Assembly: GCF_002115785.1 (NCBI RefSeq)
Contig: NZ_JFJY01000001.1
Location: 434,001-498,000, forward strand
Direction: 5' to 3'
Source of the DNA: Thalassospira sp. MCCC 1A03138
GTDB lineage: Bacteria > Pseudomonadota > Alphaproteobacteria > Rhodospirillales > Thalassospiraceae
DNA: 64,000 bases
The translations under genes and the position numbers were made by a program. The stretch's first letter is position 1; every line of letters begins with the position of its first letter. The notes below the pieces were generated by a model that had not been told where the DNA came from, searched no databases, and worked only from the letters and a program-made list of their open reading frames with translations. Below, in pieces: positions 1 through 64,000 of the stretch.

Positions 1-761
1 ATTCCCTTGCAAAACTGTCGTCCGGTAAACGCGTGATGAATGCGCGTGACGATGCTGCCTCCATGGCCATCGGCGCACGTTTGAATGCGGAAGTCGGCAG
101 CCTCAAGGTGGCCACCACTAACGCCAGCCAGGCAGGCGCGCTCCTGCAGGTTATGGATGGCGGCATGAGCACGATCAACGACATTCTCGTGCGCGTAAAA
201 CAGCTTGCCGTTCAGGCGGGCTCTGAAAACCTCGGCACCACCGAACGTGGCTATATCAACAATGAAGCACAGTCGCTGCTTGGCGAGGTCACTCGTATCG
301 CAAACGACACCGAATTCAACGGTGTCAATGTTCTGAATGATGCAACCGTTACACTCAACTTCAAGGTCGGTACGGGCGCAACTGCCGCTGAGGACGATCT
401 GGCATTTACACTGGTCAACGTCACAACAGCTGCGGCTGGTCTTAACCTTGCAGCGGTTGACCTTAGCGGTGCCGACGCGACGAACGCAAACACGGCGATC
501 CCCCTGATCGATGCGGCGATTAACGCACTTCAGACTGCACGCGCAAGTGTTGGTGTGAACCAGAACCGTTTGGAATTCGCAGCTCAGAACCTGCGGACTG
601 TCTCGGAAAACAGTGAGAACGCCCGCTCGGTCCTGATCGACCTTGACGTCGCTTCTGAGATGGCAGCTTTCTCGTCAAAACAGGTCCTGATGCAGTCGGG
701 TATCGCGATGCTTGGTCAGGCGAACCAGATGCCGCAGAACCTTCTGCGTCTGCTGCAGTAA
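1..761 (+). CDS. fliC: Flagellin (5' truncated by window edge)
   Basis: Filament subunit exported by the flagellar type III system. The reading frame is already open at base 3 and begins inside the conserved N-terminal D0/D1 helix (SLAKLSSGKRVMNARDDAAS, typical flagellin), so the start codon lies left of the window. The C-terminus carries the other half of the D0/D1 coiled coil, with the usual SENSENARS and DVASEMAAFS stretches and ends LLRLLQ. About 250 residues are visible and the central variable region is short, so this is a small flagellin near 270-280 residues. It heads the filament genes flaG, fliD and fliS. Which flagellin paralogue it is cannot be told from here, so the symbol is generic. 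Confidence 0.95.
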   Translation, partial: SLAKLSSGKRVMNARDDAASMAIGARLNAEVGSLKVATTNASQAGALLQVMDGGMSTINDILVRVKQLAVQAGSENLGTTERGYINNEAQSLLGEVTRIANDTEFNGVNVLNDATVTLNFKVGTGATAAEDDLAFTLVNVTTAAAGLNLAAVDLSGADATNANTAIPLIDAAINALQTARASVGVNQNRLEFAAQNLRTVSENSENARSVLIDLDVASEMAAFSSKQVLMQSGIAMLGQANQMPQNLLRLLQ

Positions 762-775
762 CCGGTTGATTATTC

Positions 776-804
776 TCACGGGGGTAGGCAAACTCCCCCC
801 GTGA
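776..804 (+). terminator. Hairpin after flagellin
   Basis: A 9-bp inverted repeat, TCACGGGGG (776-784) and CCCCCGTGA (796-804), sits 15 bases after the flagellin stop. No T-run follows, so it may protect the 3' end of the abundant flagellin mRNA or attenuate read-through into flaG, rather than act as a classic intrinsic terminator. Confidence 0.5.
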
Positions 805-847
805 TATCAACTGGTTAAGATGCCGCGCAGGTATTGGAGCCCGGAAA

Positions 848-1222
848 ATGGACGCCGTTAAATTACAGAGTTCGACGCAGCAGGTTGGAGGCCCGGTAGT
901 TGCTTCGTCTTTGCGCAATGTGCAGAACACGTCTTCTGCAAGCGCATCTATTACCGGATCCGCAGCCAGTCTAAATCACGGCAATGATGTAAGCGGTTTT
1001 ACTCAAGCGCTTAGTCAGGAAATTGCACGAAATGTTTCTTCCGAGCTAGGTATAGACAATCTGGATGTCCAGTTGAGCTACAGCGAAGATACAGGGCGCG
1101 TCATTGCAGTCGTACGCGACGCAGGTGGAGAAGTCTTGCGTCAGATTCCATCTGAAAGCATGCAGACATTGATCGCCAGATTGCGCGATTCTTTAGGCCC
1201 ACTGATCGACGTCGAAGTGTAG
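848..1222 (+). CDS. flaG: FlaG family flagellar protein
   Basis: A 124-residue protein of the FlaG family, which influences filament length in several polar-flagellated bacteria. The N-terminal half is Ser/Ala/Asn-rich. The C-terminal half (about residues 60-124) is the FlaG domain, with DVQLSYSEDTGRVIAVV followed by GGEVLRQIPSE and a terminal amphipathic helix. It starts at ATG 848 with GGAG about 8 bases upstream. It lies between flagellin and fliD, the usual place for flaG. Precise biochemical function is unknown for the family. Confidence 0.88.
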   Translation: MDAVKLQSSTQQVGGPVVASSLRNVQNTSSASASITGSAASLNHGNDVSGFTQALSQEIARNVSSELGIDNLDVQLSYSEDTGRVIAVVRDAGGEVLRQIPSESMQTLIARLRDSLGPLIDVEV

Positions 1223-1244
1223 GCAACATTTTCCGACTGTTTAA

Positions 1245-1260
1245 TGGCACACAGATTGCT
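1245..1260 (+). promoter_or_regulatory. Sigma-54 promoter of fliD
   Basis: TGGCAC-N5-TTGC reads TGGCACACAGATTGC here, a full match to the -24/-12 consensus. GG (1246-1247) and GC (1258-1259) are exactly 12 bases apart. It lies about 90 bases before the fliD start. The likely activator, FlbD, is encoded at 12509-14086. Confidence 0.85.
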
Positions 1261-1349
1261 TCGTTCGAGGAACATTCTGTAATGCCCATGTCTCGCAAAA
1301 ATCTTGATTTGCCGGGACAAGCACACATTCCGAATTCCGGAGTAAGGTT

Positions 1350-3149
1350 ATGAGCGGTATTAATCTCGACAACATCTACGTCGGAGCAAACGGCAGGGTT
1401 CAACTGTCTGGCGGCAGCTCGAACATCGACTTTGTCAATATCGTTGACAAGATGATTGAAGCGCGCCGGATTCCCGCCAAGAATCTGGAAGACAAGATAG
1501 ATGTTAATAAAAATGCTCTGACCTCTCTTAATACAATAAAGTCGCTGACGACCGAGCTCAAGAACGCGCTTTCCACCCTCTATGGTGCGATGAGCTTCGA
1601 CAATTCCAAGGATGCGTTTGAAGCCAAAGGTGTCTATCTAACATCATCCAGCAGTTCGGGAACCGCAACTCCGGCGGCCCAACTTGTTGGCGTAACGGCA
1701 TCAAATGCGACACCGGAAGGGATTTACGAGCTGGAGGTTCAGTCCGTAGCTCAGCGTCAGAAATTCTCGACAGCAACACAGAATATCACCACGTCGGCCG
1801 ACCTGACAGCAGTGACCGGAACGGGTACCTTCACTTTGGGAACAGCCAAAGGCTCGACAACGATTTCGGTCGAAGCTGGCGACTCGATGATTGATATCCG
1901 CGACAAGGTGAATGCCGCCTCCGGAACGACGGGAATTCGTGCAAGTGTCGTCAAAGTCAGCGACACGCAAAGCACCCTTGTTTTTTCGTCTGTTGATGAA
2001 GGTACAGCAAATGCTGTCACCACATTTGAAGATACGACGGGTTCTGTTTTGTCTTCTCTCGGCGTTTTTGACGGCGGAATTTCTGATCCAGAGAATCCTT
2101 TACAACTTGCGCATCAGTCACAAGTGGCATCAGATGCGACTCTGGTAGTTGATGGTGTGACGATCACGCGTTCCAGCAACGATATCAACGACATCATTAC
2201 CGGCGCCAGTATCAATTTGTATGATGCTGAACCCGGAACAACAGTGCGGATTGAAGTTGAGCGTGACCTGAACGCGGCCAAAACAGCTATTTTGGATGTC
2301 GTCGAGGCATATAACGCCTTGCAAACCTTCATCAACGAACAGACCTATGTCGATCCGGTAACGGGCGAAGCTGGTGAAGATGCTTATCTGGTTGGTAATC
2401 CAACCGTTCGAAGCATTCAGCAGCAGTTGAAAACGATGGTGTCGTCGCAAGCTGAAGGTGTTACCAATCGCGGTCCGGATGAAGAAGATTATTCGCTTTT
2501 GGCCGACATCGGCATATCAACAGTGTCCCCTCTGCAAACGGATCCCTATCTGAAGGGCACGCTTGAACTTGATGAAACCAAGCTCAATCAGGCTCTCCTC
2601 TCGGAACCACAAGAAGTCATCGAACTGTTTGGGTTAAAAACGACAACTGATAACCCTAACGTGACGGTTACTGGCTTCAGCGGAAAAGTGCAGGCTGGCA
2701 CGTACGCGTTCAATATCACATCCACCGCAGGCGCCATCACCGGATCAGATGTAGACGGCGTAGCAGGATCGACAGAAACACTCGGCTCGAACAGCGTTTC
2801 GGCGACTGACGCAACCAATGCAAATGGGCTGGTATTGTTGTATAATGGTCCCGATGACGCGACGATTACGGCTAATGTTACAGTCTCCGTCGGTGTTGGA
2901 GCTCAGCTTTTCTTCGGCCTAGAGAAGCTTCTTGACGAGAGTGATGGTATCCTTTCACAAGAAATTGACAAGCTCCAGACTCAGAATGGGTCGTATAGTG
3001 AAAAAGTGACCAAGATTGATGACCGGTTGGCTATCCAGAAGGACAGTCTTCTTACCCAGTTTATCAAAATGGAAGAAGCTCTCGCGCAGATGAAAACGAT
3101 CCAGCAGTCTTTGACCGAAATGATGGCTGCCTCGCAGAAAGACCAATAA
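1350..3149 (+). CDS. fliD: Flagellar hook-associated protein 2 (filament cap)
   Basis: FliD forms the cap at the filament tip that folds incoming flagellin. The 599-residue product has the FliD N-terminal domain (about 25-130, including NIVDKMIEARRIPAKNLEDKI), a central variable region with short Thr/Ala-rich repeats, and the FliD C-terminal domain ending in a long coiled coil (KIDDRLAIQKDSLLTQFIKMEEALAQMKTI, split by position about 555-585). It starts at ATG 1350 behind GGAGTAAGGTT. It is preceded by its own sigma-54 promoter at 1245-1260 and followed 65 bases later by fliS, so fliD-fliS probably form one unit ending at the hairpin near 3792. Confidence 0.95.
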   Translation: MSGINLDNIYVGANGRVQLSGGSSNIDFVNIVDKMIEARRIPAKNLEDKIDVNKNALTSLNTIKSLTTELKNALSTLYGAMSFDNSKDAFEAKGVYLTSSSSSGTATPAAQLVGVTASNATPEGIYELEVQSVAQRQKFSTATQNITTSADLTAVTGTGTFTLGTAKGSTTISVEAGDSMIDIRDKVNAASGTTGIRASVVKVSDTQSTLVFSSVDEGTANAVTTFEDTTGSVLSSLGVFDGGISDPENPLQLAHQSQVASDATLVVDGVTITRSSNDINDIITGASINLYDAEPGTTVRIEVERDLNAAKTAILDVVEAYNALQTFINEQTYVDPVTGEAGEDAYLVGNPTVRSIQQQLKTMVSSQAEGVTNRGPDEEDYSLLADIGISTVSPLQTDPYLKGTLELDETKLNQALLSEPQEVIELFGLKTTTDNPNVTVTGFSGKVQAGTYAFNITSTAGAITGSDVDGVAGSTETLGSNSVSATDATNANGLVLLYNGPDDATITANVTVSVGVGAQLFFGLEKLLDESDGILSQEIDKLQTQNGSYSEKVTKIDDRLAIQKDSLLTQFIKMEEALAQMKTIQQSLTEMMAASQKDQ

Positions 3150-3214
3150 GTACCCGTTTTTATCAGTAGCTATTCTGTCTGATTAAACATGGTGGAAATC
3201 AATAGGAGTATGAC

Positions 3215-3757
3215 ATGAACGGGAATGCGGCCCTGGCTTATAAAGCTCAGCAGGTGAATAGCGCCAACCCGGCGCAGATCGTTTTCATGTTGTATGAAAA
3301 AGCGATTATCCACTTGCGTGACGTGATTGCCAAAGGCGAATCAAAAGATGTAATGGGCCGGTGTGAATCCAACTGTCTGGCGCAGGAAATCATCTTTCAG
3401 CTGATGGACGCGTTGGACCATGAAGCCGCGCCGGACTTTGCAGCCAGAATGGACAAGCTGTACCGATTCTGCATCAATCATCTGGTCTCAATTGATATTG
3501 TGGGCAAAACACAGCCTGCCCAGGATGTCATCGACCTGCTTATTCCCCTCCGGGAAAGCTGGAAACAGCTTGCAGAAAAAAGTTCCGAAGAACTTCGTAT
3601 TGAGATGCGAAAAGCGCACACTTCTCAGCTTAATCAGGCTTTGGGGAATGCTGGTTTCTCCGGCAATGGTTATCAGCCTGCACCACAGCAGAATACTTCC
3701 TACAGCCAGGAACAGGAATCTGTTCCACCACGGACAGGTATTTCTGTGTCCATTTAA
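3215..3757 (+). CDS. fliS: Flagellin export chaperone FliS
   Basis: FliS binds the flagellin C-terminus in the cytoplasm and prevents premature polymerisation. The first ~130 residues are the four-helix FliS domain (AYKAQQVNSANPAQIVFMLYEKAIIHL near the N-terminus). At 180 residues it is longer than usual (~130). The extra C-terminal ~45 residues are Gln/Ser/Pro-rich and look disordered. Start ATG 3215 has a strong AGGAG five to six bases upstream. It follows fliD and is closed by a terminator. Confidence 0.93.
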   Translation: MNGNAALAYKAQQVNSANPAQIVFMLYEKAIIHLRDVIAKGESKDVMGRCESNCLAQEIIFQLMDALDHEAAPDFAARMDKLYRFCINHLVSIDIVGKTQPAQDVIDLLIPLRESWKQLAEKSSEELRIEMRKAHTSQLNQALGNAGFSGNGYQPAPQQNTSYSQEQESVPPRTGISVSI

Positions 3758-3791
3758 TGCCCGCCTCTACGTGTATTCGTTGCGCAGTAAC

Positions 3792-3822
3792 ACACCGCTC
3801 TGTCTTGCAGGGCGGTGTTTTC
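3792..3822 (+). terminator. Rho-independent terminator after fliS
   Basis: Stem ACACCGC (3792-3798) with GCGGTGT (3812-3818), followed by TTTTC. It closes the fliD-fliS unit. Confidence 0.7.
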
Positions 3823-3954
3823 GTATGCACACCTTGAAAAAAGACAGGCAATTTTTGCCCTTTGGGCAAGACATGCATCATTGAAAGCCTCACCTCAAAC
3901 CAACCTCTCTATTAAATCAGTGATTTTCTAGTGACTTAACCACATTGGCGAAAT

Positions 3955-3970
3955 TGGCCCGCCTTTTGCT
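3955..3970 (+). promoter_or_regulatory. Sigma-54 promoter of fliK-flgD-flgE
   Basis: TGGCCC-N5-TTGC (3955-3969) with GG (3956-3957) and GC (3968-3969) spaced 12 bases, 36 bases before the fliK ATG. A CtrA-like half-site TTAACCAC lies just upstream at 3936-3943. Confidence 0.8.
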
Positions 3971-4005
3971 CTAATCATTGCACTGTCTTTAAAGGGACCT
4001 CTGTC

Positions 4006-5508
4006 ATGATTAGTTCTGAAATCAATTTTCGCACCACTGCCGTAGCAAGCGCCGCAGCCCCAAGACTGGCTGGCGAGAGCAATATGGCGTTCGGGCAAGT
4101 GATGGATGCGATGAAGGCTAGCGATCGCAACGACCGGCCGCTGAGTGATACGAGACATCCCCAACACGAGGTAAAATTTGCCGGGCAGTCGGTAAAAGAC
4201 AAAACAGATGTGCCCCGCGACGAGAAAAAAGACGTCCCCCCGCGCGAGGACGTAAAGCAAAAAGACTCAGCTCAACGTGATGAAGAGCCGGATCAGCAGG
4301 AAACTGTTAAAGCTGAAGATACCGAAGGTACCGAAGTAGAGCAGAAGTCCTCATCCGAAGCTAATTCTGGAGACGAGACGGGCAATCCCACCCAGAAAGA
4401 AGTTGCAACCGAAGATAACACGGATCCAAAGGCAACTAGCGGTGTCGAGACAACAATAATTACGGTTTTGGCCGAGATGGTCCACCCCACCCAAAATGTT
4501 GGAGAAGGATCGAATTTGGTTCAGTCCCCGGAGACCACCACGTCTGAGTTGATGGGGTCTACCGCGTTATCCAATGCGCCGAGCATGTCAACCGGCAAGT
4601 CGGCAAGTGACGCTGCGATCATGTCACAAAGCGCAATGGCGGCTAACGTAACCGGTGCAGAGACCAAAAAATCCCCTCTAGATGGGAAAAATGATTTCCT
4701 GGCAAGCCTCCTTGACGATATGTCCGGTGATGGTGTCGCCAAATCAGCCAAACAGGGTGATACGACTTCCACTAGCAACAACAATTCAAATGCAAGCAGC
4801 GGCAATAATGCAGCAAGCAGCACGACAAGCACGGCCACTGCAAATTCTGCCGTAAACAGCACTGCATCACAACAGATGGCAGCTGCTACAGCCATCCCAC
4901 AGCAGACAACGCCGCAAAACGGCCAAGTCGCAGCCCCCGCGAAAACGGTAAACACTTCGTCCGTTGAAGGAAGCGCGTCGCCGACAGCAAACAATGCAGG
5001 CAGCGTTTCATCGAACAGCGTGAACAGCAATTTGCAAAGCGGACACGCTGCGGCAAACGCGCGACAAACCCCAGCCCAGCAAGTGCAGCAACAGGTTGCC
5101 GTGCATATTCGAAACGCCGCGAATGATGGCGTTGAAAAGATTTCGGTTCAGCTTCGCCCAGAACATCTCGGGCGTGTTGATGTGAAGCTTGAAATTTCCC
5201 ATGACGGCAGGGTGCAGGGTGTTATTCAAGCAGACACCCGTGAAACGTTGGATCTTCTGAGACAAGATGCGCGTTCATTGCAGCAAGCGCTGAAAGACGC
5301 TGGCCTGAATGCAGACAGTCAAAGTTTCACCTTTGAACATCGTAATGAAGGTGGCAATGGTCGGGACAACCAAGGTCAGCAACGGGTTGGAAGCAATTCT
5401 GCATCAAGCCCTAATGACGGCGATATTTTAAGCGGAGCCGAGCTCGCAGAACATGTCGCCATTGGCTATGGGATCAATCCCAATGGCCTTGTCGATATTC
5501 GAATTTAG
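4006..5508 (+). CDS. fliK: Flagellar hook-length control protein FliK
   Basis: FliK is the secreted ruler that switches export specificity when the hook is complete. The 500-residue protein has the usual composition: a long low-complexity N-terminal/middle part (acidic/Lys-rich, then Ser/Asn/Ala/Thr-rich to about residue 360) and a conserved C-terminal Flg_hook domain (about 365-450), with EKISVQLRPEHLGRVDVKLE and RETLDLLRQDARSLQQALKD. It begins at ATG 4006, downstream of a sigma-54 promoter, and is followed 20 bases later by flgD and then flgE. A second FliK-like protein is encoded at 18129-19736. Confidence 0.93.
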   Translation: MISSEINFRTTAVASAAAPRLAGESNMAFGQVMDAMKASDRNDRPLSDTRHPQHEVKFAGQSVKDKTDVPRDEKKDVPPREDVKQKDSAQRDEEPDQQETVKAEDTEGTEVEQKSSSEANSGDETGNPTQKEVATEDNTDPKATSGVETTIITVLAEMVHPTQNVGEGSNLVQSPETTTSELMGSTALSNAPSMSTGKSASDAAIMSQSAMAANVTGAETKKSPLDGKNDFLASLLDDMSGDGVAKSAKQGDTTSTSNNNSNASSGNNAASSTTSTATANSAVNSTASQQMAAATAIPQQTTPQNGQVAAPAKTVNTSSVEGSASPTANNAGSVSSNSVNSNLQSGHAAANARQTPAQQVQQQVAVHIRNAANDGVEKISVQLRPEHLGRVDVKLEISHDGRVQGVIQADTRETLDLLRQDARSLQQALKDAGLNADSQSFTFEHRNEGGNGRDNQGQQRVGSNSASSPNDGDILSGAELAEHVAIGYGINPNGLVDIRI

Positions 5509-5528
5509 CGAAATAGGGGAATGAAGTT

Positions 5529-6290
5529 ATGACTGTATCCTCCCTATCAAACATTGGCCTTTCTCAAGCCGACAAGAACGCTACTTCCAGCGCATCGTCG
5601 CAGCAACTTGCAGCCAATCTGGATACGTTTTTGACGCTTCTGACGACGCAGCTGAAAAACCAGGATCCAACCTCTCCTATGGAGACGGACAAATTTACGG
5701 ATCAGCTTAGCCAGTTTGCACAGGTCGAGCAAGGCATTCAGACCAACCAAAATCTGGAAGATCTGCTTTCAATGCAGGAACAGCAGCGCCAACTGTCCGC
5801 TCTATCTTATGTCGGAGCCCGGATTGAAGCTGTTGGTGATACGAGTTGGCTGGAAAAAGACGGCAGCATCGATTTCAAATACAACGTTTCGCCAGCTGAC
5901 GTTCCGCAAGTGGAGCTTCAGATTGTTAATCAGGATGGAGATACCGTTTATTCCAAAACTGTATCCGACAAATCCGGCCTTCAAGATTTCAGTTGGGATG
6001 GGAAAAGCAATAGCGGCGTCGCCCAGCCAGAAGGTGCCTATACCCTTGTGGTCAAACCCAAGGATGGCAGCGGGAATACGTATGCTGATAAGTCCGGCAA
6101 ACCAGCAGAAGTCTATATCGGAATTTCAGGAATCGTCGAAAGTGTCGATATTGCCGATGACGGCATTTACCTGCGTATCGGTGGAGTGTCTGTTCCGTTT
6201 GAGACACTGACCAACGTCAAGCTTGGCGCAAATGAAACTCCGACAAACGAAACTCCAACCGATGATGAAGAGCAGGACCAAGCGGCCTGA
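5529..6290 (+). CDS. flgD: Flagellar basal-body rod modification / hook capping protein FlgD
   Basis: FlgD is the scaffold cap for hook assembly. The 253-residue product has the N-terminal FlgD signature (LDTFLTLLTTQLKNQDPTSP at about 30-50, then METDKFTDQLSQFAQVEQG), followed by a FlgD Ig-like/tudor region (about 85-225) including FSWDGKSNSGVAQPEGAYTL. A Thr/Glu/Asp-rich tail follows. Start ATG 5529 has AGGGGAATGA upstream. It lies between fliK and flgE, matching its role with the hook. Confidence 0.95.
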   Translation: MTVSSLSNIGLSQADKNATSSASSQQLAANLDTFLTLLTTQLKNQDPTSPMETDKFTDQLSQFAQVEQGIQTNQNLEDLLSMQEQQRQLSALSYVGARIEAVGDTSWLEKDGSIDFKYNVSPADVPQVELQIVNQDGDTVYSKTVSDKSGLQDFSWDGKSNSGVAQPEGAYTLVVKPKDGSGNTYADKSGKPAEVYIGISGIVESVDIADDGIYLRIGGVSVPFETLTNVKLGANETPTNETPTDDEEQDQAA

Positions 6291-6341
6291 CGCTCAGACA
6301 CGGTATTGTAATTAACAGCCTGTAAGTGCAGGAGAAAGAAA

Positions 6342-8048
6342 ATGAGCCTTTTCGGTGCAATGATTTCCGGCGTTTCCGGTTTGAACGCTCAGAGCCAGAA
6401 TCTTGGTGTGATTTCCGATAACATCTCCAACATGAATACGATCGGCTATAAAAGGACTCTCGGCCGGTTCTCGACACTTGTAACGGAATCCGCCACTCCG
6501 ACCCGTTACACTCCTGGTGGTGTGCGCTTTCATCCAACAGCGATGATCAGCAAACAGGGTTTGCTGCAATCCTCTTCCTCGGCAACGTCTGCGGCGATCT
6601 CGGGCGATGGTTTCTTTGTCGTACGCGACACAGCAACGCCAAATGCGAATGACGAAGTATTCTTTACCCGTGCGGGCGACTTCAGACCTGATGATGACGG
6701 TTATCTGAAAAATACAGCCGGCTTCTTTGTACAGGGCTGGGCGACTGACCGAGACGGAAACCTTCTTGATCAACTAGGCAATACAACGTCCTCGAACAGC
6801 GCGGCCGTAGGTGACCTTCAGGTTATTGACGTAAACCGTATCCTGCGTGCCTCTGCTGATACCCGTAACATCAGCATTGGCGGTAACCTTGACGCCGACG
6901 AAACACCATTTGCCGGGGGTACTGATACCTCGACAACCCTGGGTATCAATGGGACCACAGCACTTGCTGGACAAGCGGGCATCGCCGCTGGTGACAGCTT
7001 TGACATTACGGTTAATGGTAACACGACGACAATTACGATTACTGGTACAGATACCCTGAACGATATCGCAGCAAAAATCAGCGCGATACCGGGAGTGAAT
7101 GCATCGGCGACGTCGACAGGTACTGACGACACATTGACGATCACAGGCCCAGGTGATCAAGACGTTACTGTGACAAACAATAACAACACACCGCTGACTG
7201 CTCTTGGTTTTGCAGGGCCATTCCCGGCGACACTGGCCGCAACCTACACACCGGGTAGCATTGCCGCAGGGACTATCGACGAAAACACCACCATGCCGAT
7301 CACTGTTTATGACTCTCTGGGGTCTGCGCATACCGTTAACCTGCGCTTCCTCAAAGTATCACAGAACCGCTGGGCATTTGAACTTACAGGCCAAACAACG
7401 GCAGGAAACCTTGATCCATCGGCACACCCGAATGGTCTTATTCAGTCCGGGTACCTGAATTTCGACGGTGACGGCGTGATTTCCTCATTTACCGATTCCA
7501 CTGGTGCTAGTTTGGTCAATCAGCCACTCAGCATCACCTATACCAATGGCTCCAACGCATCGGAAATAACCCTTGATCTAGGCAATCCTGGGATCGGTAA
7601 CGGCATTACCCAGAAGGGTGGTGGTGTTGATGCAAACGGCAACCTGGTTTCCTATTCGACGGACTTTATCAATCAGGATGGTGCAGGTGCAGGTAGCCAA
7701 GTTGGCTATGGCTTCTCCAGCGACGGCTTCCTTGAAGTTCAGTTTGCCAACGGTGTTAAACGTCCGATGTTCAAGCTGGCCATCGCAACGTTTGAAGCGC
7801 CCGACGAACTCGGTGCTGAAAGTGGCAACGTATACCGTCAGACGCGTGATTCCGGTGACTATGTTCTGCGCGAACCAGGCATCGACGGTGCCGGTAAAGT
7901 GGTTGCTTCCGCACTTGAGGGTTCCAACGTAGACCTTGCTGAAGAATTCACCAATATGATCGTCACCCAGCGCGCCTATTCCGCGAACACCAAGACGATC
8001 ACCACGACCGACGAAATGCTCGACGAACTGATCCGCGTCAAACGGTAA
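6342..8048 (+). CDS. flgE: Flagellar hook protein FlgE
   Basis: The structural subunit of the hook. At the N-terminus it has the rod/hook motif (SGVSGLNAQSQNLGVISDNI with NMNTIGYKR, residues ~10-45). A large middle region contains a FlgE D2 domain and a Thr/Asn/Gly-rich insertion (~190-320). The C-terminal flagellar basal body domain is LEGSNVDLAEEFTNMIVTQR with a terminal helix. At 568 residues it is longer than the enterobacterial protein (~400) but normal for alphaproteobacteria with extended D2/D3 domains. Start ATG 6342 has AGGAGAAAG upstream. It is the last gene of fliK-flgD-flgE, closed by the terminator at 8108. Confidence 0.95.
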   Translation: MSLFGAMISGVSGLNAQSQNLGVISDNISNMNTIGYKRTLGRFSTLVTESATPTRYTPGGVRFHPTAMISKQGLLQSSSSATSAAISGDGFFVVRDTATPNANDEVFFTRAGDFRPDDDGYLKNTAGFFVQGWATDRDGNLLDQLGNTTSSNSAAVGDLQVIDVNRILRASADTRNISIGGNLDADETPFAGGTDTSTTLGINGTTALAGQAGIAAGDSFDITVNGNTTTITITGTDTLNDIAAKISAIPGVNASATSTGTDDTLTITGPGDQDVTVTNNNNTPLTALGFAGPFPATLAATYTPGSIAAGTIDENTTMPITVYDSLGSAHTVNLRFLKVSQNRWAFELTGQTTAGNLDPSAHPNGLIQSGYLNFDGDGVISSFTDSTGASLVNQPLSITYTNGSNASEITLDLGNPGIGNGITQKGGGVDANGNLVSYSTDFINQDGAGAGSQVGYGFSSDGFLEVQFANGVKRPMFKLAIATFEAPDELGAESGNVYRQTRDSGDYVLREPGIDGAGKVVASALEGSNVDLAEEFTNMIVTQRAYSANTKTITTTDEMLDELIRVKR

Positions 8049-8107
8049 TTGATGCCGAAAAAGGGTAATTTTATACTCTTTGGAACTGCTGCATGTGATA
8101 GAGACTC

Positions 8108-8135
8108 GCCCGGCTTCAAAGCCGGGCTTCTTTTT
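8108..8135 (+). terminator. Rho-independent terminator after flgE
   Basis: Stem GCCCGGCTT (8108-8116) with AAGCCGGGC (8119-8127) and a 2-base apex, followed by TTCTTTTT. Confidence 0.85.
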
Positions 8136-8356
8136 GGCGCTCAAACTACCTATATATCTTTATGCATATTGGTCTCTAGAAAGATACAAGCGATTCAAAT
8201 CGCTGGCGAATTTTGAACACATTACTGGGCAATAATTGCCGGTCGTTAACCTGTTCTTCAATATGCGCTTCTATTCGTTGATGATACCGGTAGCTATTGT
8301 GCGGACATCTGCCGGTATTGGGGACAGTGGTAACAATCGATCCGGAGCAGTCGAAC
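8136..8356 (+). promoter_or_regulatory. fliF upstream region with CtrA-like box
   Basis: The 308 bases between flgE and fliF hold the flgE terminator and this AT-richer leader. A near-consensus CtrA box TTAACCTGTTCTTCA lies at 8246-8260 (TTAA-N7-TTAA with one mismatch in the second half). In Caulobacter fliF is a CtrA-controlled class II gene, so the box is plausible. No good sigma-54 element with correct spacing is visible. Confidence 0.5.
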
Positions 8357-10009
8357 GTGGGCGGTTTATTGCAAACGCTTAAAGGTCTTGGACCGACACG
8401 CCTGATGGCCATCAGTGGCGTCGGGGTGTTGCTGCTTGTGTTTTTTGCATTCCTTATTCTGCGTGTTTCGGCACCGAATATGGAGTTGCTCTATCGTGAT
8501 CTGAACCCGGCGGACGCCAGCCAGATAGTCAACCGTCTCGAAGAACAGCAGGTTTCCTACCAACTTCTGAATAACGGCACCGAAATTCTTGTTCCCGCCG
8601 ATCAGGTCAATCGCATGCGCCTGTCAATGGCGGAAAGCGGGTTGCCGACCGGCGGATCCGTCGGGTACGAAGTGTTCGATAATGGCAGTGGCCTTGGTGC
8701 AACAAGTTTCGAACAGAACATCAACCATGTTCGCGCCCTTGAGGGCGAATTGGCCCGTACCATAGCCTCCATCCAGTCCGTTCAACAGGCCCGTGTACAT
8801 CTGGTTTTGCCCAAACGTCAGATGTTCTCGCGCGAGACCCAGGAAGCCAGCGCGTCAATTGCCGTTAAAATGGCCGGTGGGGAACTTAAACCCGAACAGG
8901 TTATAGCGATCCAGCATCTTGTTGCTGCGGCTATTCCCCAGCTAACACCAAGCAAGGTTTCCATCATTGATGAACGCGGTCGTCTTCTGGCGCGTGGTCA
9001 GGGTGAAGAACAGTCTTCAACCTTCCTGACGCAGACCGCCGATGAAATGCGCATCCGCAACGAGACGCGCTTGCGCAACACGATCGAAGATCTTCTGTCC
9101 CGTTCGCTTGGCTATGGCGAAGTTCGCGCCGAAGTATCGGTCGAAATGGACTTCAACAAGGTTACAACGGCTGACGAGCGGTTCAACCCCGATGAGCGCG
9201 TTGTCCGGTCCAGTCAGACCATCGACGAAAACTCGACCAACACGGAAACCGATGGCGCAGATCCGGTTACACTTCAGAACAACCTTCCTGACCCCAATCT
9301 TAATGGCGGTCAAGGTTCTGGAACCAGCAGCCAGGAGAACCGCTCGGAAGAAACCGTCAACTATGAGATTTCAAAAACGACCACGACCAAGGTCAAGGAA
9401 ATCGGCGAAATTTCGCGAGTGACAGTGGCGGTTCTGGTCGATGGCACCTACACAACAGATGAAAATGGTGAACGCGTCTACCAAGAGCGATCACCGGAAG
9501 ATTTGGAAAAAATAGCGGCACTGGTACGCAGCGCAATCGGCTATGACCCTGCACGCAGCGACCAGGTCGAAGTGATCAACATGCAGTTTGCCGACGCGGC
9601 AGACCTGTTCCCGGACGAAGATGTCGAAACGTTCCTTGGTCTTGATAAGGCCGAAATCTTCCGCATCGCGGAAATGCTGGTGCTGGCGATTGTTGCGATC
9701 CTAGTTATCCTGCTGGTGGTTCGCCCGCTTCTGACTCGTGCCTTCGAAACCCTGCCAAATGCAGCCGATATGGCACAAAATCAGCTGTTAGCCGACGAAA
9801 TGACCGCCGACGGAACACCAGCTCTTGCAGGCCCATCACCGGTTCCAATGGCGCCGGGGATGAATGATGAAGGCGAAGAATTGATCAATCTTTCGATGGT
9901 CGAGGGCCGGGTTAAGGCATCTTCGGTCAAGAAAATCGGTGAAATTGTCGAAAAGCACCCGGAAGAAGCTTTGGCGATCATTCGAAACTGGCTTTATCAG
10001 GAAACCTGA
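8357..10009 (+). CDS. fliF: Flagellar MS-ring protein FliF
   Basis: FliF oligomers form the MS ring in the inner membrane that carries the C ring and export gate. There is one membrane helix near the N-terminus (ISGVGVLLLVFFAFLILRVS) and the YscJ/FliF domain (ELLYRDLNPADASQIVNRLE through VHLVLPKR). A large periplasmic ring-building region follows, then a second membrane helix (IAEMLVLAIVAILVILLVV). The C-terminal FliG-binding segment ends VEKHPEEALAIIRNWLYQ. I chose GTG 8357 because CGGAG lies 9 bases upstream. An upstream in-frame GTG at 8297 would add 20 unlikely residues. Unusually, fliG does not follow; fliH does. Confidence 0.95.
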   Translation: MGGLLQTLKGLGPTRLMAISGVGVLLLVFFAFLILRVSAPNMELLYRDLNPADASQIVNRLEEQQVSYQLLNNGTEILVPADQVNRMRLSMAESGLPTGGSVGYEVFDNGSGLGATSFEQNINHVRALEGELARTIASIQSVQQARVHLVLPKRQMFSRETQEASASIAVKMAGGELKPEQVIAIQHLVAAAIPQLTPSKVSIIDERGRLLARGQGEEQSSTFLTQTADEMRIRNETRLRNTIEDLLSRSLGYGEVRAEVSVEMDFNKVTTADERFNPDERVVRSSQTIDENSTNTETDGADPVTLQNNLPDPNLNGGQGSGTSSQENRSEETVNYEISKTTTTKVKEIGEISRVTVAVLVDGTYTTDENGERVYQERSPEDLEKIAALVRSAIGYDPARSDQVEVINMQFADAADLFPDEDVETFLGLDKAEIFRIAEMLVLAIVAILVILLVVRPLLTRAFETLPNAADMAQNQLLADEMTADGTPALAGPSPVPMAPGMNDEGEELINLSMVEGRVKASSVKKIGEIVEKHPEEALAIIRNWLYQET

Positions 10010-10090
10010 TATGCTTGACGGTTCATTCATGGGCAGGTTGGCATAAGGCCACCGGCCTGCTTGTCGCACAAATCAAACCAGCGGTTCGAT

Positions 10091-11281
10091 ATGACGGCCA
10101 TTGAAAAATTCAAATTCTCGCTCAGTTTCGATGATGCCGATAACGTCATTCGTTCGTCCGGTTCGGATGATGAACATTATTCTCTGGGCAAAAAGAAAAA
10201 GAAGAAAGAGGACGAATCCCCGCCTCCTCCTCCGGCGATTTATACCGAAGAACAGGCTGCCCAAATGATCGCAGAGGCCGAGGCAGCTGCGCGCGCGGCT
10301 GCCGACGCAGAAGGCTTTGCGCGCGGTGTCGAGCAAGGCCGCGCGGAAATCCAGTCATCCCTTCAACAGGCTTTGACAGATACGTCAGAACGACTTGCTG
10401 AAAAACTTGCGCAAATTGACGAACAGCAGAAACGTGCCAATGCCCGCATCAACGAGGATGCCATTCATGTTGCCGTCGGCATCATGCGCAAAATCGCACC
10501 GGCCTGGTCAAAACAGTTCGAACTGACTGAAATCGAAAGCATAGTCCGTCAGTGCCTTGCCAATCTGTTCGATGTTCCCAAGGTGATCGTTCAGGTCCAC
10601 CCCGATATCAGCGACATGGTTTCCGAAAGTGTTGAAAAAATCGCACAGTCGCGGGGTTTTTCGGGTAAGGTCGCGGTTGTTGGCGAGCCCGATATTGATC
10701 TGGGTGACTGCCATGTATCGTGGGGTGATGGAACGGCTGTGCGGGAAACCAAACGCATCTGGGCCGAAATTAACGATATCGTCGAACGTGTTCTTCAAAA
10801 TCATAGCGACGAGCATGAGTTTGAAGAAAATGACATGGGCGATCCTGATGTCCAGAACACCCGGCTTGCCGACCTTCCGCCCGCCCCCCGCCCGGCAAGT
10901 CCAGAAACCCCGTCGGCGAAACCGGAAACAACCGTTTCGGGGCATGATTTGACACCAACCGATGCGACAGAACCTGATACTTCTGAAATGCAGGCTGCCC
11001 CGACAGGTGATAATCATATCGGGGATGGTGGAACCGGATCACACCAAGCTGGTCAACCGACAGGCCAGATCGAAGAAGGTCATGGCACAGAACAGGTTAA
11101 TATGCCAACATCCCCCGAGAATGATGCGTCGCACACTCAGATCGGGGATGAGGAGAAAAGTGATCCGGGACAACAGGATGGGAACCCGTTGCAGGAAGAT
11201 CGCAAACCCGATACCCGGGACGAAACAGAAGCCGATGTGACGCAGGAAGCTGAAGGATCAGGAGACGAAAATGGCCGATGA
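10091..11281 (+). CDS. fliH: FliH/FlbE-type flagellar export ATPase regulator with long acidic tail
   Basis: FliH links the export ATPase FliI to the C ring. The first ~230 residues fit FliH: a basic/Pro-rich N-terminus (KKKKKKEDESPPPPP), an Ala/Glu coiled coil with FARGVEQGRAEIQ, and the conserved C-terminal domain (VGIMRKIAPAWSKQF to VVGEPDIDLGDCHVSWGDG). A further ~160 residues are acidic, Pro/Thr/Gln-rich and almost certainly disordered, which is unusual for FliH (usually ~200-250 residues; 396 here). I prefer ATG 10091; a TTG at 10061 is also in frame. The end overlaps fliN by 11 bases. FliH follows fliF directly. Confidence 0.85.
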   Translation: MTAIEKFKFSLSFDDADNVIRSSGSDDEHYSLGKKKKKKEDESPPPPPAIYTEEQAAQMIAEAEAAARAAADAEGFARGVEQGRAEIQSSLQQALTDTSERLAEKLAQIDEQQKRANARINEDAIHVAVGIMRKIAPAWSKQFELTEIESIVRQCLANLFDVPKVIVQVHPDISDMVSESVEKIAQSRGFSGKVAVVGEPDIDLGDCHVSWGDGTAVRETKRIWAEINDIVERVLQNHSDEHEFEENDMGDPDVQNTRLADLPPAPRPASPETPSAKPETTVSGHDLTPTDATEPDTSEMQAAPTGDNHIGDGGTGSHQAGQPTGQIEEGHGTEQVNMPTSPENDASHTQIGDEEKSDPGQQDGNPLQEDRKPDTRDETEADVTQEAEGSGDENGR

Positions 11282-11633
11282 TGACGATCTTGAACTCTCG
11301 GAACTCGATAATGATGATATCGAACTAGAGGGCGAAGGTACCGAACTTCTGGCCGCCGCCGAGATCGGCAGCGATGCCATGAAGACATCCAAGGATCTCG
11401 AAGCGGTTTACGACATTCCCGTTCAGGTTTCTGCAGTCCTTGGAAAAGCAACCATGCAGGTAAGCCAGCTGCTAAAACTGGGGCGTGGTGCAGTGGTAGA
11501 GCTTGACCGCAAGGTTGGGGAAGCTATTGATATTTATGTAAACAACCGTCTGGTCGCACGCGGCGAAGTGGTGGTTGTCGAAGACCGTCTGGGGGTAACC
11601 ATGACGGAAATCATCAAGTCCGAGAAAAACTAG
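11271..11633 (+). CDS. fliN: Flagellar motor switch protein FliN
   Basis: FliN is a C-ring component for rotation switching and export-apparatus docking. The 120-residue protein has an Asp/Glu-rich N-terminus and a SpoA domain at the C-terminus (about 45-118), with YDIPVQVSAVLGKATMQVSQ, LLKLGRGAVVELDRKVGE and IYVNNRLVARGEVVVVEDRL, all typical of FliN. It starts at ATG 11271, inside the end of fliH (11-base overlap), so the two are translationally coupled. Confidence 0.95.
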   Translation: MADDDDLELSELDNDDIELEGEGTELLAAAEIGSDAMKTSKDLEAVYDIPVQVSAVLGKATMQVSQLLKLGRGAVVELDRKVGEAIDIYVNNRLVARGEVVVVEDRLGVTMTEIIKSEKN

Positions 11634-11655
11634 TCTTTTGAGAGGATGAGCGGGT

Positions 11656-12450
11656 ATGGCGGACGGGGGGACTAAAACGTCGTTTGATATCGCGACGGTC
11701 GCGGGGCTGGCTATTGGTTTCGCACTTATTATCGCGGCGATCGTATTGGGGGGATCGCCCGGGGCATTTATTGATATTCCATCCGTTCTGATCGTGATCG
11801 GTGGCACGGCTGCGATTACCGCTGTCTGTTTTGCGCTGGGTGAATTCCTGGGTGCTGGCAAGGTTCTGATGCGCACGATTTTTCACAAGTCGCGCAACCC
11901 TGCCGATGCTGCCCTGCAAATCCTGCAACTGGCTGAAATCGCCCGCAAAGGCGGGGTCCTGTCGCTGCAGGGGCATCTCGACAGCCTGCAAAGCGAAGAA
12001 TATCTTTGGAAGGGACTGTCGCTTGTTGTCGACGGTACACCACCCGAAGAAGTCGAAGCCATCATGCGCAAGGACATGAACGCCACCATCGGTCGCCACC
12101 AGAAAGGTGCGAACATCATGAAAAAGGCTGGCGATATTGCGCCGGCCATGGGCCTGATCGGAACGCTGATCGGTCTGGTGCAGATGCTGGGCAACCTTGA
12201 TGACCCGTCCTCGATCGGGCCTTCCATGGCGGTTGCACTTCTGACGACTTTCTATGGTGCGGTTCTGGCAAACATGGTGTTCATGCCGCTTGCAGCAAAA
12301 CTTGAACGCAACTCGGGCGAAGAAGAACTTTTGAATTCGGTCTATATGGTGGGGGCCGTCTCCATCGGGCGACAGGAAAACCCCCGTCGTCTGGAAATGC
12401 TGATCAACTCCATCCTGCCCCCGTCAAAACGGGTCAGCTATTTCGATTGA
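11656..12450 (+). CDS. motA: MotA/PomA-family flagellar stator protein
   Basis: A four-helix stator subunit that couples ion flow to rotation. Membrane segments lie at about residues 12-32, 35-55, 155-175 and 185-208. The cytoplasmic loop between the second and third holds charged residues that contact FliG. The functional region after the loop includes GDIAPAMGLIGTLIGLVQML with the conserved Pro, and the final helix follows FYGAVLANMVFMPL. Its 264-residue length is nearer PomA (~255) than enterobacterial MotA (~295), so sodium coupling is possible but unproven. Start ATG 11656 is 22 bases after fliN. No motB/pomB follows; the partner must be elsewhere. Confidence 0.9.
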   Translation: MADGGTKTSFDIATVAGLAIGFALIIAAIVLGGSPGAFIDIPSVLIVIGGTAAITAVCFALGEFLGAGKVLMRTIFHKSRNPADAALQILQLAEIARKGGVLSLQGHLDSLQSEEYLWKGLSLVVDGTPPEEVEAIMRKDMNATIGRHQKGANIMKKAGDIAPAMGLIGTLIGLVQMLGNLDDPSSIGPSMAVALLTTFYGAVLANMVFMPLAAKLERNSGEEELLNSVYMVGAVSIGRQENPRRLEMLINSILPPSKRVSYFD

Positions 12451-12508
12451 TCGGTGAAACCCGCCAATTGGAATTGCCACTGGGAACGAAGCAGAAAGAG
12501 ATGAGACT

Positions 12509-14086
12509 ATGCAGGTATTGATCGTTGGTGGACTGGGCGGTCAGATCGGCGCAGCCAGCAAGATCGCGATGGCACGCGGCGCAACAGTCCAGTTGGCCGA
12601 AAGTGTCACGACATCGCTGAATATCCTGCGCGCAGGCAACCGGATCGATCTGGTTATGGCTGACATCACCCTTGATGTTGCGGCCTTGATTGAAGCTATG
12701 CATCGTGAACGGATCAATGTCCCGGTTGTCGCGTGTGGCATCGGCAATGACGTCAATGGTGCGGTCAATGCGATCAAGGCCGGTGCCCAGGAATTCATCC
12801 CCCTGCCACCCGAAGCCGACCTGATTGCCGCCATCTTCGAGGCCGTTACCGAAGAAAGCCATGCCCTGATCCATCGCGATGCCCGCATGGCGGAAACCCT
12901 TCGTCTGGCAACCCAAGTCGCCAACAGTTCCGCCTCCATCCTGATTACGGGCGAAAGCGGCACCGGCAAGGAAATCATATCGCGCTTTGTTCATCGTAAA
13001 TCCAACCGGGCGGACAAACCATTCGTTGCCGTGAACTGTGCCGCGATTCCCGACAACCTTCTTGAATCCGAACTGTTTGGCCACGAAAAAGGTGCGTTTA
13101 CCGGCGCACAGGCCCGCCGCATCGGAAAGTTTGAAGAAGCCAATGGCGGTACCCTTTTGCTTGATGAAATCAGCGAAATGGATGTCCGCCTTCAGGCAAA
13201 GCTGCTCCGCGCCATTCAGGAAAAGGAAATCGACCGTCTGGGCGGTAAAAGCCCGGTCAAGGTAGATGTCCGTATTCTAGCGACCTCGAACCGCAATCTT
13301 GAGGCTGAAGTCAATGCGGGCAACTTCCGTGAAGATCTTTATTTCCGCCTGAACGTCGTCAATCTCGATATTCCTTCGCTGCGCGAACGGCCTGACGATA
13401 TTCCGGTTCTGGCGGAATTCTTTGTTAAAAAATATTCCGAAGCCAACGATGTGCCGATCCGCCCAATCAGCCCGCTGGCAATTACGCGTTTGCGTAGCCA
13501 TCACTGGCGTGGCAATGTTCGCGAACTTGAAAATACCATGCACCGCGCCGTCCTGATTGCCGGTCCGACGGAAATCGGCCCCGAAGCCATCATGCTTTCG
13601 GGTGCCGGAAGCAGCGAACCGGGTTGGCAGTCTGCTCCGTCCCCCGAAGCAGCGGCGCCTGCCCCGGCTCCTTCGCAGCCAGCCCCCAGTGCGCCGTCCC
13701 GCGCAAGTTCGGCCTATGCCAATGCGGCTTATGGTGGGGCGGCCTATCGGCCGGTTCCCCCGGCACAGCAAGCACCACATGCACCTGCCCCGCTGCCAGA
13801 TCATCACGACGATTATGCCCCCCCCTGCCCGGCAGTACCGGTCGACCATGATGCGGATAGCGCCGATCAAATCAACGCGGATTCATCGGTCACGGCAGCC
13901 CTGGTCGGTCGCACGGTTGCAGATGTAGAACGCGATCTGATCATCGATACGCTGAAACATTGCTTTGGCAACCGCACCCATGCGGCAAACATTCTGGGCA
14001 TTTCGATCCGCACACTGCGCAACAAGCTTCGTCAATATACCGACGAAGGCCTTGCCGTGCCGCAACCTGGCAATGGTCAGGACTGA
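12509..14086 (+). CDS. flbD: Sigma-54-dependent flagellar transcriptional activator FlbD
   Basis: FlbD activates late sigma-54 flagellar promoters. The receiver-like domain (1-115) lacks the acidic pocket (VLIVGGLGG instead of a DD motif), as FlbD receivers typically do. The AAA+ domain has Walker A GESGTGKE (148-155), the sigma-54 contact loop GAFTGA (195-200) and Walker B GGTLLLDE (213-220). A Pro/Ala-rich linker (~375-455) and a Fis-type helix-turn-helix ([20 protein letters not shown], ~485-505) follow. The whole chain resembles Caulobacter FlbD. Likely targets in this window are the sigma-54 promoters at 1245 and 3955. Its trans-acting partner FliX is not in the window. Confidence 0.93.
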
Positions 14087-14171
14087 TTATTACAAAATAA
14101 CCGGTGCACCCCATATCAGAACAAGGGATGCATTCCCGGGATCGCGCAACATAGGGTAACCAGAAGTCAAC

Positions 14172-16328
14172 ATGGCCGACGGTCGAGACATCACACCGGC
14201 AGGATCTGACGGGTCGCAAGGCCCCCAAAGCGCAGGCGGCCTGAATATGGCTGGTATCCAGTCACGCGTCCGGTCGGCCATGAAACGTGGCGATATCGCC
14301 ATGGCGCTTGGCTTCATCCTGATCCTTGTGGTCATGATGTTCCCGATGCCACCCTGGCTGCTCGACTTCCTGCTTGCCCTGTCGATCAGCTTCTCGGTGC
14401 TGATCCTGATGACGTCGCTATTCATCCAGAAACCGTTGGAATTCAACTCTTTCCCGATGATCCTGCTGGTCGCGACGTCGCTTCGACTGGCGCTAAACAT
14501 TGCAACCACACGTCTGATTCTGGGCCACGGACACGAAGGCACCCATGCTGCCGGTGCCGTGATCGAGGCATTCGGCAGTTTCCTGATTTCGGGCAATTTC
14601 GTGATCGGGATTATTGTTTTTGCTATCCTTGTGATCATCAACTTTGTGGTTATCACCAAGGGTTCCGGTCGTATCGCCGAAGTCGCTGCACGTTTCACCC
14701 TTGATGCCATGCCCGGCAAACAGATGGCGATTGATGCCGATCTGTCATCGGGCCTGATCAACGAAACGCAGGCCAAGGCACGCCGCAAGGAACTGGAAGA
14801 CGAAAGCTCGTTCTTCGGTTCCATGGATGGTGCATCCAAATTTGTCCGCGGTGATGCTGTTGCCGGTATCCTGATTACCTTCATCAACGTGATCGGTGGC
14901 ATCATTATCGGGACCGCCCAGATGGGCCTGTCACTGGCCGAGGCAACCGAAACATACACGATCCTGACTGTTGGTGATGGTCTGGTATCGCAGATCCCGG
15001 CCCTGATCGTATCGACGGCTGCAGGCCTTCTGGTCACCAAGGGCGGCCTTGACGGCGCAACCGAAAAGGCCGTTTTCGGACAGGTTAGTAATTACCCTGC
15101 AGCCCTTGGTGTTGCGGCCGCCATGATGGCGGGAATGTCGCTCTTGCCCGGCATTCCGATGGTCTGGTTCCTTGGTCTGGCGATCGTGCTGGGATATCTT
15201 GCGTGGCATCTGGGCCGAAAGCAGAAAGAAGCTGCTGCCAACGCCGAAATGGAAGAAGCCCAGACCGCGGCCGATGCAGCAGGCCCGCCACCCGAAGAAC
15301 CGATCGCCAATGCGCTTCGCATGGATTATGTGCGGCTTGAACTGGGATATGGTCTGCTGTCGCTGATCAGCACCGAACGCGGCCAGAAACTGACCGATCA
15401 GATCAAAGCACTACGCCGTCAGTTGGCGACCGATATGGGCTTTGTCATGCCCAGTGTGCGTATTCAGGACAATATGCAGCTTCCCGCCAACACCTATGTA
15501 CTTCGCGTCAAGGAAATCGAGGCAGGCCGTGGCGACCTTCGCCCCAACATGCTGCTGGTCATGGACCCGCGCGGCGAGGAAATCACGCTTGCCGGTGAAA
15601 AAACCATGGAACCGACCTTCAACCTGCCGGCCATGTGGATCGAACAGGGCATGAAGGAAGAAGCCATGTTCCGAGGCTATACAGTTGTTGACCCGCAAAC
15701 CGTGATCACCACCCATATTACCGAGGTGATCAAGGACCACATGCCCGAACTTCTGTCCTATGCCGAAACACAGAAGCTTCTGGACGAGCTCGACGACGAC
15801 CAGAAAAAACTGGTCGAGGACATCGTACCGGGTCAGGTTTCCGTTGGCGGGGTTCAGCGCGTTCTGCAAAACCTTCTGACCGAACGCATATCGATCCGCG
15901 ATCTTCCGACCATCCTTGAAGGGATTGCGGAATCCACCGCCTTTACGCGTAACCCGACCTTCATGACCGAACATGTCCGATCCCGCCTGGCACGACAGTT
16001 GTCGGATGTGAATACCAACCATGATGGCGTGATCCCACTGGTGACCCTATCACCGCAGTGGGAACAGATATTTGCCGAAAGTCTGGTTGGGTCCGGCGAA
16101 GAAAAGCAGTTGTCGATCCCGCCAAGCCAGCTTCAGGAATTCATCAACAAGGTTCGCACCACGTTCGAGCGACTTGGCATGATGGGCGAAAGCCCGGTTC
16201 TTTTGACAAGTCCCGGCATTCGCCCCTATGTCCGATCCATTGTCGAACGATTCCGGCCCACCACGGTTGTCATGTCGCAAAACGAAATCCATCCCAAGGC
16301 CCAACTCAAAACCATGGGGCAGATATGA
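14172..16328 (+). CDS. flhA: Flagellar type III export gate protein FlhA
   Basis: The nonameric export-gate component. The N-terminal half holds about eight membrane helices, starting with MALGFILILVVMMFPMPPWL, and the FHIPEP-family cytoplasmic loop (RIAEVAARFTLDAMPGKQMA, IDADLSSGLINETQAKARR). A linker is followed by the large cytoplasmic domain (~360-718) that binds chaperone-substrate complexes and contains RGEEITLAGEKTMEPTF-like FlhA-C sequence. Its 718 residues match the family length. It starts at ATG 14172 and is followed 24 bases later by flhF. Confidence 0.96.
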   Translation: MADGRDITPAGSDGSQGPQSAGGLNMAGIQSRVRSAMKRGDIAMALGFILILVVMMFPMPPWLLDFLLALSISFSVLILMTSLFIQKPLEFNSFPMILLVATSLRLALNIATTRLILGHGHEGTHAAGAVIEAFGSFLISGNFVIGIIVFAILVIINFVVITKGSGRIAEVAARFTLDAMPGKQMAIDADLSSGLINETQAKARRKELEDESSFFGSMDGASKFVRGDAVAGILITFINVIGGIIIGTAQMGLSLAEATETYTILTVGDGLVSQIPALIVSTAAGLLVTKGGLDGATEKAVFGQVSNYPAALGVAAAMMAGMSLLPGIPMVWFLGLAIVLGYLAWHLGRKQKEAAANAEMEEAQTAADAAGPPPEEPIANALRMDYVRLELGYGLLSLISTERGQKLTDQIKALRRQLATDMGFVMPSVRIQDNMQLPANTYVLRVKEIEAGRGDLRPNMLLVMDPRGEEITLAGEKTMEPTFNLPAMWIEQGMKEEAMFRGYTVVDPQTVITTHITEVIKDHMPELLSYAETQKLLDELDDDQKKLVEDIVPGQVSVGGVQRVLQNLLTERISIRDLPTILEGIAESTAFTRNPTFMTEHVRSRLARQLSDVNTNHDGVIPLVTLSPQWEQIFAESLVGSGEEKQLSIPPSQLQEFINKVRTTFERLGMMGESPVLLTSPGIRPYVRSIVERFRPTTVVMSQNEIHPKAQLKTMGQI

Positions 16329-16352
16329 TGATCCGTTGCGAGGGGACAGCAT

Positions 16353-17339
16353 ATGCGCCTTAAGACGTTCAGCGCCCCGACCATGACCGAGGCGATGGCA
16401 CTGGTCAAAGAGCATATGGGATCGGATGCCATTATCGTATCGACCCAGGATATCCCGGGCACAGGCGTACGACTGACCGCGGCCCTTGATCGTGATCCGG
16501 GTCTGGATTTCGATATCGCGGATCAAGGCCCTCCGGGTCATCAGGAACTGTTTGATCACGCACACGAAGCCCTTGTCCGTCATAATCTGCCCGAACGGCT
16601 GCGCTTGCGGCTTTGTGATCTTATGGGCCGCGAAAGCGGTGCCACTACTGCACAGCAATTACTGGCATCGGCACTGGACGAGATTTTTGATTTTTCGCCG
16701 TTGCCGGAAAAAAACACGCCGCGTGCCTTGGCCTTTGTCGGCCCGCCCGGTTGTGGCAAAACGCTGGCGGTTGCCAAAACTGCTGCCCGCGCAGTGATGA
16801 AAAAGCGAAAAGTCGCGGTTCTGACCACCGATTACAAACGCGCAGGCGGTGTGGCCCAGCTTGAGGCATTCACCCGTATCCTGAACATCAATCTGTCACT
16901 GGTCAAAACACCCGAAGAATTCAAAGCCCAGTTTGCCCGTATGCGGGATGCCGACATGGTTCTGGTCGACACGGCAAGCTGCAATCCCTATGTCGATGCT
17001 GACATCAAGGCACTGGGCGATTTCATGTCCGTTGTGCCAAGCGAACCCGTACTGGTCAATCCCGCCGGGATTGATGCCGACGAATGTGCCGATATCGCCA
17101 ATGCCTTTGCCGATTGCGGCGTTGCGCGCATGGTGATTTCCCGACTGGATGTTGCATCGCGCCTTGGCGGCGCGTTATACGGTGCAGATTCAGGAAATCT
17201 TTCCCTTTGCAATGTCAGTATGACGGCCCAGGTCGCAGACGGTCTAACCGCAATAAGCCCCGTCGCCCTGGCCAAACTTCTGATACCGTCCCATCGCGCC
17301 GAGAACGCGAAACCGAGTTTCTCCGAGGTCGTGAAATGA
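16353..17339 (+). CDS. flhF: SRP-type GTPase FlhF
   Basis: FlhF is the signal-recognition-like GTPase that sets flagellar number and polar placement. A short N-terminal B-like region (RLKTFSAPTMTEAMALVKE) precedes an N domain and the G domain, with G1 P-loop GPPGCGKT (130-137), G2/G3 TTDYKRAGGVAQLEAF and VLVDTASCNP. At 328 residues it is compact for FlhF. Start ATG 16353 has GAGGGGA upstream. It overlaps flhG by four bases (ATGA), so the GTPase and its activator are coupled. Confidence 0.92.
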   Translation: MRLKTFSAPTMTEAMALVKEHMGSDAIIVSTQDIPGTGVRLTAALDRDPGLDFDIADQGPPGHQELFDHAHEALVRHNLPERLRLRLCDLMGRESGATTAQQLLASALDEIFDFSPLPEKNTPRALAFVGPPGCGKTLAVAKTAARAVMKKRKVAVLTTDYKRAGGVAQLEAFTRILNINLSLVKTPEEFKAQFARMRDADMVLVDTASCNPYVDADIKALGDFMSVVPSEPVLVNPAGIDADECADIANAFADCGVARMVISRLDVASRLGGALYGADSGNLSLCNVSMTAQVADGLTAISPVALAKLLIPSHRAENAKPSFSEVVK

Positions 17340-18124
17340 CTGCCAAGTCTGATGAAGTATCCAAAACTGCTCCGCGCGCCAAAGGCCGCAACGTCCTTGC
17401 CATCGCATCTGGCAAGGGGGGCGTGGGCAAGACCTGGTTTGCCATTACCCTGACCCATTCGCTGGTGCGCGAAGGCAAAAAAGCCCTGTTGTTTGATGGT
17501 GATCTTGGCCTTGCCAACATCGACATCCAACTTGGCCTGATGCCCAAACATGATCTGGGCGGGGTCATTTCCGGACGGATCGGTTTGCGCGATGCCGTGA
17601 CCCCCTTCCCCGATGGCGGCTTTGATATCATTGCCGGGCGTAGCGGATCGGGCAGTCTTGCCAATCTGCCCGTGACCCGTCTTCAGGCCCTGTCCGACGA
17701 CCTGATCCAGACCGGTAAAAGCTATGACAAGGTCCTGATCGACCTTGGTGCGGGTGTTGATCAGGGCGTGCGCCAGATGACCAGCCTTGCTAATACGGTG
17801 ATTGTCATCACCAACGGTGATCCGACATCGCTAACCGATGCCTATGCCTTTATCAAAGTCACACATATGGCGCGGCCCAAAACGGATATCCGGGTGGTGG
17901 TCAATATGGCCAAGGACCGCAAGGAAGGCGAGGCGATCTACAACAAGCTTCTTAAAGCCTGCGAAGGTTTCCTGAAAATCAGCCCGCCGCTTCTGGGTGT
18001 TGTGCGTGCCGATCCGCGTGTTTCCGAATGCATTCGGTCACAAACCCCGCTTCTGATGCGCCATCCCAATTGCGATGCCGCCCACGATATGGAAGCCATT
18101 ACACAAAAGCTGCTGGAGGGCTGA
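17336..18124 (+). CDS. flhG: MinD-like ATPase FlhG (FleN)
   Basis: FlhG is a MinD/ParA-type ATPase that limits flagellar number by antagonising FlhF. It has the deviant Walker A SGKGGVGKT (25-33), a switch region LFDGDLGLANIDIQLGL, and YDKVLIDLGAGVDQGVRQ as Walker B. The basic patch and C-terminal helix fit FlhG. The frame stays open far upstream, but the start is ATG 17336, which overlaps the flhF stop as ATGA. The 262-residue product matches the family. Confidence 0.92.
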   Translation: MTAKSDEVSKTAPRAKGRNVLAIASGKGGVGKTWFAITLTHSLVREGKKALLFDGDLGLANIDIQLGLMPKHDLGGVISGRIGLRDAVTPFPDGGFDIIAGRSGSGSLANLPVTRLQALSDDLIQTGKSYDKVLIDLGAGVDQGVRQMTSLANTVIVITNGDPTSLTDAYAFIKVTHMARPKTDIRVVVNMAKDRKEGEAIYNKLLKACEGFLKISPPLLGVVRADPRVSECIRSQTPLLMRHPNCDAAHDMEAITQKLLEG

Positions 18125-18128
18125 CGCC

Positions 18129-19736
18129 ATGACTCTCCCGCCACAAGCCGTAACACCAGGCACTGCCGTTGGCGGTCAGGGCGGGACGGCTGGCGGGGCA
18201 TCGGGTAGTCCACAGCCGCCTTCTCAGGTCAGTGCTGCCCAGCAGGTCGCCAATGCCATTGCCAAACTGCCGGTCGAAAGCCTGCTTCAGGCGTCCGTTC
18301 AGTCGCGTTCGGGTAATGAACTGACCCTTCTGACCAGTCTGGGGCAGGTTAATATAAAACTGCCAACACCCCTTCCAGCCAATCTGGGGGACTTTCTTTG
18401 GGTGCGGATCATGCCCCAGGGACAGCCGCAGCAGGGCAGCGATCCCGCAGCCGCCCTTCGCCTTCAGGTGCTGCCGCAAACGCTGACACCGGGCACAACC
18501 GGAACTGGCGGCGGATTGCCGACCTCCGGGATCAATGGCACCCCGCTGATCCCCGGCCAGGCCTTTAACGCCATCACAACAAGCAGCCTGACCTTGACCA
18601 ATGGCAGTCAGTTACCCGCCGGAAGCCAGACACAGGTTATCTTTGTCGGTCAGGGGGCCGTCAGTGCCGGCAAGGCCGCCCAGATTGCCAACATGAATGC
18701 AACTGGCACCATGACACCCGCTATAACAACCGGCGGTGCGCTGGGAACCCCATCGGGTGCGGGTATCTCAGGTCGGGTTGTCGCAGGCGGTACAGGTGCA
18801 GCCGGAACAGCAACCCCGCTGGTGCTGACCGGGACGGTTCTGCCACCCGATAGCGCCGAAGCCCGGATGTTGCCGAACGGCTTTACCGTCCTTCGCACAT
18901 CTGCCGGTGTTGTCGGCATCAAATTACCAGTTCCAGCCCCGGTTGGTGCGACCCTGTCGTTTAGTGTCGACGCCAATACCGCCGCTGGACGCGGCACTCA
19001 AGCCCCTCCGATGACAGAGGCAGAATTGATTGCACGCGGGCAGAACGCCGCCCTGTCACGAGACTGGGGCACTTTGCAGCAGGCGGTGACCGCACTGGCA
19101 CAACACGATCCGGGCGCGGCTGCGGCACTGTTGAACAATATTCCGCAGGCCGGACCGAAACTGACCACCACGATGATGTTCTTTTTTGCCGCCATGACCG
19201 GCCCCGGGGGAACAGTACGCGGCTGGTTGGGGGATCGCGCCAGCAACAGCCTGTCATCGATTGACGGGAACGGCGACGATATCCTTAAAAAGCTCGAAGG
19301 CGATTTCAGCAGATTGCGGGGCATGGCCGCCGACGAACGCCCGGATGGCTGGCGTGTGATGCCGATGCCATTTCAGATGGGGGAACGCATCGAACAGGTT
19401 CGTCTGGCATGGCGACATGGCGACGACGAAAACGAGAAAGGCGAAAGGGAAGAACCCGGCACACGCTTTCTGCTCGACCTGTCTTTCAGCGAAGTCGGAC
19501 ACACCCAGCTTGACGGTCTGGTCAAAGGCGAAGACAGCAAGTTCGATTTGATCGTGCGCACTGAAAATCCACTGCAATCTGATAATCGCGACGATATTCG
19601 CGGCATCTTCCGCGAGGCTTTGCAAATCTCCGGCTACAAGGGGCACCTGATTTTTCAGGATGGCTCGCGCTTTGTTGAAATTGCCCCGCCGGTCAACGAA
19701 GCCGTTGTCAACCGGCATCGCGGGATTGACGCATAA
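18129..19736 (+). CDS. Second FliK-like (hook-length control domain) protein
   Basis: A 535-residue low-complexity protein directly after flhG (4-base gap). Residues ~1-270 are rich in Pro, Gly, Thr, Gln and Ala, with a structured patch VNIKLPTPLPANLGDFLWVRI. The last ~170 residues contain FLLDLSFSEVGHTQLDGLVK and DIRGIFREALQISGYKGHLIF. These resemble the Flg_hook C-terminal fold of FliK (strand-strand-helix). It probably has an export-related role, but it is unlike the canonical FliK at 4006-5508. ATG 18129 is chosen over in-frame starts upstream (such as 18075) that overlap flhG. Function uncertain. Confidence 0.7.
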   Translation: MTLPPQAVTPGTAVGGQGGTAGGASGSPQPPSQVSAAQQVANAIAKLPVESLLQASVQSRSGNELTLLTSLGQVNIKLPTPLPANLGDFLWVRIMPQGQPQQGSDPAAALRLQVLPQTLTPGTTGTGGGLPTSGINGTPLIPGQAFNAITTSSLTLTNGSQLPAGSQTQVIFVGQGAVSAGKAAQIANMNATGTMTPAITTGGALGTPSGAGISGRVVAGGTGAAGTATPLVLTGTVLPPDSAEARMLPNGFTVLRTSAGVVGIKLPVPAPVGATLSFSVDANTAAGRGTQAPPMTEAELIARGQNAALSRDWGTLQQAVTALAQHDPGAAAALLNNIPQAGPKLTTTMMFFFAAMTGPGGTVRGWLGDRASNSLSSIDGNGDDILKKLEGDFSRLRGMAADERPDGWRVMPMPFQMGERIEQVRLAWRHGDDENEKGEREEPGTRFLLDLSFSEVGHTQLDGLVKGEDSKFDLIVRTENPLQSDNRDDIRGIFREALQISGYKGHLIFQDGSRFVEIAPPVNEAVVNRHRGIDA

Positions 19737-19834
19737 GCGGCCATTTCCAACACCCGACCTAGAAAAGAAGCCTTTTCGTTCCCGAAAGGCGGGGGTAATC
19801 TTGATTATCAAACGAATAAACGCAGGTAGGCCTG

Positions 19835-20236
19835 ATGCTGGAAATATTTGAACGTCGAAACCTGTTGCTGACAGAACATAATCCCGGTGCACAGCTTGAT
19901 TATGTCGTGACGTTGCAAAGCGAACTGAGCGGATGCGAAACCGTGTTTCCGGCCCGTATGACCCTGCGTTATGTCCCAGACCGCCTGATCATAAAACCCG
20001 ATTGCCTTGCGGAATATTTCGCCGAAATCGCGCGTATCCCGTTTGATAATTTCGAAACCGCAGCCGTGCTTCTCATGGAAGATTTCAACAACGAAATCAT
20101 TCCGCGCTGGATCAATCTGCGCCTTGACAAGCAAAAGGCCGACAATGCCAGCGTCCAGCACCACGAAGCCGCGCTCGAAGACCGGCAACCGAAATGGCAC
20201 AACCCACGCCTTCTGGACCGGCTGGAACGATACTGA
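19835..20236 (+). CDS. QueF-like tunnelling-fold protein lacking the catalytic Cys
   Basis: The 133-residue product resembles the single-domain QueF (preQ0 nitrile reductase) family by eye. MTLRYVPDRLIIKPDCLAEY corresponds to the QueF stretch IYIRYIPD...SLKLY, and LLMEDFNNEIIPRWINL to the ILDDL...DPRWIEV region; a Glu is kept in the middle (FETA). However, the catalytic motif CPxTGxPDF just before the YVPD strand is missing (here SGCETVFPAR), and the active-site His is not seen. It is therefore either an inactive QueF homologue or another tunnelling-fold protein. It follows the FliK-like gene and abuts the next convergent gene with no gap. Confidence 0.55.
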   Translation: MLEIFERRNLLLTEHNPGAQLDYVVTLQSELSGCETVFPARMTLRYVPDRLIIKPDCLAEYFAEIARIPFDNFETAAVLLMEDFNNEIIPRWINLRLDKQKADNASVQHHEAALEDRQPKWHNPRLLDRLERY

Positions 20237-20791
20237 TCAGCGGAAAGGCGTTCCATGCACCCATTGGGTAAGGGAATAACGCAAGCCAGCCGTCGTCGGG
20301 GCGACGCGGTGTAGAACGAAGCTCGGGAAAAAGATGGCCGTGCCACGTTCCATCGGCGCATCAAAAACATGCCCCGCCGGGTTTAGCTGCAACAAACCGC
20401 CTTCATACTGGTCGGGTTCGGAAAGCTGGATGACCATGGTCAGTTTGCGACGGCGCGCAATATCGGATGCGCCAACGTCGCTGTGCCAGTCATAATGGCC
20501 GCGCTGATCCCCGGCATAGCAGGCGATCTGTGCGTCTTCGGCGAATTCCGACAAAGAAAAATCAAACACATTGCGGTTGACGTCCGCGACCATGTCGATA
20601 ATGCGCCGCATCACGACCGGTTCCTGCGTTTCGTTGAACCAGGTGATCTGTGAGCGGCGGATATGACTTGCCGATTGTCCCTGAACAAGGCCGCCATCAT
20701 CAAGTTCGGTCGAAAATCCGTCAATCAACCGGTTGCAGGTTGCGGTATCGAGCGCATCCGGAACGATTGCATACATTTCTTCTGGAAACAT
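20237..20791 (-). CDS. 2-oxoglutarate/Fe(II)-dependent oxygenase (prolyl-hydroxylase type)
   Basis: A double-stranded beta-helix oxygenase of the P4Hc family. It has the metal-binding HxD in HYDWHSDVGAS (about residues 118-128), a distal His in FFPSFVLHRVAPT (about 157-169) and the 2-oxoglutarate-binding Arg in GLRYSLTQWVHG. The 184-residue length fits small PKHD-type hydroxylases. The substrate is unknown. Start ATG at 20791. Its stop abuts the stop of the QueF-like gene. Confidence 0.85.
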   Translation of the reverse strand: MFPEEMYAIVPDALDTATCNRLIDGFSTELDDGGLVQGQSASHIRRSQITWFNETQEPVVMRRIIDMVADVNRNVFDFSLSEFAEDAQIACYAGDQRGHYDWHSDVGASDIARRRKLTMVIQLSEPDQYEGGLLQLNPAGHVFDAPMERGTAIFFPSFVLHRVAPTTAGLRYSLTQWVHGTPFR

Positions 20792-20927
20792 TCACGACAT
20801 TCTCCGATGCCGCATGGGCCTTTTGATTTTGTATCCCGGACCCAAGACAATTCTTTGCGGTGGGTTTCTCTTAGGACCAAACGCCCGGATTGACCAGCGT
20901 GAAAATCATGCAGAAACCGCCTGCATG

Positions 20928-21605
20928 CTATACCGGATTTACGATCCTGCCGCTGGCTGCCGCCCCATCATCGGGATCATGGGTCACCATCAGGGTTGGC
21001 AAACCACGCAACCGCGCCTGTTCAAAAACAAATGTCCTGATCTGATCCCGTAACTGGGTATCAAGCTTTGAAAAAGGTTCATCAAGCAAAAGTGCGCCGG
21101 GCTCGGACAGCAACACCCGCATCAGGGCGACACGCGCACGTTGGCCCCCGGATAATGTCGCAGGATCACGGTCGGTAAAGCCACCAAGCCCGGCACTTTC
21201 AAGTGCTTCGTTAACACGCGTTCTGCGTTCTAACCGCCCCCGCACACTTGATGGCAGGGCAAACGCCAGATTGCCGCCAACCGATAAATGCGGAAACAGA
21301 AGATCATCCTGAAACAGGATACCGACATGGCGATCCTGTGGTGCCAAACCATCCAGCCTCCGGCCATTCAGGACAACCTGCCCGCTGACCTCAAACCCGG
21401 CGGTTCCGCCCACCGGCAAGGTTCCGCAAATATAGGCCAGCAGACTTGATTTTCCCGAACCGCTCGGCCCCATCAGCGTCACGATCTCGCCCGGTGTGAT
21501 GATGGTATCAATATCAACCAGCACACGCCCATTAAGGCGAATGGAAACCCGGCGTAATTCAAGCCCTGTGACGGGAGTATTATTGCTAGCTGATGTGCTG
21601 TTCAT
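20928..21605 (-). CDS. ynjD: ABC transporter ATP-binding protein (YnjD type)
   Basis: ATPase subunit. Walker A is GPSGSGKSS (about 50-58), the Q-loop is in GILFQDDLLFPHL, the signature motif is LSGGQRARVA, Walker B is ALLLDEPFSKLD, and the switch His is in MVTHDPDDGAA. The 225 residues fit the small YnjD/ThiQ class. It is the distal gene of a three-gene unit (binding protein, fused permease, ATPase) in the ynjBCD order. The transported solute of this family is not firmly established. Confidence 0.88.
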   Translation of the reverse strand: MNSTSASNNTPVTGLELRRVSIRLNGRVLVDIDTIITPGEIVTLMGPSGSGKSSLLAYICGTLPVGGTAGFEVSGQVVLNGRRLDGLAPQDRHVGILFQDDLLFPHLSVGGNLAFALPSSVRGRLERRTRVNEALESAGLGGFTDRDPATLSGGQRARVALMRVLLSEPGALLLDEPFSKLDTQLRDQIRTFVFEQARLRGLPTLMVTHDPDDGAAASGRIVNPV

Positions 21606-21612
21606 CGGCTGA

Positions 21613-23298
21613 TCATATCCTGTTTCGGTTTCCCATGCCGCGCCGGTGGCGGAACAAAACCGCCGGGATCAGAAGGGCTAGGGCAAAACCGGCAAAGGGC
21701 AGGATCATTTGCAAAAGCCCGTAAATCCCGATCATTCGCCGGTCTCCGCCTGATGCCAGTGCAACCGCCTCGGTCGTAACGGTCGCAAACCGCCCGGCAC
21801 CGATCAGAAGGGTTGGCAGATACTGCCCGACACTGACCGCAATCCCGACGGCAAAGGCCGTCAGAACCGCGCAGGCCAATAATGGTAGGCGCACCAACCA
21901 GAACACCCGCGCCGGTGACGCACCAAGGCATAAAGCGGTTTGCAAATATCGCGGATCAAGGGCGCGAAACGGATCGGCAAGCGATAGAAAGATATAAGGT
22001 AGCACAAAGATCAAATGAACGATCACCACGGAAATCAACGTTCGTTCCAGCCCGATGCCGGTAAAAAACACCTGAAGCCCGAACATGAAGCTGATTTGCG
22101 GCATCAAAAGCGGCAGATAAATCAATAATATCGCCCCCTGTCCCGATTTTTGAAACCGGCGGGTTTCATTTTCAAGACATCCCAGAACCAGGGTAATCGC
22201 AACCCCGACCGAGAGAACCGCAATCAGCAGTGTGATCCAAAGTGTCGCACCTAGCATGTCGTATTCGCGCATCCAAAGACGCAGACTGAAACTGCGTGGC
22301 AGAAACTCCGGAAAGGACCAGTACCCGGCAAAGCTCCAGACCAGAAGACTTGCCAGGCCCAGAAACACGGCAGCCGCCGAGAGGACTGCCGCCCCGGCGG
22401 CAAAGCTTCGAACGATATCATCGCGTAGCCCGCGCATGCCGCCTTCGGCCCAGGCACACCCCCACCACGCCACAAGCTTTTCCCCACCCCACCAGATCGC
22501 CATCGCGATCATTACAAGGACAAATTGCAACATGGCCCCGGCGGAGGCCAGAAAACGACGCGACAGGTCCGGATCGGATAGCCAACCAAGAATACGCACC
22601 GCCATCGGTGCGGGTGTTGTTGGGCCAAGGATCATCGCGACATCAACGACTGAGGTCGAATAGGCCAGCACAGCCAATATCGGCAAACGGATTTGCGGAT
22701 AGACCCGTGGCAGAACGGCTTTAAGCCAGCCAACCACGCGACCATATCCAAGTGTTAAGGCCACCTGCCGCGTCCGGTCGGCATCTGCCTGCGGCAGGGC
22801 CGCCAGCGTCATCAACAATAAAAACGGAATTTCCTTGGCAACCAGCCCGGCAATCAGGGCAATCCCCAACGGGTCCTGCAAGCTCACAATATCGGGTGGA
22901 CGTTCCCATCCGGCAAGTGGCGCGACAGCTCGAACGATCCAGCCGGTTGGTGCAATCAGAAAAGCCAGCCCAAAGGCTGCGGCTGCATGTGGCACTGAAA
23001 GGATCGGCGACAGCATGCGTTGCATGACGCCAAAAATCCGCGTTCCCTGCCATGCGGCGCAAAATAGTATGACAACCAGAAACGAGATCAGTGTTGCGAT
23101 CAAACCATTGATCAATGACAACCGGATCGAAATGCCAAGCCCCGGCTGATTGATCAAATCCCGCCAAGGATCAATCGATATTACATCGCCGCCGAGCGCC
23201 GGAAGATACCCGAATGCCGGTAATATCGTCCCGATCAGCCCGGCACAGACCGGGCCGATCATCAGGATGAGGGTAAAAGCCGGGAAAAGCCGGAGCAT
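21613..23298 (-). CDS. ynjC: ABC transporter permease, two fused permease domains (YnjC type)
   Basis: A 561-residue integral membrane protein with about twelve hydrophobic segments arranged as two BPD-type permease modules. The second carries the EAA-like loop near LDPRYLQTALCLGASPARVFWLVRLP. Two fused permease domains in one chain, between a binding-protein gene and a small ATPase gene, is the YnjC arrangement. It starts at ATG 23298, six bases after the binding-protein stop, and ends seven bases before the ATPase start, so the three are co-transcribed. Confidence 0.88.
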   Translation of the reverse strand: MLRLFPAFTLILMIGPVCAGLIGTILPAFGYLPALGGDVISIDPWRDLINQPGLGISIRLSLINGLIATLISFLVVILFCAAWQGTRIFGVMQRMLSPILSVPHAAAAFGLAFLIAPTGWIVRAVAPLAGWERPPDIVSLQDPLGIALIAGLVAKEIPFLLLMTLAALPQADADRTRQVALTLGYGRVVGWLKAVLPRVYPQIRLPILAVLAYSTSVVDVAMILGPTTPAPMAVRILGWLSDPDLSRRFLASAGAMLQFVLVMIAMAIWWGGEKLVAWWGCAWAEGGMRGLRDDIVRSFAAGAAVLSAAAVFLGLASLLVWSFAGYWSFPEFLPRSFSLRLWMREYDMLGATLWITLLIAVLSVGVAITLVLGCLENETRRFQKSGQGAILLIYLPLLMPQISFMFGLQVFFTGIGLERTLISVVIVHLIFVLPYIFLSLADPFRALDPRYLQTALCLGASPARVFWLVRLPLLACAVLTAFAVGIAVSVGQYLPTLLIGAGRFATVTTEAVALASGGDRRMIGIYGLLQMILPFAGFALALLIPAVLFRHRRGMGNRNRI

Positions 23299-23304
23299 TT
23301 GGGC

Positions 23305-24534
23305 TTATTGCACCACGCCGTAGCGCTTCTGCCATTCTGTTTCAACCAGTTCCATCCAGCTTGGATGCGGTTCCGGCAGAACCGTGCCACGTTCGGAAGG
23401 CGACAGAGACGCAATGCCAAGATCCAGATCGGCAAAGGCCTTTTGCATGTCTTCTGGCAATTTATCCATCGCAAGTATCGTATCGGCTCCCCAGTATTGC
23501 GGGTCCTGTTTGCGCAGCTGGGCTTCGGGTGACATCAGGAAATCGGCCAGCACGACCGCCCCGGCCTTGGCCGATGCGTTATAGGGGATGGCAACGAAGT
23601 TGGTGTTGCCAAGCGTACCTTTGTCAAACACATAGGATCGGACTGTATCGGGCAGTTCCATCGCCTCGATTGCCGATGAGACTTCGCCCGAGCTAAACGA
23701 AAATGCGATGTCGATCTGGTTATCGGCCATCATCGTGCGTAGCGAGGCACCATTTTGCGGATAGGCCTGCCCGTTGCGCCACAATAGCGGTTGCAAGTCT
23801 TCAAGATATCCCCAAAGAGGTGCCAGAACCTTTTTGGCGTCCGTTTCATTGGCCGGCTGTTGCAGAACTTTGGGATCCTCAACCAGCTCGGTCAGGATTT
23901 GTTTCAGAAAAGTCGAGCCCATATAATTCGGCGGCTGCGGATAGGTAAACCGCCCCGGATGCTTCACCAGCCATTCCAGCAAGGCTTGGGCGGATTTCGG
24001 CACAGTATCAAGGCGTGCGGTGTCATAATAGAAACTGACCTGCGCCATACCCCACGGTGCTTCAAGGCCCATGGTCGGCACCGTGAAATCGTTGATTACG
24101 GTTGGCTTGCCTTCGACATCGACATAGGCAAAATTCGGCGTCTGTTCGGCCCACGGCCCAAACAGAAGGTCATTGCGTTTCATGGCGGCAAAGTTTTCAC
24201 CATTCAGCCAGATCATATCGACCGCCCCGCCATCATCGACGCCAGCCGTCTTTTCCGACAACACCTTTGCCACTGCATCGGCCGTGTCGGAAAGTTTCAC
24301 CTGTACGACATTCACACCGTATCGTTCCTGCACCTGGGCACCCGCCCACGCGATATAATCATTGATGCGCGGCTCCCCACCCCAGGCATGAAAATACACG
24401 GTCTGGCCGCGCGCCTGATCAAGAACCGACTGCCAATTGCCGATATCGGGGGCCGGGTCGGCTTTTGCGGGCATCGATACCATGGCCATTGCAAGGCCTG
24501 TGACGATGCTCAGACCGGCGAAAAAATCGCGCAT
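23305..24534 (-). CDS. ynjB: ABC transporter substrate-binding protein (YnjB type)
   Basis: Periplasmic solute-binding protein. I place the start at ATG 24534: it is preceded by AAGGA at 8 bases and gives a clean Sec signal peptide (MRDFFAGLSIVTGLAMAMVS, cleavage after AKA). The open frame runs upstream to 24630 but would spoil the signal. The mature region starts with DIGNWQSVLDQARGQTVYFHAWGGEPRINDYI, split here at the conserved HAWGG, typical of YnjB-like proteins. The 409-residue length fits. It is first gene of the ynjBCD-like unit. No thiamine-pyrophosphate riboswitch is visible upstream. Confidence 0.87.
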   Translation of the reverse strand: MRDFFAGLSIVTGLAMAMVSMPAKADPAPDIGNWQSVLDQARGQTVYFHAWGGEPRINDYIAWAGAQVQERYGVNVVQVKLSDTADAVAKVLSEKTAGVDDGGAVDMIWLNGENFAAMKRNDLLFGPWAEQTPNFAYVDVEGKPTVINDFTVPTMGLEAPWGMAQVSFYYDTARLDTVPKSAQALLEWLVKHPGRFTYPQPPNYMGSTFLKQILTELVEDPKVLQQPANETDAKKVLAPLWGYLEDLQPLLWRNGQAYPQNGASLRTMMADNQIDIAFSFSSGEVSSAIEAMELPDTVRSYVFDKGTLGNTNFVAIPYNASAKAGAVVLADFLMSPEAQLRKQDPQYWGADTILAMDKLPEDMQKAFADLDLGIASLSPSERGTVLPEPHPSWMELVETEWQKRYGVVQ

Positions 24535-24741
24535 ACTGGAAATCCTTTTTGCTGAAGGGCCGGTCAACACTACCTGATTGAAGCAATCTGGCACCATCGG
24601 CGATACCTGTCTGTTTTTTTTTGCCATCATTTTTCCAATCTTGGCAGTCTAAAATCAATTCACGCTTGCGTTAGATGGCAGGTGTCTGGGCTTAATCTCT
24701 GCCGATGGTTTTGGCACCCGTGACATAGGAACGAAAAGATC

Positions 24742-25479
24742 ATGTTTGAATGGGTCACAGATCCGCATATGTGGATGGGGCTTGCGACTTTGACCACGCT
24801 TGAGATCGTACTGGGCATCGATAACATCGTTTTCCTGTCGGTGATTGTTGCCAAACTCCCGAAAAATCAACAGAAATCGGCTCGTCGCATCGGCCTTATC
24901 GGGGCGATGGGCATGCGGCTTGTGCTTCTCGCCTGTATCGCCTGGGTGATGGAATTGACCGCTCCGCTGTTTACCGCCTTCGGGCAGGAAGTCAGCGGAC
25001 GTGACCTTATTCTGATTATCGGTGGCCTGTTCCTGATCGCAAAGGCGTCCAAGGAAATTCACCATACAATTGACGAACCCGAAGAACACGGCCCCGGCAA
25101 GATCATGTCGAGTTTTGCGATGACCATCACCCAGATCATGCTGCTTGATATGATATTCTCGCTCGACAGCGTGATTACGGCGGTTGGACTGGTTGATCAT
25201 CTTTCGATCATGATGATCGCGGTTGTCCTGTCGGTTCTCGTCATGCTGGCAGCAGCCGGCACCATCAGCGATTTTGTCGAAAAGCACCCGTCGGTCAAAA
25301 TGCTGGCGCTGGCCTTCCTGATTCTGGTCGGGTTTGTCCTGCTGCTTGACGGTGTCGAAATCCATGTTCCAAAAGGTTACATTTACTTCGCCATGGCATT
25401 CAGCCTGGGTGTCGAGACGCTCAATCTGATCAATCAGAAACGTAAACGCAAAGCCAAAGAGCTGGGAGCATCCAAATGA
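24742..25479 (+). CDS. TerC family integral membrane protein
   Basis: TerC-family (YgdQ-like) protein with about seven membrane helices. The first contains the acidic motif GLATLTTLEIVLGIDNIVFL and a second DMIFSLDSVITAVGL carries the matching Asp. Both are characteristic of the family, linked to metal (often manganese) export. Length 245 fits. It starts at ATG 24742 and its stop overlaps the next gene's ATG by four bases. I looked for a yybP-ykoY manganese riboswitch in the ~100-base leader and did not find one. Confidence 0.9.
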   Translation: MFEWVTDPHMWMGLATLTTLEIVLGIDNIVFLSVIVAKLPKNQQKSARRIGLIGAMGMRLVLLACIAWVMELTAPLFTAFGQEVSGRDLILIIGGLFLIAKASKEIHHTIDEPEEHGPGKIMSSFAMTITQIMLLDMIFSLDSVITAVGLVDHLSIMMIAVVLSVLVMLAAAGTISDFVEKHPSVKMLALAFLILVGFVLLLDGVEIHVPKGYIYFAMAFSLGVETLNLINQKRKRKAKELGASK

Positions 25480-25955
25480 AACAGGTTTCACCACCCTCGT
25501 GCCTGCAGAATGCATTCGACAATCACTGCCTTGGTCATGTCAAGGTTCTGGAATTTCCCGATGGCACACGTTCGGCCGTGGATGCCGCGGCGGCCATTGG
25601 TTGCGATGTCAGTGATATCGGCAAATCACTGGTTTTCATGACCGAAGGCAACAAACCGGTACTGATCATCATGAACGGTGCCGACCGGGTAGATGAAACC
25701 AAGGTTACCCATCTGCTTGGCCTTGATATCCGCAAGGCAGATGCCAACGAAGTCCGCACCCATACCGGTTACGCCATAGGCGGTGTTCCGCCCTTTGGAC
25801 ATGTCGGCCCGGTCGAGACCCTGATTGATGAAAAGCTGCTTGCGAAAAAGACAATCTGGCTGGCCGCGGGCACACCCAAAACCGTGTTTTCCCTGATGCC
25901 AGATGAACTTCGCGCGGTGACGGGTGTTGACACGGGTGTGAATATATCGACCTGA
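25476..25955 (+). CDS. YbaK/EbsC-family aminoacyl-tRNA deacylase
   Basis: A single-domain YbaK-type editing protein that hydrolyses misacylated tRNA (Cys/Ala on tRNA-Pro in characterised members). The 159-residue chain has the conserved catalytic Lys in GCDVSDIGKSLVF, then ADANEVRTHTGYAIGGVPPFGH with the Gly-rich substrate loop, and TIWLAAGTPKTVFSL. It is translationally coupled to the terC-like gene (ATGA overlap). It converges on fliJ with only six bases between stops; a small inverted repeat CTGATC/GATCAG spans that junction. Confidence 0.9.
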   Translation: MKQVSPPSCLQNAFDNHCLGHVKVLEFPDGTRSAVDAAAAIGCDVSDIGKSLVFMTEGNKPVLIIMNGADRVDETKVTHLLGLDIRKADANEVRTHTGYAIGGVPPFGHVGPVETLIDEKLLAKKTIWLAAGTPKTVFSLMPDELRAVTGVDTGVNIST

Positions 25956-25961
25956 TCAGGC

Positions 25962-26390
25962 TTAGATCAGACCGTCATCACGCGTTGCCGAACGTGCACC
26001 GATTTCATCAAGTTCGGCCTGTTCCTTGCGATCTTCTTCGGCGCGTTCTGCTTCTACACGGTTGCGTTCAGCGATTTCCACGGTCTTGACGGCCTTGAAC
26101 GCATCCGCGACCTCATCGCGGAACGCATCGATTTTGCCTTCCTGTTCTGCAATCCGCTTTGTCAGTGCCTCGCGCTCGAACACGACGGCACTGGCAAAGG
26201 GGCCATAGGCAAAACCGGCCAGTTCGGGGTTTTCGGCGGCAACCTTCTGCTCGGCTATCACGGCCTTTTCCAGCGCATCCTTTTCCGCCAGAAGATTGGT
26301 CAGTACGCCCTGCATTTCGCCAAGTTCGCGGCGTTTATCATCCAGCGCCCATTTGCGCATACGGATCAGTGTTTTGAAATCCTTGGCCAT
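25962..26390 (-). CDS. fliJ: Flagellar export protein FliJ
   Basis: FliJ is the coiled-coil stalk of the flagellar export ATPase. The 142-residue product is almost entirely helical, rich in Glu, Ala, Lys and Arg, with heptad patterns from about residue 5 to 130 (KTLIRMRKWALDDKRRELGE). Identification rests on position directly downstream of fliI and on composition; FliJ sequences are poorly conserved. The start ATG 26390 is about 50 bases after the fliI stop. Confidence 0.85.
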   Translation of the reverse strand: MAKDFKTLIRMRKWALDDKRRELGEMQGVLTNLLAEKDALEKAVIAEQKVAAENPELAGFAYGPFASAVVFEREALTKRIAEQEGKIDAFRDEVADAFKAVKTVEIAERNRVEAERAEEDRKEQAELDEIGARSATRDDGLI

Positions 26391-26442
26391 TGCTGTCAGT
26401 TACCTGAAATATCGCGGACGTGGCATCAGCATGATCATGTGA

Positions 26443-27942
26443 TTACTGCTGATCGTGACGAAGCGCGCGTTTGGCCGCATTCAGATCATTACCCGCGTTT
26501 GTGGCGGTTGAACGGCTATTGACTTGCGGGCGAAGGCGGTTGCGTTCCATAACGGTTGCGCCCTGCGGGTTGGCTGCTGGCTGGCCGCCTGCATCGGGGA
26601 CTTCCTGTTGGGCGGGTGCCAGATCAAGACGACGTGCCAGTTCGGCGTAACCATCGGCCAGACGGGTGCATTCGGTTTTGCGCTGTTTGAGGAATTCCTC
26701 GATCAGCGGGAAGTAATGAATGGCTTCGTCCACCTTGGGATCCGTCCCCAGACGATAGGCCCCCAGCCGGATCAGTTCCGCCATGTCTTCATAGGTTGCC
26801 AGCAGCTGACGGGCGCGCGAAACGATCTGGTTTTCGTACTCGCTATTACATCCGGGCATGGTACGCGAAACACTGCGCAAGATATTGATCGCCGGATACC
26901 GACCCTGTTCGGCGATTGCGCGGTCCAGCACGACGTGGCCATCAAGAATACCACGCACCGCATCGGAAATCGGTTCGTTATGATCATCCCCGTCGACCAG
27001 AACGGTAAACAGGCCGGTAACCGATCCCTGGCCCGGCCCGCCCGGCCCGGCACGTTCCAGAAGGCGCGGCAATTCGGCAAACACCGTCGGGGTATAGCCC
27101 TTTGACGCGGGCGGTTCGCCGACCGAAAGGCTGATTTCGCGTTGCGCCATGGCAAAACGGGTCACAGAATCCATCATGCACAGCACATCACGCCCGGTAT
27201 CGCGGAAGAATTCCGACAGCGCCATGGTCATATAGGCAGCCTGACGTCGCATCAGTGGCGGCTCGTCCGACGTGGCAACCACGACAACAGACCTGCGAAG
27301 GCCTTCTTCGCCCAGATCGTCTTCGATGAATTCGCGGGCTTCGCGGCCACGTTCACCGATCAGGCCGACAACCGAAACATCGGATGTCGTATGGCGGGTC
27401 ATCATCGACAGCAAACTGGATTTACCAACCCCGGACCCGGCAAAGATGCCCATACGCTGCCCCCTGCAACAGGTCAGGAAGGTATTCATCGCCCGCACGC
27501 CCAGATCGATCTTCCCCGCCACGCGCTGGCGCGAATGGGCCGATGGCGGCGCATTGCGGATCGGATAGGGTGTCGGTCCTTCGGTCAGGGGGCCCTTGCC
27601 ATCAACCGGCTGGCCGAACGCATTAACTACACGCCCCAGCCAGCTTTCATCAGGATAGACCTGTGGTTGGGTGTCTGCCAGTTCGACTTCGCAGCCAATT
27701 CCGATGCCATCAAGCATCCCGAAGGGCATTAGAAGTGCTCGTTCATTCCGGAAACCGACAACTTCGCAAATTACGGCCACACCATCGCGGCGTTTAACCT
27801 TGCAACGATCCCCCACCGAAAGCGCCCCTTCGACCCCGCCAATTTCAACCAGCAGGCCAAGAACAGCCGTTACCCGCCCGACAGTCCGGTAATCCGGAAT
27901 GCGGCGAAGTTCGGCAACAATATTTCGGCCAACCTGGAACAC
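26443..27942 (-). CDS. fliI: Flagellar export ATPase FliI
   Basis: Hexameric F1-like ATPase that energises flagellar protein export. It has Walker [15 protein letters not shown] (about 165-178), Walker [16 protein letters not shown], and the type III ATPase signature PSDxRG-region equivalent [15 protein letters not shown]. At 499 residues it is longer than usual (~440-460) because of a Gln/Pro/Asn-rich C-terminal tail of ~50 residues after LAPAQQE. GTG 27942 is taken as start, giving the usual short N-terminus before [16 protein letters not shown]; its ribosome site is weak. fliI-fliJ run divergently from ctrA, a synteny well known in alphaproteobacteria. Confidence 0.95.
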
Positions 27943-28343
27943 GTTTGCGCTTTTCTGTTTGATGGGTTCCGATATGTGATGCGATCGGGAATTTTATCGC
28001 AGTCCCATGTCAAAGGGTGGCAAATTCGACCGCATCGCACCAGATATAAGTGGCATAAACGGTATTAAAAACCCGTATATGCCGAATTGGCATTAAAAAT
28101 ACGGTATCGGCAATCATGGTCGTTAACGACGCAAACCGTTGGAAAACTTCACATTCCCCGAACCATCTGCCTTTATCGATGAAAAAAAGTTAACAACATG
28201 CGACTCGCCTGCTTGCCACGAGTCGCAAAGCAACGTATCGTTAACGGAATGGAATAAAATTCCACACGGCAATCGTTGGGGCGCTTGTCGAAATTAGCCG
28301 GATTAACACGGATTTTTTGCGGAACACGGTAACGGAGCGGAAC
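27943..28343. promoter_or_regulatory. Divergent fliI / ctrA regulatory region
   Basis: This 401-base gene-free stretch contains several TTAA/GTTAAC half-sites of CtrA type (28065, 28093, 28123, 28190, 28241, 28303). It also has a dyad ATGCC-GAATT-GGCAT (28079-28093) flanked by A-tracts, and an 8-bp inverted repeat GCGACTCG (28200-28207) / CGAGTCGC (28219-28226) that contains two GANTC methylation sites. In Caulobacter, ctrA is autoregulated and controlled by CcrM methylation of GANTC; the layout fits that but none of the half-site pairs has ideal TTAA-N7-TTAA spacing. Confidence 0.6.
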
Positions 28344-29042
28344 ATGCGGGTGCTGCTTGTCGAAGATGACAACGCCACTGCTGACAGCATCGAGTTGATG
28401 CTGAAATCGGAGGGCATGGTTGTCGACACCACTGATCTTGGGGAAGATGGCCTCGAGATCGGTAAATTGTATGACTACGATATTATTCTTCTGGATCTCA
28501 TGCTGCCGGACATTGACGGCTATGAAGTTCTCAGACGTTTGCGCGACGCACGTGTTGAAACCCCGGTGCTTATCCTGTCGGGGTTGACCGAAACCGAAGA
28601 CAAGGTCAAAGGCCTTGGTTTTGGCGCGGATGACTATCTGACCAAGCCGTTTGACAAAGTTGAACTGCTGGCACGCATTCAGGCGATCGTTCGCCGGTCG
28701 CGCGGCCATGCACAATCGATGATTGCCACCGGCAGACTGAATGTGAACCTTGATGCACGCACGGTTGATGTTGATGGATCGCCGCTACATCTGACCGGCA
28801 AGGAATATGGCATCCTTGAATTGCTGTCGCTGCGCAAGGGCACGACATTGACCAAGGAAATGTTCCTGAACCATCTCTATGGTGGGATGGACGAGCCGGA
28901 ACTCAAGATCATCGACGTTTTCGTGTGCAAGCTGCGCAAGAAAATCCAGTCAGCCACCAAGGGTGACAACTACATCCATACAGTCTGGGGCCGGGGCTAT
29001 GTCCTGCGCGATCCGGATGTAAACAGTAGTGCTGCCGCCTGA
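28344..29042 (+). CDS. ctrA: Cell-cycle response regulator CtrA
   Basis: OmpR-family master regulator of cell cycle, motility and flagellar genes in alphaproteobacteria. The receiver has the acidic pair in LLVEDD (D8, D9) and phospho-acceptor D51 in LLDLMLPD. The C-terminal winged helix is nearly identical to Caulobacter CtrA in [19 protein letters not shown] and [20 protein letters not shown]. Start ATG 28344 follows GGAG by 6 bases. The 232-residue length is normal. It lies beside fliI-fliJ, and its phosphotransferase chpT is 7 kb away. The C-terminus ends NSSAAA, with terminal alanines like the ClpXP-degraded Caulobacter protein. Confidence 0.97.
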
Positions 29043-29082
29043 ACGCAACGAACTTTATCGCGTTCCGCTGCGCACGAAGTCA

Positions 29083-29115
29083 AAAACGCCCCGATGGATC
29101 GTCGGGGCGTTTTGC
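29083..29115. terminator. Bidirectional terminator between ctrA and cheR
   Basis: Perfect 12-bp stem AAAACGCCCCGA (29083-29094) / TCGGGGCGTTTT (29102-29113), 7-base loop, with A-rich and T-rich flanks on both sides. Confidence 0.88.
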
Positions 29116-29154
29116 TTTTGGCGGGTGCGCGTTACACGGCAACAATCCTGATTT

Positions 29155-30453
29155 CTATTTCTTGTCTTCCGGCTTGCCAAAGCGCGACCGATCAAAGGTC
29201 GTGGACGGACGGGTTGTTCCGCTGCCCGTGCTGCCGGTTCCGGTTGACGGCCTTGCGGGCGGAGTGCTGCCCGTGCCGCTTGAACCGGCGGCGGTGCCTG
29301 TTGTGCCCAGTGGACGGCGATATGTCGATCCAGCCGTCCCAGTTGATCCCGCCGTCCCGGTAGTGGCGGTTGAAGGACGTGAATATGTGCTGCCGGTAGT
29401 CCCGGTTGTTCCCGTTGTTGACGGACGCGCTGTTGTGCCGGTGCCCGTTGGGGTCGTGGGGCGGGGCGGGGTTGTGGCTCCGGCAGCTGCACTCGCGGTC
29501 GTACCACCGGTGGCAGTTTGCATATGCTTTGGCTTGGGAAACGCAAAACCGCCTGTCGCGGTACCACTCGCCGCCCCAGCCGCCGCACTGGCACCCGCCT
29601 GAATTTTCTCAAGTGCTGAAACATCGACATCCGGTGCCCCCGGACGGTTCAATTGATAGATGCCGCGCTGACGCGCAAGCGGTTTGAACTTGTCGGAAAT
29701 CCCAAGAACCGTTTCCGCCCCACCAAGGAACAGGAAGCCATCATCGGGCATTAATGCCGATATACGCGCCAGCACATCTGTCTTGGTTGCCTGATCAAAA
29801 TAAATCAGAACGTTGCGGCAATAGACGATATCGAACTGACCCAGCGGCCGGAAATCCTCAAGCAGGTTGAATTCCTTATATTGAACCTTGGAGCGGATTT
29901 CCTGCGAGATTTGCCACTGGTCTTCTTTCTTCTGGAAATATTTGACCAGAAGCTGGATCGGAAGTCCCCTTTGAACTTCAAACTGGGAATACAAACCAGC
30001 ACGCGCCTTGGTCAGGATTTCGCGCGAAATGTCGGTTCCGATAATTTCAACCCGCCAGCCGGAAAGCTGGGATTTGAAATCTTCAAGGATCATCGCCAGC
30101 GAATAGGGTTCCTGCCCCGAAGAGGCCGCCGCACACCAGATGCGCAGATGGCGCTTTGACGCGCGCTCCTTGATCATGTGCGGCAGAACGACATGCCGAA
30201 ACTGATCAAACGGTTTGGTATCGCGGAAGAAGAAACTTTCATTGGTTGTCATCGCATCGACGACTTCCTCGACAAGCACGCGGTCACCGCCGCGCAATGC
30301 CGCGATCAGCTCGGTCAGGTCCTTAAGCCCGCGCTTGCGTGCAATCGGCATCAGCCGGCTTTCGAGCAGATATGTCTTATCTTGGCTCAGAACGAGCCCG
30401 GATTTTGACTTTATAAGTCTGCTGACGAAATCGAAGTCTTCCGGCCTCATCAT
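29155..30453 (-). CDS. cheR: Chemotaxis methyltransferase CheR with Thr/Gly/Ser-rich tail
   Basis: CheR uses S-adenosylmethionine to methylate glutamates of chemoreceptors. The first ~275 residues are a complete CheR: the helical N-terminal domain, then LRIWCAAASSGQEPYSLAMI (SAM-binding), IIGTDISREILTKARAGLYS and FDIVYCRNVLIYFDQATKTD. The remaining ~150 residues are a repetitive tail of Thr, Gly, Ser, Ala and Pro with two copies of GSTYxRP and a charged end. No TPR or pentapeptide-binding motif is apparent there. ATG 30450 is an equally good start. It is six bases downstream of cheB, so co-translated with its antagonist. Confidence 0.93.
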   Translation of the reverse strand: MMRPEDFDFVSRLIKSKSGLVLSQDKTYLLESRLMPIARKRGLKDLTELIAALRGGDRVLVEEVVDAMTTNESFFFRDTKPFDQFRHVVLPHMIKERASKRHLRIWCAAASSGQEPYSLAMILEDFKSQLSGWRVEIIGTDISREILTKARAGLYSQFEVQRGLPIQLLVKYFQKKEDQWQISQEIRSKVQYKEFNLLEDFRPLGQFDIVYCRNVLIYFDQATKTDVLARISALMPDDGFLFLGGAETVLGISDKFKPLARQRGIYQLNRPGAPDVDVSALEKIQAGASAAAGAASGTATGGFAFPKPKHMQTATGGTTASAAAGATTPPRPTTPTGTGTTARPSTTGTTGTTGSTYSRPSTATTGTAGSTGTAGSTYRRPLGTTGTAAGSSGTGSTPPARPSTGTGSTGSGTTRPSTTFDRSRFGKPEDKK

Positions 30454-30459
30454 CTCGGC

Positions 30460-32181
30460 TTAACGACCCCCTGCAAATTTTTTGATATAGGCCGCGATGC
30501 CACCCACGGGGAGAACCGCCGAACAAATGCCTGCATGTGCCGCGGCACCGGGCATTCCCCATACAACGCTTGTCTGTTCGTCCTGTGCAACAACCATACC
30601 CCCGGCACCCACGACAGCACGCCCACCCAGCATACCATCCTGTCCCATACCTGTAAGGATAGCCGTGAGTATATTACCACCGTAGCTTTCCACAAGGCTG
30701 CGGAGCATCGGATCAACCGACGGACGACAGAAGTTTTCTGGCGGGTTCTGGTTCAGAACAATTTTCCTGCTGTTGCCACGGCCCTCTATCACCATGTGGT
30801 AATCCCCGGGGGCAAGGTAAACCTGTCCGCCCTGAATTTGCATGCCTGTCTGGCCTTCCTGACATTTAAGCCCGGTCAGGCGGGTGATGTGTTCGGCAAG
30901 GATCGTGGTAAAAGTCGCAGGCATATGCTGGGTAATAAAAATCGGCTGACGCACACCGGCAAGACCGCGCAGAACCTCGAACAGGGCCTGTGGACCACCG
31001 GTCGAACTTCCGATTGCAATCGCTTCGACATTAAGTCGTTTTTCGGGAAGCAGACTGATCTGCCCCCCTGCGATCACCCGTTTTGCCGGCGCCGGTGCAG
31101 CGGCACCGGTCGGCGCCTTGGCACGCGCTGTTGCCGCGGCGGCTGGGCTGCGTGCGGCCGGGGCGGCACGTTGTGGTGCCTGTTTGACCGGCGTATTTCG
31201 CGCCACTGCCCCACCACCAACAGCACCGCCCGATGTCTGGCGGGTTGACGGTTTGACATTGGCACCTGTCGCCTTGGCATCACCGGCTGCAATTGCCGCC
31301 TCGCGGATCAAACGACCCGGATCGCGCGCTGGCATGTTGGTTGTTTGTGTAACCGCATCACGGTTAATGGTCGTGGCCCCGCCTTCTTTACCCTGCCCCT
31401 GTGCCGGGGATACCGGCTGCACGTGCTGAGGATGTTGGGGCTGAGGTATCGGGCGGGTCGACATCGGGCCAAGACGACCGGGCTGGTGCGTCGGACGCGG
31501 ACGCAGTTCAGCGGTGAACCTTTTGCGCTGAACCCGGCCGGGCTTTTGCAATATCTGATGCTCCGCCGACAGTTCGGCCCGGAACGGTGCCGGAGCATCA
31601 CCAGCGGTTTTTTCTGTTGCGGAGGAATCATCTTCCGGTACAGCAGATTCCGGCAACTCTTCATGCCGTTCGGCGGTACCCACATCGTCAACGACGACCT
31701 GTTCTTCATGGATTTCTTCAAGCCGTGCCTGATCCGCCCCCAGCATCTTACGACGCTGTTCAGCCCAAGCCTTGACCTTGTCGAGCAACTCGGCCCGGAA
31801 TCCTTCGCCAACATTAAGGTCCTTGGCCGAGGACGGTTTGGGAATGTAGTCCACGGCACCCAGTGTCATGGCCTGGAAACTGATATCGGCGTTTCGCTTG
31901 GTCAGGGTCGATGCCATGATCACGCGAACCGTCGGATCGATTTCAAGCAGCTTGGGCAACGCCGTCAGACCATCCATGACGGGCATTTCAATGTCGAGAA
32001 CGACCGCTTCGATACCAATCTCCTGACGCATGACGCCAAGCGCGTCTTCGCCATTGGCAACAGAACCGACGACCTCGATATCGTCGTCTTCCTGCAACAT
32101 GCGGGTTACCAGACCACGCACGATTGCGGAATCGTCGACAATCAGGACTTTATAGGGTGGATGAATTGGCGTGTCTTCCAC
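30460..32181 (-). CDS. cheB: Chemotaxis methylesterase CheB with very long linker
   Basis: Removes methyl esters (and deamidates Gln) on chemoreceptors. The receiver (~10-130) has VLIVDDSAIVRGLV, phospho-acceptor Asp in VVLDIEMPVMDGL and KPSS. The catalytic domain (~375-573) has the Ser of GSSTGG (S392), His of ITQHMP and Asp of GMGQDGM. The region between (~140-375) is a Pro/Gln/Ala/Arg-rich linker of roughly 235 residues, whereas CheB linkers are normally a few tens of residues. Starts at ATG 32181. It follows cheY and precedes cheR in the same operon. Confidence 0.93.
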   Translation of the reverse strand: MEDTPIHPPYKVLIVDDSAIVRGLVTRMLQEDDDIEVVGSVANGEDALGVMRQEIGIEAVVLDIEMPVMDGLTALPKLLEIDPTVRVIMASTLTKRNADISFQAMTLGAVDYIPKPSSAKDLNVGEGFRAELLDKVKAWAEQRRKMLGADQARLEEIHEEQVVVDDVGTAERHEELPESAVPEDDSSATEKTAGDAPAPFRAELSAEHQILQKPGRVQRKRFTAELRPRPTHQPGRLGPMSTRPIPQPQHPQHVQPVSPAQGQGKEGGATTINRDAVTQTTNMPARDPGRLIREAAIAAGDAKATGANVKPSTRQTSGGAVGGGAVARNTPVKQAPQRAAPAARSPAAAATARAKAPTGAAAPAPAKRVIAGGQISLLPEKRLNVEAIAIGSSTGGPQALFEVLRGLAGVRQPIFITQHMPATFTTILAEHITRLTGLKCQEGQTGMQIQGGQVYLAPGDYHMVIEGRGNSRKIVLNQNPPENFCRPSVDPMLRSLVESYGGNILTAILTGMGQDGMLGGRAVVGAGGMVVAQDEQTSVVWGMPGAAAHAGICSAVLPVGGIAAYIKKFAGGR

Positions 32182-32251
32182 GTACCGACGTTCCCGTTAG
32201 AGCAACCGGACCAAAAACCAAGGCAAATGCACAGCGACGCTGACAGGAACC

Positions 32252-32617
32252 TTAAATCAGACCCACCTGCTCAAATTTTGCCTGGATTATCTCGCTGTCG
32301 AACGGTTTCATGATGTACTCGTTCGCACCGGCCGTGATGGCCTCTTGGATATGCTCGAGATCGTTTTCTGTAGTGCAGAACACGACGACGGGCTCATCAC
32401 CACCAGGGGCTGCACGCAGTTCCCGCAGGAAATCAATCCCGCTTTTCACAGGCATGTTCCAATCAAGCAACACCGCGTCTGGCATGGCTTCAAGGCATCG
32501 ATCAATTGCCTCCTGCCCATCCACAGCCTCAATGACCGCAAATCCCATTTCTTCCAGGATACGGCGTGCCACCATTCTGATGACTTTCGAATCATCGACG
32601 ACGAGACAACTCTTCAT
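32252..32617 (-). CDS. cheY: Chemotaxis response regulator CheY
   Basis: Single-domain receiver that binds the flagellar switch when phosphorylated. The 121 residues contain the acidic pair in CLVVDDSKVIR (D8-D9), phospho-acceptor Asp in VLLDWNMPVKSG, the Thr in VVFCTTENDLEH and Lys in MKPFD. The DWNMPxxxG signature is characteristic of CheY. Encoded between cheW and cheB. Confidence 0.93.
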   Translation of the reverse strand: MKSCLVVDDSKVIRMVARRILEEMGFAVIEAVDGQEAIDRCLEAMPDAVLLDWNMPVKSGIDFLRELRAAPGGDEPVVVFCTTENDLEHIQEAITAGANEYIMKPFDSEIIQAKFEQVGLI

Positions 32618-32701
32618 CGACTTCCTTCTCGCAAATTAGATCGTTAAGCCAAAACCGGCATTGTACCGGATGCATTTTGCACCCGGTACAGACTAACATC
32701 G

Positions 32702-33208
32702 TTAGCCAGCCTGTTTCACAGAAACCGTGAAATCAAGCAGACGGGTCACATCCAGAATGACAAGAAGTTGCTTGTCGAGCCGGAAAATGCCATCGGAAAA
32801 TTCGCGCCAGCGCGGGTCGAGCGTCGCGGGATTCTGCTCGAACGCTTTTTGCGGAACGCTCAGAACTTCTCCGACCTGATCGACCATCAGGCTGTATAGT
32901 TCACCACCCTGATCGACCACGATGCTCATGCCCGGCACGTCATCTTCGCGTTCGCGAAGACCAAGACGTTTGCGAACATCAATCGCTGTAACAATGCGAC
33001 CACGCAGGTTCAGCGACCCCGCCACTTCGGGCGGAGCCAGCGGAATGCGCGTGATACGCTGCGGACCAAGAACATCCTGAACCGTCAGGACCGGAATACC
33101 GAACAACTGCTTGCCGATATAGGCGGTAACGAAATCCTTCGTCGCCCCGCCAAGGTCAAGGGCCGTGCTCTGTTCTTTGCTCGGGACGAGTGCCTTTTTA
33201 TCGCTCAT
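32702..33208 (-). CDS. cheW: Chemotaxis coupling protein CheW
   Basis: Scaffold linking chemoreceptors to CheA. The 168-residue protein is one CheW domain (about 25-160): DFVTAYIGKQLFGIPVLTVQ, RGRIVTAIDVRKRLGL and LYSLMVDQVGEVLSVP are typical. The ~25-residue Lys/Ser N-terminus is slightly longer than usual. It lies 16 bases after cheA. Confidence 0.93.
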   Translation of the reverse strand: MSDKKALVPSKEQSTALDLGGATKDFVTAYIGKQLFGIPVLTVQDVLGPQRITRIPLAPPEVAGSLNLRGRIVTAIDVRKRLGLREREDDVPGMSIVVDQGGELYSLMVDQVGEVLSVPQKAFEQNPATLDPRWREFSDGIFRLDKQLLVILDVTRLLDFTVSVKQAG

Positions 33209-33224
33209 TGGACTTTTCCCCGAT

Positions 33225-35918
33225 TTACACTGCGCTCAGCGTCTGGATCAGCGTTGATACCAGCGCATCTCGATCGAATTTCGCGACATAGTCGCTAAAG
33301 CCAACCTGACGACCCCGTTCGAAGTCTTCCTCGCTAGTGTGCGAGGACAGCGCGATGATCGGGGTATCACCCCAATGTTCATCATTCTGCAGGCTTTCGG
33401 CAAATTCGAAGCCGTTCATGCCCGGCATTTCGATATCACTGATGATCGCGTCGAACATTTCACCGCGATTTTTAAGATCAAGCGCCTGTTCGGCATTCTC
33501 GACCGCAATGACACGAAAACCGGACACCGACAGCATCGGTGTGAGAAGGTTACGGAAGAACGGGCTGTCATCGACCAGAAGCACACGCTTTTTCTCGCCG
33601 CCGGTATCCTCATGACCAAACCAGTCCGAGAACGCCAGTTCAAGATAGTAGCCGGCATCAATCAGATCGGTTGCCTTGCCGTCGATCACCGCAGACCCGA
33701 CCAGACCATCCTGATCGGCAGTCAGTTCGACATTAAGAACGTCATCGACGATATCGACAATTTCGTCAACCACAAGGCCCATAGTCCGTTCGCGATCCTG
33801 GAAGACCAGGGTCGGCTGACGGCCTTCGCCTTTCATCTGATAGGAACCATCAATGAAGACCAGCGGCATCAGCTTGCCACGATACTGAACCAGCGGACGA
33901 CCGTTAGAATATTCGATGTTTTCGACATCGATTTCTTCGAGGCGAGCAACCAGTGCCAGCGGCACGGCACGAACTTCTGCCCCGCCAGCCCGGAAGACCA
34001 GCATGGACGTCGTTTCGCGATCACCTGTATCGGAGCGCGCCTTGCTTTCGACACCCTGCGAACCACCAACGGTGATTTCGCCGGTGCGGGTCGCAATGCC
34101 GTTCGGATCCAGGATCATGATCACGCTACCGTCACCAAGGATGGTGTTCCCCGAGAACAGAGACAGGTCACGCAGGATCGGTGCGACCGGTTTAACCACG
34201 ATTTCCTCGGTATCGAACACGCGGTCAACGATAATACCGAACGAATAGGTCCCAACCTGTGTGACGACGATGAAGGCTTCTTCATCCACGTCATCGACCG
34301 TTGTTTCGCCGTCATCAAGACCGAGAATTTTCTTGAGCGTGACAAGCGGCAGCAGACGGTTGCGCAGGCGCAGGACAGGCGTATCGTGAATGCGTTCGAT
34401 CGAATGATCAGAATTGCTTGAAGCCCGGACCAGTTCCAGAACGCTGATCTGCGGAATGGCGAAACGTTCGCCGCCGCTTTCGACGATCAGTGCCGAAACG
34501 ATGGCAAGGGTGAGCGGGATTTTGATGATAAAGGTCGAACCACGGCCTTCGACCGATTTCAGCTCAACCGTACCACCGATTTTTTCGATGTTGGTACGGA
34601 CCACGTCCATGCCGACACCACGCCCCGAAACCGAGGTCACCTTTTCGGCGGTCGAGAAACCGGCCTTGAAGATGAACTGGTGGATTTGCGAATCCGCCAT
34701 ACCATCAAGATCGCTCTCGGTTGCAAGACCGTTGGCAATCGCCTTGGCCTTGATCCGTTCGATATTGAGACCGCGACCATCGTCGGAAATCTCGATGATG
34801 ATGTGACCGCCTTCGTGATAGGCATTCAGCGTAACCGTACCGGTTTCCGGCTTGCCAGCTTCACGACGCCCCGGAATATCTTCAAGACCATGGTCGGCAG
34901 AGTTACGGACCATGTGGGTCAGCGGATCCTTGATGAGTTCAAGCACCTGACGGTCAAGTTCCGTATCGGCACCGATCATCTGTAGATCGATTTTCTTATT
35001 CATCTCAAGCGCAAGGTCGCGAACAATACGCGGCAGTTTCGCCCAAGCGTTGCCAATCGGCTGCATACGCGTTTTCATCACACCTTCCTGAAGGTCGGTG
35101 GTGATGTGCGACAGACGCTGCAACGGAACGGTAAATTCGCTGTCATCCTTGCCGCGAACCATCTGCAACAGCTGGTTACGGGTCAGGACAAGCTCGGAAA
35201 CCAGGGTCATCAGGTTTTCAAGCAATTCGACGTTCACGCGGATCGTTTGGGCCGCAACCGAGCTTTCCTTGGCCTCGCCGCGCTGTGCTTCGGCTTTTGG
35301 TCCCTCGGACGCAGCGGCCTTGGCCGGGGCAACTGCCTGCGACTTTGCTGCTGCGGGCGGGGCGGCTGCCGGTGCGGGTTTCTCGGGCGCAGGAGCAGGT
35401 TCCGGCTCCTGAATATCCGGGTCGACTTCGGTTGCATCGAAAATTGCCTGCAACCGCTCATCATCGGTCATCGGCACTTCTTCGGCAACTTCTTCCTCGA
35501 CCGGGGTGGCTGCCGGTGCGGCGCTGCCGCCCATGATCGTACCGGTATCGGCAAAATGGTTAAGACGCGCGATCAGATCGGCATCGTTGCCATCCGGTTC
35601 GGTTTCATTCTGCTCAAGCTCGCTCAGCAGATATTTGATCGTATCAATGGATTCAAGAACAAGCGTCACCGCATCCGGTGTTACAACCAGTTCGCCATCA
35701 CGGATCTTGCCAAGCACGTTTTCACCGGCATGCGCAACTGCTTCCAGTCGCGGCAAACCAAGAAATCCGCATGTCCCCTTGATGGTATGCACCAGGCGGA
35801 AAATATTCGACAGAATATCCGGATCGTTCGGATTCTGCTCCAGTTTGACCAGCTCGACGTCAAGCGTCGATAGGCTCTCCGAAGTCTCTGTCAGAAATTC
35901 ACTTAAAAGATCGTCCAT
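33225..35918 (-). CDS. cheA: Hybrid chemotaxis histidine kinase CheA (two CheW-like modules plus receiver)
   Basis: The 897-residue kinase has a P1/Hpt domain with phospho-His44 in RLVHTIKGTCGFLGL and a Pro/Ala/Glu-rich linker (~135-225). The dimerisation domain follows, then the ATPase domain (MVRNSADHGLE N box, ISDDGRGLN G1 box, GRGVGMDVVRTNIE G2 box). There are two tandem CheW-like regulatory modules (~495-635 and ~650-770) and a C-terminal receiver (VLLVDDSPFFRNLL with acceptor Asp in IISDIEMPGMNG). ATG 35918 is preferred because TGGAGGGGG precedes it; ATG 35942 would add eight residues. It is preceded by chpT and followed by cheW-cheY-cheB-cheR. Confidence 0.94.
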   Translation of the reverse strand: MDDLLSEFLTETSESLSTLDVELVKLEQNPNDPDILSNIFRLVHTIKGTCGFLGLPRLEAVAHAGENVLGKIRDGELVVTPDAVTLVLESIDTIKYLLSELEQNETEPDGNDADLIARLNHFADTGTIMGGSAAPAATPVEEEVAEEVPMTDDERLQAIFDATEVDPDIQEPEPAPAPEKPAPAAAPPAAAKSQAVAPAKAAASEGPKAEAQRGEAKESSVAAQTIRVNVELLENLMTLVSELVLTRNQLLQMVRGKDDSEFTVPLQRLSHITTDLQEGVMKTRMQPIGNAWAKLPRIVRDLALEMNKKIDLQMIGADTELDRQVLELIKDPLTHMVRNSADHGLEDIPGRREAGKPETGTVTLNAYHEGGHIIIEISDDGRGLNIERIKAKAIANGLATESDLDGMADSQIHQFIFKAGFSTAEKVTSVSGRGVGMDVVRTNIEKIGGTVELKSVEGRGSTFIIKIPLTLAIVSALIVESGGERFAIPQISVLELVRASSNSDHSIERIHDTPVLRLRNRLLPLVTLKKILGLDDGETTVDDVDEEAFIVVTQVGTYSFGIIVDRVFDTEEIVVKPVAPILRDLSLFSGNTILGDGSVIMILDPNGIATRTGEITVGGSQGVESKARSDTGDRETTSMLVFRAGGAEVRAVPLALVARLEEIDVENIEYSNGRPLVQYRGKLMPLVFIDGSYQMKGEGRQPTLVFQDRERTMGLVVDEIVDIVDDVLNVELTADQDGLVGSAVIDGKATDLIDAGYYLELAFSDWFGHEDTGGEKKRVLLVDDSPFFRNLLTPMLSVSGFRVIAVENAEQALDLKNRGEMFDAIISDIEMPGMNGFEFAESLQNDEHWGDTPIIALSSHTSEEDFERGRQVGFSDYVAKFDRDALVSTLIQTLSAV

Positions 35919-36061
35919 AAACCCCCTCCACATCTCCGACAATCATACTGTTTGCCGGAACCGGAACGCCCATCCCCACGACCACTGCGCGAAACACACG
36001 TTCAATCCGTTACTTACGTAGAACCTAGCACACCGTATTACCAGACCCGCATGTGTTTTTT

Positions 36062-36676
36062 TTAATCATAGATCAATGCAACATTTCCGTCCTCTTGCAA
36101 GACTGAAAGCGCACCACCGGTCCGATGCGCAAGATTTCGCAGGAAAAAGCCATGTACGGTCCGGGGATCAAGCTGCTCCGGGGCCACTTCATTTTTCATG
36201 ACATTTTCCACATCGGGGCGAAACGCGGCACGTTTTCCGGTTGCATTGACCGAAATCCGCCCCCCGGATTCGCATGTAACAACAATATCCCCACCAAACG
36301 GCAAAGCTTCACGGGCCAACATCACCATATTGAGCACAAGCCTTCCATGAGCTGGATCAATTCCAATTCCAGTTTGATCCCACAGTAGGGTCACCTTGCC
36401 TTCGGCCTCGAAACTCTGGGCAACCGCATCGCGCATGGATTTTGTGTCAACGCTGTTGCCTGCGCGCCCGAATGCCAGACGGAACAATTGCAACCGGCGC
36501 GCAGCCTCAAGCCCGCTTTTGCGCATCAGCGCAAGTGCCTCGTCATCGGCAACGCCTGCCTCCCCCATCAGTTCGGCACCGGCATTCACAGCCCCCACAG
36601 GCCCGACAAGGTCGTGGCAAATGCGCGAGCTGATCAGCTCGATCAGGATCAGTTCCACTGCTCTGTCCTGTTCCAT
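36062..36676 (-). CDS. chpT: Histidine phosphotransferase ChpT
   Basis: ChpT is a pseudo-histidine-kinase dimer that relays phosphate from CckA to CtrA and CpdR. The phospho-His lies in SSRICHDLVGPVGAVNAGAE (H21 of the product). A second domain has the degenerate GHKL-like fold (LVLNMVMLAREALPFGGDIV) without ATP-binding boxes, ending VHGFFLRNLAHRTGGAL. I place the start at ATG 36676, which has GGAGA upstream and yields 204 residues. The frame is open to 36901, so a longer N-terminus cannot be excluded. It sits upstream of cheA on the same strand, with a DUF3553 gene divergent. Confidence 0.9.
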   Translation of the reverse strand: MEQDRAVELILIELISSRICHDLVGPVGAVNAGAELMGEAGVADDEALALMRKSGLEAARRLQLFRLAFGRAGNSVDTKSMRDAVAQSFEAEGKVTLLWDQTGIGIDPAHGRLVLNMVMLAREALPFGGDIVVTCESGGRISVNATGKRAAFRPDVENVMKNEVAPEQLDPRTVHGFFLRNLAHRTGGALSVLQEDGNVALIYD

Positions 36677-36992
36677 GTAACGGGTATCTCCAAGAATTCT
36701 GTTCAACAGGTCCGCACTGCTTCCCCAAAACAATACGTGGCTCACATCTGGCCGCCCGGTCGATATTTGGGACATGATCGGATCACGGTCGGTGTAAACC
36801 GCGCCCAGATTGCAGCCTGATGTGTTAAAACCTTCTTTAACCTGCGGATTTTTGCCGCATTTGCAGACCGGCAAATTTTGCCCATCATCGACGGACCTCA
36901 AAAGATGTGACTGTCATCATTGCGCAGTATTTGTTCCGGGCCTATTGCCTGACTATATTAAAAAGACCAACATCAGACAAAAGAGCTTGATA
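36677..36992. other. Intergenic region between chpT and DUF3553 gene
   Basis: This 316-base stretch separates the divergent starts. It holds TTAA half-sites at 36825-36828 and 36837-36840 (TTAACC) spaced by 8 bases, one more than the CtrA consensus. The chpT frame is open through part of it. Nothing else is recognised. Confidence 0.4.
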
Positions 36993-37178
36993 ATGGATTT
37001 TCTGCTCACACCTGGCACCATTGTCCGCCATCCTGGCCAGCCCGACTGGGGCCTTGGTCGCATTCAGGCGGTAGACGGCGACAGGATCGCCGTGAATTTC
37101 GAAGAGGCCGGACGCCAGATCATCCGCCCACGCCATGTCGTGCTTGAAATTGTCGAGGCTGCCATCGGCTATGAATAA
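36993..37178 (+). CDS. DUF3553 family protein
   Basis: A 61-residue protein that fits the small DUF3553 family of alphaproteobacteria: LLTPGTIVRHPGQPDWGLGR, then QAVDGDRIAVNFEEAGRQII, an SH3-like small beta fold resembling the UvrD/PcrA C-terminal tudor. It starts at ATG 36993; the frame is open upstream but that part looks non-coding. It neighbours chpT. Function is unknown. Confidence 0.85.
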   Translation: MDFLLTPGTIVRHPGQPDWGLGRIQAVDGDRIAVNFEEAGRQIIRPRHVVLEIVEAAIGYE

Positions 37179-37339
37179 CAGCACGTAACCGCCTGCGATG
37201 GCACGGAACTTGCTCAAATGAAAAGATTGAATAATTCGGCGTCTTGACGGAATTTGATACGCAAGATCGCATCCATCGGCTACCGGACGCACCAATCCGG
37301 TGATCTGATTTAAATGATAACTAAGGTCGGAACGGGTAA

Positions 37340-38173
37340 ATGATTGCAATCGTTAAAGCACCGCGGGACAGCTTCAAACAGCGTCACCACTCCGCCGCAT
37401 TCGCCGTACTCGAACAATTTGCCGCCGGCCTCATCGAACAGGCCAAGGCGCATGGCGGCACCATCAGCGCCGAACAGATTTCAAGCGCGCTGGAAACCTT
37501 GCGCGGGCAGAACAAGCTGTTTGACGCGGCATGGATGACGCTTGAGGCCGATCTTGATACCGTCAAGACCCGCCAGAATGTTGCTGTCCGCCACGATCCG
37601 CTGGGCCGCCTTCTGGTCAGCCGTTTTGCCCATCAGCTTGAAGGTCGCGAAGCAGGCGATCTGGAACATGGGGCACTGTCGCGCGAAATCCTGCAACCCT
37701 TCTTCAAGGTCATCCGCATGATGGTTGGCATGGATATGCTGCAGGAAATCGATGGCGAAATACAGACCATCATTGAACAGCATGCCGACGAAGAAGATGA
37801 GTTGCGTGATCCGACAGATTACTGGGATCACCTTGCCGAAGAGCCACAGGTCGCCAACCGGCTTAATCTGGTCTTCTCGCGCATGGCCCTGCATTTCAAG
37901 GATTACGAGCGGCGTAAAAACTGGATGATCCAATTGGTCAATGACAACATGCCGCATGGCGATCATGCATGGACCTTTACCGAGGAACATTGTGTACGAT
38001 TGCTGCGCGCCCTGTTCCGCGATGTACGTTCCGCCCTGTCCAAGCCGGAGCGTTCGGCCGAACTGGTTGCCAAGCTTGGCAGCGAGAATGTCGAGACGCT
38101 ACGCAACGTCATGGCATCGCTTGATCGCGACGTCGCGTCCCTTCACATCCGCGAAGCCGAAAACTGGGAATAG
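37340..38173 (+). CDS. Conserved hypothetical protein, helical, unknown function
   Basis: A 277-residue soluble protein, strongly helical and acidic, without signal peptide or membrane helix. Visible features are an N-terminal helical region (FAVLEQFAAGLIEQAKAHGG), a central acidic part with DEEDELRDPTDYWDHLAEEP, and a C-terminal bundle (LVFSRMALHFKDYERRKNWM). I do not recognise the family. Codon use matches its neighbours and the frame is uninterrupted, so it is a real gene. It starts at ATG 37340 and is followed about 200 bases later by moaA. Confidence 0.8.
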   Translation: MIAIVKAPRDSFKQRHHSAAFAVLEQFAAGLIEQAKAHGGTISAEQISSALETLRGQNKLFDAAWMTLEADLDTVKTRQNVAVRHDPLGRLLVSRFAHQLEGREAGDLEHGALSREILQPFFKVIRMMVGMDMLQEIDGEIQTIIEQHADEEDELRDPTDYWDHLAEEPQVANRLNLVFSRMALHFKDYERRKNWMIQLVNDNMPHGDHAWTFTEEHCVRLLRALFRDVRSALSKPERSAELVAKLGSENVETLRNVMASLDRDVASLHIREAENWE

Positions 38174-38372
38174 GCATTCGATAATTCTGAATTTCCTGAC
38201 AGATAAAAAAACCGCGGCGGATATTTCCCGCAGTTTTTCTGATGTCATCTGACGGAAAGGTGATGATTTCATCACAAATCGGGGTGGCCAAATCAATCCC
38301 CCCTGTGAGAAAGTCGAACTTGCGCACTACATAGCGTTTCCAGACCAATAAACAGAAACAAGCGCCGCCGCC

Positions 38373-39371
38373 ATGAGCAGACCGCTGATTGACAAATATG
38401 GCCGCCATGTATCGTACCTTCGGGTATCGGTGACGGACCGTTGTGACTTCCGCTGCACCTATTGCATGGCCGAAAGCATGATCTTTCTGCCAAAGTCCGA
38501 AGTCCTGACACTTGAAGAACTCGATCAGCTCTGTTCGGCCTTCATTGCACGCGGTGTGCGCAAACTGCGCCTGACCGGGGGCGAGCCACTGGTGCGCCGC
38601 GGCATCATGGATTTGATCAGGGATTTGTCGCGTCATCTCAAATCCGGTGCGCTTGACGAACTGACCATGACGACGAATGGCAGCCAGCTTGCCACCTATG
38701 CCGATGATCTGGCTCGCCTTGGTGTCAAACGGCTCAACATCTCCCTTGATAGCCTTGATCATCAGAAATTCGCCGAAATCACCCGCCGCGGCCGCCTTGA
38801 ACAGGTGTTAAGCGGGCTTGAAGCCGCCAAACAGGCGGGGCTCAAGATCAAGATCAACACGGTCGCCCTTCGCAATTTCAACGAAGACGAAATTTCCCGT
38901 CTTGTCGCCTGGTGTGGCAAGGAAGGCTTTGATCTTTGCCTGATTGAAACCATGCCGCTTGGCGATATCGACGGGGATCGCACCGATCAATATCTGCCGC
39001 TGACCGCCGTTCGTGAACGTCTGGAACAGGAATATACTCTGATCCCGTCCGAATATGTCACCCCCGGCCCGGCACGCTATGTCACGGTGACGGAAACCGG
39101 CGGACGGCTTGGTTTCATCACACCTCTTACCCATAATTTCTGCGAAGGCTGCAACCGCGTCCGTGTGACCTGCACCGGCACACTTTACATGTGCCTTGGG
39201 CAGGAAGACCACGTTGATCTGCGCGCGGCCCTCCGCTCGGGAGCGCCCGAAACCCTTGACCGTCTACTTGACGAAGCCATGCTGCTGAAACCCAAGGGCC
39301 ATGATTTCGTCATCGACCGCAAGGGCCAAAAACCCGCAGTCGGCCGCCATATGAGCATGACGGGCGGCTGA
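38373..39371 (+). CDS. moaA: GTP 3',8-cyclase MoaA (molybdopterin biosynthesis)
   Basis: Radical-SAM enzyme for the first step of molybdenum cofactor synthesis. The N-terminal cluster is CDFRCTYC (C24, C28, C31), with the SAM GGE motif in [17 protein letters not shown]-terminal second [4Fe-4S] site [13 protein letters not shown] binds GTP. The chain ends MSMTGG, matching the Gly-Gly tail needed for MoaA activation. The 332-residue length is normal. It is not followed by other moa genes. Confidence 0.96.
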
Positions 39372-39406
39372 TCCGGACATCACTCCATTCCAGTTACAGG
39401 CATAAA

Positions 39407-40543
39407 ATGAACATTCTGATTGTCGGCGGCGGCATCGCCGGTTTGTCTGCGGCCATTGCCCTGCAAGGCGACCGACATGACATTACGATTGCCGAAACCC
39501 TTGATGGTTGGAAACCGGCCGGGGCGGGGTTGCACCTGCCCGGCAATGCGGTGACGGCCCTTCGGGACCTTGGCATTGATAAGGATGTTGCGGCCAAATC
39601 ATGCGCCTTTCCGCGACTGGATTATTTCGATCATCGTGACCGGAAACTGTTTGCGCTTGAAACCGAACAGCTCGGCTGGCCGACATTTCAGGCCCTGACC
39701 CGCAGCGACTTTCACGAAATCCTGTGCGCCAGACTGACAACGCCGACCATCCGGTTTGGTCTTTCCGTATCCGACATCAGTAACACCCCCGATCAGGCAC
39801 AGGTTCGTTTTACCGACGGCACGACCGGCAGCTTTGATCTTGTGATCGGTGCGGACGGGATCAATTCAGTCGTTCGACACCTGGTTTTTGGCCCGGAATA
39901 TATCCCGCAGCCGACCGGTTATATCTGCTGGCGCTGGATCACGAATTATCCCTTCGGCCTGACAGCGCCCAAATTCATCATCAGTTACGGGCAGGTCATT
40001 CTGGTGATGCCGGTGGGGGATAGCCGGTTTTATATCTATGCCAGCACCTATGATCCGGGCGAAAGAATACACGACTTGCCGACAAACGAGCTTGCCGTGC
40101 ATTTTGCCCGGTTTGATGGTCCCGTACGCGACATGCTAGGCACAATCGGAACGGACACCGTCATTCACGAAGGCCGTATTCAGCAAATGGTCATGCCCGA
40201 ATGGGTTGCGGGGCGTGTGGCCCTGATCGGGGATGCGGCACACGGCACCCTTCCGACCATGGCACAGGGGGCGACGCAATCGATCAAGGATGGCTTGGCA
40301 ATGGCCAATGCCTTTCGCACGCAATCCGATATCACAACCGCGCTTGCCGACTGGCAGGCCGCCCGACTGCCCGAAGCACACTGGGTCCAGCAACAATCCC
40401 TGCAACGCATGGGTTTCGCCAAAATCCGCGGCAGGGCCGGTGTCTGGTTGCGCAATACCCTTATGCGCAGGATCGGCCCGAAGATTGTTGCATCGGGCTT
40501 CCGTCCGCTGATTGACGGCATGGCAGGTAACCGCAAGGACTAG
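39407..40543 (+). CDS. FAD-dependent monooxygenase
   Basis: A class A flavoprotein hydroxylase-like enzyme. The Rossmann motif is ILIVGGGIAGLSAAIALQG at residues 2-20, then LVIGADGINSVVRHLVFG (DG motif) and VALIGDAAHGTLPTMAQGAT (GD motif, FAD ribityl binding), in the usual order. At 378 residues it fits the salicylate/3-hydroxybenzoate hydroxylase-like group. The substrate cannot be inferred. Its stop overlaps the convergent gene's stop in a shared CTAG (40540-40543). Confidence 0.88.
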   Translation: MNILIVGGGIAGLSAAIALQGDRHDITIAETLDGWKPAGAGLHLPGNAVTALRDLGIDKDVAAKSCAFPRLDYFDHRDRKLFALETEQLGWPTFQALTRSDFHEILCARLTTPTIRFGLSVSDISNTPDQAQVRFTDGTTGSFDLVIGADGINSVVRHLVFGPEYIPQPTGYICWRWITNYPFGLTAPKFIISYGQVILVMPVGDSRFYIYASTYDPGERIHDLPTNELAVHFARFDGPVRDMLGTIGTDTVIHEGRIQQMVMPEWVAGRVALIGDAAHGTLPTMAQGATQSIKDGLAMANAFRTQSDITTALADWQAARLPEAHWVQQQSLQRMGFAKIRGRAGVWLRNTLMRRIGPKIVASGFRPLIDGMAGNRKD

Positions 40544-41010
40544 GTGAACGCCTTTCGGATCTGCTCGATTGCCGTCATCGCGACGGCATGGCTTTCCGCC
40601 GCCAGCAGATGTGCAGGGCAACGCGCGCAATCCGAACTGCCAAACCCGGCAATCGGAATGGAAATGCCCGGCACCATACCCAAAGCAGCACGCAAATCGC
40701 ATTCACACCCATCGGGCATGACAAGCATCGCGACCACGTACCCGATGCCGTTGGTCAGTTCATCGACATGCCAATGCTGTTTCTTCTCCGTCCGGCAATG
40801 ACGTTTGACACGGGCCGCAATGCCACCCGATCCGTTGGCAGAACCGCAATAAAGATAAGTGCCCCGGCGCAGGATGGCCCCGGCGAAGCGTTTGTTCCGT
40901 AAAGCCAGATCAGCAGAAAGATCAATCACGAGAATATAGGCTCCGGCAACTTTGGGAAGCAGCCGGAGGGTTTCATCATTTATGTCAGCAACAAGCCGCG
41001 TCAAAGTCAC
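40540..41010 (-). CDS. DUF123 / GIY-YIG-like nuclease-family protein
   Basis: A 156-residue protein resembling the DUF123 branch of the GIY-YIG superfamily. GAYILVIDL and RGTYLYCGSANGSGGIAARVKRH are the GIY and YIG-like segments with the conserved Arg. HWHVDELT and a Cys pair (CECDL, SDCARCPAH) follow, as in DUF123 proteins with a metal-binding tail. Nuclease activity is not certain. It shares 4 bases with the stop of the previous gene and its start overlaps the next minus-strand gene's stop. Confidence 0.8.
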   Translation of the reverse strand: MTLTRLVADINDETLRLLPKVAGAYILVIDLSADLALRNKRFAGAILRRGTYLYCGSANGSGGIAARVKRHCRTEKKQHWHVDELTNGIGYVVAMLVMPDGCECDLRAALGMVPGISIPIAGFGSSDCARCPAHLLAAESHAVAMTAIEQIRKAFT

Positions 41011-41522
41011 AGCAGCAGATCAACCGAAAGACCGGGGCCGCGCGTGCCATTAGCAAGCACGGGTTCACAATCCTCGTTGATCCGTGACGCGATGCGCTGT
41101 CGCAAGGCACTGAAACGTTCCGACGTCACGACATCAACAGGCTGATCCAGATGAACCTCGATCCGGTAAACACCGCCAACCGGGGTTCTGGTGACACCGC
41201 GGATTTGGCCGCACACCGCATGGCCGAGATAGGACCCGGCAAAGCGTTTGCCGATACCAAGATCGGCAATCCGGACCGGTTCGCGTTTGCGCGTCATGGC
41301 AATCGCGGTGTTCCAGTCACGAAATCCGTGGCTTTGCGCCAGAAGCTCGAGGCTTCCGGTGTGGGAAACCGTCATCTTGCGGCTGGCCAGTGCCTTGCGC
41401 AGGCGTTTTGCCTGCTGCTTAAGCATTTCCGCCGGATCGCCCGATGCGGTTTTTGCAAAATCGGCAAGCTCGACAGGTGTCTGTTCAGGCTTTTCGGGCG
41501 GGTTATGAACGGGTTGGGTCAT
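41007..41522 (-). CDS. Glyoxalase-superfamily-related protein, unknown function
   Basis: A 171-residue cytosolic protein whose helical segment KRLRKALASRKMTVSHTGSL and LLAQSHGFRDWNTAIA is found in proteins labelled glyoxalase superfamily protein. The C-terminal half has VHLDQPVDVVTSERFSALRQ. I set the start at ATG 41522 because AGGAGA precedes it by about 5 bases; the frame is open to 41681 but unlikely coding. It overlaps the DUF123 gene by four bases, so the two form a pair. The function is not known. Confidence 0.7.
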   Translation of the reverse strand: MTQPVHNPPEKPEQTPVELADFAKTASGDPAEMLKQQAKRLRKALASRKMTVSHTGSLELLAQSHGFRDWNTAIAMTRKREPVRIADLGIGKRFAGSYLGHAVCGQIRGVTRTPVGGVYRIEVHLDQPVDVVTSERFSALRQRIASRINEDCEPVLANGTRGPGLSVDLLL

Positions 41523-41851
41523 TTTCGTCTCCTGACAGGAGGCCGGGTGTCCGCATTGCCGGTCCGACGTCACAAGAAGACGGGGAACCGATAAAATCGT
41601 CTGCATCACTTTACCATGAGCCAAAGCCCCGCGAACGGCCGGTGTGTGCAACCGCACATTTCGTAGCGCAATGTGCCGCAAAACACAAGCATCACCATAT
41701 CTTTGACCGCGCGAAGCGCATTACCGCTTGCAGAAATTGACAGCCCCCACAGGGACAACATATACCAGAATTAACAAATATCGCCGGGCACCCGGATGAA
41801 TGCGCCAAACAGGGCGCAAGGGTATTCGACCAATTATAAGGAATTAGCGCC

Positions 41852-42085
41852 ATGGCCATGGAAGCCCACGAAATCGAAACGATGATCAAGGAAGCCCTTC
41901 CCGATGCACAGGTCCGCATCGAGGACCTTCGCGGTGATGGCGATCATTATGCCGCAATCGTTGTGTCCGAGTCCTTCCGTGGTAAAACCCGCGTGATGCA
42001 GCACCAGATGATCTATTCCGCCCTCAAAGGCAAAATGGGCGGTGATCTGCACGCCCTTGCGCTTCAGACTTCCGCACCGGAATAA
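41852..42085 (+). CDS. BolA-family protein
   Basis: A 77-residue BolA/IbaG-type protein that partners monothiol glutaredoxins in iron-sulfur or iron signalling. The central motif DLRGDGDHYAAIVVSESFRG followed by TRVMQHQMIYSALKG is characteristic, including the His that helps bind the shared cluster. AAGGA precedes ATG 41852 by 9 bases. A monothiol glutaredoxin lies 1.2 kb downstream, separated by rarD. Confidence 0.93.
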   Translation: MAMEAHEIETMIKEALPDAQVRIEDLRGDGDHYAAIVVSESFRGKTRVMQHQMIYSALKGKMGGDLHALALQTSAPE

Positions 42086-42213
42086 GTTCGGCAGCACAGG
42101 TACGCCTTGCGTTTGCCACCATCCTTGCAAGGCCGCCAGAAAATTACGGGCGCAGATCGGCTTTCGGCGCCCTTGATATTCCCGACACAAACCAGAATGA
42201 CTACCCGTATTCG

Positions 42214-42235
42214 AACCCGGATCAATATCCGGGTT
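42214..42235 (+). terminator. Hairpin downstream of bolA-like gene
   Basis: Perfect 9-bp stem AACCCGGAT (42214-42222) / ATCCGGGTT (42227-42235) with a 4-base loop, then TCC. It lacks a real T-run, so a terminator is only suggested. Confidence 0.45.
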
Positions 42236-42319
42236 TCCGCTCCGGTTCAGGCTTGAATATCGTTCTGCCCATCAGGCACCTGCCGTTTAGCCCCACAAAA
42301 TGACCATGGTTCAATAACG

Positions 42320-43228
42320 ATGACATCATCCCAAAAACCGGCTTTGATCGGTGCCGGACCACTGGCCGGGCTTGGTGCCTTTGTCATCTGGGGCTTTCTG
42401 GGCTTCTATTTCAAAATCATCGATTTCGCGAGCCCGTTTGAAATTCTCGCCCATCGCATCCTATGGTCGGCGATGCTGACATTGACACTGGTTTTTGTCC
42501 TGAAACGTCGTGCGCGATTGTGGGACCTGCTATCGTCCAGGCGCACCATGGGACTGTTATTCATAAGCAGCCTGCTGATCGCCGGGAACTGGGTGATCTA
42601 TATCTGGTCGGTCCATATCGGACATGCGCTTGAAGCCAGCCTTGGCTATTACATCATGCCGCTGATCATGCTGATCCTTGGTCGCATCTTCTTTGGCGAG
42701 AAGCTTAATCGCATTCAGATCGTCTCGGTACTGATCTGCTTTGCCGGGGTTCTGAACCTTCTGGTGTTTTTCGGATCACTGCCGTGGATTGCGCTTAGCC
42801 TGTCGTTGCTGTTCGGCTTTTATGGCGTCATCCGCAAATTTGTTCCGGCCGATCCGATTGCCGGTCTGTTTGTCGAATGTCTGCTGCTGTCGCCGATGGC
42901 ATTTGGCTATCTGGTCTGGCTGAATGCATCGGACACCATGGCCTTCACCAATCTGGGGATCGGCCATGATGCTCTGCTGGTGTCGCTGGGTGCTGTCACA
43001 ACCATTCCGCTGGTGCTGTTTGCCTTTGCCGCCCGGAACATGAAATTTTCCGCGCTTGGTCTGATGCAGTATCTGAATCCGACGATCCAGTTCTTTGTCG
43101 CGGTTCTGTTGCTCGGCGAAACTTTTACCCAGGCGCATATGATAACCTATGCGCTGGTCTGGGTAGGACTTGGCATTTTTACATGGGATAATCTGCGGAC
43201 CGCACGGCAATTGCGCCGCAAGAGTTGA
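42320..43228 (+). CDS. rarD: RarD-type EamA transporter
   Basis: A ten-helix inner-membrane permease of the DMT superfamily. It matches RarD in its N-terminal GAFVIWGFLGFYFKIIDFAS and in ASPFEILAHRILWS. Later segments include SLGYYIMPLIMLILGRIFFG and LMQYLNPTIQFFVAVLLLGE. Length 302 fits. Solute unknown. It separates the bolA-like and grxD genes, which are adjacent in many alphaproteobacteria. Confidence 0.92.
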   Translation: MTSSQKPALIGAGPLAGLGAFVIWGFLGFYFKIIDFASPFEILAHRILWSAMLTLTLVFVLKRRARLWDLLSSRRTMGLLFISSLLIAGNWVIYIWSVHIGHALEASLGYYIMPLIMLILGRIFFGEKLNRIQIVSVLICFAGVLNLLVFFGSLPWIALSLSLLFGFYGVIRKFVPADPIAGLFVECLLLSPMAFGYLVWLNASDTMAFTNLGIGHDALLVSLGAVTTIPLVLFAFAARNMKFSALGLMQYLNPTIQFFVAVLLLGETFTQAHMITYALVWVGLGIFTWDNLRTARQLRRKS

Positions 43229-43325
43229 CAGAACCGCCCCTTCCAGCCATATCTTCGGCCATAAAACCATAACCTGAAATATCGCGGCAGAGAGATCGCC
43301 GCCTTTGCAGCCAAGGACAACCAAC

Positions 43326-43661
43326 ATGACCGACAATCCGGTTTTTGATCGCATCCAGAAAGACATCAACGATAACGACGTCGTTCTGTTCATGAAGGGC
43401 ACCTCGATGTTCCCACAATGCGGTTTCTCGGCCGCCGTCGTGCAGGTCCTTGCCGAACTCGGCGCGCCGTTCAAGGACATCAACGTTCTGGTCGACCCGG
43501 CAATCCGCCAGGGCATCAAGGACTTCTCGAACTGGCCGACCATTCCGCAGCTTTATGTCAAAGGCGAATTCGTTGGCGGTTGCGACATCGTTCGTGAAAT
43601 GTATGCCTCGGGCGAACTGGCCCAGCACCTGAAAGACAAGGGCGTTGCTGTCGCTGCCTGA
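43326..43661 (+). CDS. grxD: Monothiol glutaredoxin GrxD (Grx4 type)
   Basis: Class II monothiol glutaredoxin that binds a [2Fe-2S] cluster and transfers it with BolA-type partners. The active site is CGFS in [12 protein letters not shown] (about 27-38), followed by [20 protein letters not shown]. The 111 residues start at ATG 43326, which begins [16 protein letters not shown]; the frame is open slightly further upstream. A terminator follows at 43709. Confidence 0.95.
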
Positions 43662-43708
43662 AAAGGCGGATGACACAGACCCGATCCGGCCTCACAGCCG
43701 AAGATATG

Positions 43709-43742
43709 AAACGCGCCGTGCGGATGCCCGGCGCGTTTTTTA
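43709..43742 (+). terminator. Rho-independent terminator after grxD
   Basis: Stem AAACGCGCCG (43709-43718) / CGGCGCGTTT (43729-43738), 10-base loop, then TTTA. Confidence 0.85.
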
Positions 43743-43885
43743 TTGCCCTGCTGCGATTTCCATCACCTCAAGCCCTGCGTGCATATGGGCCGACGTCGTA
43801 AAACTATTCCTTGAAGGCCCTGTTTGCCTGTACCATCTTCCAGATGGGAATTCGTTTTTACGAACAGGACGTTGGGCGGGACATT

Positions 43886-46102
43886 ATGAAAATCACAACA
43901 AAAATCCTGATGTGCCTCGGGCTCTGGCTGCTGGTGGCCGGCACTGTGTCGGCTATGGCAGACAGGGCACATGCACAGGCTGCCTTGGCTACAATCGCCG
44001 CCCAAAACGAAGTACAGACCACGGAAACAACCGATCCGTCCGATGATGCCTTGTCCGAGACGGCTGAAACGACCTTCAGCTATTACGACTTTCTTGATGC
44101 CGGGGTTGCACGAACCCGCGAACAGATCGCAGATACCTTTACCGGTCTTGAAACCTTTCCCGATGAAATGGCACGAACCGGTGATTTCCTGGCATCGGAC
44201 ATCGGCCGCAGGGGACTGATGCGCCTTGCGCTGTTTACCGTGATCTTTGTCGGTGTCGGATTGATCGTCGAATTCCTGTATCGCCGCGCTGCGGCCCCGC
44301 TTTGCAGCTATCTTGAAGCACAGCACCCCACTCGGTTTTTCGACCGGCTGCGTCAAATGGCGCTTTTATCCGTCCTGTCGCTGCTGTCTTTGACGGTCTT
44401 TGCCATCGGCTCGATCGGTGCCTTCATGATCTTTGACTGGCCCCCCCTGATGAAGGGAGCACTCCTGTCACTGCTCGCCGCATTTTTTGTCCTGCGTCTC
44501 GTCATGATCGTGCTGCAATTCCTGTTTGCGCCACAGGCCGAAGGCCTTCGGATGATCAATGTGGATCCACAGACTGCAGCAACACTGACGCGCACCATCA
44601 CCATCGCAAGTGGCGTTTCGTTATCTGCCTTTGCGCTGGCCGGGGTTTTTCGGCAATCACCGGCAATGGTACATGGCGACATAATCCTTTTTGATATCGC
44701 GGTCGTGATCAGTGTTCTGGCCTTTTGCTTCGCAACGGTTTCGCTGGCGCGTTATTTCGCCACTCACCGGCTCACGGGCGCAGTTGAAAAGATTGCCCTG
44801 CCCGTGTCGCTTGCCCGTTTATGGCCCGTCATTATCTGCGCCTATCTGATTGCACTCGGTGCGACGACCATTCTGGCGGCAGACCGCTTCATGAAGTGCC
44901 TGCTGGCGATTGGCATAGCCTGCCTGTTTGATGCGATTTTCCGCAACATCATCGAAAGCCAGCATCGCAAAAAAGCCCGACTGGCCGAAGCTGAAGCAGA
45001 TGCGATCAATGCCCGTGCCGAAGCCGCCGCGATGGAGGCCGAGGAAGAATTCAAACCGGTTCAACCGGACCTTCCGGTCTTTACCCCGGTTCTGAAACGC
45101 GGTGTGCGGCTTCTGGCAATTGTCTTTGTCCTTGCCAGCTTCTGGCGCATCTGGGGATTTGATCGCCTTGCGCTGGCCGAGGATGCCGGGATCATTGCGC
45201 GTGCGCTTGATGCCTCGACCGAGATCATCATGATCCTGCTGATTGCCGATCTGGTCTGGTCCCTGATCAAGGCATTCCTTGACGAACGCATGAGCCAAAG
45301 CGGTACTGGAGATGGACATGGCGACGGCGAAGGTGGCGGTACCGGGTTATCGCGGATTGAAACCCTTCTACCGCTTCTGAAAAACTTCGCGCTTACCGTC
45401 ATCGTCATCATGGTGGTAATGGTGACATTGTCAGCACTCGGCGTTGATATCGGCCCGTTGATCGCCGGTGCCGGGGTTGTTGGCCTTGCCATCGGCTTTG
45501 GCAGCCAGGCACTGGTACGTGACGTGGTCGCCGGGGTTTTCTTCCTGCTTGATGATGCCTTCCGGCTTGGTGAATATATCGAGGTCGATAACCTGCGCGG
45601 GCGGGTCGAAAATATCTCAATCCGGTCGATGCAACTGCGCCATCACCGCGGCCCCCTGCAAACGGTGCCCTTTGGCGAAATCAAATCGATCATCAACCAC
45701 AGCCGCGACTGGGTGATCGTCAAACTTGAATTCCGTGTGCCGTTCGAAACCGACGTCAACAAGATCAAAAAACTGGTCAAAAAGCTGTCTGCCGAACTGC
45801 TGGAAGATCCGCTGATCGGTGACAGCTTTATCGAACCGCTGAAATCGCAGGGCGTTCGCCGGATGGAAGAATTCAACATGGTGATCGGGCTTAAATATAC
45901 CTCCAAGCCCGGTGAACAATTCACCATCCGCAAAACCGTCTATCAAAGCGTTCTGGCGATGTTCAAGGAAAACGGCATCCACATGGCATCCCGCAATGTG
46001 AAGGTCGATGTGCCCGACGACGCCACACCGGAACAGAAAAAAGAAGCGATTGCCGCAGCCGCACAGCAGGCATCCGAACAGATCGCCCCGCCAAAGGGCT
46101 AA
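43886..46102 (+). CDS. Large mechanosensitive channel of the MscS family
   Basis: A 738-residue channel with a probable signal peptide (MKITTKILMCLGLWLLVAGT, cleavage after AHA), several N-terminal membrane helices, an acidic/Ala-rich cytoplasmic stretch (KKARLAEAEADAINARAEAA), and a C-terminal MscS core. The pore helix is in GAGVVGLAIGFGSQALVRDV followed by FFLLDDAFRLGEYIEVDN. The beta and C-terminal domains complete it. The size is nearer YbiO/MscM-like than MscS (286 residues). ATG 43886 is chosen for the signal peptide; 43811 would add 25 unlikely residues. Confidence 0.9.
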   Translation: MKITTKILMCLGLWLLVAGTVSAMADRAHAQAALATIAAQNEVQTTETTDPSDDALSETAETTFSYYDFLDAGVARTREQIADTFTGLETFPDEMARTGDFLASDIGRRGLMRLALFTVIFVGVGLIVEFLYRRAAAPLCSYLEAQHPTRFFDRLRQMALLSVLSLLSLTVFAIGSIGAFMIFDWPPLMKGALLSLLAAFFVLRLVMIVLQFLFAPQAEGLRMINVDPQTAATLTRTITIASGVSLSAFALAGVFRQSPAMVHGDIILFDIAVVISVLAFCFATVSLARYFATHRLTGAVEKIALPVSLARLWPVIICAYLIALGATTILAADRFMKCLLAIGIACLFDAIFRNIIESQHRKKARLAEAEADAINARAEAAAMEAEEEFKPVQPDLPVFTPVLKRGVRLLAIVFVLASFWRIWGFDRLALAEDAGIIARALDASTEIIMILLIADLVWSLIKAFLDERMSQSGTGDGHGDGEGGGTGLSRIETLLPLLKNFALTVIVIMVVMVTLSALGVDIGPLIAGAGVVGLAIGFGSQALVRDVVAGVFFLLDDAFRLGEYIEVDNLRGRVENISIRSMQLRHHRGPLQTVPFGEIKSIINHSRDWVIVKLEFRVPFETDVNKIKKLVKKLSAELLEDPLIGDSFIEPLKSQGVRRMEEFNMVIGLKYTSKPGEQFTIRKTVYQSVLAMFKENGIHMASRNVKVDVPDDATPEQKKEAIAAAAQQASEQIAPPKG

Positions 46103-46132
46103 GAAGCCAAAGCCCGTCGTGCGTTCCGAAAT

Positions 46133-46170
46133 CAGAAAGCCCCGCACAGCAAACCGTGCGGGGCTTTCTG
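46133..46170 (+). terminator. Hairpin after mscS-family gene
   Basis: Perfect 15-bp stem CAGAAAGCCCCGCAC (46133-46147) / GTGCGGGGCTTTCTG (46156-46170), 8-base loop. The TTTCTG arm gives only a weak T-run. Confidence 0.7.
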
Positions 46171-46186
46171 ATGAGGGCTGACAAAG

Positions 46187-46218
46187 CAAAACGCCCGCTG
46201 TTTCCAGCGGGCGTTTTG
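46187..46218 (-). terminator. Terminator after rpsD
   Basis: 14-bp stem (46187-46200 with 46205-46218, loop TTTC) rich in GC with AAAA/TTTT ends. On the minus strand the TTTTG arm is followed by CTTTGTC. It also faces the mscS hairpin. Confidence 0.8.
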
Positions 46219-46246
46219 TGTTCGTCTTCGCGAAATCCGATAAGGA

Positions 46247-46864
46247 TTAACGCGAGTAGAATTCGACGACCAGGTTCGGCTGCATCTGAACCGGGTACGG
46301 AATTTCTGCGAATTTCGGAACGCGAACGAAGGTACCTTTGAAGGCCTTCGCGTCAACGTCGAGATATTCCGGAACATCGCGTTCGTTCAGGTTGGCAGCT
46401 TCCAGAACCATCGGGATTTCGCGCGAAGCCTGTTTGACTTCAACAACGTCGCCTTCTTTAACAAGGTAAGAAGGAATGGTGACTTTCTTGCCGTTGACAA
46501 GAATGTGGCCGTGGTTAACGAACTGACGCGCTGCGAACACGGTCGGAACGAATTTCATGCGGTAGATAACGGCATCAAGACGGGTCTCGAGAATACCGAC
46601 CAGCGTTTCCGAAGTATCGCCCGGACGACGGGATGCTTCTTTGTAGTAACGCAGGAACTGTTTTTCGGAGATGGAGCCGTAGTAGCCTTTAAGCTGCTGT
46701 TTGGCGAACAGCTGGGTGCCGTAATCGGTCGGCTTTTTACGACGGGTCGCGCCGTGCATGCCCGGTGCATATTCGCGCTTGTTCAGCGGCGATTTTGCGC
46801 GGCCCCAAAGGTTCACGCCAAGGCGGCGGTCAATCTTATGCTTTGCAGCAATACGTTTCGACAT
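46247..46864 (-). CDS. rpsD: 30S ribosomal protein S4
   Basis: S4 nucleates 30S assembly by binding 16S rRNA. The 205-residue product begins [20 protein letters not shown] and contains the S4 RNA-binding domain (about 94-160: [40 protein letters not shown]) and the conserved C-terminal FYSR. It is encoded alone, away from the ribosomal protein operons, as is common in alphaproteobacteria, with its own promoter at 46984-47011. Confidence 0.98.
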
Positions 46865-46908
46865 TTTGTAACTCTCTTTTTTAAGATCACTTTATTGTCC
46901 CGATAGTT

Positions 46909-46962
46909 TCCTGTTTCGGTTACCCCAAACAGGAACGGGGACGAAAACACCCGTTTCGCCCC
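46909..46962 (-). promoter_or_regulatory. Structured 5' leader of rpsD
   Basis: Between the promoter and the rpsD start lie two inverted repeats. One is TCCTGTTT (46909-46916) / AAACAGGA (46927-46934). The other is GGGG and CGAAA (46937-46940, 46942-46946) paired with TTTCG and CCCC (46954-46962). S4 represses its own synthesis in some bacteria through leader structures; a similar role is possible but unproven. Confidence 0.4.
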
Positions 46963-46983
46963 ACTTTCTCGGAAGTGAGGCGC

Positions 46984-47011
46984 AATATAGAGATCAAGAC
47001 CGCAGAGTCAA
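46984..47011 (-). promoter_or_regulatory. Sigma-70 promoter of rpsD
   Basis: On the minus strand TTGACT (plus 47006-47011) and TATATT (plus 46984-46989) are separated by 16 bases, giving a start near 46977 and a leader of about 110 nucleotides. Confidence 0.7.
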
Positions 47012-47059
47012 ACGAAAAGAATCACCCAAACACCAGCCTTGCCGCCATGTCCGCGACCG

Positions 47060-47851
47060 TCACGCTTTGAATTTGCCACCCCGCATAGCAACGATCATGC
47101 CGCGAAGTGTCTGAACTTCCTGATGGGTCAGGTTGGCGCGGTTGAAAATATTGCGGATATTGCGTGCCATATTCGGGCGTTTTGCCTCCACCCGGAAGAA
47201 GCCGGAATTGTCCAGTTCCGCCTCAAGATGTTCGAACAAACGATCCAACTCGTCCCGGGTGGCCGGAAAGGTATCGTTCATCATCATCTGGTAGTCGGGC
47301 ACATCAACACCGGCCTGCCACCATTCATATCCGATCAGCAACACCGCCTGCGCCAGATTAAGCGACGTGAAACCGGGGTTAAGCGGTACGGTTACAACCG
47401 CATCGGCCATCGAAATATGTTCGTTGCGCACACCGGTGCGTTCCGGACCGAACAGCACCCCGACCTTTTCCCCCCGCGAGACATTGGCACGCATTTCAGG
47501 CGCCAGCCCCTTTGGGGTAAAGACCGGCTTGATCGCGTCGCGCGTCCGCGCGGTCGTCACATAAACCCGGTTCAGATCCGCCAGCGCATCTTCTTCGCGC
47601 TCGAACACCTTGGTATTGTCGATGACAATATCAGCCCCTGATGCATTGGCCGTCGCCCGTTCATTGGGCCAGCCATCACGTGGCCGCACCAGACGCAGGT
47701 CAACCAACCCGCAATTAAGCATGGCGCGCGCCGCCTTGCCGATATTATCGCCAAGCTGCGGTTCAATCAGGATGATGACAGGCGGATTGGCGATACCGCC
47801 GGTTTCGGGTCTTGCGCCATCCGGCATAGCCGCGTTTGCGACGTCGCTCAT
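47060..47851 (-). CDS. trmJ: tRNA (cytidine/uridine-2'-O-)-methyltransferase TrmJ family
   Basis: A SPOUT-class methyltransferase acting at position 32 of tRNAs. The N-terminal knotted domain (about 25-180) has VIILIEPQLGDNIGKAARAM with the conserved N/R residues, VGVLFGPERTGVRNEHI and VPLNPGFTSLNLAQAVLLI, the three SPOUT motifs. A C-terminal helical part includes MMMNDTFPATRDELDRLFEH. The 263-residue length is normal. It lies upstream of rpsD, which has its own promoter. Confidence 0.93.
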   Translation of the reverse strand: MSDVANAAMPDGARPETGGIANPPVIILIEPQLGDNIGKAARAMLNCGLVDLRLVRPRDGWPNERATANASGADIVIDNTKVFEREEDALADLNRVYVTTARTRDAIKPVFTPKGLAPEMRANVSRGEKVGVLFGPERTGVRNEHISMADAVVTVPLNPGFTSLNLAQAVLLIGYEWWQAGVDVPDYQMMMNDTFPATRDELDRLFEHLEAELDNSGFFRVEAKRPNMARNIRNIFNRANLTHQEVQTLRGMIVAMRGGKFKA

Positions 47852-48122
47852 CGCTTGAATTCTCCGGTCTTTGCATGGGGTGAAGTGCGGGCATGCCCGT
47901 CAATATTGGCGTTTCTTTACCAAAAGCCAATGCACGATACCAGTACACATTACACACACGAATAATGCATACATTTTGAACATTTTTATTTTTATGGTGA
48001 TTTTTTAATCATAAATTGTGCGGTGCATATATGCATTTCGCACGAGGGGCAGCGCCACCAACACCAGTATTATCCTTTATTTCCATATCATTACCGTCAT
48101 CCGAAGATACATTTCAGGTGAC
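47852..48122. other. AT-rich intergenic region upstream of the guanidine operon
   Basis: Gene-free and clearly more AT-rich than the surroundings. It contains the perfect 12-base palindrome TGCATATATGCA (48024-48035), flanked by GTGCG (48018-48022) and CGCAC (48039-48043), so the dyad spans about 26 bases. Another inverted repeat ATTGGC (47905-47910) / GCCAAT (47926-47931) lies nearer trmJ. The dyad sits roughly 115-120 bases before the predicted sigma-54 start, a normal distance for an activator site. Confidence 0.5.
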
Positions 48123-48138
48123 TGGCATATACATTGCT
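48123..48138 (+). promoter_or_regulatory. Sigma-54 promoter of guanidine operon
   Basis: TGGCAT-N5-TTGCT (48123-48138), with GG (48124-48125) and GC (48136-48137) 12 bases apart, one mismatch from consensus. The predicted start (~48148) is immediately before the riboswitch aptamer at ~48151. Confidence 0.78.
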
Positions 48139-48150
48139 TCTGTTTGAGTG

Positions 48151-48258
48151 TGCAGCGCGCCTAGGGTTCCGGTTCCGAAAGGAATGCTGGTCCGAGAGGC
48201 GCAAGCCGGTCAACGTTTCATAGACCGGTGACACGGCGGGCCAAAATCCCGGGAGACA
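48151..48258 (+). promoter_or_regulatory. Guanidine-I riboswitch (ykkC aptamer)
   Basis: The sequence carries the hallmark conserved blocks of the guanidine-I (ykkC) aptamer in order: CTAGGGTTCCGG (48161-48172), CTGGTCCGAGAGGCGC (48187-48202) and ACACGGCGGG...CCCGGGAGA (48231-48256). Helices are visible: GCGCC (48157-48161) with GGCGC (48198-48202); TTCC-GAAA-GGAA (48173-48184); and CCGGTC (48206-48211) with GACCGG (48223-48228). The 3' strand CCGGGAGA (48249-48256) can instead pair with TCTCCCGG (48287-48294), a plausible expression platform. It precedes transporter and guanidine hydrolase genes. Confidence 0.95.
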
Positions 48259-48363
48259 ACTGCACAGGTTTGTCGCGCACAAGCCTTCTCCCGGTTTGTG
48301 TGCAAGAGCCTTTCTTGAATTGACTGATCCGAAGTGATCCGCAAAACAAGCAGGAGCGCACAC

Positions 48364-49434
48364 ATGTTAAAGACGTTTTTTAAAACACTTTCGTTTGCCG
48401 CCGTCCTTTCTGCCTCTCTGGCTTCCCTGCCAGCCCACGCCGAACAAAAGTCCGATTTCAAAGTCTGCTGGTCGATCTATGTCGGCTGGATGCCGTGGGG
48501 GTATCTGCAAGATAGCGGCATCATGAAAAAATGGGCCGATAAGTACGATATCTCGGTCGATATCGTGCAGATCAACGATTACGTTGAATCGATCAACCAA
48601 TATACCGCTGGCGAATATGACGGCTGCTCCATGACCAATATGGACGCGCTTTCGATCCCGGCCGGTGGCGGCGTTGATACCACCGCCCTGATTGTTGGCG
48701 ATTATTCCAACGGCAATGACGGTATCATCCTGAAAGACGCAACCGACCTTGCCGCCATCAAGGGGCAGAATGTCAATCTGGTCGAACTTTCCGTTTCCCA
48801 TTATCTGCTGGCACGCGCCCTTGAGAAAGTAGGTCTGTCCGAACAGGACGTCACCGTCGTCAATACATCCGATGCCGACATGATCGCGACCTATGCCACC
48901 GATGATGTAACATCGGTCGTGACGTGGAACCCGCTTCTGTCGGAAATTGCCGCCAACGATAATGCAACGCTTGTCTTTGACAGTGCGGGAATTCCCGGTG
49001 AAATCATCGATATCATGATGGTCAACACCGAAACCCTTGCCGACAATCCGGCATTTGGCAAAGCACTGGTCGGTGCATGGTATGAACTGATGGGCATCAT
49101 GTCGTCCGACACCGACGAAGGCATTGCCGCACGCACCGCTATGGCCGAAGCATCTGGAACAGACCTTGCCGGATATGACGCCCAGCTTGCCAGCACGGCG
49201 ATGTTCTTTACCCCGGACAAGGCCGTTGAATTCACCAAATCGGCCGAGCTTCCCGAAACCATGAAATTCGTTGCCGAATTCCTGTTCGACAAAGGCATCC
49301 TTGGCGAAGGCGCACCAAGCCCTGAATTTGTCGGCGTCAGCTTCCCGGATGGCAGCATCTATGGCGACAGCACAAATGTGAAGCTGAAATTCGACACGAC
49401 CTATATGGAGATGGCCGCCAAGGGCAAGCTTTGA
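48364..49434 (+). CDS. Guanidine ABC transporter substrate-binding protein (predicted)
   Basis: Periplasmic binding protein of the NitT/TauT-like class (often labelled putative urea ABC transporter). A Sec signal MLKTFFKTLSFAAVLSASLA ends after AHA. The mature protein begins EQKSDFKVCWSIYVGWMPWG, with aromatic residues (W, Y, W) that could form a cation-binding pocket. It lies first after a guanidine-I riboswitch and upstream of a guanidine hydrolase, so guanidine is the likely ligand. ATG 48364 follows AGGAG at 8 bases; the frame is open to 48334. Length 356. Confidence 0.88.
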   Translation: MLKTFFKTLSFAAVLSASLASLPAHAEQKSDFKVCWSIYVGWMPWGYLQDSGIMKKWADKYDISVDIVQINDYVESINQYTAGEYDGCSMTNMDALSIPAGGGVDTTALIVGDYSNGNDGIILKDATDLAAIKGQNVNLVELSVSHYLLARALEKVGLSEQDVTVVNTSDADMIATYATDDVTSVVTWNPLLSEIAANDNATLVFDSAGIPGEIIDIMMVNTETLADNPAFGKALVGAWYELMGIMSSDTDEGIAARTAMAEASGTDLAGYDAQLASTAMFFTPDKAVEFTKSAELPETMKFVAEFLFDKGILGEGAPSPEFVGVSFPDGSIYGDSTNVKLKFDTTYMEMAAKGKL

Positions 49435-49600
49435 AACCGTGTATTCGCCACGCCACCACGCGCTTCGCGGATTAACTCTGTCGGCCATTTGGCCTTGTAA
49501 CATTCGTTGCACCAGTTGCATCAGGTTCGGATGGCCGACCTTTCAGATTTTTGCCCCGTCTTGACCACTGCCCCGTTTTTGCAATTGCAAGGTGACGGCC

Positions 49601-50422
49601 ATGCGTATCATCAATCGCACCCTTTCCCGGCGCGCAGCCATATTGCTGGGCTCGATCCCGTTTGCGCTTTTGATCGGAGCCTATGCCATCGCAAGCCATC
49701 TGCGCCGGATCGATAATCCGGCGGATAAGCTGTTGCCGTCGCTTAGCAGCATGGGGGATGCGATCTGGCGCATGGGGTTTGAGGCCGACAAACGGTCGGG
49801 CGATTATCTGCTGTGGCTTGATACGGTCGATAGCCTGTCGCGCCTTGCGGTTGGCATTTTCATTTCCACCATGCTTGCCGTCGGGCTTGGTATTTCCATC
49901 GGCTTCATTCCGCACATCAGGCGCGGTCTGGCGCCCTTTGTCGCCACCCTGTCCCTGATCCCGCCAATCACCATCCTGCCGATTCTGTTCATCATTTTCG
50001 GATTGGGCGAGACTTCCAAAGTAATGCTGATCGCGATTGGCACCGCCCCGGTCATGATCAGGACTATCGCGCAAGCGGTGATGGATATTCCGCGCGAACT
50101 GATCATCAAGGCCGAAACGCTGGGTGCATCAACATGGCAAATGATCACCCGTGTAGTACTGCCGCAAGTCATGCCCAAACTGATCACCGCCATCCGGCTT
50201 GGCCTTGTCCCGGCATGGATATTCCTGATTTCGGCCGAAGCCATCGCATCCACGAGCGGCCTTGGCTATCGCATCTTTCTGGTGCGCCGTTACCTCGCGA
50301 TGGATGTGATCCTGCCTTATGTAGCCTGGATCACGCTTCTGGCCTTTATTCTTGACCAGTTGCTGTTGATGGCATCGCGCAAGGCGTTCCCTTGGAACCA
50401 CCTTTCGGGGGATAGTCTGTGA
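49601..50422 (+). CDS. Guanidine ABC transporter permease (predicted)
   Basis: A 273-residue permease with about six membrane helices and the EAA loop IKAETLGASTWQMITRVVLP. It fits the TauC/SsuC-type permeases. The first helix is AAILLGSIPFALLIGAYAIA. ATG 49601 is chosen since AAGGTGA lies 6 bases upstream. It lies between the binding-protein and ATPase genes, its stop overlapping the ATPase start by one base. Specificity is inferred only from the operon. Confidence 0.9.
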   Translation: MRIINRTLSRRAAILLGSIPFALLIGAYAIASHLRRIDNPADKLLPSLSSMGDAIWRMGFEADKRSGDYLLWLDTVDSLSRLAVGIFISTMLAVGLGISIGFIPHIRRGLAPFVATLSLIPPITILPILFIIFGLGETSKVMLIAIGTAPVMIRTIAQAVMDIPRELIIKAETLGASTWQMITRVVLPQVMPKLITAIRLGLVPAWIFLISAEAIASTSGLGYRIFLVRRYLAMDVILPYVAWITLLAFILDQLLLMASRKAFPWNHLSGDSL

Positions 50423-51240
50423 TGCGCGACCCAAAATTCATGATCCGCAACCTGACCAAGTCTTACGGCGAATATCCGGTGCTTGAACGCATCAATCTGG
50501 ATATCGAAGCCGGGGCGTTTTGCACGCTGGTCGGGGCATCGGGCTGTGGCAAATCGACCTTCTTGCGCATGCTGCTGTCCCAGGAACTGCCAAGTGGCGG
50601 CGATATCCTGATGGATGGCGCACCACTGCCGCAACAACCCACCCCTGATCGCGGCATTGTCTTTCAACGCTATTCGGTTTTTCCGCATCTGACCGTTGCT
50701 GAAAACCTGATCATCGGCGCGGAATTTGCCGCCCGCAAACTGACCGGTCGCCTGTTTGGCCGCGCGCGCAAAAAGGCCCGAGACGATGTTGCCGAACTGC
50801 TTGAAACCATAGGCCTTTCGCCTGCCGCCAACAAATATCCCAGCCAGCTTTCGGGCGGCATGCAGCAACGCCTTGCCATTGCGCAGGCCCTGACGATGAA
50901 GCCCGGCGTGCTGTTACTCGACGAGCCATTTGGCGCGCTTGATCCGGGCATTCGCAACGACATGCATGAATTGCTGCTGGGCCTTTGGAAGACGCATGAC
51001 ATGACAATATTCATGGTCACGCACGACATCCACGAGGCGTTCAAACTCGGCACCCGGATGCTGGTATTTGACAAGCTGCGCGATGATCCGGTCACACCCG
51101 AATCCTATGGTGCAACCATCACATATGACCTGCCGATTGACCTGTCTGTCGCACCGGTTCCCGGTGCCAATGGCGAAACCGATGAAACCGACGGCATGAA
51201 TTTTTCGACCGCTCTGATGGCGACCATGCCCGTTCCCTGA
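50422..51240 (+). CDS. Guanidine ABC transporter ATP-binding protein (predicted)
   Basis: ATPase subunit of 272 residues. Walker A is GASGCGKSTF (about 38-47), Q-loop GIVFQRYSVFPHL, signature LSGGMQQRLAIAQAL, Walker B VLLLDEPFGALDP, and the switch His is in FMVTHDIHEAF. A C-terminal ~50-residue extension (LRDDPVTPESYGATITYDLP) is typical of this transporter subgroup. It starts at ATG 50422, overlapping the permease stop as TGATG; GTG 50419 is also possible. Confidence 0.92.
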   Translation: MRDPKFMIRNLTKSYGEYPVLERINLDIEAGAFCTLVGASGCGKSTFLRMLLSQELPSGGDILMDGAPLPQQPTPDRGIVFQRYSVFPHLTVAENLIIGAEFAARKLTGRLFGRARKKARDDVAELLETIGLSPAANKYPSQLSGGMQQRLAIAQALTMKPGVLLLDEPFGALDPGIRNDMHELLLGLWKTHDMTIFMVTHDIHEAFKLGTRMLVFDKLRDDPVTPESYGATITYDLPIDLSVAPVPGANGETDETDGMNFSTALMATMPVP

Positions 51241-51295
51241 TCTCGAACCCGAAAGCCAACCCAACAAAGACTGACGCAACCCGAAGGAAACAACC

Positions 51296-52534
51296 ATGCG
51301 CGATTTCTTTGCCCCCCAAAATGTCCGCCGACATCGCGTGGCCGGAACATTGCCAGCCCCCGCCACAACCCGCCACCACCACCCGAATTTCGACAAGCTG
51401 CAATTGCGCGGCTGGAAATCGGCGGAAAAAGAAGCCCTGCTGCCATCAGCCGCTTGGGAAAAGGAAAAGCAGTGGGCGCTTCGCATGGGTCTGACCGGGT
51501 CCGATTGCCTGACTGATAAATCAATCCCGACCTTTGCCCGGGGGGAATTGCCCCATTATGCCGGGATCAATACCTTTCTGAAAGCGCCCTATATCGAAGA
51601 CGTTACCAAGGTCGGTGCCTATGACGCGGCGGTCATAGGCATCCCGTTTGATGGCGGCACGACATACCGGCCCGGCACGCGTTTTGGCCCGCAGGGGGTT
51701 CGCAAGATATCCGCCCTTTACACGCCCTATAACTATGAAATGGGGGTCGATCTTCGCGAACAGATGACGCTGTGCGATGTGGGCGATGTTTTCACCATCC
51801 CGGCCAATATCGAAAAGACCTTTGACCAGATCACGCGCGCGGTCAGTCACGTCGCATCCAGCGGCGCGCTGCCGATCATGATCGGTGGTGATCACTCCAT
51901 CGGCTTCCCCTGCGTGCGCGGCATTGCCCAATGCACATCCAAACGCATCGGCATCGTGCATTTCGACCGCCATATCGACATTCAGGAAAAGGACCTTGAT
52001 GAACGCATGCACACCACGCCGTGGTTCCATGCCACTGATCTGGTCAATGTTCCGGCGGTGAACCTTGTGCAGGTCGGCATTGGCGGCTGGCAGGTCCCGC
52101 GCGAAGGGGTCGAAGTTGCGCGCAATCGCAATACCAACATCTTCACCATGCGCGATGTCGAGGAACTCGGACTTGCCGAAACCGCGGCACGCGCGCTTGA
52201 ACTGGCATGGAAGGATGCTGATGCTGTCTATATCTCGTTTGATATAGACAGTGTTGATTGCGGGTTCGTTCCGGGCACCGGCTGGCCGGAACCTGGCGGC
52301 TTCCTGCCGCGCGAGGCACTGGAACTTGTATCGCTCGTCGCCGCCGAAGGCATTTGCGGGCTTGAGGTCGTTGAGGTTTCCCCGCCCTATGACTGTTCGG
52401 ACATTACCGCCCTGCTGGCAACGCGCGTGATTGTCGATGTGCTGGGCACACTGGTGTCGCACGGCAAAATGGGATCGCATCGCGGCATCATCGACAAACC
52501 GGTAAGCATCCCCGCCGGCCCGGATGTGGAGTAA
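51296..52534 (+). CDS. gdmH: Nickel-dependent guanidine hydrolase (GdmH type, arginase superfamily)
   Basis: Ureohydrolase-fold enzyme predicted to split guanidine into urea and ammonium. The metal ligands of the superfamily are H200 in GGDHS, D224/H226/D228 in HFDRHID and D316/D318 in SFDID. The stretch after it, IQEKDLDERMHTTPWFHATD, and GTGWPEPGG (327-335) match the GdmH group (Synechocystis Sll1077) rather than agmatinases. An N-terminal extension (~90 residues, with RHHHP) is also typical of GdmH. Start ATG 51296 follows AAGGA. It lies in a riboswitch-controlled operon with a transporter. Annotation pipelines usually call it agmatinase. Confidence 0.9.
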   Translation: MRDFFAPQNVRRHRVAGTLPAPATTRHHHPNFDKLQLRGWKSAEKEALLPSAAWEKEKQWALRMGLTGSDCLTDKSIPTFARGELPHYAGINTFLKAPYIEDVTKVGAYDAAVIGIPFDGGTTYRPGTRFGPQGVRKISALYTPYNYEMGVDLREQMTLCDVGDVFTIPANIEKTFDQITRAVSHVASSGALPIMIGGDHSIGFPCVRGIAQCTSKRIGIVHFDRHIDIQEKDLDERMHTTPWFHATDLVNVPAVNLVQVGIGGWQVPREGVEVARNRNTNIFTMRDVEELGLAETAARALELAWKDADAVYISFDIDSVDCGFVPGTGWPEPGGFLPREALELVSLVAAEGICGLEVVEVSPPYDCSDITALLATRVIVDVLGTLVSHGKMGSHRGIIDKPVSIPAGPDVE

Positions 52535-52538
52535 CCCG

Positions 52539-53063
52539 ATGCCCCATGATCATCCCCACACCCACACGCATCATCAACATGATCACGACCACCATCATCA
52601 TGATGTCGGGCACAACCACTCACACGGACCGGGGCATAATCACGCCCCGGACCACGATCACCTGCATTCGCATGTCCATGGCCAAAGTGACGCCGACCAT
52701 GCCGAAGAATTACAGGTCCTGTCCTCAAGCTTCGTCGAAGGCTTCCGCAAGGCCGATGACAAGGCAAGCTACCTTCGCCTTGCCGACATCCCGTTTCAAA
52801 AGACTGGCAAGGATGGCCTGACCATGCATCTGGTCGATGCCAAAATCACCACGCACTGGCAAATCGGCACCGCCTGCCCGGCCTTTGCCACCCGCGAACT
52901 GGCCTATCTGCCGTTCCCCGGCAGCATGATCGAGGAACGCGAAACCATGACATTTACCTATGTGTCGATGACCGAACGCGCCGATATCGACCTGCTAAGC
53001 TTCATGGCCGAACGCTTCGGACATGCGCACAATCATGACCACCTGCATCACCATCACAGCTAA
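52539..53063 (+). CDS. Histidine-rich protein, candidate nickel chaperone/store
   Basis: A 174-residue cytosolic protein. About 22 of the first 47 residues are His, interspersed with Asp, Asn, Gly and Pro. The last 14 residues again hold eight His (HAHNHDHLHHHH). The core (~55-160) has FVEGFRKADDKASYLRLADI and GTACPAFATRELAYLPFPGS, with one Cys; I recognise no known family. It has neither the zinc Cys pairs of HypA nor the P-loop of HypB. Position at the end of the operon and His content suggest nickel delivery to, or storage for, GdmH. It starts at ATG 52539 with GGAG upstream, 4 bases after gdmH. A terminator follows. Confidence 0.8.
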   Translation: MPHDHPHTHTHHQHDHDHHHHDVGHNHSHGPGHNHAPDHDHLHSHVHGQSDADHAEELQVLSSSFVEGFRKADDKASYLRLADIPFQKTGKDGLTMHLVDAKITTHWQIGTACPAFATRELAYLPFPGSMIEERETMTFTYVSMTERADIDLLSFMAERFGHAHNHDHLHHHHS

Positions 53064-53069
53064 AACAAT

Positions 53070-53097
53070 AAGGGCGCGGATCAAACCGCGCCCTTTT
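53070..53097 (+). terminator. Terminator of the guanidine operon
   Basis: Stem AAGGGCGCGG (53070-53079) / CCGCGCCCTT (53086-53095), 6-base loop, followed by TT. It may also serve cimA on the other strand. Confidence 0.85.
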
Positions 53098-53122
53098 GCA
53101 ATTTTATCGTCTAAACCAACAG

Positions 53123-54736
53123 TCACGCATGCTGGCTACGCACGCCGGACTTGAACAGTTTATAGGTGATCGAATCCCGAAGCGCGTTATAGGACGCCTC
53201 GATAATGTTGGTTGAAACACCAACTGTTGACCAACTATTGCCCTCGGCATCGCGGCTTTCGATCATGACGCGGGTGACTGCGCGCGTGCCATCACCACGT
53301 GTTATGATGCGGACCTTATAGTCGATCAGTTCGATCTGCTGCACGGCTTCGACATATTCCGGCACGGTCAGAAGCACCTTGCGCAATGCCGCGTCAAGCG
53401 CGTTGACCGGGCCATTACCCTCGGCCACGGACATGAACTGCCCGTCACCAACCACGACCTTGACGGTCGCTTCGGACATGGTGATGACCTGTTCGTCCTG
53501 CTCGTCCACCCAGCGGCGTTCGTCAATCACGCGGAACGATGTCACACGGAAATAACGGTCAAGCTCGCCCAGTGCCTTGCGCGCCAGAAGTTCGAAACTT
53601 GCTTCGGCACCGTCATAGGCATAACCATCAAATTCACGTTGCTTGACCGCTTCGACAAGCTTGCCAACCGCATCGGATTTCGGATCGACCTCGACCCCGA
53701 TTTCACGGAACCGTGCCAGAATATTTGAACGCCCCGCCTGATCCGACACAAGGATATGACGCTGGTTTCCGACAAGCTCCGGCTCGATATGCTCGTAACA
53801 GGCCGGGTTCTTTTCCACGGCGGACACATGCAATCCGCCCTTATGCGCGAATGCACTATCCCCGACATAGGCCGCCTGACGGGTCGGCTCGCGGTTAAGT
53901 CGTTCATCAAGGATGTGCGAAATCCGGCGCAGATGGGCTAGCTGTTCATGCGAAATGCCAACGTCATAACCCATCTTCAGCATCAGGGTCGGGATGATCG
54001 AAATCAGGTTGGCATTGCCGCACCGCTCGCCCAGACCATTCAACGTACCCTGCACCTGCCGTGCCCCGGCACGAACCGCCGCCAAAGAGTTCGCCACCGC
54101 ATTCTCGGTATCGTTATGGCAGTGAATGCCGACATTCTCGCCCGGAACATAGGAACAAACATCGGTGACAATGTCGAAAATCTCATCGGGCAGTGTACCG
54201 CCATTGGTATCGCACAGGACAACCCAGCGCGCACCGGCCTCGTACGCCGCCTTGATCGCGGCAAGGGCGTAGTCGCGGTTAGCCTTGTAGCCATCAAAGA
54301 AATGCTCGGCATCGAACATGACTTCGGAAACCTGGCTTTTGAGATGTGCGATGGATTCCGAAATCATCGCAAGGTTCTCCGAAAGCTCAATCCCGAGCGC
54401 CTCGGTCACCTGAAAATCCCAGCTTTTTCCAACCATGCAAACAATCGGCGCGCTTTGTGCAAGCGTCGTCAATCCCGGATCGTTTGATGCCGAACGCCCC
54501 GCGCGCCGCGTCATGCCAAATGCCGTCAGTTTCGAATTTTTAAGTTTCGGTGGATTGGCAAAGAATGCGTCATCGGTGGGGTTTGCACCTGGCCAGCCGC
54601 CTTCAATATAGTCAATCGACAGCTCGTCCAGTGCCTTGGCAATTGCGGTTTTGTCCGCTGCCGAAAAATCCACGCCCTGGGTCTGCTGCCCGTCGCGCAA
54701 GGTACTGTCGTATAGATAGACGCGCTTGTCTGACAT
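53123..54736 (-). CDS. cimA: (R)-citramalate synthase CimA
   Basis: Condenses pyruvate and acetyl-CoA to citramalate, a threonine-independent entry to isoleucine. The 537-residue chain opens with the HMGL-like TIM barrel: YLYDSTLRDGQQTQGVDFS, then CHNDTENAVANSLAAVRAGA and TLNGLGERCGNANLISIIPT. It continues with HKGGLHVSAVEKN and ends in a LeuA-type regulatory dimer domain (about 420-530). Close 2-isopropylmalate/homocitrate synthase relatives are usual look-alikes, but the long form with DSTLRDGQQT fits CimA. ATG 54736 (MSDKRVYLYD) is chosen; the frame is open upstream. It is convergent with the guanidine operon. Confidence 0.93.
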   Translation of the reverse strand: MSDKRVYLYDSTLRDGQQTQGVDFSAADKTAIAKALDELSIDYIEGGWPGANPTDDAFFANPPKLKNSKLTAFGMTRRAGRSASNDPGLTTLAQSAPIVCMVGKSWDFQVTEALGIELSENLAMISESIAHLKSQVSEVMFDAEHFFDGYKANRDYALAAIKAAYEAGARWVVLCDTNGGTLPDEIFDIVTDVCSYVPGENVGIHCHNDTENAVANSLAAVRAGARQVQGTLNGLGERCGNANLISIIPTLMLKMGYDVGISHEQLAHLRRISHILDERLNREPTRQAAYVGDSAFAHKGGLHVSAVEKNPACYEHIEPELVGNQRHILVSDQAGRSNILARFREIGVEVDPKSDAVGKLVEAVKQREFDGYAYDGAEASFELLARKALGELDRYFRVTSFRVIDERRWVDEQDEQVITMSEATVKVVVGDGQFMSVAEGNGPVNALDAALRKVLLTVPEYVEAVQQIELIDYKVRIITRGDGTRAVTRVMIESRDAEGNSWSTVGVSTNIIEASYNALRDSITYKLFKSGVRSQHA

Positions 54737-55017
54737 ATTCATTCCAAAACTGATCGATCTTCTCTTGTTCCGGCATGTGCCGGACGGTCTGGCAAATTGC
54801 CGCAAAACCGTCATTTACGCAACCGCATTACAAGACATGCCAATTATGCGCTGCTTTTTGCCCAAAATCGCCTAATTGCCCACCTTTAGGATAGCAAACC
54901 TGTCCCCCTGAATGGTTGTAAAGGCATGGTAGTAATGATTAACTCTACCATACATTGTGAAGTGACTGGGAATACACCCCCCATTTCTTCGGGCTTCGCA
55001 TGGATAGGGACACCAAG

Positions 55018-55278
55018 ATGGCATTGAAAGCCGCCGAAGATTTTGACGTTATGCTGCTTGCGGGTCTGACCTGGCACCGTGCCGGCAAAAACAGCTGGAC
55101 GGCGTCCGACCGTTTCGCCGCTTACACGATCTTTCTCGAACCTGATGACCGCTGGTACGGTCAATGGGAACGTGACGGCGAAAAAACGGCGGCAGACTGG
55201 TCCTGTCCTACCCTTGAAACCTTTGCCGAATATATGGTCGACAACGCCCGTCGCCAGAATATCGACGGCATGGATTGA
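55018..55278 (+). CDS. Small hypothetical protein
   Basis: An 86-residue soluble acidic protein with no motif I recognise, rich in Trp (WHRAGKNSW, RWYGQWERDG, ADWSCP). The frame is well used and a good AGGGA precedes ATG 55018 at 8 bases; ATG 55000 gives a slightly longer form. A terminator follows at 55389. Function unknown. Confidence 0.7.
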   Translation: MALKAAEDFDVMLLAGLTWHRAGKNSWTASDRFAAYTIFLEPDDRWYGQWERDGEKTAADWSCPTLETFAEYMVDNARRQNIDGMD

Positions 55279-55388
55279 AATTCGCCTCCCCTGTTGGCCG
55301 CGCTGCCATCAGAAGCGTCCCACGTGCACACCCCGAAACTCGGATTAGATGATTATCTACCTCCCCCCGCCGAGTTGTTGCACATATG

Positions 55389-55422
55389 ACGGCCTGTCTC
55401 CCCCGGACAGGCCGTTTCTTTT
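55389..55422 (+). terminator. Rho-independent terminator
   Basis: Stem ACGGCCTGTC (55389-55398) / GACAGGCCGT (55406-55415), then TTCTTTT. It closes the small unknown gene at 55018. Confidence 0.88.
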
Positions 55423-55507
55423 AAGCCCGCGCATTTCTGTCCTTGCGTTTGGCTTCATACCGCTTATGTGTGACCCATCCAGATATTCATAAGACAAGGC
55501 ACAATTC

Positions 55508-56194
55508 ATGAGCAACGGCATCCCGATGCAGATCGATATCGTCTCCGACGTTGTCTGCCCTTGGTGCATCATCGGCTACAAAAACCTTGAACAGGCGATT
55601 GAGCGTCTGGACGGTCAGGTCGACATCAAACTGCGCTGGCACCCGTTCGAACTGAACCCTGATATGGGGCCCGAAGGCCAGAACCTGTCGGAACATATCA
55701 AGGAAAAATACGGCCTGACCCCGGATCAAAGTGCGGAAAATCGCGACCGTATTTCGATGATGGGTGAAAATGTCGGCTTCGACATCCGCTTTAGCTCGGA
55801 CAGCCGCATCTATAATACCTTTGATGCGCACCGGATGCTTTATTGGGCGGGCAAGGAAGGCAAACAGACCGAATTGAAACTGGCCCTGTTCCGCGCCTAT
55901 TTCCAGGAAGGCGAAAATCCCGGCGATCACGGCGTGATCAAACGCGCCGCCGAGGAGGTTGGTCTGTCACCGGAAAAGGCAGACGAAATTCTTGGTAGCG
56001 ACATGTTCGCCAAGGAAGTCCGCGCCGAAGAGGAAGAGTTCCGCAATGCCGGTATTTCGTCGGTTCCTACCTATGTTGTGAACGGTAAATACGCCATTTC
56101 CGGCGGCCATCCGCCCGAAGTTTTCGAACAGGCATTGTCCGAAATCGCCCGTCAGGTCGAGGTTGCCGACGACGAAGTCATTTTTGACGACTGA
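55508..56194 (+). CDS. DsbA-family oxidoreductase (FrnE-like)
   Basis: Thioredoxin-fold protein of the FrnE/2-hydroxychromene-2-carboxylate-isomerase-like branch of the DsbA family. It has the active site CPWC in VSDVVCPWCIIGYKN (about 16-30), an inserted helical domain, and the cis-Pro region in FRNAGISSVPTYVVNGKYAI. The 228-residue chain has no signal peptide, so it is cytosolic, unlike DsbA. The substrate is unknown. Confidence 0.9.
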   Translation: MSNGIPMQIDIVSDVVCPWCIIGYKNLEQAIERLDGQVDIKLRWHPFELNPDMGPEGQNLSEHIKEKYGLTPDQSAENRDRISMMGENVGFDIRFSSDSRIYNTFDAHRMLYWAGKEGKQTELKLALFRAYFQEGENPGDHGVIKRAAEEVGLSPEKADEILGSDMFAKEVRAEEEEFRNAGISSVPTYVVNGKYAISGGHPPEVFEQALSEIARQVEVADDEVIFDD

Positions 56195-56340
56195 TACCGT
56201 CATCGGATATGATCATCCAAAGCCCCGGTTGCCTTTCGCACCGGGGCTTTTGCATTCTCGACAGAACTACAACCGGGGCGTACAGTTTTCATGCCGCCAC
56301 CACGGCATGTTTGCCACCATGTTTGACAGAGGATCGCCCT

Positions 56341-56994
56341 ATGATCGACTTTGCCGATATCGCCCCCTATTTGCCGGGGATATTCCTTGCCTATGCCGCC
56401 CTTCTGATGGGCTTGATCAGCCCCGGCCCTGCCTTGCTCGGTCTGATGGGTGTCTCGCTTGAACGCGGTCGCCGTGCCGGTCATTGCTTTGCCATCGGGA
56501 TCGGAACAGGTTCGCTTTGCATCGGCATTCTGACCCTGACGGGTCTTTCTGCCCTTCTGGCAAGCTGGGCCGATGCCATGACCGTCATTCGCATTGCTGG
56601 CGGGATCTATCTTTTATGGCTGGCCTTCAAGGCATTTCGTTCTACATTCCGGCCCGCCCAACCGGCCGGCGATGCCATTGAGCGCGATGATAAAACCATC
56701 TCGCCGGTCGGGTATTTCAGTCGTGGGCTGAGCCTTCACCTGACAAATCCCAAGGCAATCCTGACATGGATTGCCATCATCTCCGTCGGCTTTGCCGATG
56801 GCACGCCGCTTTGGGTGGGATGGGTGATCGTGATTGGCTGTGGCACGATTTCAACCTTGGTACATTTCGCCTATGCCACCGCCTTTTCTACCGCCCCGGC
56901 GATTTCGCTGTATCGTCGGGCGGCGCGCTGGATCAATGGTTTGCTGGGTGTGTTCTTTGCCACGGTTGGTATTCGCCTGCTTGCCGGGCGTTAA
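56341..56994 (+). CDS. LysE-family amino-acid exporter
   Basis: A 217-residue RhtB/LysE-type exporter with six membrane helices. It has the family motif LLMGLISPGPALLGLMGVSL near the N-terminus and the later segment GLSLHLTNPKAILTWIAIIS. ATG 56341 gives the normal length; earlier in-frame starts reach into the previous intergenic space. Exported solute cannot be deduced. Confidence 0.9.
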   Translation: MIDFADIAPYLPGIFLAYAALLMGLISPGPALLGLMGVSLERGRRAGHCFAIGIGTGSLCIGILTLTGLSALLASWADAMTVIRIAGGIYLLWLAFKAFRSTFRPAQPAGDAIERDDKTISPVGYFSRGLSLHLTNPKAILTWIAIISVGFADGTPLWVGWVIVIGCGTISTLVHFAYATAFSTAPAISLYRRAARWINGLLGVFFATVGIRLLAGR

Positions 56995-57011
56995 ATCGCG
57001 CGGCACGGGCT

Positions 57012-57719
57012 CTAGTCATCCCCGCCGGTATCAAGCAATGACCGGCGGGTGACACCGTTTTTCTGATCCATCCAGCCACCAAGCACCGTCAACCAGACAG
57101 CAATCAGGGGCAGCAGCGCGATATTCTGGTCCATAACCCATAATGTCCCGCTGGACAGTACACACCACACCAACGGCACAGGCAACAGGCCCCAGCGCCA
57201 CGACCCACGCGCCAGCAGGATAAAGCCAAGTGTTCCGATTGCCGTCGGATCGGCGGCACTGCCAAACAGTTCCGCCTGTATCAGGTCGCGCCCTTCGATC
57301 AGACCGACAAAGGGATAGACGAAAATCGCCATCACGATCATCACCACCCCGGCAATGCTGGAAAAATCACCGCGCCAGCCAAATCGCAACGGCATCCGGC
57401 GCGCGGCAAACATCACCATCAACAATGCCTCTGTGATAAATGCCGGAATGAAATAAGGGATTATCCAGTTGATCGGCTGGTAATAATACCAAAGGAAGCC
57501 CGCAGTCACCCAGCCCCAGATCATCGCCAACAGCACAAGCGCCACCCGGTTGCCGCGATTGCCGTGCCGGATGGAAAGGCCAAAGGTGATGATCCCTGCT
57601 ACCAATGCGGCGGTAACCGCAAGCCACCATGTGGTATTCAGCATTTCAAACAGCCGGTAATAAACGCGCGGCGAAAACAGCAGAAAATCTGCCAGACTGT
57701 AGCTCCACCACTCGCTCAT
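57012..57719 (-). CDS. DUF6064-like integral membrane protein
   Basis: A 235-residue protein with about seven hydrophobic segments, beginning WWSYSLADFLLFSPRVYYRL as in DUF6064 proteins. Function is unknown. Its ATG overlaps the stop of the upstream aldo/keto reductase gene by one base, so the two form a unit. The family assignment is by general resemblance. Confidence 0.75.
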   Translation of the reverse strand: MSEWWSYSLADFLLFSPRVYYRLFEMLNTTWWLAVTAALVAGIITFGLSIRHGNRGNRVALVLLAMIWGWVTAGFLWYYYQPINWIIPYFIPAFITEALLMVMFAARRMPLRFGWRGDFSSIAGVVMIVMAIFVYPFVGLIEGRDLIQAELFGSAADPTAIGTLGFILLARGSWRWGLLPVPLVWCVLSSGTLWVMDQNIALLPLIAVWLTVLGGWMDQKNGVTRRSLLDTGGDD

Positions 57720-58657
57720 TACAGAACCCCGATCACGGCAGCAATACGTTGGCGCATGTCGTCATCGGGCATTGGGCCGGTGGCCGCCTGCATGTTTTCC
57801 ATGGCGTGCATCGGCTGTGTCGTTGCCGGGATCGGACAGGTCACCGCCGGATGGGAAATCAGATATTTCAGGATCAACTGCGCCCAGCTTCGTACTTCGA
57901 TCTCGGCGGCAAAGTCCGGCAGTTTTTCACCTTCAAGCCGATCAATCAGATGGCCGCCCTGAAACGGTCGGTTGACGATCACGGCAATTCCGCGTTCCGA
58001 GGCCAGCGGCAGCAGGTAATCCTCGACCTTGCGATCCACCGGGTTATAGGTGACCTGTACGAAATCAAGCGGCGTGTTTTTCATCACCGCGATCAGATCA
58101 TCGGTGCGTCTGCCATGCGACGTCGTCACGCCGACATAACGCAGTCGTCCGGCATCCTTCATATCGAACAGAAGCGGCAGATTGTCGTTGATCCCCACCA
58201 GATTATGGACCTGCAACAGGTCAAACTTTTCGATGTTCCAGTAATCGGATGTTTCGGCGATCTGTTCTGCACCGTCATCCGACGTCCAGACCTTGTCGGT
58301 TGAAAATACCCGATCACGCGCGCCCAGTTTATCAAGCCCGTAACCAATCACATCCTGGGACGATCCATACATCGGCGAGCTGTCGATCATCCGTCCGCCT
58401 CCGTCAAAAAAGGCCTGCATGACATTGGCGCACTGGTCGCGCAAAACCGGATCATTGCCGACATTAAACGTGATCCAGCTACCCAGACCAACCGCCGGGA
58501 TCATTTCACCCGTTGACGGGATCGGCTTTTTGATCACATCAAGAACCGCACGATTATCAAGCGTTTGCGCCCAAAGCGGCTTGATCGCGCCAAGGCCCGC
58601 TGTTGCGCCAATCGCCGTCACACCGCGCAGGAAATTCCGTCGACCCAGTAAAAACAT
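57719..58657 (-). CDS. Aldo/keto reductase with twin-arginine signal
   Basis: A 312-residue protein opening with a Tat signal (RRNFLRGVTAIGATAGLGAI), so it is predicted to be exported folded. A TIM-barrel aldo/keto reductase follows, with the catalytic Asp-Tyr region around MIDSSPMYGSSQDVIGYGLD and VFSTDKVWTSDD for the active-site Lys. Substrate unknown. It is divergent from merR. Confidence 0.88.
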   Translation of the reverse strand: MFLLGRRNFLRGVTAIGATAGLGAIKPLWAQTLDNRAVLDVIKKPIPSTGEMIPAVGLGSWITFNVGNDPVLRDQCANVMQAFFDGGGRMIDSSPMYGSSQDVIGYGLDKLGARDRVFSTDKVWTSDDGAEQIAETSDYWNIEKFDLLQVHNLVGINDNLPLLFDMKDAGRLRYVGVTTSHGRRTDDLIAVMKNTPLDFVQVTYNPVDRKVEDYLLPLASERGIAVIVNRPFQGGHLIDRLEGEKLPDFAAEIEVRSWAQLILKYLISHPAVTCPIPATTQPMHAMENMQAATGPMPDDDMRQRIAAVIGVL

Positions 58658-58764
58658 CGCAATCCCAACATTGTCGTTTCGAACCGGTCACAGGATAGAA
58701 GGTGGTCAGAATGTCATGTCTGCGCAACTGCAAGCTGTTGCACAAACTGGCAAAAAATTTACGC

Positions 58765-58795
58765 TTGACCTAAAGTACACTCCAGCAGCTAGCCT
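58765..58795 (+). promoter_or_regulatory. MerR-type promoter with 19-bp spacer
   Basis: TTGACC (58765-58770) and TAGCCT (58790-58795) are separated by 19 bases, the long spacer typical of MerR-controlled promoters. The spacer begins with CTAAAGTACACTCC, a degenerate version of the family dyad. It precedes merR by about 35 bases, so autoregulation is likely. Confidence 0.6.
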
Positions 58796-58828
58796 TTTGA
58801 AAGTTCCCCAAGCTGAAAGGTGACCGAC

Positions 58829-59194
58829 ATGATGATTGGTGAAGTCTCGGCCAAAAGCGGTTTGCCCATTCACACGCTGCGCTATTACGAAAAAATCGGT
58901 CTCGTGCCCAAACCGTCACGCGATGCGGGCGGCCGACGGTACTATGACCCGGAAATTCTCGATTGGCTGACTTTCATAAGCCGGCTTAAGGATCTTGGCA
59001 TGCCGATCCGCGACCGGGTCCGGTTTGCCCGTCTGCGCAGCGAAGGCGAACAAACGGTTGGCGAACGGCGCGAACTTCTTGAAATCTATCGGACCGGGCT
59101 GGCCCAAAAAATCGCCGAACTGACCGAAACCCTCGAAGTGCTCGATTACAAAATCGCCAATTACGACGAAATCGGCCGCAAGAAAACGGCCTAA
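58829..59194 (+). CDS. MerR-family transcriptional regulator
   Basis: A 121-residue regulator with an N-terminal winged helix (MIGEVSAKSGLPIHTLRYYE, then KIGLVPKPSRDAGGRRYYDP) and a C-terminal coiled coil. No Cys cluster of metal sensors is present. It belongs to the YfmP/AdhR-like group found near reductases. ATG 58829 has AAAGG upstream at 8 bases. It sits between a divergent aldo/keto reductase and a downstream carboxymuconolactone-decarboxylase-family gene, which it probably regulates. Confidence 0.9.
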   Translation: MMIGEVSAKSGLPIHTLRYYEKIGLVPKPSRDAGGRRYYDPEILDWLTFISRLKDLGMPIRDRVRFARLRSEGEQTVGERRELLEIYRTGLAQKIAELTETLEVLDYKIANYDEIGRKKTA

Positions 59195-59222
59195 CCTCAA
59201 AAATACCTTACAGGAGCCCCTT

Positions 59223-59618
59223 ATGGCTGAACATAAAAGCGCGCTCGATGCCGGGCGCGATGTTGTCGCACGTCTGAACCCACCGCTTGAAGGCGCCTTG
59301 GCCGAAAAATACGATACCCTGGTGCCCGGATTTGCCGAAAGTCTTGTTGAATGGGCCTATGGCCGTCATTACGCGCGGCCCAACCTTGATCTGAAAACCC
59401 GTCAGCTCTGCACGATTTCCGCCCTGACAGTTCTGGGCGCGCAAACCGCACCCCAGCTTAAGGTCAATATCAAACATTCTCTTGCTGCCGGGGCAACACG
59501 CAAAGAAATCATCGAAGCGATCTGGCAGATGGCGGTTTATGGCGGTCTTCCTGCCGCGATCAACGGCCTGAATGCCGCACAGGAACTGTTTGACGAACTG
59601 GACGCCACCGCCACTTAA
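59223..59618 (+). CDS. Carboxymuconolactone decarboxylase family protein
   Basis: A 131-residue helical AhpD/CMD-like protein. KTRQLCTISALTVLGAQTAP and AGATRKEIIEAIWQMAVYGG match the CMD family, but only one Cys is present where AhpD-type peroxidase has CxxC. It lies 28 bases after merR with a ribosome site AGGAG. Often such proteins accompany MerR and aldo/keto reductases in redox or aldehyde responses. Confidence 0.88.
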   Translation: MAEHKSALDAGRDVVARLNPPLEGALAEKYDTLVPGFAESLVEWAYGRHYARPNLDLKTRQLCTISALTVLGAQTAPQLKVNIKHSLAAGATRKEIIEAIWQMAVYGGLPAAINGLNAAQELFDELDATAT

Positions 59619-59622
59619 AGCA

Positions 59623-59656
59623 AAAAGGCACCGCAGGTCTCCCGGCGGTGCCTTTT
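59623..59656. terminator. Bidirectional terminator between the CMD gene and cysS
   Basis: 12-bp stem AAAAGGCACCGC (59623-59634) / GCGGTGCCTTTT (59645-59656), 10-base loop, A- and T-flanked. Confidence 0.9.
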
Positions 59657-59675
59657 CCAATTCAAATGCGACGGA

Positions 59676-61055
59676 TCAAACGCGCTTCCAGCTCGTACCT
59701 TCCTTGAAGTCTTCAAGCAGGATACCACGCGCCAAAAGATCGTTTCTGATCTGATCGGCGGTGGCAAAGTCGCGGTTTTTCTTCGCTTCGGCACGCTGCT
59801 GGATCAGACTGTCAATCTCGGCAGCTTCATCTTCATCGGCAGAACCGGTGAACCAGGCTTCCGGATCATTTTCCAGAATCCCCAGCAAAGTTGCCGCCGC
59901 CAGAACACGGCCCTTGGTTTCGGCCTTATCATACTTCTTTGTCGCCTTGTTGAGTTCGGTCACCAGTTCATGGAACTCCGAAATCGCAAGCGGCGTATTA
60001 AGATCATCACACAGCGCGTTCAGAACCGATTCCGGCACCGGGGTGTTTTCCGGTTCGATATCGGTGGTCTGACGAAGGGCGGTATAGAACCTATCCAGCG
60101 CCTCTTTGGCCTGACGCAGGTTTTCTTCGGTCCAGTTGATCGGCTGATGATAATGGGTTCCCAGCATCGCCAGACGGATCGCCTCGCCCGGCCAGCTTTC
60201 GAGCAACTCGTGCACGGTGACAAAGTTGCCAAGCGACTTGGACATCTTTTCACCTTCGACCATCAGATGGCCGTTATGCATCCAGTATTTGGCGTAACTA
60301 GAACCCTTGTTTGCGCAGCAGCTTTGCGCGATTTCGTTTTCATGATGCGGGAAAACCAGATCCGATCCGCCGCCATGAATGTCGAAATTCTCGCCCAGAT
60401 AGCGTGTCGACATGGCAGAGCATTCAATATGCCAACCCGGACGTCCGCGGCCCCATGGGCTTTCCCAGCCCGGCGTCTCGTCATCGGACGGTTTCCAAAG
60501 CACAAAGTCCGCCGGGTCCTTTTTATAGGGGGCGACTTCAACCCGCGCACCGGCGATCATTTCTTTGCGGTCGCGACGCGACAGCCTGCCGTATTCTTCA
60601 TACTGGCCAACGGAAAACAGCACGTGCCCTTCGGCGGCATAGGCAAAGCCCTGTTCGATCAGGCTTTCGCACATCGCGATCATTTCTGCGATATGTTCGG
60701 TCGCGCGCGGTTCGATATCGGGCTTGGCGGCATTAAGCGCGCCCATATCATCAAGATAGGCCTGATGGGTGCGTTTGGTGATTTCCGAAATCGGCTCGCC
60801 ACTTTGGCGGGCACGTTCGTTGATCTTGTCATCAACGTCGGTCACGTTGCGCACATAGGTCACGTTTGGATAGATATGGCGCAATACACGCACCAGCGTA
60901 TCAAACACCACAACAGGCCGAGCATTACCGACATGGGCATAGTCGTAAACCGTCGGGCCGCAGACATAAAGCCGGACATGGTCGGCATCAATCGGCTCGA
61001 ACACCTGCTTTTCACGGCTTAGGGTGTCATAGATACGCAATGTGGTCTTGGTCAT
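59676..61055 (-). CDS. cysS: Cysteinyl-tRNA synthetase
   Basis: Class I synthetase charging tRNA-Cys. It has YVCGPTVYDYAHVGNARPVV (zinc Cys and HVGN form of HIGH) at ~30-50, WHIECSAMS with the second zinc Cys, and GEKMSKSLGNF (KMSKS) at about 265-275. The 459 residues fit, with the C-terminal DALR-like helical tail. Ends before the terminator at 59623. Confidence 0.97.
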   Translation of the reverse strand: MTKTTLRIYDTLSREKQVFEPIDADHVRLYVCGPTVYDYAHVGNARPVVVFDTLVRVLRHIYPNVTYVRNVTDVDDKINERARQSGEPISEITKRTHQAYLDDMGALNAAKPDIEPRATEHIAEMIAMCESLIEQGFAYAAEGHVLFSVGQYEEYGRLSRRDRKEMIAGARVEVAPYKKDPADFVLWKPSDDETPGWESPWGRGRPGWHIECSAMSTRYLGENFDIHGGGSDLVFPHHENEIAQSCCANKGSSYAKYWMHNGHLMVEGEKMSKSLGNFVTVHELLESWPGEAIRLAMLGTHYHQPINWTEENLRQAKEALDRFYTALRQTTDIEPENTPVPESVLNALCDDLNTPLAISEFHELVTELNKATKKYDKAETKGRVLAAATLLGILENDPEAWFTGSADEDEAAEIDSLIQQRAEAKKNRDFATADQIRNDLLARGILLEDFKEGTSWKRV

Positions 61056-61121
61056 GTTTTCGGTCCATATGGCTTTTGTTTTCGGTTTTGCTGGATATTC
61101 CGGCGGTCAAAGCTGTTTGCT

Positions 61122-62474
61122 TTAGACCGCCTTTCCACAAAGCCGTTCACACGCCTTTTCACGTCCGATCAGAACCAGCATCGCCGACATTTCCGGGCCA
61201 TGTTCACGCCCCGTCAACGCCTTACGCAGCGGCATGAAAAGATCCTTGCCCTTGCGGCCGGTCGCATCCTTGATCGCACCGGTCCATGCTTTCCAGCTGG
61301 TTGTGTCAAGGTCGCCTTCGGGCAGCATATCGGCCGCCTGCTTTAAAAATTCCGCATCGGCGTCGTCAATCTGCGGGATGACCTGTTTGGTGATCACATC
61401 CCACCATTCAACCGCTTCTGCCACGCGCCAGCAGTTTCCGCGCACCGCATTCCAGAATTCTTCGGGTGCATCGCCCAGACCAAGGGCCTCAAGCTTTGGC
61501 TTTGCCGTTTCAAACGACATGTCATGAATGACTTTTTCGTTCAGGCTGGCCAGTTCCGCCGGATCAAATTTCGGGGTCGAACGGCCATAATGCGACAGAT
61601 CGAATTTGCCCAGAACCTCGGTCAGAGTAGCCGGTTCGATCTTGTCCGATGCACCAAGCCCGGTCAGAAGCCCGACAAGTGATGCGACCTCGAACCCGTC
61701 ATTACGCAATTCACGCAGCGAAAGACTGCCCAGACGTTTCGACAGCTGCGAACCACCCGGCCCCGCCAAAAGTGGCATATGGGCAAATTCAAGCGCACCG
61801 GGCTTACCACCCATCGCCATATAAAGCAGGATCTGTGACACCGTATTGGTCACATGGTCCTCGCCGCGGATGATATGGGTAACACCCATTTCAAGATCAT
61901 CAACGACCGAACCCAGCATATACAGCAGCGACCCGTCTTCGCGGATCAGAACCGGGTCGGACACATGTTCCGTATCAAACGTGCAAATCCCGCGCGTCAG
62001 GTCATCCCATTCAACCACGCCATCGGTCAGAAGGAAGCGCCAGTGCGGTTTGCGCCCTTCCGCCTCAAGATGGGCGATTTCATCATCCGAAAGCGTCAAT
62101 GCCTTGCGGTCATAGATGAACGGTTGATGACGCTGGCGTGCGGCCTTGCGTTTCCAGTTCAGTTCGCCTTCGGTTTCATAGCACGGATAAAGCATGTTGC
62201 GCGATTTCAGGTCGTCAATCGCCGCGTCATATTTATCCTGACGCAGACTTTGACGTTCTTCGCGGTCCCAGTCGATACCAAGCCATTTCAGGTCTTCACG
62301 GATCGCATCGACATATTCATCTTTGGAACGGACCGGATCGGTATCGTCAAAGCGCAGGATGAATTCGCCACCATGTTTACGGGCATAAAGCCAGTTCATC
62401 ATGGCAACGCGGGCATTACCGACGTGAAGAAGCCCGGTCGGGCTGGGTGCAAATCGCAGGACAGGTTTTGTCAT
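61122..62474 (-). CDS. gltX: Glutamyl-tRNA synthetase
   Basis: Class I synthetase charging tRNA-Glu. The signature region is RFAPSPTGLLHVGNARVAMM (HVGN variant of HIGH) and the KMSKS equivalent is GSQLSKRLGSLS. The 450-residue length is typical of bacterial GluRS. Alphaproteobacteria often carry two gltX genes; which one this is, and whether it also makes Glu-tRNA-Gln, cannot be told. It lies 66 bases upstream of cysS on the same strand. Confidence 0.95.
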   Translation of the reverse strand: MTKPVLRFAPSPTGLLHVGNARVAMMNWLYARKHGGEFILRFDDTDPVRSKDEYVDAIREDLKWLGIDWDREERQSLRQDKYDAAIDDLKSRNMLYPCYETEGELNWKRKAARQRHQPFIYDRKALTLSDDEIAHLEAEGRKPHWRFLLTDGVVEWDDLTRGICTFDTEHVSDPVLIREDGSLLYMLGSVVDDLEMGVTHIIRGEDHVTNTVSQILLYMAMGGKPGALEFAHMPLLAGPGGSQLSKRLGSLSLRELRNDGFEVASLVGLLTGLGASDKIEPATLTEVLGKFDLSHYGRSTPKFDPAELASLNEKVIHDMSFETAKPKLEALGLGDAPEEFWNAVRGNCWRVAEAVEWWDVITKQVIPQIDDADAEFLKQAADMLPEGDLDTTSWKAWTGAIKDATGRKGKDLFMPLRKALTGREHGPEMSAMLVLIGREKACERLCGKAV

Positions 62475-62486
62475 TTCAAACTTTTT

Positions 62487-64000
62487 TCAGGTCACTAAAT
62501 TCGTGAAACCGTTGGTAATCGGATAGCGGCGGTCGCGGCCAAAGGCACGCGGAGTAATCTTGACCCCGGGTGGTGCCTGTCGGCGTTTATATTCCGCCCG
62601 GTCCAGCAACCGCCAGACCCGGCGCACCGTGGCCTCGTCATGGCCGCTTTCGACAATCTCGGAAACAGACCGTTCGCCTTCAATCATCTGATGAAGGATA
62701 TCATCAAGAACGTCATAAGGCGGCAGGCTATCTTCGTCTTTCTGATCCGGGCGCAGTTCGGCCGATGGCGGCTTGGTAATGATCCGTTCCGGGATCACAA
62801 TGCCGTCCGGACCAAGCGCGCCCGCCGGATGATGGGCATTGCGCCAATGGCAAAGCGCAAACACAGTAGTTTTGTAAAGGTCCTTCAAAACCGAATAGCC
62901 ACCGCACATGTCACCATACAGCGTGGCATAGCCAACCGACATTTCCGACTTGTTGCCCGTCGTCAGAACCATATGGCCGAACTTGTTTGAAAGCCCCATC
63001 AGGATGATCCCGCGTGAACGGGCCTGAATGTTTTCTTCGGTAATGTCCGGGTCACGGCCTTCGAATGCCGGGCCAAGCATCTGTTCGAATGCCCCCATGG
63101 CAGGCCCGATATTAATGCTTTCAATGCCGGTTTTCAGCATCCCGGCACATTGTGCGGCATCCTCAAGGCTTTCGCGTGACGTATAGGGCGACGGCATCAT
63201 CACCAGCCGCACCCGATCCGCCCCCAGCGCATCAACAGCAATGGCCGCCGAAAGCGCGCTGTCGATCCCGCCCGACATGCCGATTACAACACCGGGAAAG
63301 CGGTTTTTGTTCACATAATCCCGAAGCCCCAAAACCAGCGTCTGATATATCGCATCAAGTCCGCTTGGATAGTCGGCCTTTGGTGCATTTTCATCGCACC
63401 GCCAGCTACCATCTTCACCACGCGACCACGTATTGGTCACGACATCCTCGGAAAAGCCCGGCAGGGCCACGGCCAATGATCCATCACCGTTAAGACCGAA
63501 CGAGCCGCCATCAAACACCAGTTCGTCCTGGCCACCAACCTCGTTGCAGTAAATCATCGGAACGCCGGATTCACGTACCCGATCCGCAATCAGGTTACGG
63601 CGCAGATCGCCCTTGTCGGCCTCGAACGGTGATCCGTTCGGCACGAGGAAAATTTCCGCGCCGCGGTCTTTCAGATGGGCAACAACCTTTGGCGTCCAGA
63701 CATCCTCGCAGATCGGCACACCAAGTTTCACCCCGCGGAAGGACACCACATCGGGCATCGGTCCACCACTGAACACGCGTTTTTCATCAAACACGCCATA
63801 ATTCGGCAGGTCGTTTTTCGCCCGCACCGTTTCGATCTTGCCCTGATCAATCAGAAGAACCGCGTTAAAGCGTTCCCCGTCAATATCCCACGGTGTCGTC
63901 AGCAACAGGGCCGGGCCGTTTTTGCGGGCCTTGGTGCGCGCGCATATATTATCGACCGCATGGCGCAGATGGCGCATGAAGGCAGGCTTCATCACAAGAT
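62487..64000 (-). CDS. nadE: Glutamine-dependent NAD+ synthetase (5' part beyond window)
   Basis: Makes NAD+ from deamido-NAD+ with glutamine. The visible ~500 residues include the nitrilase-type glutaminase with catalytic Cys in LGVPICEDVW. They also include the ATP-pyrophosphatase domain with SGGIDSAL (P-loop) and GNKSEMSVGYATLYGDMCGG. The end carries VWRLLDRAEYKRRQAPPGVK. The frame is still open at base 64000, so the start codon and the first Glu of the glutaminase lie outside. It is 12 bases upstream of gltX. Confidence 0.96.
   Translation of the reverse strand, partial: LVMKPAFMRHLRHAVDNICARTKARKNGPALLLTTPWDIDGERFNAVLLIDQGKIETVRAKNDLPNYGVFDEKRVFSGGPMPDVVSFRGVKLGVPICEDVWTPKVVAHLKDRGAEIFLVPNGSPFEADKGDLRRNLIADRVRESGVPMIYCNEVGGQDELVFDGGSFGLNGDGSLAVALPGFSEDVVTNTWSRGEDGSWRCDENAPKADYPSGLDAIYQTLVLGLRDYVNKNRFPGVVIGMSGGIDSALSAAIAVDALGADRVRLVMMPSPYTSRESLEDAAQCAGMLKTGIESINIGPAMGAFEQMLGPAFEGRDPDITEENIQARSRGIILMGLSNKFGHMVLTTGNKSEMSVGYATLYGDMCGGYSVLKDLYKTTVFALCHWRNAHHPAGALGPDGIVIPERIITKPPSAELRPDQKDEDSLPPYDVLDDILHQMIEGERSVSEIVESGHDEATVRRVWRLLDRAEYKRRQAPPGVKITPRAFGRDRRYPITNGFTNLVT

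Follow-up and report, generated by a model that had tools for sequence, protein, structure and literature searches.

A histidine-rich protein dedicated to guanidine hydrolase in Alphaproteobacteria is a candidate nickel metallochaperone

The stretch of DNA analyzed here, a 64-kb window of the Thalassospira sp. MCCC 1A03138 genome, contains a guanidine operon that opens with a riboswitch, continues with genes for an ABC transporter and for the arginase-family enzyme GdmH, and closes with a gene for a histidine-rich protein (Table 1). Four bases separate the GdmH stop codon (52532–52534) from the ATG of the His-rich protein gene, and the strong hairpin that follows its stop codon indicates that the operon ends here. 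The Guanidine-I riboswitch is also present in 8 of 10 homologous loci. In four homologous loci (L033, L042, L048 and L069, ~2150–3800), about 1–1.7 kb of extra DNA, perhaps an added gene, lies between the substrate-binding gene and the permease. Elsewhere in the window (46126–46227), two neighboring GC-rich hairpins give sub-threshold matches to Rfam leaders and resemble ordinary terminators between genes.

Table 1 Features of the guanidine operon and of the His-rich protein, in window coordinates.
Feature	Position	Strand	Basis or remark
Guanidine-I riboswitch (RF00442)	48150..48257	+	78 bits against a gathering threshold of 63
ABC substrate-binding protein	48334..49434	+	TIGR03427, 550 bits; family label putative urea, substrate here probably guanidine
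ABC transporter permease	49592..50422	+	Domain match
ABC transporter ATPase, predicted guanidine importer	50419..51240	+	Domain match
gdmH, predicted Ni-dependent guanidine hydrolase, arginase family	51296..52534	+	PF00491; PDB 7esr/7oi1, 9fek
His-rich protein gene, 174 aa	52539..53063	+	Last gene of the guanidine operon; subject of this analysis
N-terminal His-rich disordered arm, residues 1–48	52539..52682	+	Alignment counts; AF2 pLDDT ~48–57
Conserved motif GHNH...DHLHSHVH, residues 32–47			C-terminal part of the N-terminal His arm
Folded core, ~residues 49–161	52683..53021	+	Two helices, then five to six strands and a final helix
C-terminal His tail, residues 162–174	53022..53060	+	Few relatives have one
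Terminator-like hairpin closing the operon	53070..53095	.	Strong; common to the convergent gene

The gene directly upstream very probably encodes GdmH, as its product scores 537 bits against Synechocystis GdmH (PDB 7esr/7oi1) and 527 bits against the Nitrospira inopinata guanidinase (9fek), whereas no other ureohydrolase in the PDB exceeds 177 bits. The metal ligands H200, D224, H226, D228, D316 and D318 are invariant in the alignment, as are T122/T123 and W330, which correspond to the specificity residues named for guanidinases (PMC11410670) and were mapped onto the window enzyme by reading the printed alignment. In characterized cases GdmH is a nickel enzyme (PMC12186494, PMC11271267).

The composition of the neighboring protein is extreme. 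Our recount agrees with the initial annotation of this region, with 22 histidines in residues 1–47 and eight in the last 14 on either side of a core of about 100 residues; there are 33 in total, and residues 49–160 hold only three. Across the 36 long ORFs of the window histidine makes up 1.8% of residues and no 47-residue stretch contains more than eight, so that the count in the N-terminal arm (binomial probability ~3e-26 against this background) is not attributable to chance. An alternative in-frame ATG lies upstream at 52524; we prefer the start at 52539 because many homologues begin at the equivalent position (MPHD). The core evolves under purifying selection (dN/dS of ~0.14–0.21 against four homologues), which together with its broad conservation rules out a spurious reading frame, and on the opposite strand of 52539–53063 stops interrupt the frame examined and no competing recognized gene was seen.

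To characterize the family we used the core alone to scan a genome collection holding one genome per species (84,980 species), which returned 244 relatives, of which the best 80 were kept. Directly N-terminal of the core, HNH is present in 78, LHSH in 79 and HLHSH in 77 of these 80 homologues. Histidine counts in the arm range between 6 and 28, with some members having just 6–8. A C-terminal tail with at least three histidines occurs in 5 of 80. The earlier emphasis on histidines at both ends thus holds for the N-terminal side only: the conserved feature is HNH...HLHSH beside the core, and the C-terminal tail is a local embellishment.

Profile and structure searches place the core in no known enzyme family, as the initial annotation had supposed, and on no clear solved fold. 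The full 174-residue protein has no match in Pfam at E ≤ 1 and none in NCBIfam, a search of 60 homologous cores against both databases yields nothing above noise (best E of 0.013, to unrelated names), and no significant relative is found among PDB sequences. The AlphaFold2 model of the full-length protein shows a confident core block (pLDDT mostly 86–98, falling to ~62–70 around residues 111–130) made of two helices, strands and a final helix, with both His arms disordered. Fold searches with the full-length and a core-only model gave best Foldseek E values of 0.13–0.18 against PDB folds and VIA-align Z scores of at most 3.0, and matches this weak or absent remain compatible with a shared fold; those to COMMD, tudor and Pur-alpha-like folds (Z ≤ 3.0) were taken as noise. 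Phages gave no match, and a phage origin was dropped.

Families of known nickel helpers were sought individually. The HypA Pfam domain PF01155 is absent from the protein (E ≤ 1) and from the 60 homologous cores (E ≤ 0.5), the sequence begins MPHDH rather than with the MHE start of HypA, and CxxC occurs in none of the 80 homologues. As noted at the outset, the protein also lacks the zinc-site cysteine pairs, having a single cysteine, and the P-loop of HypB/UreG (no GxxxxGK[ST] and no PF02492 match). There is no Pfam match to UreE_N or UreE_C in the protein or the 60 homologues, and none to the CooJ family in NCBIfam or Pfam, a comparison made through these database families. By these searches the core represents a new protein family, most likely one that performs a known kind of job.

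The association of this family with gdmH is strict, two broken copies apart. All of the best 80 of the 244 relatives have gdmH directly upstream, and in 77 the partner starts between −60 and +40 nt relative to the gdmH stop codon. The 80 loci span Thalassospira, Roseibium/Labrenzia, Hoeflea, Devosia, many Rhodobacterales and others; the dedicated role first suggested by the 4-base gap is in this respect borne out. On plasmids, all seven core-bearing records also carry GdmH, and the two genes are adjacent in each of the four that were opened. In genome samples drawn regardless of either gene, core and GdmH occupy the identical 7 genomes of a Pseudomonadota sample (n = 398) and the identical 6 of 29 congeneric genomes, and among 385 Alphaproteobacteria 12 genomes have GdmH, 13 have the core and 11 have both (Fisher p of 1.6e-18, a guide only, as related genomes are not independent). 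Long open frames that resembled core–GdmH fusions at some high-GC loci were rejected as other-frame read-through over gdmH.

The exceptions are few. The single GdmH without the core among the 385 Alphaproteobacteria is a more divergent enzyme in a different gene context. At L108:8028–9428 (genome G137), a divergent, partnerless GdmH-like enzyme carries its own His-rich insertion, HHDHSHMHD, and lies near glutamate-synthase-like genes. Homologues of the core apart from gdmH, which would have spoken against the initial reading, amount to two broken copies. One (L109:7100–7348, genome G183) is an N-terminally truncated fragment, probably a remnant, that follows a DUF3299/ABC ATPase/FtsX permease cluster with no gdmH; in the other (L110:7465–9035, genome G421) the gene for the guanidine substrate-binding protein is truncated and continues straight into the core, and the permease, ATPase and gdmH could have been deleted or lost to an assembly error. 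Four actinobacterial GdmH loci have no partner protein nearby; not every GdmH, then, comes with one. Dedication of the His-rich protein to GdmH is well supported; such co-occurrence within one operon shows a shared function, and not which function it is.

The enzyme itself may carry a trace of the partnership. The N-terminal extension of the window GdmH contains HHPNF (51371–51391), and HHP[DN][FLYM] is found in this extension in 77 of 80 partner-bearing loci, the remaining three being cut at a contig end. We regard the extension as a candidate docking or relay element, an idea weakened by the similar HHHPE in the GdmH of Rubrobacter indicoceani, which has no partner protein; the case for the motif as a strict marker of the partner is weakened for the same reason.

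We also surveyed other nickel helpers. A cyanobacterial operon of the same kind contains hypA and hypB alongside ABC transporter genes (PMC8390497), and activation of cyanobacterial GdmH makes use of HypA/HypB (PMC11271267, PMC12186494). HypA was undetected anywhere in 16 of 22 genomes that carry GdmH and the His-rich protein, and in the other six its coordinates place it well away from gdmH or on a different contig, never beside it; the co-occurrence check proposed in the initial annotation thus came out in favor of its reading. HypB exceeds the cut-off in 5 of 22 carriers, not near gdmH, and the window's own genome has no HypA and no HypB over the cut-off. UreE is present in all 22 carriers, which fits a route from guanidine through urea to ammonia, and a UreG-like GTPase in all carriers tested; either might supply GdmH instead. 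A HupE/UreJ nickel permease gene directly follows in two lineages (Sinorhizobium fredii and genome G588), and hupE also comes after the genes of the nickel-dependent metformin hydrolase (PMC11399263). The N. inopinata guanidinase is apparently functional with no known chaperone (PMC11410670), which indicates that a chaperone is not always required.

From this evidence we propose that the His-rich protein is probably an NTPase-free nickel metallochaperone, a maturation factor dedicated to GdmH that acts in place of HypA/HypB. The nickel role follows from the richness in histidine, the nickel dependence of GdmH relatives and the operon context, including HupE at some loci. Of the new nickel chaperone originally put forward, the dedication to GdmH stands firmly, whereas nickel and chaperone activity, comprising nickel binding, docking on GdmH, nickel transfer and the ability to work without UreG or any other NTPase, are what we infer. 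Binding of guanidine to the riboswitch would cause the importer, GdmH and the His-rich protein to be produced together; the disordered arm would then collect Ni(II), and the conserved GHNH...HLHSH segment beside the core may be where the metal is handed over. Docking of the folded core on GdmH, perhaps at the conserved N-terminal extension, would let Ni(II) enter the binuclear site. A single polypeptide without an NTPase would in this way do the job of the HypA/HypB-like GhaA/GhaB of cyanobacterial GdmH.

This arrangement resembles known systems in part. GhaA/GhaB of Synechocystis GdmH and HypA/HypB (MetAB) of metformin hydrolase belong to the same kind of ureohydrolase operon, the former sharing both riboswitch and ABC transporter with the operon in the window, and they load, or are proposed to load, nickel into an arginase-family enzyme as proposed here. 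Unlike these pairs, the His-rich protein is a single protein with no P-loop GTPase, MHE start or zinc CxxC pairs, and no sequence relation to them was detected. CooJ of Rhodospirillum rubrum is likewise small, with one His-rich end, and encoded in a nickel-enzyme operon; its C-terminal domain has 16 histidines, and it binds four nickel ions (PMC6006190). However, the main arm of the His-rich protein is N-terminal, the partner enzyme differs, and CooJ acts beside the ATPase CooC while the window operon has no NTPase of that kind. UreE is a nickel chaperone dedicated to one enzyme, and in some species its tail is rich in histidine (PMC7055735). The proposed one-enzyme chaperone with a His-rich end is similar in both respects, yet it has no UreE Pfam match, its arm is N-terminal, and the window genome has a separate UreE. 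The nickel-binding Hpn and Hpn-like proteins of Helicobacter are also very rich in histidine. They are storage proteins not known to have a comparable core, in contrast to the conserved folded core and tie to gdmH seen in this family.

The His-rich protein could nevertheless store nickel rather than deliver it. An arm that holds Ni(II) as a buffer for the whole guanidine–urease pathway, serving GdmH and urease with no specific transfer to GdmH, much as Hpn does in Helicobacter, would explain why its histidine number varies so freely (6–28), and the UreE found in all 22 carriers indicates that the urease pathway is present as well. We consider this unlikely, as a conserved core of ~100 residues under purifying selection and the strict restriction to gdmH-bearing genomes both argue for a GdmH-specific function, and the arms of some members are short. 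In a second reading the core binds GdmH as an accessory subunit or assembly/stability factor, acting in hexamer assembly or regulation with the His arm secondary. In its favor, the core is conserved but bears no metal-site signature, its linkage to gdmH is invariant, the HHP motif of the GdmH extension occurs in all 77 partner-bearing loci that include this region, and the N-terminal extension of the N. inopinata enzyme packs against a neighboring subunit (PMC11410670). This too seems quite unlikely, since it explains neither the near-universal HNH...LHSH motif nor why the operon lacks HypA/HypB, and an HHP-like motif also occurs in the partnerless R. indicoceani GdmH.

The metal itself is a further question. 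Histidine tracts are not specific for nickel, and arms of this kind bind Zn, Co and Cu as well. Accordingly, the protein might be a metallochaperone for another metal (Mn, Zn or Co), given that the N. inopinata guanidinase holds one nickel and one manganese (PMC11410670), or one link in a UreG-/UreE-dependent chain, for which the UreG-like GTPases in all carriers tested would be available. We find these readings very unlikely, because the characterized relatives are nickel-dependent and served by nickel chaperones (PMC12186494, PMC11271267), and the next gene in two lineages encodes the HupE nickel permease.

A dedicated, NTPase-free nickel metallochaperone thus remains our preferred reading. 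The wider claim, that these proteins form a metallochaperone family with a new fold, able on their own and with no NTPase to load nickel into a binuclear ureohydrolase, and that they have displaced HypA/HypB from an alphaproteobacterial guanidine operon that is otherwise conserved, is tentative, and we hold it somewhat more doubtful than probable. How guanidinases without HypA/HypB-like helpers acquire nickel is an explicit open point for comammox bacteria (PMC11410670), and the core family makes this question directly testable in Alphaproteobacteria. The system is compact and can be co-expressed, as gdmH and the His-rich protein gene with or without hupE, and the HNH...HLHSH motif can be mutated. 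If the proposed role is correct, the protein might also improve the recombinant loading of guanidinases for the clean-up of guanidine compounds.
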